Source: an uncultured Rubritalea sp. (lineage in GTDB: Bacteria; Verrucomicrobiota; Verrucomicrobiia; Verrucomicrobiales; Akkermansiaceae). From it: 34,762 nt of DNA. Both the position numbers and the translations under genes were made by a program. How positions within the stretch are numbered: position 1 is the stretch's first letter; every line of letters begins with the position of its first letter. Shown piece by piece: positions 1 through 34,762 of this stretch. The stretch lies in assembly GCA_937132085.1 (NCBI GenBank), contig CAKZNV010000229.1, positions 1 through 34,762 of the forward strand, given 5' to 3'. The notes beneath the pieces were generated by a model that had not been told where the DNA came from, made no database searches, and saw only the letters and a program-made list of their open reading frames with translations.

Positions 1-4
1 CCAT

Positions 5-733
5 TTATGAGGCAACGGGAGCTATTCTCAGCATTACTAGATTTTTTTCGGTGTCCGCTTCAATGAGGCAACACGTTAGACGCTGTCTGTTGAGTTCTAC
101 ATTGTCACGAGCTAGGGAGATTTTAGTGAAGTGATCATCGCTGTAGTGAAGTTGAGTTCCATTTTGGTTTTCATCTATTGCTGTGATCTGTTTGTAGAGA
201 CGTCTGGATTCATCAAGTTTCTGTTGTAATGGTTCAAGCTGCTTTATAAGGATTAAGCGGACTTGTTCCATCTGGTGGTTCATATGCTTTCTTTGCTCGT
301 CTCTAAAAGTAGTGATGATGGCGTAGTTGTATTGCTCGGCTAATATCGGTGTAGATGCTGTAGTTGTGATCTGGTAGCTGTTGGTTTCCTTGTTAAATGT
401 AATGGATGTTGATTTATCAAGCTGGTTAGCAAGCTCCTTGGTGTCGATGTTAGAGAGTTCATCCAGCTTGTATTTAACGATAGCTTTACGGAGGTTGGGT
501 TTGCTGGAGATGCTTTTTATGATGTTGGGTGTTTTATTTTGGTCACTGGTTGGGGTGTTTTGCTCGGGATTAAAGCAATCAATCACTGAGGAGTCGGGTT
601 TGTTGTCCGAAGGTGTGAGTTGAATAGTTGTCGTGGCTTTGTGTTTGGGAGAGAAGACTCCTAGCCAGAATGAAGATGCTAAGATGAGGGAGGGAATTAA
701 GACGGCACAGATGGTGATTTTAGTTTTACTCAT
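5..733 (-). CDS. Wzz/GumC-like membrane-anchored protein
   Basis: Predicted inner-membrane protein of 242 aa. A short cytoplasmic N-terminus (MSKTK) precedes one hydrophobic segment at about residues 5-25, followed by a periplasmic-type region. Its middle part resembles the N-terminal Wzz/GumC domain of polysaccharide chain-length regulators: a 'SKPNLRKAIVKYKLDEL' stretch, then a 'TNSYQITTTASTPILAEQYN' stretch. A charged, probably coiled-coil segment follows (around MEQVRLILIKQLEPLQQKL). There is no tyrosine-kinase domain and no second C-terminal membrane segment, so it is shorter than full Wzz or GumC. The frame stays open to 832, but those extra 33 codons run into the repeat at 794-904, so I chose ATG 733. 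An ATG (positions 4-2, minus) abuts the stop as TAAATG, suggesting a translationally coupled gene off the left edge. The family assignment is by eye only. Confidence 0.6.
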   Translation of the reverse strand: MSKTKITICAVLIPSLILASSFWLGVFSPKHKATTTIQLTPSDNKPDSSVIDCFNPEQNTPTSDQNKTPNIIKSISSKPNLRKAIVKYKLDELSNIDTKELANQLDKSTSITFNKETNSYQITTTASTPILAEQYNYAIITTFRDEQRKHMNHQMEQVRLILIKQLEPLQQKLDESRRLYKQITAIDENQNGTQLHYSDDHFTKISLARDNVELNRQRLTCCLIEADTEKNLVMLRIAPVAS

Positions 734-793
734 GGCTATGTTAGATGAGACCTTATTGTTTGATATTTGTTCAAAGTTCTGCTGAGTTCGGCG

Positions 794-904
794 TTGCTCC
801 AGCATAAAGTTCACTTTCAGCGAACGATTCATTCTTGGTGGGTAATAGGGATGCGTCGCTTTGCTCCTTTCCCTATTCTGGTATAAATTTCACCGCTGGT
901 GAAA
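794..904. repeat. Triple-hairpin dispersed repeat, copy A
   Basis: Three successive hairpins. H1 has arms GTTC (809-812) and GAAC (822-825). H2 has arms AATAGGGA (844-851) and TCCCTATT (870-877) around an 18-nt loop. H3 has arms TTTCACC (888-894) and GGTGAAA (898-904) around GCT. H2 and H3 are joined by CTGGTATAAA. The same layout recurs at 29541-29650, where the H1 and H3 arms have different sequence but still pair. The element lies between the minus-strand gene ending at 5 and the plus-strand gene at 992. Confidence 0.75.
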
Positions 905-991
905 GGAGAGCGGTCTAGCTTGATTGTCGATAACGATGATCAGATGAGTAATTAGTGTTTACGTGGGATAGAACTCAGAGATAATGAGGCC

Positions 992-1306
992 ATGAGTTAT
1001 CAGGTTATTGCGACAGTTCTGTATATTTTACTGGGGATAATTGGGCTCTTTATGTCCCTTTTTTCAGTTATGTTGTTCGATGCTCCTGGATCTGAGAATA
1101 ATCCGTTCACTTGGCTTGCTGTGTTGGCTATTTGTAGCTTGCCAATTACCTGTCTAGTATCTCTGATTGGATCATGGCATTGTTATAGAATGGCGGATAT
1201 AAAGAAGTTGAATATTTTCTACTGCCTTCCTTTTATTTCGGTGATTTTGATAGTTGTGGCGTTTGTCGCTATCGAAATTCTCTATGATGGTAAGCTGAAT
1301 GGCTAG
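992..1306 (+). CDS. Small three-helix membrane protein, unknown function
   Basis: Not recognised. It is a 104-aa hydrophobic protein with three likely membrane helices at about residues 5-28, 40-61 and 75-95. A short loop carrying DAPGSENNP lies between the first two, and a charged loop (HCYRMADIKK) precedes the third. There is no signal-peptide cleavage site, metal motif or catalytic signature. No strong ribosome-binding site is visible; the leader reads GATAATGAGGCC before the ATG. It stands alone between a dispersed repeat and the phospho-sugar mutase, with no operon partner to suggest a role. Coding status rests on the sustained hydrophobic pattern and the clean start and stop. Confidence 0.55.
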   Translation: MSYQVIATVLYILLGIIGLFMSLFSVMLFDAPGSENNPFTWLAVLAICSLPITCLVSLIGSWHCYRMADIKKLNIFYCLPFISVILIVVAFVAIEILYDGKLNG

Positions 1307-1331
1307 TATTGAACTTTTACAGTTTGGTTAA

Positions 1332-1347
1332 ATTCTGCGGGATTCTG
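1332..1347. repeat. Phased ATTCTG pair
   Basis: ATTCTG occurs at 1332 and 1342, exactly 10 bp apart, in the 143-bp gap before the phospho-sugar mutase. The same phased hexamer recurs at 8836-8869 (four copies) and, inverted, at 27335-27350. The rest of the gap (1307-1449) shows no clear promoter. Confidence 0.45.
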
Positions 1348-1455
1348 GGAATTATGTTTAAAAAGGCATCCGTGTTAGGCTGGTTTTGCTTGAATAGTAA
1401 AATTGTCACAGCTTCGGATTGCCAAGGTTGGGTTTAATGTTTAGGAATAATGCGT

Positions 1456-3396
1456 ATGAACGATTTATCAAAAAACCTAGAGAATGCGGTGGCTAGCGGG
1501 GATCTGCTGGCGTCGTCACGTGAGAATATAATTAACCATCTTGCTGGATCGACGAATCCTGTGGCTGCGGCTGCTGTTGAGGAGTTGGTAAATAGTGCTG
1601 AGTGGGCTGAGCTTAATGACCGATTTTATAAGACCTTGGCCTTTGGAACTGGTGGTCTCCGTGGGAGAACTATTGGTAAAGTCGTGACTGCTGCTGAGCA
1701 GGGTGCGGGTGGACCGAATGATAGACCTGAGCATCCATGTGTGGGCTCAGCTACAATGAACTTTTATAATGTAGGACGTGCTATCCGTGGGATGGTGGCG
1801 TATGTGAAGAAGCATTTTGCTGCTGAAGGAATCGAGCGGAAGCCGATTTTCGCTTTTGCTCAAGATACCCGTCACTTCTCTGATGACTTCGCTGAGTTCT
1901 GTGCGAAGATTTGTAATGACCTAGGCTGTGATGCTTATCTTTTCGATGGGCCAAGAGCGACTCCTCAACTTTCGTTCCTCATCCGCGAGCTACGTCTCGA
2001 TGCTGGTGTGGTTCTAACAGCGTCACATAACCCAAGTCATGATAATGGCTTTAAAGCGTATTTCGATCTAGGATCACAGCTTATTGAGCCACACGCTACT
2101 GGTGTGATCAATGAGGTGGATGCGATTACTAGCGAGGCGTATGATGCGCTTGCTGAAAGCGAGCAGGGCAAGCTGACGATTGTTGGTGCTGACTCAGATA
2201 GAAGCTATATGGATAAGCTTAAAACTACTCTTCTACGTCCAGATCTTTTAGAAGGTGGAGGCACGAAGGTTGTGTTTGCAAACATTCACGGAACTGGTGG
2301 ACATGTATCAGTGCCAATGCTTAAGGAACTAGGCTTCGATGCGATCACTGTGCCTGAGCAAGATGTGCAGGATGGTAGATTCCCAACAGTGGCTTCACCG
2401 AATCCAGAAAACGCTGCGGCGCTTCAGATGGGTGTGGATCTAGCTGAGAAAGAGAATGCAGAGATCGTGATCGGAACTGATCCGGACTGTGACCGTATGG
2501 GTGCTGTGGTGCGTGATGAAGATGGCAAGATGCAGCTAATCACTGGTAACCAAATCGGTTCTCTCATGGCATGGTATCGTGTGAAGACAATGTTTGATAT
2601 CGGTGTGCTGAATGATTCTAACAGAGGTCATGCGGTGTTGATTAAAACATTCGTGACTTCTCCACTACAGAACCGTATCGCTGAGAAGGCGGGGATCAAT
2701 GTGGTGGACACACTAACAGGATTTAAATACATCGCAGAGAAGCTCCAGAAGTATGAAGAGGGGATCCCTGCTGACAAGATCGATGGAGACTACAGAGATC
2801 TATCTGAAGAGCAGAGCAGAGCGCTCCGCCTAGAATATTCTAGATTCTTCGTGTTCGGTGGTGAGGAGAGCTACGGCTACCTTGGTGCTGACTTCGTAAG
2901 AGATAAGGATGGCAACATGGCTACTGTAATGTTCGCAGAGATCGCAGCATATGCGAAGAGTGTGGGCAAGAGTGTGGCTGGTCTGTTAGATGATGTTTAC
3001 CGTGAGTTTGGTTATCACCTAGAGGTAAATAAGAGTGTGGTGATGGAGGGTGCTGAAGGTGCTGCTCAGATCGCTAGCTTGAATCAATCCTACAGCACGA
3101 ATCCACCGACTGAGTTTGCAGGTGTGAAAGTGGTAAATGTGAGAGATTTCTCTACTGAGACATATGAAGATGCAGAAGGCGATGCTATTCCTAATGCGGG
3201 AATGCTCATCGTAGATATGGCTGATGGTAATTCATTCGCTGTTCGTCCATCTGGAACAGAGCCTAAGATCAAGTATTACCTCTTCGGTAATGATGCTCCT
3301 AGCGACGATCTAGAAGCAAGTAAGTCACAGGTGGCAGCTGGTCTAGATGAACTCTGGGGAGCGATCGAGGCTGATATGAATGAGCGCATGGCTTAG
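1456..3396 (+). CDS. Phospho-sugar mutase (phosphoglucomutase/phosphomannomutase family)
   Basis: Alpha-D-phosphohexomutase that interconverts sugar 1- and 6-phosphates through a phosphoserine intermediate, in the cytosol. All four hallmark loops are visible in order. The catalytic loop is TASHNPSHDNGFKAYF (Ser about residue 190). The Mg2+ loop is GTDPDCDRMG. The sugar-recognition loop is GGEESYGYL. The C-terminal phosphate-binding loop is RPSGTEPKIKYYL. At 646 aa it is the long form (PgcA/PGM2-like) rather than the roughly 450-aa form, and substrate preference cannot be read from sequence. An ATG lies at 1450, but AGGA at 1443-1446 is spaced better for the ATG at 1456. The gene is monocistronic and closed by a perfect hairpin terminator. 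Confidence 0.93.
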   Translation: MNDLSKNLENAVASGDLLASSRENIINHLAGSTNPVAAAAVEELVNSAEWAELNDRFYKTLAFGTGGLRGRTIGKVVTAAEQGAGGPNDRPEHPCVGSATMNFYNVGRAIRGMVAYVKKHFAAEGIERKPIFAFAQDTRHFSDDFAEFCAKICNDLGCDAYLFDGPRATPQLSFLIRELRLDAGVVLTASHNPSHDNGFKAYFDLGSQLIEPHATGVINEVDAITSEAYDALAESEQGKLTIVGADSDRSYMDKLKTTLLRPDLLEGGGTKVVFANIHGTGGHVSVPMLKELGFDAITVPEQDVQDGRFPTVASPNPENAAALQMGVDLAEKENAEIVIGTDPDCDRMGAVVRDEDGKMQLITGNQIGSLMAWYRVKTMFDIGVLNDSNRGHAVLIKTFVTSPLQNRIAEKAGINVVDTLTGFKYIAEKLQKYEEGIPADKIDGDYRDLSEEQSRALRLEYSRFFVFGGEESYGYLGADFVRDKDGNMATVMFAEIAAYAKSVGKSVAGLLDDVYREFGYHLEVNKSVVMEGAEGAAQIASLNQSYSTNPPTEFAGVKVVNVRDFSTETYEDAEGDAIPNAGMLIVDMADGNSFAVRPSGTEPKIKYYLFGNDAPSDDLEASKSQVAAGLDELWGAIEADMNERMA

Positions 3397-3443
3397 TCAT
3401 TAGTTGATCACAAACGACTGGGGTTGACTCAGTAAAATTTATC

Positions 3444-3473
3444 AGAGCTCAGGAATATTCCTGAGCTCTTTTT
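3444..3473 (+). terminator. Rho-independent terminator of the phospho-sugar mutase
   Basis: A perfect 26-nt palindrome, from AGAGCTCAGGAAT to its complement ATTCCTGAGCTCT (3444-3469), runs straight into a T tract ending at 3473. It starts 48 nt after the mutase stop codon. The rest of the gap to 3664 is AT-rich. Confidence 0.95.
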
Positions 3474-3555
3474 ATGTTGGGCTGGTCGATTATTATAAAA
3501 ATACTGTTTTATATGGAGTGAATTGGATTTTTTTCTTAGAGTCTCTAGTCAGGCT

Positions 3556-3576
3556 ATTTTAAATAATAATTAAAAT
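3556..3576. promoter_or_regulatory. AT-rich inverted repeat upstream of the ThuA/PVC gene
   Basis: Arms ATTTTAA (3556-3562) and TTAAAAT (3570-3576) flank a 7-nt spacer, about 90 bp before the ATG at 3665. It could be an operator or simply AT-rich promoter DNA. I could not place convincing -35 and -10 boxes. Confidence 0.25.
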
Positions 3577-3664
3577 AAATGTCAGAAATTACGATGTATG
3601 GAAATGACGTGTATAGGAGTCCATCTTCTAGAATGATAATTAATGTAAAAACCGAAATTTACTC

Positions 3665-6600
3665 ATGATGAAAAAATTACTAATAATGCTGACAGTGTCG
3701 GCCTCGATACTCCTGAATGTGGGAGTTTCAAATGCGAAGACTGAATCAGGAAAAACGAAGGTAGTTTTCCTCGCTGGATCTCGTAGCCACAGCAATGGAG
3801 AACACGAATTTTATGCAGGGAGTATGCTGCTGGCAGATGCTTTAAATAAGAGTGATCTTAACATAGAGGCTACAGTGGTGAAGAATGGCTGGCCTAAGGA
3901 TGAGAGTGTTTTTGACGGTGCTGATGCATGTATCGTGTATGCGGACGCTGGTGGGCGATTTGGTAAGAAGTATGCTTCTCTCGATAAGTTAGTAGCTGAA
4001 GGGATGGGCATTATGTTCATGCATTATGGTGTGCATCCTAGTAAGGCGGTGGGCGAAAAATACTTTAAGAAGTGGATTGCGGGTTACATGGAGACTGGGT
4101 TCTCAGTGAATCCTCATTGGATTGCAGATGTAGCGGCGAACAAAGAGCATCCTGTTTCTAACGGAATGCCAGATGAGTTTACTGCTTATGATGAATTTTA
4201 CTACAACATGCGCTTCCCAACTAAGGAAGAGTGCGACTGCTGTGGACCAGCGGCAACGGCGATTCCTACTGAAAAAAATGTGATCAAATACATTAATCTA
4301 TGGAACAAATATGGTGAAGATGGTCTCGGTAAAAAGCAGACTTTGATGTGGTATAAAGATACTCCTACGGCAGAAGGTGGCCGTGGAATGGGATTCACAG
4401 GTGGTCATTATCACCGTAATTGGGCTGTTGATGGATTTAGAAAGCTCGTGTTGAATGCTATCGTTTGGACAGCACGTGTTGAAGTCCCTAAAGATGGAGT
4501 AAAGTCTACGACTGTTACGAAAGCTATGCTTAACGCTAATCTCGATGCTCCAAATCCGAACAAGCCATTAGAGCTTCCTACAGATGCGATTTATAAGCAG
4601 AAGCCAATGAAGCTACCTGAACTTAAACAGGCTAAAGCGGCTCAAGTTAAGAAAGTTTCTAAAGTGGCTGTAAAGGTGGAGAGTAACGATAAACCTCGTA
4701 ACCTTGCAGTAACTAGAGCTATCAAGGCGACTGATAAAGATAGGACTGCAAAAATAAAAGCAGGAGTCGAGGGGCTAAATATCATTTCACTTCAAGTAGA
4801 TGCTTTAGGTGCTAACAATAGTGACTGGGCAAACTGGACACAAATGCAGTTTGCTGATGCAAAAGGCAAGGTGACAGCAGTGGATGAATCATTCATTAAA
4901 TCAAGCTCACAAACGTGGGGTGATCTAGGAGTCAATAAGAATACAGGTGGTGGTCAACTCATGATGAATGGTGCTAAAGTGGCGAAAGGTTTTGGCACAC
5001 ATGCTGCATCAAATATTCAAATCAGTGTTCCTAAAGGAGCTGTTAGTTTTTCAGCAGTAGTGGGAATCGATGATGGTGGTGCTTTGCGTGATGGCAAGAC
5101 AACTGAGTCGAATTTACGTTTTCTCATCGTTAATGACGGTGGATCTTGGGCACCTTCGGAAGCGGCTAAGAATATTGCTTTGGAGTATTTCCAATTACCT
5201 AAAGACAGCAACCTAGAGATCACCCGCTGGGCAGAATCTCCTATGCTCTTTAACCCTACTAATATGGATATTGATCATAAAGGACGTGTCTGGGTAGCAG
5301 AAGGTGTGAACTACAGACGTAAAGGTGGTCGTAGACCTGAGGGAGACAGAATCATGGTTCTTCAAGATACGACTGGTGATGGCAAAGCAGATAAGTCACA
5401 TGTATTCGTGCAAGAAAAAGAGCTAGCTTGTCCACTCGGTGTGGCTGTATTCGGAAATAAAGTGATTGTTCCTGCACCTCCTCATCTCATCGTTTATACT
5501 GATGTGAACCGTGATCTGAAGTTTGATCCAGCAGTGGATAAAAAGGAAATTCTACTCACAGGCTTCAATGCTAAGCAGCACGACCATTCACTCCACTCAG
5601 TGACAGCTGGGCCGGATGGTAAGTGGTATTTCAACAACGGAAACTGTGGTGCAATCTTCAAGGATAGATCCGGAAAGACTTTTAACATGAATGGAGTTTA
5701 CCGCGGTGGTGGTGGCACATTCTTTACAGACAACAATAAGCTCAAAGGTAAAGCTAGTGATGACGGTTATGTCTGGACTAGTGGCTTCGGTGTTAGAATT
5801 AACCCAGATGGGACAGAGGCAGAAATCTTTGGTCACGGATACAGAAACTCTTATGAGCAGTCAGTAAACTCACTCGGTGAGGTATTCCAAAATGATAATG
5901 ATGATACTGGAAGCTGCCGTAACTCATACGTGCTAGAATATGGCTGTGCTGGATTTTTTTCTAGGGATGGACAACGTCAGTGGCAGACCGAGAGAAGACC
6001 AGGGCAAGACATTCCTACAGCTCACTGGAGACAGGATGACCCAGGGACATTCGACTCAGGTGACGTTTATGGAGCTGGTTCTCCTACTGGTAATGTGTTC
6101 TACGAAAATGGAGCGCTCGGTAAAGAATGGGAAGGCACTTACATCGCTTCTGAAGCAGCTAGAAATACTCTCTTTGGTTACAAGCCGAAGCCAGTAGGTG
6201 CAGCATATCAGATGGATAGATTTAACTTCCTCACATCGAACCCAAGCGAGCAATTCGTAGGTGGTGATTTTTATAAGAAGCTAGGAAAGCTAGATGATGC
6301 AGCTAACGATGGAGTTCTATTCCGTCCGTCAGATGTGTGTGTCGGTCCTGATGGTGCGATCTATGTAGCTGACTGGTATGACGGCAGAGTCGGAGGTCAT
6401 GCTACGATTGATACAAGCTGTTCAGGTGCGATTTATAGAATAGCTCCTAAAGGCTTCATATCAAAAGTTCCAGCGATGGATTTAGAGACGATCAAAGGTC
6501 AGATCACAGCGCTTTCTTCACCAGCAGTGAATGTGAGGCATCTAGGATTTACTAGACTCAGAGACAACAAAGAAAAGTCACTCGATGCAGTGGTAGCTCT

Positions 6601-7774
6601 GTTAGATCACCCTAACAAGTATGTAGCAGCACGTGCGATATGGTTGCTTCCTTATCTTGGTGAAAAAGGTGTGGCTAAAGCTGTAGCTCTACTGGATGAC
6701 GAGAATGCTGAGCGTAGAATGGTCGCACTCAGAGCACTGCGCAGAGCGAAGGTGAACATTCTTCCTTATGCTAAGAAATTAGCTAGTGATCCTAGCCCCG
6801 CGGTTCGCCGTGACGTAGCACTTTCGCTTCGCCACTACACGGCAGCTGAGACTGCTGACGTCTTCGTAGAGCTAGCTAAAGGCTACGATGGTAACGATAA
6901 AAACTATGTCGAATCAATCGGTTTAGGTGCTACTAATAAAGAAGATGCAATCTGGCAAGCGATCAAGGCGTCACAGCCTGATAGCGCTCCAGAAGCTTGG
7001 ACTGATACATTCGCTAAGATCACATGGAGACTATGGCCAGTAGCGGCTGTGGATGATCTTAAAGTGAGAGCGCTTAGCCCGAAACTAACTGGAGCGCAGA
7101 AGGAATTTGCTGTAGAATCAATTGCATTTATCAATGATAAGAAAGCGGCTGAGGCAATGTTAGAAATAGCAGCTTCTAAGTCAGTGGCTAAAGCTAAGGC
7201 ATCCTACTGGCTTCTTAAGCGAGGCACTGGTGAGTGGAGTAACTTTGGGATCAAAGATGAGCTAAAGAAGCGTGGAATCTATGACCCAAGTAAGATCGTG
7301 GTGACTCAGATTACTGTGGCTGAAGCTCCTAAGGAAACTAAATTGCCTGCATTAGAGAAAATTCTCGCTATGAAAGGTGATGCCGAGCGTGGCAAGGCTG
7401 CTATCATGCGCTGTGCGATGTGTCACAACATCAACGGAGTCGGTCCAGACTATGGTCCATCACTCAAGGGATGGGGGACGCTACAAGCTAAAGAAGCGAT
7501 CGTGAAAAGTATTCTTCAGCCTTCCTTTGATATAGCTCATGGCTACAAGGGGACAGAAGTGATCACGAAAGATGGTAAGGTTGTCCACGGTCTAGCAGTT
7601 CCTGGAGATCCTCTGATCATCACCTCTACTGGTGGAGTTACTCAGATGATTCCTAGGAGCATAATTAAGTCAAAGAAGTTCATGAAGCGTTCACTCATGC
7701 TTGCGCCTGAACAATTAGGGCTCAGTGCTCAAGATATTGCTGACATTACTGCTTATATGCAGCAGTGGAAGTAG
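3665..7774 (+). CDS. Secreted ThuA-NPCBM-PVC dehydrogenase-HEAT-cytochrome c fusion protein
   Basis: Very large exported protein (1,369 aa), probably for oxidising or binding carbohydrate in the periplasm. The signal peptide ends near residue 25 (ISNAK-like site after LLNVGVS). Domains in order: ThuA-like glutamine-amidotransferase fold, about 28-275 (AGSRSHSNGEHEFYAG; HYGVHPS); a Lys/Pro-rich linker; an NPCBM-like carbohydrate-binding module, about 370-510 (GFGTHAASNI, VGIDDGG); a PVC-type membrane-bound-dehydrogenase beta-propeller, about 512-930 (NPTNMDIDHKGRVWVAEG, GPDGAIYVADWYDGRVGGH); HEAT-like helices, about 940-1210; and a C-terminal cytochrome c with C1250-A-M-C1253-H1254 binding haem. 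Each module is known from Planctomycetota and Verrucomicrobiota; joining all of them in one chain is less common. Two ATGs sit at the start (3665 and 3668) and no Shine-Dalgarno is visible. Substrate is unknown. Confidence 0.88.
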   Translation: MMKKLLIMLTVSASILLNVGVSNAKTESGKTKVVFLAGSRSHSNGEHEFYAGSMLLADALNKSDLNIEATVVKNGWPKDESVFDGADACIVYADAGGRFGKKYASLDKLVAEGMGIMFMHYGVHPSKAVGEKYFKKWIAGYMETGFSVNPHWIADVAANKEHPVSNGMPDEFTAYDEFYYNMRFPTKEECDCCGPAATAIPTEKNVIKYINLWNKYGEDGLGKKQTLMWYKDTPTAEGGRGMGFTGGHYHRNWAVDGFRKLVLNAIVWTARVEVPKDGVKSTTVTKAMLNANLDAPNPNKPLELPTDAIYKQKPMKLPELKQAKAAQVKKVSKVAVKVESNDKPRNLAVTRAIKATDKDRTAKIKAGVEGLNIISLQVDALGANNSDWANWTQMQFADAKGKVTAVDESFIKSSSQTWGDLGVNKNTGGGQLMMNGAKVAKGFGTHAASNIQISVPKGAVSFSAVVGIDDGGALRDGKTTESNLRFLIVNDGGSWAPSEAAKNIALEYFQLPKDSNLEITRWAESPMLFNPTNMDIDHKGRVWVAEGVNYRRKGGRRPEGDRIMVLQDTTGDGKADKSHVFVQEKELACPLGVAVFGNKVIVPAPPHLIVYTDVNRDLKFDPAVDKKEILLTGFNAKQHDHSLHSVTAGPDGKWYFNNGNCGAIFKDRSGKTFNMNGVYRGGGGTFFTDNNKLKGKASDDGYVWTSGFGVRINPDGTEAEIFGHGYRNSYEQSVNSLGEVFQNDNDDTGSCRNSYVLEYGCAGFFSRDGQRQWQTERRPGQDIPTAHWRQDDPGTFDSGDVYGAGSPTGNVFYENGALGKEWEGTYIASEAARNTLFGYKPKPVGAAYQMDRFNFLTSNPSEQFVGGDFYKKLGKLDDAANDGVLFRPSDVCVGPDGAIYVADWYDGRVGGHATIDTSCSGAIYRIAPKGFISKVPAMDLETIKGQITALSSPAVNVRHLGFTRLRDNKEKSLDAVVALLDHPNKYVAARAIWLLPYLGEKGVAKAVALLDDENAERRMVALRALRRAKVNILPYAKKLASDPSPAVRRDVALSLRHYTAAETADVFVELAKGYDGNDKNYVESIGLGATNKEDAIWQAIKASQPDSAPEAWTDTFAKITWRLWPVAAVDDLKVRALSPKLTGAQKEFAVESIAFINDKKAAEAMLEIAASKSVAKAKASYWLLKRGTGEWSNFGIKDELKKRGIYDPSKIVVTQITVAEAPKETKLPALEKILAMKGDAERGKAAIMRCAMCHNINGVGPDYGPSLKGWGTLQAKEAIVKSILQPSFDIAHGYKGTEVITKDGKVVHGLAVPGDPLIITSTGGVTQMIPRSIIKSKKFMKRSLMLAPEQLGLSAQDIADITAYMQQWK

Positions 7775-7793
7775 TTAATAAGCACTAATTCTT

Positions 7794-7830
7794 AAGCATA
7801 ATCCAAATATAGTTTGGGTTGTGCTTTTTT
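7794..7830 (+). terminator. Rho-independent terminator of the ThuA/PVC gene
   Basis: A 14-bp uninterrupted stem with two G-T wobbles: AAGCATAATCCAAA (7794-7807) pairs with TTTGGGTTGTGCTT (7813-7826) across a TATAG loop, followed by T through 7830. It covers the GTG at 7821, which would otherwise be an upstream start for the next gene, and so argues for the ATG at 7848. Confidence 0.88.
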
Positions 7831-7847
7831 GTGCTAATTTGAATTAT

Positions 7848-8597
7848 ATGAAATTTTTACTACCTATTCTCGGTCTTCTGAGCGCTCTGTCTATCAACGC
7901 TAAGGAACTCACAGTCGTGTCTTATAATATAAAGCATGGTGTAAATATGAAAGGTCAGCTGAAGCTGGATGATACGGCCTCAGCGCTCTCTAAGCTAATG
8001 CCTGATGTTATCGCTCTGCAAGAAGTGGATAATGAGACGACCAGAGCGAACAAAGTAGCTCAGACGAAGTATCTTGCGGATAAGCTGGGGATGCATCATG
8101 TGTTCGGTAAGGCGATCGATCTCCAAGGTGGGGGCTATGGAATGGCTATATTGACTAAATTTCCTATCCTAGAGCAGAAGGTGCATAGACTGCCTTCAGT
8201 GGGGGAGAAGAGAGTTGCTTTAGAAGTGGTAGTGGAGCCTGTCAAAGGTAAGAAGATGTCATTCGTTTGCATCCATTTTGACTACGCCTCGGAGAAGACT
8301 CGTCAGCCTCAAATTAAGACTCTGTTAGAAGCTTTGAAATCAGTGAAGCATCCAGTGGTTCTCTTCGGTGATTTCAATGCCACACCAGAAAGCCCATCGA
8401 TCGCTTTATTTAAGAAGGATTGGTATAATGTGCCTAAAGAAGGTCCATCTCTGACTTACCCAGCTGATGAGCCTAAAAGTGAAATCGACTTCTTTATGCT
8501 TCGTGGTTTGAAGACAAAAGGTCTTAAGTGCACAGTCATTGGAGACAAAAACACCTCAGATCATAGACCGCTTCTTTTGAAGTTTAAAATCAACTAG
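7848..8597 (+). CDS. Secreted endonuclease/exonuclease/phosphatase-family protein
   Basis: Exported EEP-fold metal-dependent phosphodiesterase or phosphatase, 249 aa. An N-terminal signal peptide (MKFLLPILGLLSALSINA, cleavage near residue 18) is followed by the family motifs in order: SYNIKHG (Asn, metal/phosphate), ALQEVD (catalytic Glu), GDFNATPES (Asp and Asn), EIDFFML, and C-terminal SDHRPLL (Asp-His pair). The family covers DNase I-like nucleases, sphingomyelinases and inositol phosphatases, and the sequence alone does not identify the substrate. The frame is open from a GTG at 7821, but that codon lies inside a terminator hairpin and would put extra residues before the signal peptide. 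No Shine-Dalgarno precedes the ATG. The gene is probably transcribed alone. Confidence 0.85.
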   Translation: MKFLLPILGLLSALSINAKELTVVSYNIKHGVNMKGQLKLDDTASALSKLMPDVIALQEVDNETTRANKVAQTKYLADKLGMHHVFGKAIDLQGGGYGMAILTKFPILEQKVHRLPSVGEKRVALEVVVEPVKGKKMSFVCIHFDYASEKTRQPQIKTLLEALKSVKHPVVLFGDFNATPESPSIALFKKDWYNVPKEGPSLTYPADEPKSEIDFFMLRGLKTKGLKCTVIGDKNTSDHRPLLLKFKIN

Positions 8598-8610
8598 GTG
8601 CTATGCTGCG

Positions 8611-8789
8611 CCGTGCCTTCAGCACGGTCGTGTAATCGGAAATTTATTACCCAGCGTTGAAACGCTGGGCTTTGCACATGTTCTCCTTTCAGGAGATTTA
8701 TTGTCCTGAAGGGACTCGATGTGCAAAGCGAATGACTTCAGTCATGGATAAGGTTTTGCGGAATAAAGAAGACCGTGCTGAAGGCACGG
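8611..8789. repeat. Nested multi-hairpin repeat element (REPIN-like)
   Basis: The outer ends are 19-bp inverted repeats (8611-8629 and 8771-8789), and each end is itself a hairpin: CCGTGC-CTTCA-GCACGG on the left and CCGTGC-TGAAG-GCACGG on the right. Inside are CCCAGCGTT-GA-AACGCTGGG (8650-8669); an 11-bp inverted pair GCTTTGCACAT / ATGTGCAAAGC (8669-8679 and 8719-8729) enclosing CTCCT-TTC-AGGAG (8683-8695) and GTCC-TGAAG-GGAC (8703-8715); then ATGAC-TTCA-GTCAT (8732-8745). Most loops centre on TTCA or TGAA. No protein is encoded. It could also act as a two-way terminator between the EEP gene and cysH. Confidence 0.8.
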
Positions 8790-8835
8790 TGGATATCCAT
8801 CAAGCCAGTTCTAATTAACAGCATCCTGTGCAGAA

Positions 8836-8869
8836 ATTCTGTTCATTCTGCCCAATTCTGAAAATTCTG
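8836..8869. repeat. Phased ATTCTG array
   Basis: Four ATTCTG hexamers start at 8836, 8845, 8855 and 8864 (spacing 9, 10 and 9 bp), just beyond the 3' end of cysH. The spacing is close to one helical turn, with variable bases between copies. Related phased hexamers lie at 1332-1347 and 27335-27350. Confidence 0.6.
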
Positions 8870-8891
8870 TAGAATGAATTCCCAGTAAAAA

Positions 8892-9602
8892 CTAAATCTG
8901 GAAATCTGTAGCGCCTGAGTCTAGGTGTAGACCGCATTCGTATTTATTTCCGCCGTAGCGTGAGTCTTCAGCAGACTGACCTTCTTCTACTGGGTTAGTG
9001 CTGTGCCAGTCTCCCATGGTCTGGTAGCCTTGTGCTTCCAGTGGGTGTTTCGGGAGGTTGTGATCACGGTAATACTGCTGAACTCTGGCGTCTTTCCAGT
9101 CGAGGATAGGGTAGACTTTGAGCGTCTTTTTCTGCTGCTCTAGGAATGGTCGGTTCACACGAGTGCTGGACTGTGAGCGACGTAAGCCACTAAGCCAGAC
9201 ATCTGTGTCTAGCTCTTTGAGCGCTCGGCTCATTGGCTCCACTTTGTTGATTAGTCCATACTTAGCATTGCCTTCAGCCTCTTGTTCCCAGAGCTTGCCG
9301 TAGAGTGCTTCTTGGCGAGCTGAGGTCATGAGTGGCTGATATTCCTTGAGGTTGAGATCCAGCTTCTCTTTGAGTTCCTCTACGTAGGCGTAGGTCTCTG
9401 GGAAGAGGTAGCCGGTATCGATCCAGACTACAGGCACCTCTGGAGCGTGCTGGGAAACTAGATGTAACATGACAGCTGCCTGAAGCCCAAAGCTAGAGGA
9501 GAGCACGAGTCGTGACCCGTATTCTTGGTGGAGCCATTTGATGCGCTCAGGCGCCTTCATCTTCTCGAAGGCTGCATTGATGTCGTGTTGATCGGTGACC
9601 AT
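8892..9602 (-). CDS. cysH: Phosphoadenylyl-sulfate reductase (PAPS reductase)
   Basis: Reduces PAPS to sulfite and PAP using thioredoxin or glutaredoxin, in cytosolic assimilatory sulfate reduction. The 236-aa protein has the P-loop-like SSSFGLQAAVMLH, VWIDTGYLFPETY, the arginine-rich GLRRSQSSTR, and the C-terminal active site ECGLHLDSG with its single cysteine. The paired-cysteine iron-sulfur motif of APS reductases is absent, so PAPS rather than APS is the expected substrate. It is the last gene of a minus-strand operon and starts 29 nt after the cysI stop. No Shine-Dalgarno is visible before the ATG. The sulfate-activating genes (cysD/cysN/cysC) are not in this window. Confidence 0.93.
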   Translation of the reverse strand: MVTDQHDINAAFEKMKAPERIKWLHQEYGSRLVLSSSFGLQAAVMLHLVSQHAPEVPVVWIDTGYLFPETYAYVEELKEKLDLNLKEYQPLMTSARQEALYGKLWEQEAEGNAKYGLINKVEPMSRALKELDTDVWLSGLRRSQSSTRVNRPFLEQQKKTLKVYPILDWKDARVQQYYRDHNLPKHPLEAQGYQTMGDWHSTNPVEEGQSAEDSRYGGNKYECGLHLDSGATDFQI

Positions 9603-9631
9603 GATTTTAGGTAAAGTAAGTTGTTATTCCA

Positions 9632-11344
9632 CTAGAGGTTGATCTCTTTGTGGAATGTATTTCCTGCTGTTGTTGCTTTTACGTATCCTGTGCGGATGAC
9701 GAAGTCGCCGAAGCGCTCACCGTCTTCACGCTCTTTTGCGTAATGTTCGATGATAGGAGTAAGCAGAGGCTTAATTTCTTCTCCAGGAATTGATTCTTTA
9801 TAAAGTTTGTTCAATCGCTGACCGAAGAATCCGCCGCCGAGGTAGACATTATACTTACCAGGGTTACGTCCTACGAAGCCGATTTCTGATATGAATGGGC
9901 GGCCACAACCGTTAGGGCAACCAGTCATGCGGATGGTGATGGCGTCGTGTCTGAGGCCACAGTTTTCGAGAGTTTCTTCGAGGTCTGTGATGAGGCTCGG
10001 TAGATAACGCTCAGCTTCCGCTAGTGCGAGTCCACAAGTAGGGAGTGACACACAGGCAATGGAGTTGAGGCGCATTGCTGATGAGTCGAGAGCTTTGATG
10101 AGGCCAAATTTTTCGAGTAATGGTTCGATAAGTTTTCTTTCCGCAGGAGTGAGGTTAGCGATGACTAGGTTCTGGTTTGCAGTGAGGCGGAAGTCCGCTC
10201 CTTCAGTTCCTTTGAGAACTTCTGCGATCTCTTTTAGTCCAGCTTTCATCGGGTATCCGAGAGTATCTACTACACGGCCACCTGGGATGAAGAGGTTGAG
10301 GTTTACATTTCCGTTAGAGTTTTCTGACCATCCGAAGCGGTCACCATTTGTCTCAAACTTAAACTCTTTCGCTGGCTGAAGCTTGTAGCCGAGGTATTCC
10401 TCTAGCTTAGCTGTGAAGCCTTCTGGAGTCATCTTTTCGACAGTGTATTTCAGACGTGATTGCTTTCTGTCTTCACGGTTACCGAAGTCACGCTGCACGA
10501 GAACTACTTTCTCTGAGACATCGACAGCTTGCTCTGGAGTAATGAAGCCGATGACGTCTGCGAGACGTGGGAATGTGTCTTCTGCACCATGAGTCATACC
10601 CATTCCACCACCGACTGATACGTTGTATCCGATGATTTTTTCACCTTCTAGAATAGCGATGAATGAGAGGCAGTGAGCGTAGATGTCTACGTCATTTGAA
10701 GGAGGGATAGCGATGGCGATTTTGAACTTACGTGGAAGGTAAGTGTTACCATAGATTTTCTCTTCTTCAGGCTCTGAGCTGATGACTTTTTCGCCTTCGA
10801 GGAAGATTTCGTGATACGCACCTGTCTGTGGAAGTAGGTGAGCGCTGATGTCGTCAGCTAGCTTGAGAGTTTCAGCGTGAGCGGAAGAGATGTGCGGGTT
10901 AGGATTGCACATGATGTTGCGGTTCACGTCACCACAAGCGGCGATAGAGTCGAGCGCTACTGAGTGCATCTCACGGACTGTCTGAACGAGGTTAAACTTG
11001 ATCACACCGTGAAGCTGGAATGCCTGACGAGTTGTGAGTTTAAGAGTTCCGTTCGCGTAGTTGTCTGAGAGGTAGTCCATCTTCAACCACTGATCTGGAG
11101 TGATGACTCCACCCGGCATGCGGACACGGATGAGGAAGCTGTATGCTTTGTCTAGCTTGCGCTTGCGGCGGTCAGCACGGACGTCACGGTCATCTTGCAG
11201 ATACATTCCGTGGAACTTACTGAGCTGTTGGTTATCGGCTGAGATAGCTCCTGTAGAGGTATCAGCAAACTCTTCAGCTAGGTTTCCGCGGAGGAAGTTG
11301 CTGTTCTCTTTGAGTGCTTCGTTTGGGTGTAGTTTCTTAGACAT
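9632..11344 (-). CDS. cysI: Sulfite reductase haemoprotein (beta subunit)
   Basis: Six-electron reduction of sulfite to sulfide, using a coupled siroheme-[4Fe-4S] centre and electrons from the CysJ flavoprotein. At 570 aa it matches the usual CysI length. The cofactor-binding cysteines are visible as C-X5-C in VSLPTCGLALAE (with the preceding SIAC) and C-X3-C in TGCPNGCGRPF. Substrate-binding arginine- and lysine-rich segments include KLTTRQAFQLHG and the CGDVNRNIMCNP stretch. It lies 50 nt downstream of cysJ and 29 nt upstream of cysH, so the three are co-transcribed. The start ATG is preceded by AATTTCCAAA and no Shine-Dalgarno. Nothing is missing or broken. Confidence 0.95.
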   Translation of the reverse strand: MSKKLHPNEALKENSNFLRGNLAEEFADTSTGAISADNQQLSKFHGMYLQDDRDVRADRRKRKLDKAYSFLIRVRMPGGVITPDQWLKMDYLSDNYANGTLKLTTRQAFQLHGVIKFNLVQTVREMHSVALDSIAACGDVNRNIMCNPNPHISSAHAETLKLADDISAHLLPQTGAYHEIFLEGEKVISSEPEEEKIYGNTYLPRKFKIAIAIPPSNDVDIYAHCLSFIAILEGEKIIGYNVSVGGGMGMTHGAEDTFPRLADVIGFITPEQAVDVSEKVVLVQRDFGNREDRKQSRLKYTVEKMTPEGFTAKLEEYLGYKLQPAKEFKFETNGDRFGWSENSNGNVNLNLFIPGGRVVDTLGYPMKAGLKEIAEVLKGTEGADFRLTANQNLVIANLTPAERKLIEPLLEKFGLIKALDSSAMRLNSIACVSLPTCGLALAEAERYLPSLITDLEETLENCGLRHDAITIRMTGCPNGCGRPFISEIGFVGRNPGKYNVYLGGGFFGQRLNKLYKESIPGEEIKPLLTPIIEHYAKEREDGERFGDFVIRTGYVKATTAGNTFHKEINL

Positions 11345-11394
11345 TTTGGAAATTAATTTGAGATTGGAAATTTAAGATTTGAAATTGCTTTGGC

Positions 11395-13164
11395 TTAGTA
11401 AACGTCACGTTGGTAACGCTTGGCTTTTTTGAGTGCGGCTAGGTATTGCTCGGCTTCTTCTTTAGACTTGTTGCCTTGAGTGGAAATGATTTCGAGTAGA
11501 GCGTCATTCACATCCTTAGCCATGCGAGATGCATCACCACAGACGTAGAAGTGAGCGCCATCTTCTAGCCACTTATAGAGTTCAGCTGCGTTCTCTAGCA
11601 TCTTGTGTTGAACGTAGACTTTCTCTGGTTGGTCACGTGAGAATGCTACGTCTAGTCTGCTGAGAGCTTTCTCCTTGAGATGGTCTTGGAGTTCTAGCTG
11701 ATAGAGGAAATCTTCGTTGTATTTCTGGTCGCCGAAGAAGAGCCAGCTAAGGCCTTTCGCTTCAGTCTCAGCACGCTCTTCGATGAACGCTCTGAATGGT
11801 GCAACGCCTGTGCCGGGTCCAACCATGATGATCGGTGTGTCGCCACTCTCTGGTAGGCGGAAGTTCTTGTTCTTGTGGAGGTAGACGTTGACCTTTGTTC
11901 CTACTTTAGCGTCGTCGGCTAGGTAAGTAGAAGCTACTCCTTTACGATCCTTGTCGTAGGTGTTGTATCTAACTGCGGCTACGGTGAGGTGGACTTCATC
12001 GGGGTGAGCTTTAGGGCTAGATGCGATAGAGTAGAGACGTGGTGGCAGTGCTCTTAGGCAATCCACGAGCTGCTGTGCTGAGACAGTTTCAGGTAGTTTA
12101 GCGAACTCGATGAGGTCAATGATCTCTCTGCCGTAGCACCAGTCCTTGAAGGTCATCTCTGCTTTACCTTCGATGAGCTCAGCGAGCTCAGCTGAGCCAG
12201 TGAGTGTTTGGATATTGGTAGCGACTCGCTTAGAAACGCTCGTGATGTCGAGGTGGTTCTTAAGAGCATCACCGAATGTAGTTTTACCGATGTTCTTAAT
12301 CTCTACTGCTTCACTTGCTGTGATGTTCGCTAGAGATAGAATGTTGGACACAGTGTCGTCAGCATTCTGAGGAATCACACAGAGCACATCACCTGGCTCG
12401 TAGTTGAAGCCTGATCCTTCTAGTGAGAATTCTACGTGGATCGTCTCCTTAGCTGAGCAAGCTCCGCTGAGTAAGACGTTATCAAGGATCTCAGAAGGGA
12501 ATGGGTTCTTCTTGTTGTATTCTACTGCTGGGGCTGCCTCTAGTGTAGGTGCAGCGAGTGTTGCAGGTGTCGCTGAGCTTGAAATTTTAGCGGTGACTGC
12601 TTTATGCCATTTATCGAAGCTGTCATCGAAGTCTACGTCGCAGTCTTCACGATCAACGAGTCTTTTAGCGCCGAGCTTTTCTAGCTGCACATCGATGTCT
12701 TTTCCAGTTTGGCAGAATTTCTCGTATGAGGTGTCTCCAAGTGCGCAGACTGAGAAATCGACTCCTGAGAAGTCAACGCCAGCGCTCATTAGCTCATTGT
12801 AGAATGCTTCAGCAGTTTCTGGTGGCTCTCCGTCGCCCCATGTGCTGATGATGACGAGAAGTGTGCTGGCAGAAGTGAGGTCTTTCACTGTGGTCTCAGC
12901 CATGTTGACGAGCTTTGCTTTGTGACCTTGTTTCTTGGCTGCTTTAGATACTTTTTCAGCGAGCATTTCACAGTTACCAGATTCAGTGCCGTAGAGGACA
13001 GTGATGTTCTGTGAAGTGGAAGCAGCTGCAACTGGTGCTGAGCTTGCGCCTATTCCTGCTAGTCCTGCTGTGTAGCCGCTGACCCAGATCGCCTGAGTAG
13101 GGCTGAGTGTGGAGGCTAGTGAGTTGAGTAGCGATTGCTGGTCGGTATTGAGTGGTGAAGACAT
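11395..13164 (-). CDS. cysJ: Sulfite reductase flavoprotein (alpha subunit)
   Basis: NADPH-dependent flavoprotein that passes electrons through FAD and FMN to CysI; 589 aa. The N-terminal stretch LSPTQAIWVSGYTAGLAG resembles the start of enterobacterial CysJ. The flavodoxin domain follows (VLYGTESGNCEMLAE; ALGDTSYEKFC), then the FAD-binding RLYSIASSP and GVASTYLAD, the NADPH-binding MVGPGTGVAPFRAF with FFGDQ, and the C-terminal YQRDVY typical of the family. The frame can be read from a TTG at 13224 overlapping cobA. The ATG at 13164 fits the family N-terminus and removes the overlap, so I use it. It is the second gene of the cobA-cysJIH operon, with a 40-nt gap from cobA. Confidence 0.93.
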   Translation of the reverse strand: MSSPLNTDQQSLLNSLASTLSPTQAIWVSGYTAGLAGIGASSAPVAAASTSQNITVLYGTESGNCEMLAEKVSKAAKKQGHKAKLVNMAETTVKDLTSASTLLVIISTWGDGEPPETAEAFYNELMSAGVDFSGVDFSVCALGDTSYEKFCQTGKDIDVQLEKLGAKRLVDREDCDVDFDDSFDKWHKAVTAKISSSATPATLAAPTLEAAPAVEYNKKNPFPSEILDNVLLSGACSAKETIHVEFSLEGSGFNYEPGDVLCVIPQNADDTVSNILSLANITASEAVEIKNIGKTTFGDALKNHLDITSVSKRVATNIQTLTGSAELAELIEGKAEMTFKDWCYGREIIDLIEFAKLPETVSAQQLVDCLRALPPRLYSIASSPKAHPDEVHLTVAAVRYNTYDKDRKGVASTYLADDAKVGTKVNVYLHKNKNFRLPESGDTPIIMVGPGTGVAPFRAFIEERAETEAKGLSWLFFGDQKYNEDFLYQLELQDHLKEKALSRLDVAFSRDQPEKVYVQHKMLENAAELYKWLEDGAHFYVCGDASRMAKDVNDALLEIISTQGNKSKEEAEQYLAALKKAKRYQRDVY

Positions 13165-13204
13165 TGAGTTGATATTGGGTGATGTTAAATTGTTGAAAGT
13201 GTTG

Positions 13205-14011
13205 TTAGACGGTAGCTGGTTCAAGCTGTTTTGCGATTTCTTGATACCATTGGATGTTGTCGATCTCGTTGACTACATTTCCGATGACTCCGACAGCAGG
13301 GGATTTGAAGCCTTCTTGCTGAGCTATCTGAGCGATGGTGGAAAGTGTGCCGCGAATGGTCTTCTGGTGCTTAGTAGTAGCCCAGCGAACCATGGCAATG
13401 GGAGTATCAGCTGAGGCTCCATTGGCAATCAGTTTTTCCGTGATTTTAGGAAGCGAAGAGACGCCCATGAGGAAAACTTTTGTCCCTGGAGCAGTTGCAA
13501 GCTGTTGATAGTTGAGTGAGTTTTCGCCGCTAGGGTCTTTAGCGCATTCATGACCAGAGAAGATAGTGAGCTGAGCGCCGTGATCTCTGTGGGTGAGTGG
13601 GATGCCTGCGTAGACTGGTCCTGCTAGTGCGGAGGAAATGCCAGGGATGATTTCGAATTTCAGTCCATGTTTAGCTAATTCGGTAGCTTCTTCACCAGCA
13701 CGGCCGAATATCATTGGGTCGCCGCCTTTGAGTCGAACTACATTTTTGCCAGCCTTGGTGTGCTTGACGAGGACCTGGTTGATGTCCTCTTGTTTCATCG
13801 TATGGCATTTAGCACGCTTGCCAACGTCGATCATTTCACAGTCAGGCTTAACTAGTGTGAGAATTTCACGATTCACAAGGGCGTCATAAACGAGCACCTC
13901 AGCTTGTGAGATGCAACGGTGTGCCTTTATAGTAAGAAGGTCTGGGTCGCCTGGTCCTGCTCCTGTGAGGTAGCAGATTCCTTCTTGCGTAGATGTGAGT
14001 TCTGTATTCAT
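13205..14011 (-). CDS. cobA: Uroporphyrinogen-III C-methyltransferase
   Basis: Methylates uroporphyrinogen III at C2 and C7 with SAM to give precorrin-2, the first step to siroheme, which CysI needs. The 268-aa protein has the SUMT signatures GAGPGDPDLLTIKA at the N-terminus, VRLKGGDPMIFGRAGEE in the middle, and GIPLTHRDHGAQLTIFSGHE. It has the single-domain length: the NAD-dependent dehydrogenase/ferrochelatase half of CysG is absent and must be encoded elsewhere. It is the promoter-proximal gene of the sulfite-reduction operon. An operator-like palindrome sits directly against its start codon. The symbol sumT would be equally valid. Confidence 0.92.
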   Translation of the reverse strand: MNTELTSTQEGICYLTGAGPGDPDLLTIKAHRCISQAEVLVYDALVNREILTLVKPDCEMIDVGKRAKCHTMKQEDINQVLVKHTKAGKNVVRLKGGDPMIFGRAGEEATELAKHGLKFEIIPGISSALAGPVYAGIPLTHRDHGAQLTIFSGHECAKDPSGENSLNYQQLATAPGTKVFLMGVSSLPKITEKLIANGASADTPIAMVRWATTKHQKTIRGTLSTIAQIAQQEGFKSPAVGVIGNVVNEIDNIQWYQEIAKQLEPATV

Positions 14012-14039
14012 TAGTAAGTTTATTAAATTAGTAAACTAA
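14011..14039. promoter_or_regulatory. Operator-like repeats at the start of the cobA-cysJIH operon
   Basis: Plus-strand TTAGTAA at 14011 and again at 14028 (17 bp apart), the second forming the near-palindrome TTAGTAAACTAA (14028-14039). It touches the cobA start codon, so a bound protein would block initiation. A second perfect palindrome, TTTATG-T-CATAAA, lies at 14100-14112. TTAGTTAACTAA at 28044-28055 differs by one base and also has a TAGT half-site 17 bp on. A regulator for sulfur genes is an inference. Confidence 0.4.
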
Positions 14040-14203
14040 TGGCTTGTTGGTGGCGTAGAGTAAGTGCATCTGTTTGTAAAGCAACTTTGGAATAACGATT
14101 TTATGTCATAAAGGGGGGATGAGGTAAATTATTAAACTTTTATAAAATACTTTGCTAGTATTTGGCTAAAAGTAAAAAAATTTATGAATTAGTTCGGTTT
14201 TGC

Positions 14204-14231
14204 TTGACCTAGGCTGTGATTTGATTAGTTT
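14204..14231 (+). promoter_or_regulatory. Candidate promoter of rpmG-rpsR
   Basis: TTGACC (14204-14209), a 16-bp spacer, then TAGTTT (14226-14231), about 31 bp before the rpmG ATG. The -35 box is good and the -10 box weak. Upstream, AAATAC and GTATTT (around 14147-14165) form an inverted repeat. The 251-bp intergenic region is divergent with cobA, so both operons start here. Confidence 0.4.
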
Positions 14232-14262
14232 GCGCCTCCCGAATTCAACCAATTCAACAATC

Positions 14263-14436
14263 ATGTCACGCGATATCATAACACTCGAATGCACCGAAGC
14301 TAGAGCGGAAGGAAAATCACCTTCACGCTATACCACCACACGTAACAAGAAGAGTTTAAACACTCCTGGACGTCTAGAGAAGAAGAAGTATAATCCTGCT
14401 CTTAGACGCCGCACTGTTCACCGTGAGCTTCGTTAA
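14263..14436 (+). CDS. rpmG: 50S ribosomal protein L33
   Basis: Small basic protein of the large ribosomal subunit, 57 aa. The family core is clear: [19 protein letters not shown], then [17 protein letters not shown]. The zinc-binding form carries two C-X2-C pairs; here the first pair is reduced to one cysteine (LECTEAR) and the second is gone (KYNPALR), so this is the cysteine-poor type. The frame is open from 14200, but the ATG at 14263 gives the normal length. The leader is AT- and C-rich (TTCAACAATC) without a Shine-Dalgarno. rpsR follows 30 nt later on the same transcript. Confidence 0.93.
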
Positions 14437-14466
14437 TCACTTTTTAATCACTAATTAATAACTATT

Positions 14467-14709
14467 ATGTCAGAACCAAAGACAATTGAGCGTCGCATCG
14501 CTTTCCGTAAGGCTAACCGCTGCATGCCGAATAAAAGATTAGATCTGCCTGCAGAGCTAATCGAATACAAGAACACAACTGTTCTTAGCAAGTTTACAAC
14601 TGAGACTGGTAAGATTTTACCACGTAGAGTCACAGGAGTATCTGCGAAACTTCACCGTAAGATCACACGTGAAATCAAGCGTGCTCGTTCTTGCAATCTT
14701 CTTCCATAG
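14467..14709 (+). CDS. rpsR: 30S ribosomal protein S18
   Basis: Small-subunit protein of 80 aa that binds next to S6 on the platform. The diagnostic C-terminal half is clear: [30 protein letters not shown] and [13 protein letters not shown]. The N-terminal C-X2-C of zinc-binding S18 is reduced to one cysteine (NRCMPNK), matching the cysteine-poor L33 just upstream. The usual neighbours rpsF, ssb and rplI are absent; the partner here is rpmG. No Shine-Dalgarno precedes the ATG. A terminator follows about 40 nt downstream. Confidence 0.95.
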
Positions 14710-14750
14710 TTGGAAGGGAGAGTAGATCTCGCAACAAAATGATTTTCAAT

Positions 14751-14786
14751 AAGCTTGTCTAGTAATCTGGGCAGGCTTGTTTTGTT
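14751..14786 (+). terminator. Terminator after rpmG-rpsR
   Basis: AAGCTTGTC (14751-14759) pairs with GGCAGGCTT (14770-14778), nine pairs including two G-T wobbles, followed by GTTTTGTTT. It separates the ribosomal genes from folE2, whose ATG is 27 nt later. Some read-through into folE2 is possible. Confidence 0.7.
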
Positions 14787-14813
14787 TATTTAATTTTCAA
14801 ACTAATTTTACCT

Positions 14814-15608
14814 ATGCCAGCTCAGATACAGCCTCTAAAAGATACTCAGAACGAACGAGACGATCGGAATATAGCGATCGATAGAGTGGGAGTAAAAGCT
14901 CTCCGCTTCCCTGTGGAAGTAAGAGAAAAAGCAGGTGGTTCACAGCGCACAGTCGCTATGACTGCGCTAGCCGTTGATCTTCCTGAACACTTTAAAGGCA
15001 CTCACATGAGTCGCTTCGTAGAGGTGCTAAACTCACACGGCAACTGTCTCGATGTGCGAGAGATGCAGAAGGTTCCAGAAGAAATGCTGGAGCGTCTTGA
15101 AGCATCTAAGGCTCATGTAGAATTCCAATTCCCATTCTTCCGTAATAAGCCAGCACCCGTTACTGGTAAAGCTGGAATGCTTGACTACGAAGTAAAGTTC
15201 GAAGTTGAGGCTAGTAGCGATGGTAGTTCAGATTTCATCTGCACAGTCATGGTGCCAGTGGCGACACTCTGCCCATGCTCTAAAGCGATTAGTGAATATG
15301 GTGCGCATAACCAGCGAGGTCTTGTGACCTTTGCAGTGCGTGCTAAGAAGCCAATCTGGGTGGAAGATCTCATTGATCTAGTAGAATCATCTGCTAGTTG
15401 CGAGTTGTATAGTCTACTCAAGCGACCTGATGAAAAATACGTGACTGAACGTGCGTATGACAATCCAGTTTTTGTTGAAGACCTAGTTCGCAATATTGCT
15501 GCTAAAGCAAATGCACAGGAAAACATTGTGTGGTATAAGGTGGAGGCGGAAAACTTCGAGTCCATTCATAATCACAATGCTTACGCAATGATTGAGAAGC
15601 ATTCTTAA
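14814..15608 (+). CDS. folE2: GTP cyclohydrolase FolE2 (type IB)
   Basis: Converts GTP to 7,8-dihydroneopterin triphosphate, the first step toward tetrahydrofolate (and queuosine in some bacteria), in the cytosol. The 264-aa protein begins with the FolE2-type segment KDTQNERDDRNIAIDRVGV and has GTHMSRFVEVLN and the active-site region TLCPCSKAISEYGAHNQRG, with the conserved cysteine and histidine. It is unrelated in sequence to classical FolE and, as a family, works with metals other than zinc. It begins shortly after the rpsR terminator, and a membrane-protein gene follows after 11 nt, probably co-transcribed. No Shine-Dalgarno precedes the ATG. Confidence 0.93.
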   Translation: MPAQIQPLKDTQNERDDRNIAIDRVGVKALRFPVEVREKAGGSQRTVAMTALAVDLPEHFKGTHMSRFVEVLNSHGNCLDVREMQKVPEEMLERLEASKAHVEFQFPFFRNKPAPVTGKAGMLDYEVKFEVEASSDGSSDFICTVMVPVATLCPCSKAISEYGAHNQRGLVTFAVRAKKPIWVEDLIDLVESSASCELYSLLKRPDEKYVTERAYDNPVFVEDLVRNIAAKANAQENIVWYKVEAENFESIHNHNAYAMIEKHS

Positions 15609-15619
15609 TCTATAAAATT

Positions 15620-16057
15620 ATGAGCAGCATTCAAAATAGCAATCAAACAGTGAGCGGCGATACGACGCCACTGTTCTGGAATAGAATGCTGCGATTTTCT
15701 ATCTACTTCACGATACTTGGAGTTGGGTTAGGGTTTATTTTAGGCAAGATGCTGACTAATACCATTGATTCAGCCAATGCTCAAAAGCAGTCTAATCCAC
15801 GTGTGATGTATGAGAGAGTGGACTCAGAAGGTCGACTGCTAGATAATCAAAAGCTTACTCCAGCAGAGAGAGAGGCGCTGCCAAAAGATGTAGATCCACA
15901 TTCTAACGAAGTAGTGGCTCTCACGGGAAAAGCTAAAGCCTTTATGATTTTTGTGTATATGGCTCCATTCCTTTTGATGGGAATTCTATCAATTCTTACG
16001 TGCCTCTTCATGCGTAAGAGGGAGCGTCAGGCTAGAGTTGATACCTTAAAAGCCTAA
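15620..16057 (+). CDS. Two-helix membrane protein, unknown function
   Basis: Not recognised. It is a 145-aa protein with two membrane helices at about residues 24-43 (FSIYFTILGVGLGFILG) and 107-129 (AFMIFVYMAPFLLMGILSIL). Between them is a roughly 60-residue polar region containing YERVDSEGRLLDNQKLTPAE, and the tail is basic (MRKRERQAR). The topology suggests a loop exposed outside the membrane, but no catalytic or binding motif is visible. It begins 11 nt after folE2, so co-transcription is likely, though nothing ties it to pterin chemistry. A promoter for the next operon lies between this gene and 16195. Confidence 0.65.
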   Translation: MSSIQNSNQTVSGDTTPLFWNRMLRFSIYFTILGVGLGFILGKMLTNTIDSANAQKQSNPRVMYERVDSEGRLLDNQKLTPAEREALPKDVDPHSNEVVALTGKAKAFMIFVYMAPFLLMGILSILTCLFMRKRERQARVDTLKA

Positions 16058-16130
16058 CTTAGGCGTAGTTTAGAGCGGAGCTAGAGGCTTCTGTTCAATT
16101 TGTTTTTTTGAATTAATAATAATATAGTCA

Positions 16131-16158
16131 TTGACTTATTTTGTAGTTTCTGTAAATA
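16131..16158 (+). promoter_or_regulatory. Candidate sigma-70-type promoter of the DCC-MBOAT operon
   Basis: TTGACT (16131-16136), a 16-bp spacer, TAAATA (16153-16158), then a leader of about 30 nt to the ATG at 16195. It matches the bacterial consensus well and is the only good candidate upstream of the six-gene operon. Confidence 0.55.
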
Positions 16159-16194
16159 CTGAAACATCGAAAAGAAATAAATACAATTTAAACA

Positions 16195-16650
16195 ATGAAA
16201 CTAGAAAAAAATGTGCAAGTAATCGAGGTGTTCTATGATGGGCACTGTGGGATGTGCAGTAGTTTTACTGAGTGGCTGGTGAAACAAGGTAGAGCGATCA
16301 AGGTGGACTGTATGGCGTATCAGAGTGATAAGGCTAAGCGTGTGTTTCCAGAGATCGATAGTTTAAAGCCAGATAAGGAAATGATTATCAGAGTGAACGG
16401 TGAGCAGGTGTATCGAGGTGCTGAAGGCTGGGTCTGGTGTCTGTGGAGCTGCGCTAAGTATCGTGATCTTGCCAAGCTTATGAATAGCAGACTGCTGCTA
16501 CCAGTGGCTAAAAAGGTCTGTCTGATGGCATGTATGAATCGTCTGAAGCTTAGCAAGCTGTTCTTCGGCAAAAAAGCTCAAGAGGTGGCGGATGAGATTC
16601 ACCAGCTTGAGGATACCGACTGTGATGATGGAAGCTGCGATTTGAAATAA
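16195..16650 (+). CDS. DCC-family thiol-disulfide oxidoreductase-like protein (DUF393)
   Basis: Small redox-type protein, 151 aa. The N-terminal signature FYDGHCGMCSSFTEWL, with Cys18 and Cys21, is the thioredoxin-like C-X2-C motif of the DCC/DUF393 family; the rest has the alpha-beta pattern of that family (MIIRVNGEQVYRGAEGW). There is no signal peptide, so it is probably cytosolic. The C-terminal tail is acidic with two cysteines (DCDDGSCDLK). It is the first gene of a six-gene operon behind a good promoter, and the next gene starts 38 nt on. Family members are poorly characterised. A redox role supporting the membrane enzymes downstream is an inference. The leader ends TTTAAACA before the ATG, without a Shine-Dalgarno. 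Confidence 0.82.
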   Translation: MKLEKNVQVIEVFYDGHCGMCSSFTEWLVKQGRAIKVDCMAYQSDKAKRVFPEIDSLKPDKEMIIRVNGEQVYRGAEGWVWCLWSCAKYRDLAKLMNSRLLLPVAKKVCLMACMNRLKLSKLFFGKKAQEVADEIHQLEDTDCDDGSCDLK

Positions 16651-16688
16651 TTTTAACCAAGCAACTAACAACCAAACCAAATAAAACA

Positions 16689-17087
16689 ATGATAACGATC
16701 GAATTCTTAGTTTACTGGGCTGGCTTCGTGCTAGCGATGATTACCTTGGCTAACTTTATAGCTCCTGGAATGTTGGGCTATAAGGAGAACCTGGCAAAGG
16801 TGGATACGTTTATTAGACAGGTGTTCTGTGTGCACTGCGGTTACACGGTGCTGATGCTTGTCGGGATGATATTGGCATGTGTGTTCTATAATGCCGAGCT
16901 GATTGCAAACGAAGGATTAGCTAAGGGATTGAACATTTTCCTAGCGGTATTTTGGGGCAGCAGAGTGATCGTTCAGGTCGTCTTCTATGATAAAGCAATC
17001 AAGAAAAAGTATCCAATTTTCAATGTCATGTTCTTCGTGGCGTTCGCCTATTTAGCAGTAATATTCACTTTTTTAACCATAAACTAA
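16689..17087 (+). CDS. Small four-helix membrane protein, paralogue of the 17531 gene product
   Basis: Function unknown. A 132-aa protein, almost entirely membrane-embedded, with helices at about residues 5-25, 42-65, 79-97 and 110-130. It is a paralogue of the protein at 17531-17950: both have a pre-helix 'RQ-hydrophobic' motif (IRQVFCVHCGYTVL here, LRQMFWTYALYVTG there) and a diagnostic 'FWGSRVIVQVVFYD' segment matching 'WWGARVMIQFFFFD'. The duplicated pair flanks an unrelated membrane gene, suggesting a hetero-oligomeric membrane complex. Second gene of the DCC-MBOAT operon. The leader AATAAAACA has no Shine-Dalgarno. Confidence 0.7.
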   Translation: MITIEFLVYWAGFVLAMITLANFIAPGMLGYKENLAKVDTFIRQVFCVHCGYTVLMLVGMILACVFYNAELIANEGLAKGLNIFLAVFWGSRVIVQVVFYDKAIKKKYPIFNVMFFVAFAYLAVIFTFLTIN

Positions 17088-17096
17088 ACACAACAA

Positions 17097-17504
17097 ATGA
17101 AAGCAATTGAATGGAGTTATATTAGTTATCTAGCAGTGGCGGTGCCGCTCACGATGTATGTCGCAAGGAGTCTGTATCAGAATGGAAGAGTCTTTCTGGT
17201 GGAGTGCTTCAAGGGGAATGAAGAACTAGCAGATAGTGTGAATAAGCTATTACTGGTCGGCTTCTATCTAGTGAATCTAGGATTTGTAAGTCTCTATCTG
17301 CGAAGTGATGTGGATGTAGTGGGCTTACGTGGAATTCTTGAATTACTGAGCCGTAAGATCGGTATAGTGATGCTGGTGTTAGGAGGTATGCACTTCTTTA
17401 ATCTCTTCCTATTTACTAAAATAAGTAGAAAGCCAAAACCTCAAGAGCCAAACGAAACGCCAGCATTTGGTGGACGCTACGCAGCTGCTAAAGTAGCGAA
17501 ATAA
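17097..17504 (+). CDS. Small membrane protein, unknown function
   Basis: A 135-aa protein with helices at about residues 8-26, 50-68 and 88-107, and a polar, Pro- and basic-rich tail. Notable segments are SLYQNGRVFLVECFKGNEELADSVNKLL before the second helix, and GMHFFNLFLFTKI at the end of the third (each longer stretch is quoted only in part as a marker). I do not recognise a characterised family, although the NKLLLVGFYLVNLGFVSLYL pattern looks conserved rather than random. It lies between the two paralogous four-helix genes, 9 nt after the first and 26 nt before the second, so the three are expected to be made together. Confidence 0.65.
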   Translation: MKAIEWSYISYLAVAVPLTMYVARSLYQNGRVFLVECFKGNEELADSVNKLLLVGFYLVNLGFVSLYLRSDVDVVGLRGILELLSRKIGIVMLVLGGMHFFNLFLFTKISRKPKPQEPNETPAFGGRYAAAKVAK

Positions 17505-17530
17505 TAACACAAAACATTACAAGGATAGTC

Positions 17531-17950
17531 ATGAATCAATATCTAATTACAACCATACAACTCGCCGGACTAGGGCAACTCGTTCTGGTGCTAGCGAGCG
17601 TGGCTATCCCTAAATGTCTGCAATGGAATGAAGGTCTAGCTGGCTTGAGACCTTTACTGCGTCAGATGTTTTGGACTTATGCTCTGTATGTGACTGGTGT
17701 GCATATCTTCGCAGGAGTGCTGAGTTTGTTTGCTGCTAGTGAACTCTTGAATGGTAGCTTTGTTAGCACTGCGGTTTGTGTGCTAATGACTGTTTGGTGG
17801 GGAGCGAGAGTGATGATTCAGTTCTTCTTTTTCGACAACTCAGATATGCCTAATACGCTATTCAATAAGTTGGCAGAAATTGGCCTAGTGATGCTCTTCA
17901 TTTTTCTAACAGGAGTTTACACCTGGGCTGTAGTGGTGAATTTAAACTAA
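17531..17950 (+). CDS. Small four-helix membrane protein, paralogue of the 16689 gene product
   Basis: Function unknown; 139 aa, with helices at about residues 7-26, 43-67, 78-98 and 117-137. It shares order and key motifs with the 16689 product: RQMF before helix 2, an ELL(N/A)-type loop, and WWGARVMIQFFFFD. It lacks that protein's cysteine pair (CVHC is replaced by WTYA), so the two copies have diverged in possible redox or metal residues. AAGGA at 17520-17524 precedes the ATG at 17531 with suitable spacing, one of the few clear ribosome-binding sites here. The MBOAT-like gene begins one base after its stop, implying tight coupling. Confidence 0.7.
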   Translation: MNQYLITTIQLAGLGQLVLVLASVAIPKCLQWNEGLAGLRPLLRQMFWTYALYVTGVHIFAGVLSLFAASELLNGSFVSTAVCVLMTVWWGARVMIQFFFFDNSDMPNTLFNKLAEIGLVMLFIFLTGVYTWAVVVNLN

Positions 17951-17951
17951 G

Positions 17952-18854
17952 ATGGTGCTTTATCTAACATTTCTAACTTTGGTGATCAGTCAGCTGCTTT
18001 TGGCAAGAGGCTTGGGTGGTAGAATGCCAAGAATCTTGATGTGGGTGGGAGTAGTGACTAGCCTGTTTGTGATGCACTTCGTGGCGATCAATGAGACTGG
18101 ATTTCTGAGAATGATCCTGCTTTGTAATGTGTTACTAGCTGGGATGAAGTGGGTGGTGTATCGCGAGTGGACGCTGGATACTGGGAAGAAGCTTAGCTGG
18201 TGCAGATGGTGGATGTTCTCTGCGTTGTGGTTTGGGATGGAACCGAGTTGTTTTGTAGGGAAATGCCGAGAGGTCGAGTGGAGGAGTCATGCGGTGGTGG
18301 GAGCGCTTTGTGTGTTAGGTGGAATTTTAGGAGTCTGGTTGTGCTGTGTTTGGCAGGTGGAGAATATTGTGATTTTGTTTGTGGCGATAAGTATGGGTTT
18401 TCACTTCGGAATGCTGAGGTTGCTGACTGCATTTTGGCGAATGTTAGGGTTTCCTGTCAGGACCTTATTTAGAAATCCACTCGTGATGAAAGGTTTTAGA
18501 GATTTCTGGGGAATGCGCTGGAATTTAGCTTACTCACAAATGATGGCTAGAGCGGTGAAAAAGCCGTTGACGCCTATCGTTGGTGAGAAGTGGAGTGTGT
18601 TTGCGGTGTTCGTAGCTAGTGGATTATTACATGAGCTAGCGATCACTGTGCCTGTGCAAGGTGGCTATGGTTGGCCGACGCTGTTCTTTGTAATAAATGG
18701 AATTATTACCGTTTTTGAGAAAGAGAAATCATGGCGAATGGGGCTGTGTTGTGGGATTTTATTAGTAATGGGCTTGCCGTATTTGTTTGGTGAGAAATTC
18801 GTGGAGGAAATTATCATTCCTAGCCGTGATGTGTTTGAATATTTAACTTTATAA
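17952..18854 (+). CDS. MBOAT-like (wax synthase type) acyltransferase
   Basis: Polytopic membrane protein of 300 aa, probably an O-acyltransferase moving an acyl chain from acyl-CoA or acyl-ACP to an acceptor. Around eight hydrophobic segments are visible. The catalytic-type features of the wax-synthase-like MBOAT group are present: DFWGMRWNLAYSQMMAR with Trp190-Asn191, and the buried histidine His227 in FVASGLLHELAI. Substrate cannot be read from sequence; long-chain alcohols, sterols or a lipid intermediate made by the neighbours are all possible. It starts one base after the preceding gene, and the epimerase-like gene follows after 5 nt. The base composition is G- and T-rich, like its neighbours. 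Confidence 0.75.
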   Translation: MVLYLTFLTLVISQLLLARGLGGRMPRILMWVGVVTSLFVMHFVAINETGFLRMILLCNVLLAGMKWVVYREWTLDTGKKLSWCRWWMFSALWFGMEPSCFVGKCREVEWRSHAVVGALCVLGGILGVWLCCVWQVENIVILFVAISMGFHFGMLRLLTAFWRMLGFPVRTLFRNPLVMKGFRDFWGMRWNLAYSQMMARAVKKPLTPIVGEKWSVFAVFVASGLLHELAITVPVQGGYGWPTLFFVINGIITVFEKEKSWRMGLCCGILLVMGLPYLFGEKFVEEIIIPSRDVFEYLTL

Positions 18855-18859
18855 ATGAG

Positions 18860-19750
18860 ATGAAAAAGATAGTGATCGCAGGAGCAAATGGATTTATGGG
18901 TAGGTGTCTGAGTCGGTATTTCATGGCGAAAAGCTGGCAGGTAATTGGTCTAGCTAGGCGTAAAGATGGACTGGCGGATGGCGTTACTTTTGCACAGTGG
19001 GATGGAGTGAGTCTTGGGGGATGGAAAGATCTGTTAGACGGTGCAGAGATACTAGTAAATCTGGCAGGGAGAACTGTGAATTGTCGTTATAACGAGAAGA
19101 ATAAAAATCAGATAATCTACTCACGAGTGAGTAGCACGAAGGTGCTCGGAGAAGCAGTCAGAGCATGCGCCAATCCTCCTAAAGTATGGATGAACTCAAG
19201 CACTGCGACCATTTACAGACATGCAGAAGATCATGCTCAAACTGAGAGTGAAGGAGAGTTAGGTAAAGGCTTCAGTGTTAGTGTGGCTAAAGCGTGGGAG
19301 AAAGCATTCTTTGACGCTGAGGTCAGTGATTCAGTGCGGAAGATAGCGCTGCGAACTGCGATCGTGATGTCTGATGAAGAGGGGACGGTGATGGATGTTC
19401 TCACAGGTTTAGCCAAGAAGCGCCTAGGTGGTAAAATGGGTAGCGGTAAGCAGAAGGTGAGCTGGGTTGGTATTGATGATGTCTGTAGAGTGGTGGAATG
19501 GATGTATGAGAATGAAAATGCCAAAGGCGTCTATAATGTGGCCGCACCAAATGCGATGACGAACGCAGAAATGATGAAGTCTGTTAGAGGACGAGCAGGA
19601 GTCAAATGGGGCCTACCAGCTACTAAATGGATGCTTGAGATCGGCGCTTTCTTCCTCAGAACAGAAACCGAACTCATCCTAAAAAGCCGCTGGGTCTATC
19701 CGGAGCGATTACTAGATGAAGGCTTCAAGTTCGAGCGTGAGAGATTTTAG
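18860..19750 (+). CDS. TIGR01777-family NAD(P)-binding epimerase/reductase
   Basis: Extended short-chain dehydrogenase/reductase of the TIGR01777 (YfcH-like) family, 296 aa. It has the N-terminal Rossmann motif GANGFMGRCL, the family marker VNLAGRTVNCRYNEKNK, NSSTATIY in place of the usual catalytic Ser, and a C-terminal DUF1731-like region ending ERLLDEGFKFE. In the place of the classical YxxxK, SVSVAKAWEKAFFD provides Lys in the AKAWE context. Biochemical function is unknown for the family, though members often sit near lipid genes. Last gene of the operon; the start reads ATGAGATGAAAAAG, where the first ATG is followed by a stop and the second (18860) is used. Confidence 0.82.
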   Translation: MKKIVIAGANGFMGRCLSRYFMAKSWQVIGLARRKDGLADGVTFAQWDGVSLGGWKDLLDGAEILVNLAGRTVNCRYNEKNKNQIIYSRVSSTKVLGEAVRACANPPKVWMNSSTATIYRHAEDHAQTESEGELGKGFSVSVAKAWEKAFFDAEVSDSVRKIALRTAIVMSDEEGTVMDVLTGLAKKRLGGKMGSGKQKVSWVGIDDVCRVVEWMYENENAKGVYNVAAPNAMTNAEMMKSVRGRAGVKWGLPATKWMLEIGAFFLRTETELILKSRWVYPERLLDEGFKFERERF

Positions 19751-19821
19751 GCGATATTTGTAGTTTGCTAGTGGGGTGGAATCTCGGTAAAACCAGTTAA
19801 GTTATCTAACCACCTTGATCT

Positions 19822-21405
19822 GTGCAGAAATTTAAATTTAACCTCGTTGCTCTTGTAGGCATTCTTTTGCTGAGCCTTATAATGGCTGGGTATGGGCCGT
19901 TGGCTGAGTCAGCTAGTCTGCGGGCTCTTTGGCCGGCGGTGGTGGCTTTGGTGGTGATTGTTGTGACGCATCAGGCTATTTTGGGTTTGTTCTTTGGTGC
20001 GTTGGCCGGGGTGATGTTTCTGACTGGGGGGCAGGTTTTTGGGTCTGTGGTGTCGCTGACTGAGGATCACTTTTTTCCTGCTTTGTCGGGGCCTTGGCAT
20101 GTTGGGGCGATTTTGTTTACCTTGATATTGGGTGCGTTTGCATTGGTGATCGAGAAGTCGGGTGGGTTTGAGACTTTGGCTCATCGGATATTAGCAAAGA
20201 AGAATGGTAACCCTAAGCGTAGGCTGGAGGGGACGATTGCGGGGCTTGGGTTTCTTTGTTTCTTCGATGGATTAGCGAATACTTTATTGCTGGGTAGGAT
20301 TGCTCAGCCATTGGCGGATAGGCTTCGGGTGCCACGAGCAAGGTTGGCTTATATTGTGGATTCGACTGCTAGCTCGGTGGCTTGTGTGGCGTTTATTTCG
20401 ACTTGGATCGCTACGCAGCTTTCGCTGATTGAGCAATCGATAAAGCCTTATGGGCAGGTGACGGATAGTCCTTATGTTCTGTTTTTCCAATCGATTCCGT
20501 ATAACTTCTATTGCTTGTTTACTCTGATCTTTTTGGTGTTCGTGATCGCTAGGCAGTGGAATATTGGGCCGATGAAACAAGCTTCTGTTAGAGGGGTCGA
20601 AGTAGTGCCAAAGACGAAGGAGGTGACACCTATCCGAACAGCGTTGTTACCGATTTTGATTTTATCTGTGGCTATTTTGACTTTGTTTTATACATGGGAA
20701 ACTGTGGATCTGTGGCCAGTGACTACTGATAAGTTATCGACCGCATTTAGTGGAAACGCTGGGCCTTATGCTCTGACTGTTGGTGCGTTGATTGGTTTGT
20801 TAGCGGCTTGTGTGTTTTTTCCTAAGAAGAAACGGAAGGCTCTGCCTGAAGCTGTGCAGTCTGGTGTGGCTTCTATGCTGATGCCGGTGTTGTTGTTAAT
20901 CTTAGCATGGACGTTTGGGAGTGTGATTGCTGAGCTTGGGACAGGGGCTTGGGTGGCTGCTGCGTTGGGAAATAGTTTTCCTGTGCATTATCTTCCTGTG
21001 GCTATTTTTGTGGTGGGAGCGTTGGTTTCATTTATCACAGGTTCATCTTGGGGGACGATGGCGCTACTGATGCCGATCGCGATTCCTTCGTATCTAGATC
21101 TAGCTGTGGGTGACGTAGATCTACTGCCTGCAGCGATAGCGGCGGTATTTAGTGGCGCTGTGTTTGGTGATCATTGTTCGCCATTTTCGGATACAACTAT
21201 TGTGGCGGCTTTTGCCTGTGGGACGACTCCGCAGGAACATGTGATGACGCAGCTACCTTATGCTCTGATTGCGACTGTGACTGCGGTTGTTTTAGGTTAT
21301 TTGCCGATAGCGCATGGGCTTCACCCTGTGTTCGCTCTGGTGGCTGGGGCAGTCTTTCTAGGTGGTCTGACTTATCTGGCTACTCGGGGTAGAAATAATC
21401 ACTGA
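19822..21405 (+). CDS. Na+/H+ antiporter, NhaC family
   Basis: Polytopic secondary transporter of 527 aa with about 12 hydrophobic segments. It is placed in the NhaC/ArsB-like ion-transporter group from GPWHVGAILFTLILGAFALVIEKSGG, quoted here as a position marker near residue 90, plus FDGLANTLLLGR, VDSTASSVACVAFISTW, FITGSSWGTMALLMP and FGDHCSPFSDTTI. The last two are hallmarks of NhaC-type proteins. Proton-coupled Na+ export is the likely role; related malate-lactate or amino-acid antiporters cannot be excluded. It starts at GTG (no ATG nearby), with a short gap after the DCC-MBOAT operon. The first third is richer in TTG and GGG codons than the flanking genes. No terminator is seen after it. 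Confidence 0.85.
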   Translation: MQKFKFNLVALVGILLLSLIMAGYGPLAESASLRALWPAVVALVVIVVTHQAILGLFFGALAGVMFLTGGQVFGSVVSLTEDHFFPALSGPWHVGAILFTLILGAFALVIEKSGGFETLAHRILAKKNGNPKRRLEGTIAGLGFLCFFDGLANTLLLGRIAQPLADRLRVPRARLAYIVDSTASSVACVAFISTWIATQLSLIEQSIKPYGQVTDSPYVLFFQSIPYNFYCLFTLIFLVFVIARQWNIGPMKQASVRGVEVVPKTKEVTPIRTALLPILILSVAILTLFYTWETVDLWPVTTDKLSTAFSGNAGPYALTVGALIGLLAACVFFPKKKRKALPEAVQSGVASMLMPVLLLILAWTFGSVIAELGTGAWVAAALGNSFPVHYLPVAIFVVGALVSFITGSSWGTMALLMPIAIPSYLDLAVGDVDLLPAAIAAVFSGAVFGDHCSPFSDTTIVAAFACGTTPQEHVMTQLPYALIATVTAVVLGYLPIAHGLHPVFALVAGAVFLGGLTYLATRGRNNH

Positions 21406-21455
21406 GTCTGACTTTGCGGCGTTGCATTTCATTTTGAGATGGCTAGTTTATCGCT

Positions 21456-22727
21456 ATGAATGAAGTGATTGAGAGAAAGTATGCGAGGCTGCTGTTAGAG
21501 GTCGGTGTGGGATTGAAGGTTGGTCAAAAGCTGGTTGTGGCAGCTGAACCTTACCATTGGGAGTTCCTCGTGCTACTGACTGAGGAGGCTTATAAAATGG
21601 GGGCTGGCTATGTGCTGGTGGAAGCGACTGATTCTAGAATGACTGAGGCTAGAGTGAAGCATGGTGCTAAAGAAAATTTAGGCGATGTGTTGGGATGGGT
21701 GGAGAAGAAGAATGAATGTTTGATTAATGAAGGCTGGGCTAGGCTGAGCTTTTTCGGTCCTACTGATCCTGATCTGATGGGGGCTCTAGATGGAGGCCGA
21801 CTTGGCTTGATTCAGCGAGCGGCTAGTATTTCTGGTAAGCCTGTTAGCGAGGCTTGCGGTAGTGGTGAAATGGCTTGGTGTGTGGCAGCTCTGCCTACTC
21901 CGAAGTGGGCTGCGAAGGTTTTCAAAGAAGAGGCGACTGCGGATAACTCTGCTGATCTAGTGCAGAGCTTGTGGGGCGAGATGGTGAAAATTCTCAGTCT
22001 GGATGATGAGAATCCGAGTGCTGTCTGGAAGAAGAAGGGCGAGACTCTGCATGCTCGATGCGCTAAGCTGATGAAGTTAAATCTACGCAGTGTGAAGTTC
22101 ACTGGGCCAGGGACGGATCTGACTGTGGGTTGCTTTGAGGATGCTAAGTGGATCGGTGGAGGAATTGTTAGACCTGATGGTAGCGGGTTTATTCCTAATT
22201 TGCCGACTGAGGAATGCTTCACGACTCCTGATATGCGAGCGACTGAGGGTAGAGCGCAGGTGGTGCGACCAGTGAATGTGCTGGGTCAATCTGTTGAGGG
22301 TGCTTGGTTTGTTTTCAAAGAAGGTAAAGTGGTGGAATATGGTGCGGAGAAGAATAAGGAGACGCTGGATCGTTACTTTGACATGTGTCCTCAGGCTGCT
22401 CTGTTAGGTGAGCTAGCGTTGGTGGATGGTAGTTCACCGATTTACCAGAGTGGTCATGTCTATGAGTGTATTTTATATGATGAGAATGCGAGCTGTCATG
22501 TGGCGCTAGGTAATGGCTATGCGATGGCTGTTCCGGGTGGGCTAGAGATGTCTAAGGAGGAGAAACTTGAGAACGGAGTGAATGTGAGTTTAGTGCACAC
22601 GGACTTCATGATCGGTGGTCCTGAGGTGGATGTGACTGGCTACGATGCTGAGGGCAAAGAATTTCCTCTTATCCGTGGTGGTGACTTTGTGCTGGATGGA
22701 AGCCTGTATAATCTGTTATCTAAGTGA
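21456..22727 (+). CDS. M29-family metallo-aminopeptidase (AmpS/PepS-like)
   Basis: Cytosolic metal-dependent aminopeptidase that removes N-terminal residues from peptides; 423 aa, close to the M29 norm. The conserved C-terminal metal centre is visible: NLPTEECFTTPD (Glu ligand), GELALVDGSSPI (Glu), the histidine in DENASCHVALG, and VHTDFMIGG (His and Asp). The N-terminal half has the family pattern GLKVGQKLVVAAEP and AGYVLVEATDSRMTEAR. A leader of about 50 nt separates it from nhaC. Its stop overlaps a GTG of the next gene, so the two are probably co-transcribed. Confidence 0.9.
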   Translation: MNEVIERKYARLLLEVGVGLKVGQKLVVAAEPYHWEFLVLLTEEAYKMGAGYVLVEATDSRMTEARVKHGAKENLGDVLGWVEKKNECLINEGWARLSFFGPTDPDLMGALDGGRLGLIQRAASISGKPVSEACGSGEMAWCVAALPTPKWAAKVFKEEATADNSADLVQSLWGEMVKILSLDDENPSAVWKKKGETLHARCAKLMKLNLRSVKFTGPGTDLTVGCFEDAKWIGGGIVRPDGSGFIPNLPTEECFTTPDMRATEGRAQVVRPVNVLGQSVEGAWFVFKEGKVVEYGAEKNKETLDRYFDMCPQAALLGELALVDGSSPIYQSGHVYECILYDENASCHVALGNGYAMAVPGGLEMSKEEKLENGVNVSLVHTDFMIGGPEVDVTGYDAEGKEFPLIRGGDFVLDGSLYNLLSK

Positions 22728-22729
22728 AT

Positions 22730-23164
22730 ATGAATTCTGATAGACTATCGATTCCGCAGTATGTGATGGCGCTAGCGCATGTGGCTAGCTTGCGTAGTGA
22801 AGACCCATTTCGAAAGGTGGGTGCTGCTGCGCTGGATCACTCTAACAGGGTGATAGGAACGGCCTACAATGGACTAGCTCCTGGCTACGATGCTCCTGAT
22901 GGATTTTGGGACGATAGAGACAAGCGTCAGAAGTATATGCTCCATGCGGAGGTGAATCTTTGCAGCCTGTTCAAACGTGGCGAGGCGAGGGTAATCGCTA
23001 CGACTACGATGCCATGCACAGCCTGTATGCAGACTCTGTGTGCCTACGGAGTGGAGGAAATTTACTATGCTGAAGAATACAAAGCATCCGATGCAAAAGA
23101 GATCGCTGAAATCTATGGGGTGAAGTTAGAGCAGGTGGTGAGCTTTCCTATGGTGGGGTTTTAG
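22730..23164 (+). CDS. dCMP deaminase-family zinc nucleotide deaminase
   Basis: Cytidine/deoxycytidylate deaminase fold, 144 aa, most likely deaminating dCMP to dUMP for thymidylate synthesis. Zinc ligands and the catalytic acid are visible in order: HAEVN (His ligand, Glu proton shuttle) and PCTAC (two Cys). The family substrate loop appears as SLRSEDPFRKVGAAALD and GTAYNGLAPGYDAPDG. Related vertebrate-type deaminases and ComEB-like proteins share these motifs, so substrate identity is not certain. The frame is open from a GTG at 22724 overlapping the upstream stop; the ATG at 22730 is preferred. A small GGAGC-GGG-GCTCC hairpin without a T tract follows the stop. Confidence 0.85.
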   Translation: MNSDRLSIPQYVMALAHVASLRSEDPFRKVGAAALDHSNRVIGTAYNGLAPGYDAPDGFWDDRDKRQKYMLHAEVNLCSLFKRGEARVIATTTMPCTACMQTLCAYGVEEIYYAEEYKASDAKEIAEIYGVKLEQVVSFPMVGF

Positions 23165-23212
23165 GAGCGGGGCTCCTGTCAATAGTCAATGGGGTTTTGA
23201 GAACAAAGTGTG

Positions 23213-24232
23213 ATGCAAATTAAAAGAATAGCTGATCGTAATGGAGTATCAGTGAGATATGGAATGTCGACTCCTAGAGGTAAATTATTACTGCTACTTC
23301 TGGGATTGTGGATAACAGCTGTAGCTATTGTTTATTTTTTATCAGATGGTCTTGCCAATTTTAGTAAGTGGGGATTCTATAATTATCTTAAAGTCTGTGT
23401 GCTAGCAGCTCTGATCCCAATCGGTTTCATGCGGCCGTGCTTTCAGCTGGATTATGATGGTAAAATAAGAAGAGGATTTACGATCCTTGACTTTAATATA
23501 TGGCTGATAAGAGTGGATGTATCAGAAGTTAGCTCCATTAGGATGGATGATTCTGATAGCTCTAATATCGTGATTAGGCTGTATGATCGCTCGAAAGAAT
23601 CGTTATTAGCGATTGAGGGATTTCGGTCTAAAATCGAAGCAGATCAATTTTATCATATCATCAATGACTTTAAGAAAAAGCATGCTAATCAAGACGACCT
23701 AGGAGAAATTAATTACGATGTGGATGCTCAGAGCCCTCTTTACCTCCTAATAATGGTAGGTCTACTATTGCTTGCTAGTTTTTTACTTTATCTTTCGTTT
23801 GACCATACATTAGAGGGTAGTGAGCTAGTGATACACTTGATTCTTAATGTTGGGCTGCTGATGTCTTTAGGCATTTTTACTGTCTTCTCTAAATTTGGTA
23901 TTAGTAAATCTCGATCAGATGATGGGCAGTCAATAGGTTGGATTAGAAAAGCAGTAATCTGGAGGCAAAACTATATGATAGAACGATCTGTAGAGGGGGA
24001 TCATTACAAGCTTTTGCAGAAGAAAATTGATAAAAGGGTGATTATTTTTCTACTGTTTATTGGCTTATATCTAGCCACGCTTTATCTAAAGGTAGATGAG
24101 CACAGAGAGAGAGCCTCTAAGATAGCCTCTAAAAGAGCAGACCTAGAGGAATACGAAAATAGCGAAGCTATGCAGAAGGGGTTTGAGATATTTAGGCAAC
24201 GCAGATTAGATAAAGAGAATAGTGGGCAATAA
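23213..24232 (+). CDS. Membrane protein with PH-like segment, unknown function
   Basis: Not recognised. It is a 339-aa protein with two hydrophobic helices near residues 25-75, a soluble stretch of about 90 residues, two more helices near 175-225, and a final helix near 270-290 before a highly charged tail. The soluble stretch (FQLDYDGKIRRG, a run of beta-like segments, then RSKIEADQFYHIINDF) has the look of a bacterial PH-like domain; that is an impression, not an identification. The start is ATG at 23213; a GTG at 23210 is directly upstream. It converges on lpxC-fabZ, and its stop codon abuts the shared hairpin. Confidence 0.6.
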   Translation: MQIKRIADRNGVSVRYGMSTPRGKLLLLLLGLWITAVAIVYFLSDGLANFSKWGFYNYLKVCVLAALIPIGFMRPCFQLDYDGKIRRGFTILDFNIWLIRVDVSEVSSIRMDDSDSSNIVIRLYDRSKESLLAIEGFRSKIEADQFYHIINDFKKKHANQDDLGEINYDVDAQSPLYLLIMVGLLLLASFLLYLSFDHTLEGSELVIHLILNVGLLMSLGIFTVFSKFGISKSRSDDGQSIGWIRKAVIWRQNYMIERSVEGDHYKLLQKKIDKRVIIFLLFIGLYLATLYLKVDEHRERASKIASKRADLEEYENSEAMQKGFEIFRQRRLDKENSGQ

Positions 24233-24269
24233 AAAAGCCTAGGTGGAAGGATTACTTCTACCTAGGCTT
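24231..24269 (-). terminator. Terminator of lpxC-fabZ (minus strand)
   Basis: Fifteen-base arms AAGCCTAGGTGGAAG (24235-24249) and CTTCTACCTAGGCTT (24255-24269) pair with one G-T wobble around GATTA. The six A residues at 24231-24236 give the T tract on the minus strand only, so it terminates the leftward gene. It may also slow rightward transcription. Confidence 0.88.
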
Positions 24270-24295
24270 AGAGTAAATTTGTAGGTCTAAATGAT

Positions 24296-25609
24296 CTAGT
24301 TGTCTAGCAGGGCAAACTTTAGGTCGCCTGATGAGACTACTTCGCCGTTTACTAGGCATCGGCATGTTGCGAAGCCGATGTTGCGACGGATCTTGAGGAT
24401 CTCTGCCTCGATGAAGAGGGTGTCACCTGGCAGGACTGGGCGTCTCCACTTGACGTTATCAGCACTCATAAAGTAACCGATCTTGCCTTGGTTCTCAGGC
24501 TTTCTGAGCATGAGGATAGAGGCTACCTGTGCCATTGCTTCTACTTGGAGCACTCCTGGCATGATCGGGTGATCAGGGAAGTGACCAGGGAAGTATGGCT
24601 CATTCATGGTGACGTTTTTGATACCTGTGCACTTGTTGTCACCTTCGAAGTCTACTACGCGGTCAACCATAAGGAATGGGTAACGGTGTGGGAGAATCTT
24701 AGATACGTCATTGATGTCGAGCACTGCTTCACCTTCAGGGATCTTCAGTGGTGGCACCATGGAGCGCATACGGAGGTATTCGCTTTTGAGAATTTTTGCC
24801 ATTTCGGTGTTCGGTCCGTGTCCTGGTGATACGCAGATGACGTGTCCAGTGATACGCTTTCCGCCGAGCATGAGGTCACCGATGAGGTCGAGCGCCTTGT
24901 GACGTGCGAACTCATTAGAGAAGCGCATTGGCTCCTTGCTCATGATGTTTTCGCCACGGATGACGACTGCGTTTTCGATAGATCCTCCTTTGATGAGTCC
25001 TTTGTCGAGAAGTGGCTTTACGTCTTCGTAGTAAACGAATGTTCTGGCTGGAGCGATTTCTTTTTCGTAGAGCTCAGGAGTAACTTCAGTGGAGAAATAC
25101 TGAGTGAATCTGCCGTCAGGTCCTACGTTAGTGACTGAGACGCGGAAGCCTTTGTCAGGAACGATAGTGATGAGTGATCCACGTTTGTTGTCAAAGTGGA
25201 TTGGCTCACGGATTTCCCAAACTTTCGCTGGTTTGTCCTGAGCTTCGATTCCTACTGACTTGATGAGTTCTACGTAAGGAGCTGATGATCCGTCACCGAT
25301 TGGTGGTTCATTTGCGTCCATTTCGATGAGAGCGTTATCAACTCCCATACCTGTGAGGGCGGAGAGGATGTGCTCAACAGTGTGCACTTTTACGGAGCCT
25401 TCTGCTAGTGTGGTAGCTCGCTCTACTGTCTGAACCTTAGAGACATCTGCGTCGATGAATGGTTGGTCAGGTAGGTCTACTCTACGGAATTTAAATCCAT
25501 GGTCAGCAGGTGCTGGTTTGATCGTGAGGGTAACTTTCTGTCCTGTGTGGAGCGAAGTTCCTTCTAGTGATGCTGAGCCCGCTATTGTGTGTTGCATGTC
25601 GGTTGCCAT
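24296..25609 (-). CDS. lpxC-fabZ: Bifunctional UDP-3-O-acyl-GlcNAc deacetylase / 3-hydroxyacyl-ACP dehydratase
   Basis: Fusion of LpxC (zinc deacetylase, committed step of lipid A synthesis) with FabZ (dehydratase of fatty-acid elongation); 437 aa. LpxC comes first, about residues 1-285: GTSLHTGQKVTL, the zinc histidine in VHTVEHILSALTGMG, IGDGSSAPY and ARHKALDLIGD. FabZ follows, about 295-437: ILPHRYPFLMVDRV, then the active-site region FPGHFPDHPIMPGVLQVEAMAQ (given as a marker only), with His and Glu. The two activities draw on the same 3-hydroxyacyl-ACP pool, so the fusion links lipid A and membrane-lipid supply. The frame is open from a TTG at 25651; the ATG at 25609 gives the normal LpxC N-terminus. 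It proves a lipid A-bearing outer membrane. Confidence 0.95.
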   Translation of the reverse strand: MATDMQHTIAGSASLEGTSLHTGQKVTLTIKPAPADHGFKFRRVDLPDQPFIDADVSKVQTVERATTLAEGSVKVHTVEHILSALTGMGVDNALIEMDANEPPIGDGSSAPYVELIKSVGIEAQDKPAKVWEIREPIHFDNKRGSLITIVPDKGFRVSVTNVGPDGRFTQYFSTEVTPELYEKEIAPARTFVYYEDVKPLLDKGLIKGGSIENAVVIRGENIMSKEPMRFSNEFARHKALDLIGDLMLGGKRITGHVICVSPGHGPNTEMAKILKSEYLRMRSMVPPLKIPEGEAVLDINDVSKILPHRYPFLMVDRVVDFEGDNKCTGIKNVTMNEPYFPGHFPDHPIMPGVLQVEAMAQVASILMLRKPENQGKIGYFMSADNVKWRRPVLPGDTLFIEAEILKIRRNIGFATCRCLVNGEVVSSGDLKFALLDN

Positions 25610-25727
25610 AGGGAGATTAAATTGGGAACTGCACAAATATGCAAGTTTCAAGTGCGAGATTACTTAAATCAGTGATTATCTATCATTTCTGGTGGTAAAT
25701 TTCGAACGGCTTACATATGTTGCTCAC

Positions 25728-26573
25728 ATGACAGATCATGTAGAGAAGCTTATCGATATGGCACTGAGTGAGGACATTGGTTCTGGCGATGTGACTTCAG
25801 AGTATTTTGTGCCAGCGGGTGTGAACTCCAGAGCGTTGATGCTAGTGAAGGCAGAGGGGGTGGTGGCTGGTCTAGAGGTGGCGCAGCGAGTGTTCGCTAA
25901 AGTGGATGAGAAGATCGTGACTAAGGTTTTAATCGAAGATGGTAGTAAAGTAGCAAAGGGTGCTTATGTAATGGAAATCAAAGGTCCTGCTAGGTCTTTG
26001 CTGACTGCTGAGCGTGTGGCTTTAAATTTCATGCAGAGGTTATCGGGAATTGCTACTAAGACTGCGCAGTTTGTCGCTCTCACTGAGGGGACAAAAGCAA
26101 ATGTGTTAGATACTCGCAAGACGACTCCTGGCTGGAGAGAGCTAGAAAAGTATGCGGTGACTCAGGGCGGTGGTGTGAATCACAGAATGGGGCTTTATGA
26201 TCGTGCAATGGTGAAGGATAATCACTTAGTTGCTGAGCATGACATCGATGATATTCAGGCTGCTATCACTAGGCTGAAAACAGAGAAGCCTCATGTAGAA
26301 GTAGAGCTAGAGGCGGATAGACTAGATCAGGTGGAAGCATTTTTAAAACTCAAGGGAGTGGATCACATTTTGTTAGATAATATGACTAATGAGCAGATGA
26401 TGGAAGCTGTGCAAATGCGTGGCGTTGCTAAAACTCCGATGCTCGAAGCGAGTGGTGGAGTGAATGAAACGACGATTGCAGACATTGCGAAGACCGGTGT
26501 GGATTTCATTTCCGTAGGAGCTCTGACTCATAGTGCAGTGGCGCTAGATATCTCGCTTGATTTCGTAGAGTAG
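25728..26573 (+). CDS. nadC: Nicotinate-nucleotide pyrophosphorylase (quinolinate phosphoribosyltransferase)
   Basis: Forms nicotinate mononucleotide from quinolinate and PRPP in de novo NAD synthesis; 281 aa, the usual length. Motifs include LSEDIGSGDVTSEYF, AERVALNFMQRLSGIAT, the substrate-binding DTRKTTPGWRELEKYAV and GGGVNHRMGLYDRAMVKDNH, VEVELE, LLDNM and EASGGV. The frame extends to a GTG at 25692, but the ATG at 25728 gives the expected start. Upstream it is divergent from lpxC-fabZ, with about 118 bp between the chosen starts. Its stop is only 12 bp from the 3' end of pdxH, convergent, with no visible terminator between them. Confidence 0.95.
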   Translation: MTDHVEKLIDMALSEDIGSGDVTSEYFVPAGVNSRALMLVKAEGVVAGLEVAQRVFAKVDEKIVTKVLIEDGSKVAKGAYVMEIKGPARSLLTAERVALNFMQRLSGIATKTAQFVALTEGTKANVLDTRKTTPGWRELEKYAVTQGGGVNHRMGLYDRAMVKDNHLVAEHDIDDIQAAITRLKTEKPHVEVELEADRLDQVEAFLKLKGVDHILLDNMTNEQMMEAVQMRGVAKTPMLEASGGVNETTIADIAKTGVDFISVGALTHSAVALDISLDFVE

Positions 26574-26585
26574 CTGGAATCAGGA

Positions 26586-27248
26586 CTACGGACAGTAGCG
26601 GCTGATGGTCCAGTTAGGTAGTTCCTTAGACTCGGTGTCTGAGGTGTAGATGATGCGATCGTGGAGACGGCTTGGGCGTCCTTGCCAAAACTCAATGTAG
26701 CTAGGGATAAGACGATAGCCGCCCCAGAAATCAGGAAGTGGGACAGTGGTGCCTTCTGGGTAAGTTTCTAGAAGCTCCTTTTCGCGGTCGATGAGTTCCT
26801 GTCTGCTAGAGATTGGGTGGCTCTGGTTTGATGCAGTTGCGCCGATTTGTGAGCCGTGTGGTCGCATGTGAAAGTAGTTAGCAGACTCTTCTTTAGTTAC
26901 TTTCTCTACTCGTCCACGGATGCAGATTTGGCGCTCTAGTTCTTTCCAGTGAATGACGATAGATGCGTGTGGGTTCTGTGCTAGGTCTAGACCTTTTTGT
27001 GACGTGTAGTTAGTGAAGAAGCAGAAGCCTTTTGTGTCGTAATGCTTGAGCAGGACGATGCGAGCTGAGGGGATCCCGTCTTTATCCGCAGTGGCCAGAG
27101 TCATGGCATTGGGGTCTACGATGTCGGATGCGATGGCGAGGTCCATCCAGTTATGAAACTGTGTGAATGGGTCTGGATGCACATCGATGATGTCTAGTCC
27201 CGCTTTAGTGTAGTTCTCTCTGAGGTCCGCTAGTGATGGCTTCTGCAT
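26586..27248 (-). CDS. pdxH: Pyridoxamine 5'-phosphate oxidase
   Basis: FMN-dependent oxidation of pyridoxine or pyridoxamine 5'-phosphate to pyridoxal 5'-phosphate, the last step of PLP synthesis or salvage; 220 aa. FMN- and substrate-binding segments are typical: ATADKDGIPSARIVLLKHYD, GFCFFTNYTSQKG, RVEKVTKEESANYFHMRP, SQIGATASNQSHPI, and the C-terminal WGGYRLIPSYIEFWQG and RPSRLHDR. It ends RYCP. It starts at an ATG without a clear Shine-Dalgarno (CTTATGCAG context on the minus strand). It converges tightly with nadC, another cofactor gene. Upstream lies a gap of about 165 bp with two sets of phased short repeats. Confidence 0.95.
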   Translation of the reverse strand: MQKPSLADLRENYTKAGLDIIDVHPDPFTQFHNWMDLAIASDIVDPNAMTLATADKDGIPSARIVLLKHYDTKGFCFFTNYTSQKGLDLAQNPHASIVIHWKELERQICIRGRVEKVTKEESANYFHMRPHGSQIGATASNQSHPISSRQELIDREKELLETYPEGTTVPLPDFWGGYRLIPSYIEFWQGRPSRLHDRIIYTSDTESKELPNWTISRYCP

Positions 27249-27334
27249 AAGGAAATTATTATGCTAAAATGTGATTAGGTCAATGAAAGTGGGTGTTGCG
27301 TGGGGACTTTTTATACAAAATTGACACAATTTCT

Positions 27335-27403
27335 CAGAATGGGGCAGAATTTTTGTGGACGATGGAGCTTGGTGGCCACGAATTGTCTCGAATTGTCTCG
27401 AAT
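27335..27403. repeat. Phased short repeats between pdxH and the winged-helix gene
   Basis: Two runs, each with an exact 10-bp period. CAGAAT at 27335 and 27345 is the inverse of the ATTCTG arrays at 1332 and 8836. CGAATTGTCT begins at 27379 and 27389, and CGAAT again at 27399. The interval is not coding on either strand as far as I can judge. Confidence 0.6.
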
Positions 27404-27413
27404 GGATGGACGA

Positions 27414-27944
27414 CTAAGAAGACTGCTCTTTCATCACGGACAGTTTGTTGCCGTTGTGGGAGAATCTTTCTAGTAGTGACCAGGCGCTGGCTTGGCCGCG
27501 TTGGGTGAGGCGATACATCTTGTGAGAGTGTAGGCCGTCGCTGTTGATCTCGATGAGGTTCTTCTTTTCTAGGCCGTCTGCTATCTTGGTAGTGTTAGAT
27601 GGCTTGCGTTCGTAGCTCTGGAGGAAAATGTTGATGCGCTTGGTGTCGGTGTAGTCCTCACCTTCAAGCTGCTTGCTTAGGCATCCGAGTAGAACGCACT
27701 CATTACCAGATAGTCTGTATTCCTGATCTGCTAGAACTTTACGGATATCACGTAAGTTGTCTGCGATGTTGTCGTCTGCAGTGTCTTCTTCGCCAATAGC
27801 TGCTCTGAGAGCTTCTTCTGCCATACGGGCTTCTAGGGACTTGGTCACGTAGATTTGATAGAGCTGCATCTGCTCCACACTCATTTCTTCGTGTAGGTTT
27901 GCCAGCGATGCGGCTAACTTTTGGGCCATATGTGATTCGGACAT
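27414..27944 (-). CDS. Winged-helix DNA-binding protein, MarR-like (tentative)
   Basis: A 176-aa soluble protein. The C-terminal part, about residues 110-165, has a winged-helix pattern: a probable recognition-helix region around PSNTTKIADGLEKKNLIEI, then the wing and a MYRLTQRGQASAWSLLERF ending, as in MarR-like regulators. The N-terminal 75 residues are helical and acidic, with no family I recognise. Two TTAGCAA direct repeats (27954 and 27973) sit within 35 bp of its ATG, as an autoregulatory operator would. It is divergent from the unknown gene at 28151. Ligand and targets are unknown, and the DNA-binding call is an inference from pattern only. Confidence 0.55.
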   Translation of the reverse strand: MSESHMAQKLAASLANLHEEMSVEQMQLYQIYVTKSLEARMAEEALRAAIGEEDTADDNIADNLRDIRKVLADQEYRLSGNECVLLGCLSKQLEGEDYTDTKRINIFLQSYERKPSNTTKIADGLEKKNLIEINSDGLHSHKMYRLTQRGQASAWSLLERFSHNGNKLSVMKEQSS

Positions 27945-27953
27945 GCTTGGAAA

Positions 27954-28078
27954 TTAGCAAAATTTTAAAAAGTTAGCAAGATCTTACTCGTTTCACGGTT
28001 GTTGAAGCTCTGTGAAGCCCTTAAATAGCGTGTTTTTTGCACATTAGTTAACTAACTCTGATAGTAAATTTTAACTAA
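27954..28078. promoter_or_regulatory. Divergent regulatory region with operator-like repeats
   Basis: TTAGCAA direct repeats at 27954-27960 and 27973-27979 lie next to the winged-helix gene. A perfect 12-bp palindrome TTAGTTAACTAA (28044-28055) is followed by TAGTAA at 28062 and TTAACTAA at 28071-28078. The palindrome and the half-site 17 bp on resemble the repeats at the cobA start (14011-14039). The DNA is AT-rich, so chance similarity is possible. Confidence 0.4.
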
Positions 28079-28150
28079 ATTAACTCCAGAACCCTATATT
28101 TTATAATAATTTTAAAATGTTTTTTTATTACCCTTTACCAAAATTAGCCA

Positions 28151-28837
28151 ATGAAGGTAGTTTTTGATCATCTCAATGAACTAAATAACCCCAACCTTAC
28201 TTATCCAATGAAAAAACGTTACCATACCTACCAAATCGACCGCGAAGTTAGCCCAATTAGCCAACTTTCATCCCGTGCTTATAGAGGACGCACTAGAGGG
28301 CTGCGCCCAGCGATGGTTGCTCCTGTGCAGCAAGATGAAGTGGATTACAGCATGAAGCTCGAAGATGAGCTGACTAATCGTGAGCTTAAGGGTTTCGCAT
28401 TCGGATGTATCGAGTCACTGACTCAGCTTGCTAGTTCTGCTACTAACCAGAATATTCAAACAGCTCTTGTTAAATTAGCTCAGGAAAAGCTCACGAGCTT
28501 TGTAGCTCTTATCAACGAACGCAATGAAGCTAAGACTGAGTTTAAGCAATTCGTGAAATGGAGTCACAAGTTTGCCGCGTCAGCGCAATCATCATTCACG
28601 TCTGAAATGTCTATCGCTAATGATCCTAAGCTTCCTAGTCAGCAGACTCTTCAGTGTGTCGAGCAGAGCATGGGTGCTCAGTTTCGTATGGATGCGCTAG
28701 CGGAGAGAATCACATATCTAACATCAGCGATTCCAGCGTTCGTAAATACCGCTGGCGAAGAGCTAGGTTTCCCAAGACCGATCACACAGAAGATTGCTCA
28801 ATGTGTCAAAAAAGCACTCAGTAAAATAGCTCAATAA
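28151..28837 (+). CDS. Helical soluble protein, unknown function
   Basis: Not recognised. It is a 228-aa, largely helical protein without signal peptide or membrane segment. The first 55 residues are basic and low in helix (YRGRTRGLRPAM). From about residue 70 onward there are amphipathic helices rich in Ala, Gln and Leu (ELKGFAFGCIESLTQLASSA; FKQFVKWSHKFAASAQSSF). Three scattered cysteines show no metal motif. An internal ATG at 28208 (MKKRYHTYQ) is a possible alternative start. The upstream region, shared with the divergent winged-helix gene, carries repeated TTAACTAA boxes, so the pair may be co-regulated. A long hairpin terminator follows. Confidence 0.55.
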   Translation: MKVVFDHLNELNNPNLTYPMKKRYHTYQIDREVSPISQLSSRAYRGRTRGLRPAMVAPVQQDEVDYSMKLEDELTNRELKGFAFGCIESLTQLASSATNQNIQTALVKLAQEKLTSFVALINERNEAKTEFKQFVKWSHKFAASAQSSFTSEMSIANDPKLPSQQTLQCVEQSMGAQFRMDALAERITYLTSAIPAFVNTAGEELGFPRPITQKIAQCVKKALSKIAQ

Positions 28838-28893
28838 AGAGGCTCTAACAGGTTCTGAGTTTTCCCAATACTTTAATTTACCGGGGGGTAATG

Positions 28894-28949
28894 GTCATCC
28901 GTAGTTCGACTGTTCACTGTGAACGACCGAAACTATGGGTGGCTTTTTT
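28894..28949 (+). terminator. Long hairpin terminator after the 28151 gene
   Basis: A 50-nt hairpin: GTCATCCGTAGTT (28894 on) pairs with AACTATGGGTGGC (to 28943), with a further inner stem GTTCAC-T-GTGAAC (28912-28924), then six T residues (28944-28949). It has a few wobbles and one bulge. The orientation fits the plus-strand gene. Confidence 0.8.
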
Positions 28950-28994
28950 GTTATGAGGTTGGGTTGAAATCGTTCACTCATTTGGCTTTGTTCT

Positions 28995-29483
28995 TTAGCT
29001 TTTGGGTTTTCGCAGTTTCTTTTGAATTCTGAATTCTGTTTTTAATTGCTCATGTGTGAAGCGGTTTTCTCCAAACAGTTGAGGGGTTCTAAAGAAAGCC
29101 AAAAGTCCATAAGATCCAATGATGACGCCAAAGAGGTTCAAGTATGGTATTGTGATTATTGACATAAGAGAAACCATGGTGCCTAAAGCTCTGCTCCAGG
29201 AGCTTCTTTTGAGGAGAGCGGCTGCTGTGATTAAATAAATAACTGCTGTGACTAAGAATAATACACGTAATAGTTTCCAGTTAAAAGTAGCTGCCATGGC
29301 TATAAGTAATAAAATGATGGCTGTTAGAGTTAGTATTGTTACTAGTCCATTCACGTTACAGGATCTTTTGTGTAATCGTTTCAATTGCTTGAAATCTAGG
29401 TCAGCCAGATCCTTTGTTGATCTTTGATGTGAAGGCGCATTGGATGAAGGAGGTTCGTATGGGTTTAAGTCTTCATCGTTCAT
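28995..29483 (-). CDS. Small membrane protein with N-terminal NPYEPP motif
   Basis: Unknown function; 162 aa. It begins with a polar tail containing NPYEPP, a motif seen near the start of many uncharacterised Planctomycetota and Verrucomicrobiota membrane proteins. Four hydrophobic stretches follow between about residues 46 and 130 (GLVTILTLTAIILLLIAMAA; VLFLVTAVIYLITAAALL; ALGTMVSLMSIITIP; LFGVIIGSYGLLAFF). The C-terminus is basic (QKKLRKPKS). It has no enzymatic motif and no co-directional neighbour. It faces the terminator of the 28151 gene on one side and the second triple-hairpin repeat on the other. Confidence 0.6.
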   Translation of the reverse strand: MNDEDLNPYEPPSSNAPSHQRSTKDLADLDFKQLKRLHKRSCNVNGLVTILTLTAIILLLIAMAATFNWKLLRVLFLVTAVIYLITAAALLKRSSWSRALGTMVSLMSIITIPYLNLFGVIIGSYGLLAFFRTPQLFGENRFTHEQLKTEFRIQKKLRKPKS

Positions 29484-29540
29484 TTAAATAACTAGAGCAG
29501 AACGTTTGGTCTTTTTCTAGCTCATAGTTTGGATTCTTCT

Positions 29541-29650
29541 GTTGCGTGTTCTGCATAAAGTTCCCCTGCAGGGAACGCTGGTGTTGATGGGGGAAATAGG
29601 GATGCAGCGATGCCTTTCCCTATTCTGGTATAAATTTCCCTGATAGGGAG
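29541..29650. repeat. Triple-hairpin dispersed repeat, copy B
   Basis: Same layout as the element at 794-904. H1 is GTTCCC-CTGCA-GGGAAC (29560-29576). H2 is AATAGGGA (29595-29602) with TCCCTATT (29617-29624) and a 14-nt loop. H3 is TCCCT-GAT-AGGGA (29637-29649). Shared single-stranded segments are GCATAAAG before H1 and CTGGTATAAA between H2 and H3. H1 and H3 differ in sequence from copy A but remain paired. It occupies much of the 291-bp gap before pyrD; I see nothing else in that gap apart from the possible pyrD promoter. Confidence 0.75.
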
Positions 29651-29739
29651 TGTGGGTGGGTGAAGTAGCTGGGCTGCAAGTGCTGAGACGTGAATCTTAA
29701 AACTGAAAGCTAACAAACTCTGGCAAAGGCAGATCATGC

Positions 29740-29769
29740 TTGACCTTCTTGGGATGAAGTTACAGTAAT
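29740..29769 (+). promoter_or_regulatory. Candidate pyrD promoter, possibly leaderless
   Basis: TTGACC (29740-29745), an 18-bp spacer, AGTAAT (29764-29769). The ATG at 29775 starts six bases after the -10 box, so transcription would begin at or next to the start codon. The -10 box matches the consensus at four of six positions. Confidence 0.3.
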
Positions 29770-29774
29770 TAGCT

Positions 29775-30812
29775 ATGAAACAGTGGCAGTATCAATTAGC
29801 GAAAAAGGGGTTGTTTAAGATGGATGCGGAAGAGGCGCATCATTTGAGTATGTCGATGCTGCGTAAGGCTGAGTCTACTGGAGTGCTGAAATATCTAATG
29901 GGTAAGGCTCCTAAGAGTCCCGAGGTGGAGTGCATGGGTTTGAAATTTCCTAATGCAGTAGGTCTGGCCGCTGGTCTAGATAAAGAAGGGAATACGATCG
30001 ATGCGCTAGGTAGACTAGGTTTTGGTTTTATCGAAATTGGGACAATCACTCCGCTACCACAAGGTGGAAATGACAAGCCACGTTTGTTCAGAATTATCGA
30101 GAGTGAGGCGATTATTAACCGTATGGGATTTAATAACTGCGGGATCGAAGAGGGGGTGAAGAATGTGCAGTCTGCTAAGACTTATAAGGGACTCGTAGGA
30201 TTTAATATCGGTAAGAACAAGCTGACTCCGAATGATGAGGCAGTGAGTGATTATGTGAAAGCTCTGCGTGGATGCTGGGGAGTTGCGGATTACGTGACGG
30301 TGAATATTTCCTCACCGAATACTCCTGGGCTACGAGATCTGCAGGCTGCTGATGACACAGCTAGGCTGATCCATGCGCTAAAGGAGGAGCAGGCGGTGCT
30401 GACTGAGCGAACTGGTGTGAAGATGCCGATCGCTCTCAAAGTGGCTCCGGATATGGGCGATGAGCAGATAGCTGATCTGAGTAAAGTATTTCTCGATGGT
30501 GGCTTGGATGGGTTGGTCGCTACTAACACGACGATTGAGAGAGCTGCCGTGAAAGGTAAGGCATTTTCAACTCAAGCTGGAGGTCTATCAGGTGCGCCTG
30601 TGACTCAGCGTTCGACCGAAGTGATTTCTGCATTCCATAGTCATCTTGGTGGTAAGATTCCGATCATCGGTGTGGGGGGGATTATGAATGCGCAAGATGC
30701 GAAGGATAAGTTGGCTGCTGGTGCGACTCTGGTGCAGCTTTACACAGGGTTTATTTACCATGGACCACCATTGGTTCACGATATTTTAGAAAGCTTAAGT
30801 AACCGAAGATAA
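29775..30812 (+). CDS. pyrD: Dihydroorotate dehydrogenase (quinone), class 2
   Basis: Membrane-associated FMN enzyme that oxidises dihydroorotate to orotate with a quinone acceptor, the fourth step of pyrimidine synthesis; 345 aa. The N-terminal amphipathic extension of class 2 enzymes is present (about residues 1-45, with MDAEEAHHLSMSML). FMN- and substrate-binding motifs follow: NAVGLAAGLDKEGN, GFIEIGTITPLPQGGN, NRMGFNNCG, the catalytic serine in VNISSPNTPGLR, IALKVAPD, ATNTT, and IPIIGVGGI near the end with GATLVQLYTGF. There is no Shine-Dalgarno. A promoter-like sequence ends six bases before the ATG, so the mRNA may be leaderless. It is monocistronic. Confidence 0.96.
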   Translation: MKQWQYQLAKKGLFKMDAEEAHHLSMSMLRKAESTGVLKYLMGKAPKSPEVECMGLKFPNAVGLAAGLDKEGNTIDALGRLGFGFIEIGTITPLPQGGNDKPRLFRIIESEAIINRMGFNNCGIEEGVKNVQSAKTYKGLVGFNIGKNKLTPNDEAVSDYVKALRGCWGVADYVTVNISSPNTPGLRDLQAADDTARLIHALKEEQAVLTERTGVKMPIALKVAPDMGDEQIADLSKVFLDGGLDGLVATNTTIERAAVKGKAFSTQAGGLSGAPVTQRSTEVISAFHSHLGGKIPIIGVGGIMNAQDAKDKLAAGATLVQLYTGFIYHGPPLVHDILESLSNRR

Positions 30813-30960
30813 GCGGTTTAGAGTCTAGTAGACATCGCAAAAGTGATTTTGTTCAATTTTTTTGTGAGATTGTGCACATTTGTTACGTAAAGTGTAAAAT
30901 ATAAGTTGTTTACGGAAAAAATTCTGGTCAATCAGGGTTTTGAAGGGCATTATTTTGCCA

Positions 30961-31581
30961 ATGCAAGACGACATAGACACGACTGAGGTAGGGAATCTGG
31001 GGGTAGTAGGTCGGCGTCGTTTTCTAGGATGGATGGCAGCAGCAGGCTGTGGATTGTTATTTTCTGTCAGGGAAGCGAAGGCTGGATTGTTCTACAGCAC
31101 AAAACCTGTAAAAGGAATCCCTCAATCATGGGTGGATCAAAAGGGGCTAGATGTGCTCCGATATGCTAATTACATCAAGGGTTTAAGGCTTAAAAACATT
31201 ACACCGTATCAGGTGCTGCATCCGCATTTTAAGACGAGAGGTAGATCTAAGAATAGTATTCCTCCTCGCTATATGTGGCGAAACATAGCAGCGACGTTAC
31301 GAGTGATTGATCTGATGGCTTCTTCTATGCGAGCTCGTGTGAAGGATCTACTTTCTATCTATCGTAGTCCTACCTATAACAGGGCAGTGCGTGGTCGTTC
31401 AAAATCTCAGCATCTAGAGAATAGAGCTGTTGATGTAAAATTCCATGGTGTGTCTGCTTCCACAGTTTCGAGAGTAGCTAGGAAATTACGTGCAGCTGGG
31501 CATTTTAAAGGTGGTGTTGGGCGATATAGCTCGTTCACGCACGTGGATACCCGTGGGCATAATGCTGACTGGGGTGGATAG
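30961..31581 (+). CDS. Tat-exported M15-like peptidase (DUF882/YcbK type)
   Basis: Probable periplasmic zinc peptidase acting on peptidoglycan cross-links or stem peptides; 206 aa. A twin-arginine signal, GRRRFLGWMAAAGCGLLF, with cleavage after REAKA, sits about 20 residues from the ATG. The DUF882/M15 fold is marked by SIYRSPTYNRAVRG, SQHLENRAVDVKF (His and Asp ligands) and FTHVDTRG (final His and Asp). The frame extends to a TTG at 30940, but the ATG at 30961 places the Tat motif normally. Folding before export and the zinc site are known of the family. Exact peptide specificity is not readable from sequence. Confidence 0.85.
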   Translation: MQDDIDTTEVGNLGVVGRRRFLGWMAAAGCGLLFSVREAKAGLFYSTKPVKGIPQSWVDQKGLDVLRYANYIKGLRLKNITPYQVLHPHFKTRGRSKNSIPPRYMWRNIAATLRVIDLMASSMRARVKDLLSIYRSPTYNRAVRGRSKSQHLENRAVDVKFHGVSASTVSRVARKLRAAGHFKGGVGRYSSFTHVDTRGHNADWGG

Positions 31582-31753
31582 ATTTTATATGTGAAGTTTT
31601 TTCTGAATCTTACTCAACTGTTAAGGGTTTGTGAGTGTCGGTTTCTCTGTTTTCGGCGCAAAATACAAATGTTGCTTTTTGGTATGGATTTGATAGGTAA
31701 ACGGAACCTTAGTGATGCGAACGGTGCCGCTGAGGGTAAATAATTATTTTTCA

Positions 31754-33478
31754 ATGGGACTCATAGATTTCATCAAACGTAGGAAGCTTGCTCAAAAGGG
31801 GATGTCTTCTGGAAAGAAGAGACGAACGCATGGACAATGGAGTCTAACTGATTCGATGGATCGTAGCTTGGGGATGCGTCTGAGCTTGTATGTGATCTTC
31901 ATCGTCTTCTCGAGTGTTCTTGTGGTGAGCAATAAGGACTGCGTTGTTCCTCAGGCTGCTCAGGCTATTTTCTTGAACATAGCGATCTCGATTGGCTTGA
32001 TCATGATTTTTGAGATTCAGCATAATCATAAACCTCGAAACGCGAGGGTGTTTTTGATTTTCGGTGGGGTGATGGCACACATGCTATTGATCCAGTTTGT
32101 CTGTGCTGTATCACATGATTATAACCTTATGGTGTTAGCTCTACCTTATGCTATGGCGCCGATGGTGGCTTCCGTGCTGCTGGGTAAACAGGCTGGAGTC
32201 TTCACTACAATGGCTGTCTCGCTGTGTGGAATGATGATTGTTCCGCATCAGTTTCTGATGGTTTATGTGGTGATGAGTTTGTTCTCTGGGATGACTGTGA
32301 TTTTCCTCACTAAGAATGTCAGACGCAGGAGTTCGCTGCTTAGAGCTGGTTTTTATGCAGGTCTGGTGACCTTGATTTTAGCGGTGATGTTTGGCTTGAT
32401 CGAGCTTCCTGATAATAGCCTAGAGTGGAAACAGCTAGCGATTAAGAGCGGTAGCGCTTTGGGTGTTAGTGTGCTGGTTTCCATGGTGATCAGCGGAATG
32501 TTACCTGTGCTAGAGGGCATGTTTAAAATCACAACGGATATCAGCTGGTTAGAGTTGAGTGATCTGAACCATCGATTGCTAAAGCGTATGCAGCTAGAGG
32601 CTCCGGGAACATTTCATCACAGTTTGGTGGTGGCGTCATTAGCAGAAGCTGCTGCGGAGCGAATCGGGGCGAATGCTGCTATGTGTCGAGTTTGTGCGTA
32701 TTTCCATGATATTGGTAAGCTGAAGAAGCCTGAGTATTTCATTGAGAATCAAGGTGATGATAATCCTCATGATAGTATAACGCCTACGATGTCGGCATTA
32801 GTGATTATTGCTCATGTAAAGGATGGTGTGGATCTTGCTGTGAAGCATAAGTTGAATCCTCTTATCATTGATGTGATCAAGGAACACCATGGTGATTCGT
32901 TAGTGTATTATTTCTATCATAAGGCCAAGGAGCAGAAGAAGACTGATGAAGGTAAGGTCGAGAAAGGGCTTGAAAAGGCTGAAGATGTTTCTGGTGTGGA
33001 TGAGAAAAACTTCCGTTATCCTGGGCCGACACCTAGTTCTAAGGAAAGTGGGATTATTAGTCTAGCAGATGCTATAGAGAGTGCTTCTAGGACTCTGCGT
33101 AAGCCGACACCGAGTAAGATTAGGGCGTTAGTCGATGAGCTAGTGATGAAGCGTCTAGCTGAAGGTCAGCTTGATAATTGCGGTATTAGTGTCAGAGAGC
33201 TTACGAAGGTGAGAGAGAGTTTTGCTAAGTCATTACGAAGCATGCTCCACAGTCGCATCGATTATCCTAAAGATACTGAGAAGAATAAGGATAAGGTAAA
33301 AGATTCTGAAAATGGTAAAGAAGGTAAGGATTCTAAAAAAGAGAATGCCTCAATTGGTGCGACTAAGAAGCCTGAGCTGTATCATGGGCCTAATCTGAAG
33401 AAGGTGGAGAATAGCACGACTAAAATCCTCGTGTCTAGTCCAGCTGATAAGTCAGATCAATCTAACAATACTGTTTAG
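31754..33478 (+). CDS. Membrane HD-domain phosphohydrolase (PgpH/YqfF-like)
   Basis: Polytopic membrane protein with a cytoplasmic HD domain, probably hydrolysing cyclic di-AMP as in PgpH; 574 aa from this start. Six or seven hydrophobic segments span about residues 40-240 (7TM-7TMR-HD arrangement). The HD domain follows: APGTFHHSLVVASLAEAAAE, then the HD motif in YFHDIGKLKKPEYF, and IKEHHGDSLVYYF with a further metal His pair. The tail is long, Lys- and Glu-rich and probably disordered. The large extracellular domain of Gram-positive PgpH is missing. A GTG at 31712 and an ATG at 31715 are alternative starts; MGLIDFIKRRKLAQKG at 31754 looks like the natural N-terminus. ybeY follows, a widely conserved neighbour. 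Cyclic di-AMP as substrate is an inference. Confidence 0.85.
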   Translation: MGLIDFIKRRKLAQKGMSSGKKRRTHGQWSLTDSMDRSLGMRLSLYVIFIVFSSVLVVSNKDCVVPQAAQAIFLNIAISIGLIMIFEIQHNHKPRNARVFLIFGGVMAHMLLIQFVCAVSHDYNLMVLALPYAMAPMVASVLLGKQAGVFTTMAVSLCGMMIVPHQFLMVYVVMSLFSGMTVIFLTKNVRRRSSLLRAGFYAGLVTLILAVMFGLIELPDNSLEWKQLAIKSGSALGVSVLVSMVISGMLPVLEGMFKITTDISWLELSDLNHRLLKRMQLEAPGTFHHSLVVASLAEAAAERIGANAAMCRVCAYFHDIGKLKKPEYFIENQGDDNPHDSITPTMSALVIIAHVKDGVDLAVKHKLNPLIIDVIKEHHGDSLVYYFYHKAKEQKKTDEGKVEKGLEKAEDVSGVDEKNFRYPGPTPSSKESGIISLADAIESASRTLRKPTPSKIRALVDELVMKRLAEGQLDNCGISVRELTKVRESFAKSLRSMLHSRIDYPKDTEKNKDKVKDSENGKEGKDSKKENASIGATKKPELYHGPNLKKVENSTTKILVSSPADKSDQSNNTV

Positions 33479-33501
33479 TGGGTTAAGCATTGAGTCTCGA
33501 T

Positions 33502-33951
33502 ATGATTCCAAATGAGATAGAGGTAGAGGTTTATAATCATCAATCAGCTGAGCTGATTGGTGATGAGCTGCTGTCTCGTTATGCAGAAATGGCTAATATG
33601 GCGCTGCCGATGGCGCTAGGAAATCCGTCTAATGGTGGAGGTGTCTTGCCTGAGTTGGATCTAGTGGAGGTCTCTATTGTGGATGATGAGACGATTGCTC
33701 AAGTGCACGTGGATTTCATGGATATTCCGGGTGCTACTGATGTGATTACCTTTGCTCATGGAGAGATCGTGATCAGTGCTGAAACTGCGAGGAGCTATGG
33801 TGAATCGTATGGCAATAAATTTGAGAAAGAGCTGATGCTCTATATCATTCATGGCTTGCTTCATCTCTCTGGGCACGAGGATGCTGAGGAAGCAGACAGA
33901 GAGACGATGGAGAAAATCCAGTTCGCTATTCTAGAGAAGGTTTGGAGTTAG
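33502..33951 (+). CDS. ybeY: Endoribonuclease YbeY
   Basis: Zinc-dependent single-strand RNase involved in 16S rRNA 3'-end maturation and late ribosome quality control; 149 aa. The family signature is complete: VDDETIAQVHVDFMDIPGATDVITF, shown here as a marker for the N-terminal half, then the zinc site HGLLHLSGHEDAEEAD with three His. The length is normal. The frame is open from a TTG at 33490; the ATG at 33502 is preferred. It starts 23 nt after the HD-phosphohydrolase stop and is co-transcribed with it, the same order as in many phoH-pgpH-ybeY clusters, although phoH is absent here. No Shine-Dalgarno is visible. Confidence 0.94.
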   Translation: MIPNEIEVEVYNHQSAELIGDELLSRYAEMANMALPMALGNPSNGGGVLPELDLVEVSIVDDETIAQVHVDFMDIPGATDVITFAHGEIVISAETARSYGESYGNKFEKELMLYIIHGLLHLSGHEDAEEADRETMEKIQFAILEKVWS

Positions 33952-34063
33952 GCTAGGGTGTTGTTTTTCGAGGGTTAGCGTGTTCATTCGTTCGCTGTTT
34001 TGTTCTAAGCTCTTTGATTAATCTTGTATTTAGGGAATTAATTCCGTATATGCATGGTTAGCG

Positions 34064-34685
34064 ATTAATCGATTTCAAGAAGAAATACTAATACATCGTC
34101 TGGCTTCTACGCCAGCGGTGGCTCTGCTTGGGGCTAGGCAGGTGGGTAAAACTACTTTAGCTAGAGGTTTGAATATTGGCAAACCAACTCATTATTTAGA
34201 TCTGGAGCGCCCCTCTGATGCGGCAAAGCTAGCTGATCCGGAGCTCTACTTAAGTAATTATACTAAGCACTTAGTGATACAGGATGAGATACAAGGATTT
34301 CCCCAGCTCTTTCCTGTTCTGCGTAGCTTAATCGATGAAAGACGTCAGGCTGGTGAGAGTTCCGCACAATTTTTGTTATTAGGTTCAGCCTCCCCTGACC
34401 TTATTCAGCAGTCTTCTGAAACTTTGGCAGGGCGGATTAGTTACTTAGAGCTTTCACCTTTACAGTTAGAGGAGGTTCATAGAGGAGAGGAGCAAGTTCT
34501 TTCGCATTGGTTTCGAGGTGGGTTTCCTGATGCTTTTCTAGCAGAATCAGATGTGATCGCCCAACAATGGTCTGATGACTTCATCACTAGTTATGTAGAG
34601 CGTTACTTGCCTTTACTTGGAGTAGCTGCAAGTCCTCTATTGTTGCGCCGACTCTGTATGATGTTAGCTCATCAGCAGGGTGGTA
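34064..34685 (+). pseudogene. AAA+/DUF4143 ATPase gene, interrupted at 34685
   Basis: Remnant of an AAA_14/DUF4143 ATPase, a family found on many chromosomes and plasmids with unclear function. The Walker A LLGARQVGKTTLA, Walker B-like HLVIQDEIQGFP, a LLLGSASPDLIQQ sensor and the start of the DUF4143 region (WFRGGFPDAFLAESD, LLRRLCMMLAHQQGG) are all intact. Homology stops at HQQGG (34685), where DNA beginning TGAGGTGCG follows; the frame then runs into 12 unrelated residues and a stop at 34721-34723. The N-terminus is also odd: the frame is open back to 34034 but holds no ATG, only ATT (34037, 34064) and a GTG at 34118 that lies inside the conserved PAVALLG segment. Either ATT is used or the start has been lost. 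Confidence 0.75.
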
Positions 34686-34762
34686 TGAGGTGCGTTAATT
34701 TCTTGGACCACGATTTAACCTAATGAATACTGACACCATGAAACCACGCAAGCGTTACACTG
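34686..34762 (+). mobile_element. Left end of a probable IS3-like insertion sequence (truncated by window)
   Basis: At 34686 the ATPase homology ends and sequence starting TGAGGTGCGTTAATTTCTTG begins. This has the TGA start and the CTTGGACC-type inner bases common at IS3-family ends. About 37 nt in, an ORF begins that reads like the N-terminus of an IS3 OrfA (HTH_Tnp_1). The right end, target duplication and transposase domain lie beyond the window, so this is a prediction from about 77 bases. Confidence 0.5.
34723..34762 (+). CDS. Partial ORF, probable IS3-type transposase OrfA N-terminus
   Basis: The ATG at 34723 overlaps the stop of the interrupted ATPase frame (TAATG). It encodes MNTDTMKPRKRYT before the window ends; an internal ATG lies at 34738. 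The basic KPRKRYT start is typical of the helix-turn-helix OrfA of IS3-family elements, which usually begin with a Lys/Arg-rich run followed by Tyr-(Thr/Ser). With 13 residues visible, this rests mostly on its position inside the presumed insertion sequence. Confidence 0.45.
   Translation, partial: MNTDTMKPRKRYT

Follow-up and report, generated by a model that had tools for sequence, protein, structure and literature searches.

The six-gene operon at this locus raises the question of whether a thiol-redox protein, three small membrane proteins, an acyltransferase and a reductase work together and, if so, on what. In the window (the whole stretch of DNA that was analysed, 34,762 nucleotides from an uncultured Rubritalea sp.), we found six ORFs, all on the + strand: A, a DCC-family thiol-disulfide oxidoreductase (16195-16650); B, a small membrane protein and D paralogue (16689-17087); C, a small membrane protein, predominantly helical, from an undescribed family (17097-17504); D, a four-helix membrane protein, by its adjacency the predicted partner of the MBOAT protein (17531-17950); E, an MBOAT_2 (wax-synthase-type) acyltransferase (17952-18854); and F, a TIGR01777 (SDR39U1/YfcH-type) NAD(P)-binding oxidoreductase (18860-19750). 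The intergenic gaps are 38, 9, 26, 1 and 5 bp, and the coordinates and families given in the first-pass annotation were correct.

The three family calls are all above curated cut-offs. A scores 39.7 bits against the DCC1-like model PF04134 (cut-off 27.8), contains the expected C-X2-C motif (DGHCGMC, within YDGHCGMC), and is the sole PF04134 match in the genome. E scores 39.6 bits against MBOAT_2 (PF13813, cut-off 25), and F scores 219.7 bits against TIGR01777 (cut-off 207.35) and matches the structures 3oh8 and SDR39U1 4b4o. F is not unique, as a second TIGR01777 gene in the genome scores higher (294.9 bits) and could do the work of F. No Pfam or NCBIfam family was matched above cut-off by B, C or D. 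All three of these small membrane proteins, previously listed as one group, do exist, but they are not three of a kind: B and D are paralogues (BLASTP E 2e-11, 26% identity) and C is a separate family. The AlphaFold2 model of C is middling (mean pLDDT 70.6), and a fold search with it returned nothing below E 3. In relatives, C often lies beside GbsR-like, DCC and TIGR01777 genes.

The first-pass annotation had treated the six genes as a single fixed unit and had proposed, as a check, that relatives keep all six in the same order. This view did not hold: order varies even within the genus, with C preceding DCC in two members (L036 and L037), and parts of the set occur apart. C, DCC and TIGR01777 genes are found together without MBOAT at three loci (L113, L114 and L117), and C and MBOAT are both strong in only 3 of the 288 genomes of a phylum sample (G000, G079 and G133). 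Within 4 kb of the MBOAT gene, 35 Verrucomicrobiota loci contain DCC in 27 cases, B in 25, TIGR01777 in 14 and C in 9; the corresponding figures for 45 loci of other phyla are 4 for DCC, 4 for TIGR01777 and 3 for C, and most of these loci have D and MBOAT without other operon genes. The same genes are nevertheless found together in many relatives, so their clustering exceeds chance. The core is thus smaller, and the reach wider, than first described, with the D-MBOAT pair as the steady core.

Among 58 genomes (the source genome included), D adjoins MBOAT at each of the 22 loci with a strong MBOAT match (170 bits or more), on the same strand and at most 113 bp away, with D first at 15 loci and MBOAT first at 7. 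In a scan of named genomes from several phyla, a same-strand D ends no more than 700 bp before the start of the MBOAT match at 77 of the 80 best loci; the three without D are two at contig ends (L141 and L163) and L179. The identity matrices of D and MBOAT are correlated (Mantel r 0.89, equalled in 0 of 999 permutations, for the 73 of 77 pairs that passed a length filter), a correlation that common species history alone also raises. The pair is present in Paenibacillus and Cohnella, and in two genomes (L047 and L052) DCC and MBOAT_2 domains are fused in one ORF. Plasmids gave no tblastn match to the MBOAT protein.

The MBOAT_2 model was matched by all 41 aligned E members (E ≤ 0.1), and His227 and Asn191, the predicted active-site residues, are invariant in 41 of 41. 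A profile of E matches DGAT1 (E 1.9e-7), with His227 and Asn191 aligned over the active-site stretch. MBOAT_2, the wax-synthase family, includes plant wax synthase and fungal Tri7, neither of which is known for a D-like partner; E differs from them in being bacterial, about 300 amino acids long and tied to the undescribed four-helix protein D. A rather unlikely explanation is that E serves general storage, making wax esters or triacylglycerol with the other genes only loosely associated. This family membership, DGAT1 as the nearest solved structure by profile and the many loci of other phyla with D-MBOAT alone would all suit it, but the DCC-MBOAT fusion and the operator (described below) common to SRPBCC, SDR and DUF2071 genes do not, and no fatty-acyl reductase is among the 25 of 121 families listed for 128 neighbouring proteins.

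DltB/DltX/DltD and AlgI/AlgJ-X are established systems of an MBOAT protein plus partner, and the present pair resembles them in that the MBOAT gene lies beside that of its partner. The likeness does not extend to the proteins: PF03062 misses the E gene but hits two loci elsewhere in the genome, only 8 of 41 E members match the DltB model, and weakly (best E 0.00027), and none of the Pfam models, those of such partners included, matches D. DoxX, considered as an identity for B and D, is not one of the 14 families to which at least one of the 71 B/D members has a match at E ≤ 0.1; these stray matches, from 1-3 members each, were not trusted (the best, to DUF2162, had E 0.00032 and came from one member). 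The AlphaFold2 model of D has a mean pLDDT of 95.6, and structure searches returned four-helix bundles (best Foldseek E 0.26; best VIA Z 9.8, rmsd 3.2 over 125 residues). The sigma-2 receptor and DsbB, among the common four-helix bundles returned, were not trusted as fold relatives. In open-licence papers we found nothing on MBOAT together with TIGR01777, on pairings among DUF2071, DoxX and DUF393, or on a bacterial MBOAT or wax synthase with a small membrane protein. Papers of the same kind on PF13813 included none on bacteria by title and abstract start, and a search for wax synthases or MBOAT proteins in Bacteroidetes and Planctomycetes gave nothing related by title.

A "good promoter" had been reported before the operon. 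A -35 box TTGACT (16131-16136, + strand) and a -10 box AATACT (16155-16160, + strand) are indeed present with a spacer of 18, but by consensus alone they do not clearly stand out from chance (positions 15500-20000 hold 11 promoter-like sites on the two strands, versus 7.6 ± 2.7 in shuffles). Support for the promoter comes instead from comparison, since its -10 box lies inside a conserved inverted repeat that had been missed, as had the dispersed regulon described below. This repeat, GTTTCTGTAAATACTGAAAC (16146-16165, no strand assigned), is a candidate GbsR-type operator by its conservation before homologous operons, and its core palindrome is TTTCTGTAAATACTGAAA (16147-16164). It is the only such site in the window at ≤2 mismatches (mean in shuffles 0.04, with a site in 4 of 100 shuffles). 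In Verrucomicrobiota and in some of the Bacteroidota, the pattern TTTCAGTAnnTACTGAAA was found before cluster genes, and also before a GbsR-like repressor gene. Of 61 operator sites, 15 have a TTGAC in the 30 nt that precede them, at a distance of 15-18 nt in 13 of these.

This operator is enriched in the cluster loci (L113-L210, 1.34 Mb): 20 sites match exactly, 22 with 1 mismatch and 21 with 2, compared with counts of 0, 0 and 1 when the pattern is reversed; at 3 mismatches there was no clear excess (21 versus 17 in the control). Within 3.5 kb upstream of D, a site at ≤2 mismatches was present at 27 of the 33 loci in Verrucomicrobiota and at 7 of the 44 elsewhere, compared with 0 and 0 in the control. 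By the same measure no operator was found before D at 37 of the 44 loci of other phyla, so the D-MBOAT pair also works without the repressor. In 14 relatives, 39 sites at ≤1 mismatch were found versus 2 in the control. The source genome itself has 8 sites at ≤2 mismatches versus 5 for the reversed control, so sites with 2 mismatches are weak there, among them the hemH, DUF2071 and GbsR-like sites. These controls bear on the explanation that the six genes are a chance co-directional run of unrelated functions. The variable order and the separate occurrence of several parts are what such a run would predict, but many genomes have these genes together and have this operator, whereas the controls stay close to zero, which makes this explanation hard to hold and, in our view, very improbable.

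The gene for the GbsR-like repressor lies outside the window, on another contig (C201, 35515-36024). Its label is putative, with profile scores below cut-off (MarR_2, 26.9 of 27 bits in the relative L036; CudC, 51.8 of 218 bits, E 8.3e-14, for the gene of the source genome). The likeness to the GbsR family (GbsR, OpuAR and CydE) consists of this below-cut-off MarR-like profile match, an operator before the repressor's own gene, and a palindrome like one of two CydE footprints. In the excerpt of PMC6096048, the GbsR-type CydE has two footprints. One of them, TATTTCAGAAATTTCTGAAAGTTCA, has the palindrome TTTCAG..CTGAAA in common with the operator of the window, and the second is without it. Unlike those regulators, the repressor gene was not beside choline, betaine or cytochrome bd genes at the loci examined, and the operator precedes membrane-lipid-type genes. 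Three exact 18-letter operator strings had no occurrence in the open-licence papers searched.

This operator is also found in front of SRPBCC, DUF2071, SDR and polyprenyl-synthase genes in Rubritalea and its close relatives, which makes the operon a probable member of a dispersed regulon. Outside the cluster contigs, the ≤1-mismatch scan of the 14 relatives gave 25 sites, 23 of which lie less than 400 bp before gene starts. The genes behind these 23 sites encode SRPBCC proteins (6), polyprenyl synthase (5), SDR (3), DUF2071 (2), membrane proteins (2), TetR_C_23 (2), GbsR-like proteins (2) and DCC (1); the DUF2071 and GbsR-like sites are thus each backed by two relatives. Several sites lie between divergent genes (L262, L270, L273 and L275), so the target gene there is not certain. 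A DoxX gene on contig C46 is on the opposite side of its operator site and was not counted.

The SRPBCC genes point to a connection with F. A profile of 10 SRPBCC members has its best match in residues 2-118 of the SRPBCC-epimerase protein 3oh8 (E 0.00049), that is, in its N-terminal part, and F, above the TIGR01777 cut-off, matches residues 150-378. In contrast to 3oh8, the SRPBCC protein and F of the source genome are encoded by separate genes on separate contigs, with the operator in common. Regulon and in-cluster SRPBCC proteins are only 18-24% identical, and the source genome's own member matched no Pfam model at E 0.01.

The composition of the regulon could also be read as a module whose target is respiratory quinones or membrane redox linked to haem. 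DCC, SRPBCC, TetR/COQ9-like, polyprenyl-synthase and perhaps ferrochelatase genes lie behind the operator, the SRPBCC proteins would be COQ10-like, and one operator-associated gene has a weak COQ9 match (E 0.007). The GbsR-type CydE controls cytochrome bd, according to the excerpt of PMC6096048, which offers a precedent. We consider this reading improbable: it leaves the acyltransferase without a role, the COQ9 and COQ10 likenesses are weak or putative, and the hemH site of the source genome has 2 mismatches, near the control, with no site at ≤1 mismatch before hemH in the 14 relatives.

The polyprenyl synthase gene, which follows the operator in the source genome and in 5 of 14 relatives, would also fit a glyco-carotenoid acceptor, for which the MBOAT would make the 2-acyl-xylose of Rubritalea squalenifaciens-type C30 carotenoid esters within a pigment/photoprotection regulon. 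The excerpt of PMC3967232 describes such acyl-xylosyl carotenoids in R. squalenifaciens, diapolycopenedioic acid xylosyl esters with 2-acyl-D-xylose. The source genome contains three squalene/phytoene synthase homologues, at loci where contigs end or the neighbours look unrelated by eye, but no crtI-type desaturase above cut-off (best 46.6 of 238.1 bits). Besides polyprenyl synthase, we saw no carotenoid gene at the operator sites that were inspected, and neither a carotenoid enzyme nor a photolyase is among the 25 of 121 families matched for the 128 neighbouring proteins. The presence of the D-MBOAT pair in Paenibacillus and Cohnella speaks against it too, as these genera are not known for acyl-xylosyl carotenoid-type pigments. 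On balance this acceptor appears unlikely. LitR clusters provide a light-linked precedent for a photolyase idea. Such a light/photolyase link (PMC8612252 and PMC9758184, both in excerpt) was not adopted, given the families just listed.

The genes are a recurrent set, and the joint presence of an acyltransferase, a reductase and a thiol-redox protein leaves lipid or acyl modification, the role originally proposed for the six genes, as the most plausible reading of a putative pathway. The reading is strengthened by the DCC-MBOAT fusions, the D-MBOAT pair and the common operator. We favour a GbsR-type-repressed module for O-acylation of a membrane lipid, possibly isoprenoid-linked, within a dispersed regulon, and give this reading a probability of roughly 0.56. 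The gene set, its families, the D-MBOAT pairing, the conservation of the operator and its presence before other genes were computed, and from them we infer the biochemical steps, from GbsR binding and its ligand to acyl transfer, the role of D as a subunit and the nature of the acceptor. The operon would be one branch of a repressor-controlled regulon that modifies a membrane lipid. The GbsR-type repressor, whose gene lies elsewhere in the genome, probably occupies the palindrome that overlaps the -10 box, silencing the operon until it is released by a ligand or stress. At the centre of the branch would be the MBOAT protein (with His227 and Asn191) and D as its dedicated subunit; acyl-CoA or acyl-ACP would donate the fatty acyl group, which would be passed to a hydroxyl of a hydrophobic acceptor. 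F may prepare or recycle this acceptor, with the regulon's SRPBCC protein as its lipid-binding partner, as may the DCC thiol-redox protein, and B and C may be further membrane subunits. Because a polyprenyl diphosphate synthase gene is under the same operator, an isoprenoid-derived acceptor is the leading guess; polyprenyl synthase serves quinones and the cell wall too.

A broader proposal, which we regard as tentative and somewhat doubtful, is that a GbsR-type repressor in Verrucomicrobiota and Bacteroidota controls a dispersed regulon for an acylated isoprenoid or polyketide-like membrane lipid. In it, MBOAT and its obligate subunit D would form a two-protein enzyme, and SRPBCC/TIGR01777, DUF2071, DCC, B and C would carry out the remaining steps. 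With the operator and the D-MBOAT pair, the loose initial guess about the operon becomes a set of testable claims: one subunit pair, one repressor, one 18-bp site and a gene list. They also provide a handle on TIGR01777, DUF2071, DCC, D/B and C, families with no assigned function. According to the excerpt of a survey (PMC6207618), 73 of 179 GbsR-type genes, mainly from Euryarchaeota and Bacteroidetes, were without a deducible function, and the operator offers a handle on the Bacteroidota genes left unassigned there. If true, the proposal would give these Bacteroidota GbsR-type genes and several families with no assigned function their first common function at once.

Rechecking of the window confirmed six open reading frames on a common strand, with gaps of 38, 9, 26, 1, and 5 bp. 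They encode a DCC protein (16195–16650), two small membrane proteins, B (16689–17087) and C (17097–17504), a four-helix membrane protein, D (17531–17950), an MBOAT protein (17952–18854), and a TIGR01777 protein (18860–19750). The assignments to DCC1-like, MBOAT_2, and TIGR01777 each scored above the curated cut-off; B, C, and D had no curated family above cut-off in Pfam or NCBIfam, and B is paralogous to D. Another TIGR01777 homolog in the same genome outscores the one in the window. On the shared strand, a FolE2-type GTP cyclohydrolase gene (14814–15608), with no homolog labeled in the relatives' stretches L033–L061, lies 5' of the operon. A gene for a Na+/H+ antiporter-family transporter (PF03553, 19822–21405) lies 3' of it, outside the conserved gene set; this protein scored 120.8 bits against the Tet(35) profile, far below the cut-off of 750.

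The B/D family is present in 26 of 58 genomes (this one counted), and the stretches around its matches were annotated with profiles built for this analysis. Within the genus, the order DCC-B-C-D-MBOAT-TIGR01777 recurs with variations: C stands first in L036 and L037, L037 is without B, and L035 is without C. Outside the genus, clusters L113, L114, and L117 contain GbsR-like, C, DCC, and TIGR01777 genes without MBOAT; clusters L127, L128, and L130 contain MBOAT, D, TIGR01777, and GbsR-like genes without C or DCC. DUF2071, DoxX_3, or SRPBCC-type genes are also included in some clusters. When 288 genomes of the phylum were sampled, C was found in 20 and MBOAT in 32 (E ≤ 0.001); by score gap, C was strong in 17 and MBOAT in 12, and both were strong in 3 genomes only. 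Among the best 80 of 374 MBOAT relatives from a scan of named genomes, the 35 Verrucomicrobiota loci had D (33), DCC (27), B (25), TIGR01777 (14), GbsR-like (11), and C (9) genes within 4 kb, and the 45 loci of other phyla had D (44), GbsR-like (5), DCC (4), TIGR01777 (4), B (3), and C (3). Because gene content and order vary in this way, the six-gene operon of the first-pass annotation is not a fixed unit; its genes belong to a family of related clusters centered on D and MBOAT.

Two further arrangements recur. A second cluster type without MBOAT (L038:5344–10111, L055:8064–9927, and L060:1771–3676) joins DUF2071 to a methyltransferase anchored in the membrane and a small protein of B/D type; both of these partners occur in two copies in R. 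profundi (L038, genome G004). In some relatives, a tandem TIGR01777 pair closes the cluster (L035:7504–9370, L040:8115–10679, and L041:5232–7080).

In the 58 genomes, D lies within 113 bp of MBOAT on the same strand at 22 of 22 strong MBOAT matches (170 bits or more; the next-best match had 46 bits), with D first in 15 and MBOAT first in 7. Four of the 26 B/D-bearing genomes are without a strong MBOAT match: in G001 the contig end is reached, and in G009, G020, and G050 the B/D matches are weak and B-like. In the best 80 relatives, which are not a random sample, D is directly upstream of MBOAT in 77; two exceptions are cut by a contig end (L141 and L163), and the third (L179, Caenarcanales) is without D. 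Pairwise identities have a median of 40% among D proteins and 37% among MBOAT proteins, and the identity matrices of the two are correlated (Mantel r 0.89, 0 of 999 permutations, n = 73 pairs), a correlation for which common species history accounts in part. D is predicted with high confidence to be a four-helix protein (AlphaFold2, pLDDT 95.6); Foldseek and the VIA fold search found no clear relative of this model among solved structures, and Pfam searches with 71 members gave only stray matches and no family for the window's D.

Each of the 41 MBOAT sequences in the alignment gave a match to MBOAT_2, and His227 and Asn191, invariant among them, line up with DGAT1 in a profile match. In two genomes from another family of the order (L047 and L052), DCC and MBOAT_2 domains are fused in a single open reading frame, which ties the thiol protein to the acyltransferase. 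Another single open reading frame (L196:5705–6529) encodes a DCC domain and, after it, a membrane domain grouping with unnamed 155–156-aa genes of L178 and L210.

A palindrome near TTTCAGTAATTACTGAAA, the candidate operator, lies upstream of GbsR-like and DCC genes at many loci. In stretches L113–L210 (1.34 Mb), there were 20, 22, 21, and 21 sites at 0, 1, 2, and 3 mismatches. The reversed pattern is the fair comparison because these stretches were chosen for carrying the genes; it gave 0, 0, 1, and 17, and above two mismatches there was no clear excess over this control. When the window is included, 61 of 64 sites with up to two mismatches lie 5' of one of the set's genes, at a distance of at most 420 bp (DCC 25, GbsR-like 19, C 10, D 3, B 2, TIGR01777 1, and MBOAT 1). 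The outer TTTC and GAAA are unchanged in all 61, and 15 have TTGAC within 30 nt 5' of the operator. Among Verrucomicrobiota loci, 27 of 33 have a site within 3.5 kb 5' of D, as do 7 of 44 loci from other phyla; by record title, all seven belong to Bacteroidota (7 of 20 loci there). The control gave 0 in both groups. The window's operator (16147–16164, one mismatch) is its sole site at up to two mismatches (shuffles, mean 0.04), and it overlaps the −10 box of a promoter whose TTGACT begins at 16131.

The putative regulator gene (L224:6501–7049; G000:C201:35515–36024 in this genome) lies on a different contig from the operon and has an operator-like site with two mismatches at its start. We take its product to be GbsR-like from MarR_2 and CudC similarity, both below cut-off, the operator match, and, in part, background knowledge of the family. 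It has 72% identity to its counterpart in the R. profundi cluster. Footprinting of the GbsR-type repressor CydE has been published for two sites (PMC6096048); TATTTCAGAAATTTCTGAAAGTTCA contains the operator palindrome, altered at two symmetric positions, and the second site does not contain it.

At up to two mismatches, the window's own genome has 8 sites versus 5 for the control, its two-mismatch sites being near control level. With no mismatch, a site precedes an SRPBCC-type gene. With one mismatch, sites precede the six-gene operon, a gene for a 309-aa membrane protein that has a PEMT-family gene behind it, and a polyprenyl diphosphate synthase gene (L235:5420, overlapping the end of the preceding open reading frame). 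With two, they precede the GbsR-like gene, a DUF2071 gene, and the ferrochelatase gene hemH (L236:4716, G000:C254:9715); the eighth site is intragenic. In 14 relatives hand-picked from 57 (10 congeners and 4 others from the family), there were 39 sites at up to one mismatch versus 2 for the control. Fourteen lie on cluster-bearing contigs; of the other 25, two are intragenic and 23 are upstream of gene starts (SRPBCC 6, polyprenyl synthase 5, SDR 3, DUF2071 2, membrane protein 2, TetR_C_23 2, GbsR-like 2, and DCC 1), four of these with a divergent gene beginning on the opposite side too. The polyprenyl diphosphate synthase thus has an upstream operator in five relatives (L258, L261, L272, L277, and L279); hemH had none at up to one mismatch in the 14.

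DUF2071 and SRPBCC-type genes, neighbors of MBOAT in some genomes, are dispersed here with the operator retained. The likeness of regulon to cluster members is loose, both for SRPBCC (18–24% identity) and for the membrane protein (25% identity to that of L048, E = 2e-7). Polyketide_cyc models recognize 4 and 3 of 10 SRPBCC members, but not the one from the window's genome. The best solved match of the 10-member SRPBCC profile is 3oh8 residues 2–118 (E = 0.00049), and the window's TIGR01777 protein matches residues 150–378, so the two correspond to separate parts of what is a single protein elsewhere.

Based on these results, our main reading is a dispersed regulon, repressed by a GbsR-type protein, for membrane-lipid acylation with D and MBOAT at its core. 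We hold it to be somewhat better than an even bet (about 0.56), a figure slightly lowered because the second CydE footprint differs and the SRPBCC likeness is weak. The rival readings of storage-lipid synthesis and of a chance run of genes each gain marginally and stay improbable. The repressor would sit over the −10 box until a ligand freed the promoter, and the MBOAT-D pair would esterify a hydrophobic alcohol; the remaining steps might fall to the TIGR01777, SRPBCC, and DCC proteins and, in some species, also to DUF2071 and an SDR. An isoprenoid would be an attractive acceptor because the polyprenyl synthase gene has the same operator. Acyl-xylosyl C30 carotenoids, which R. squalenifaciens is reported to make (PMC3967232), may be one candidate product.
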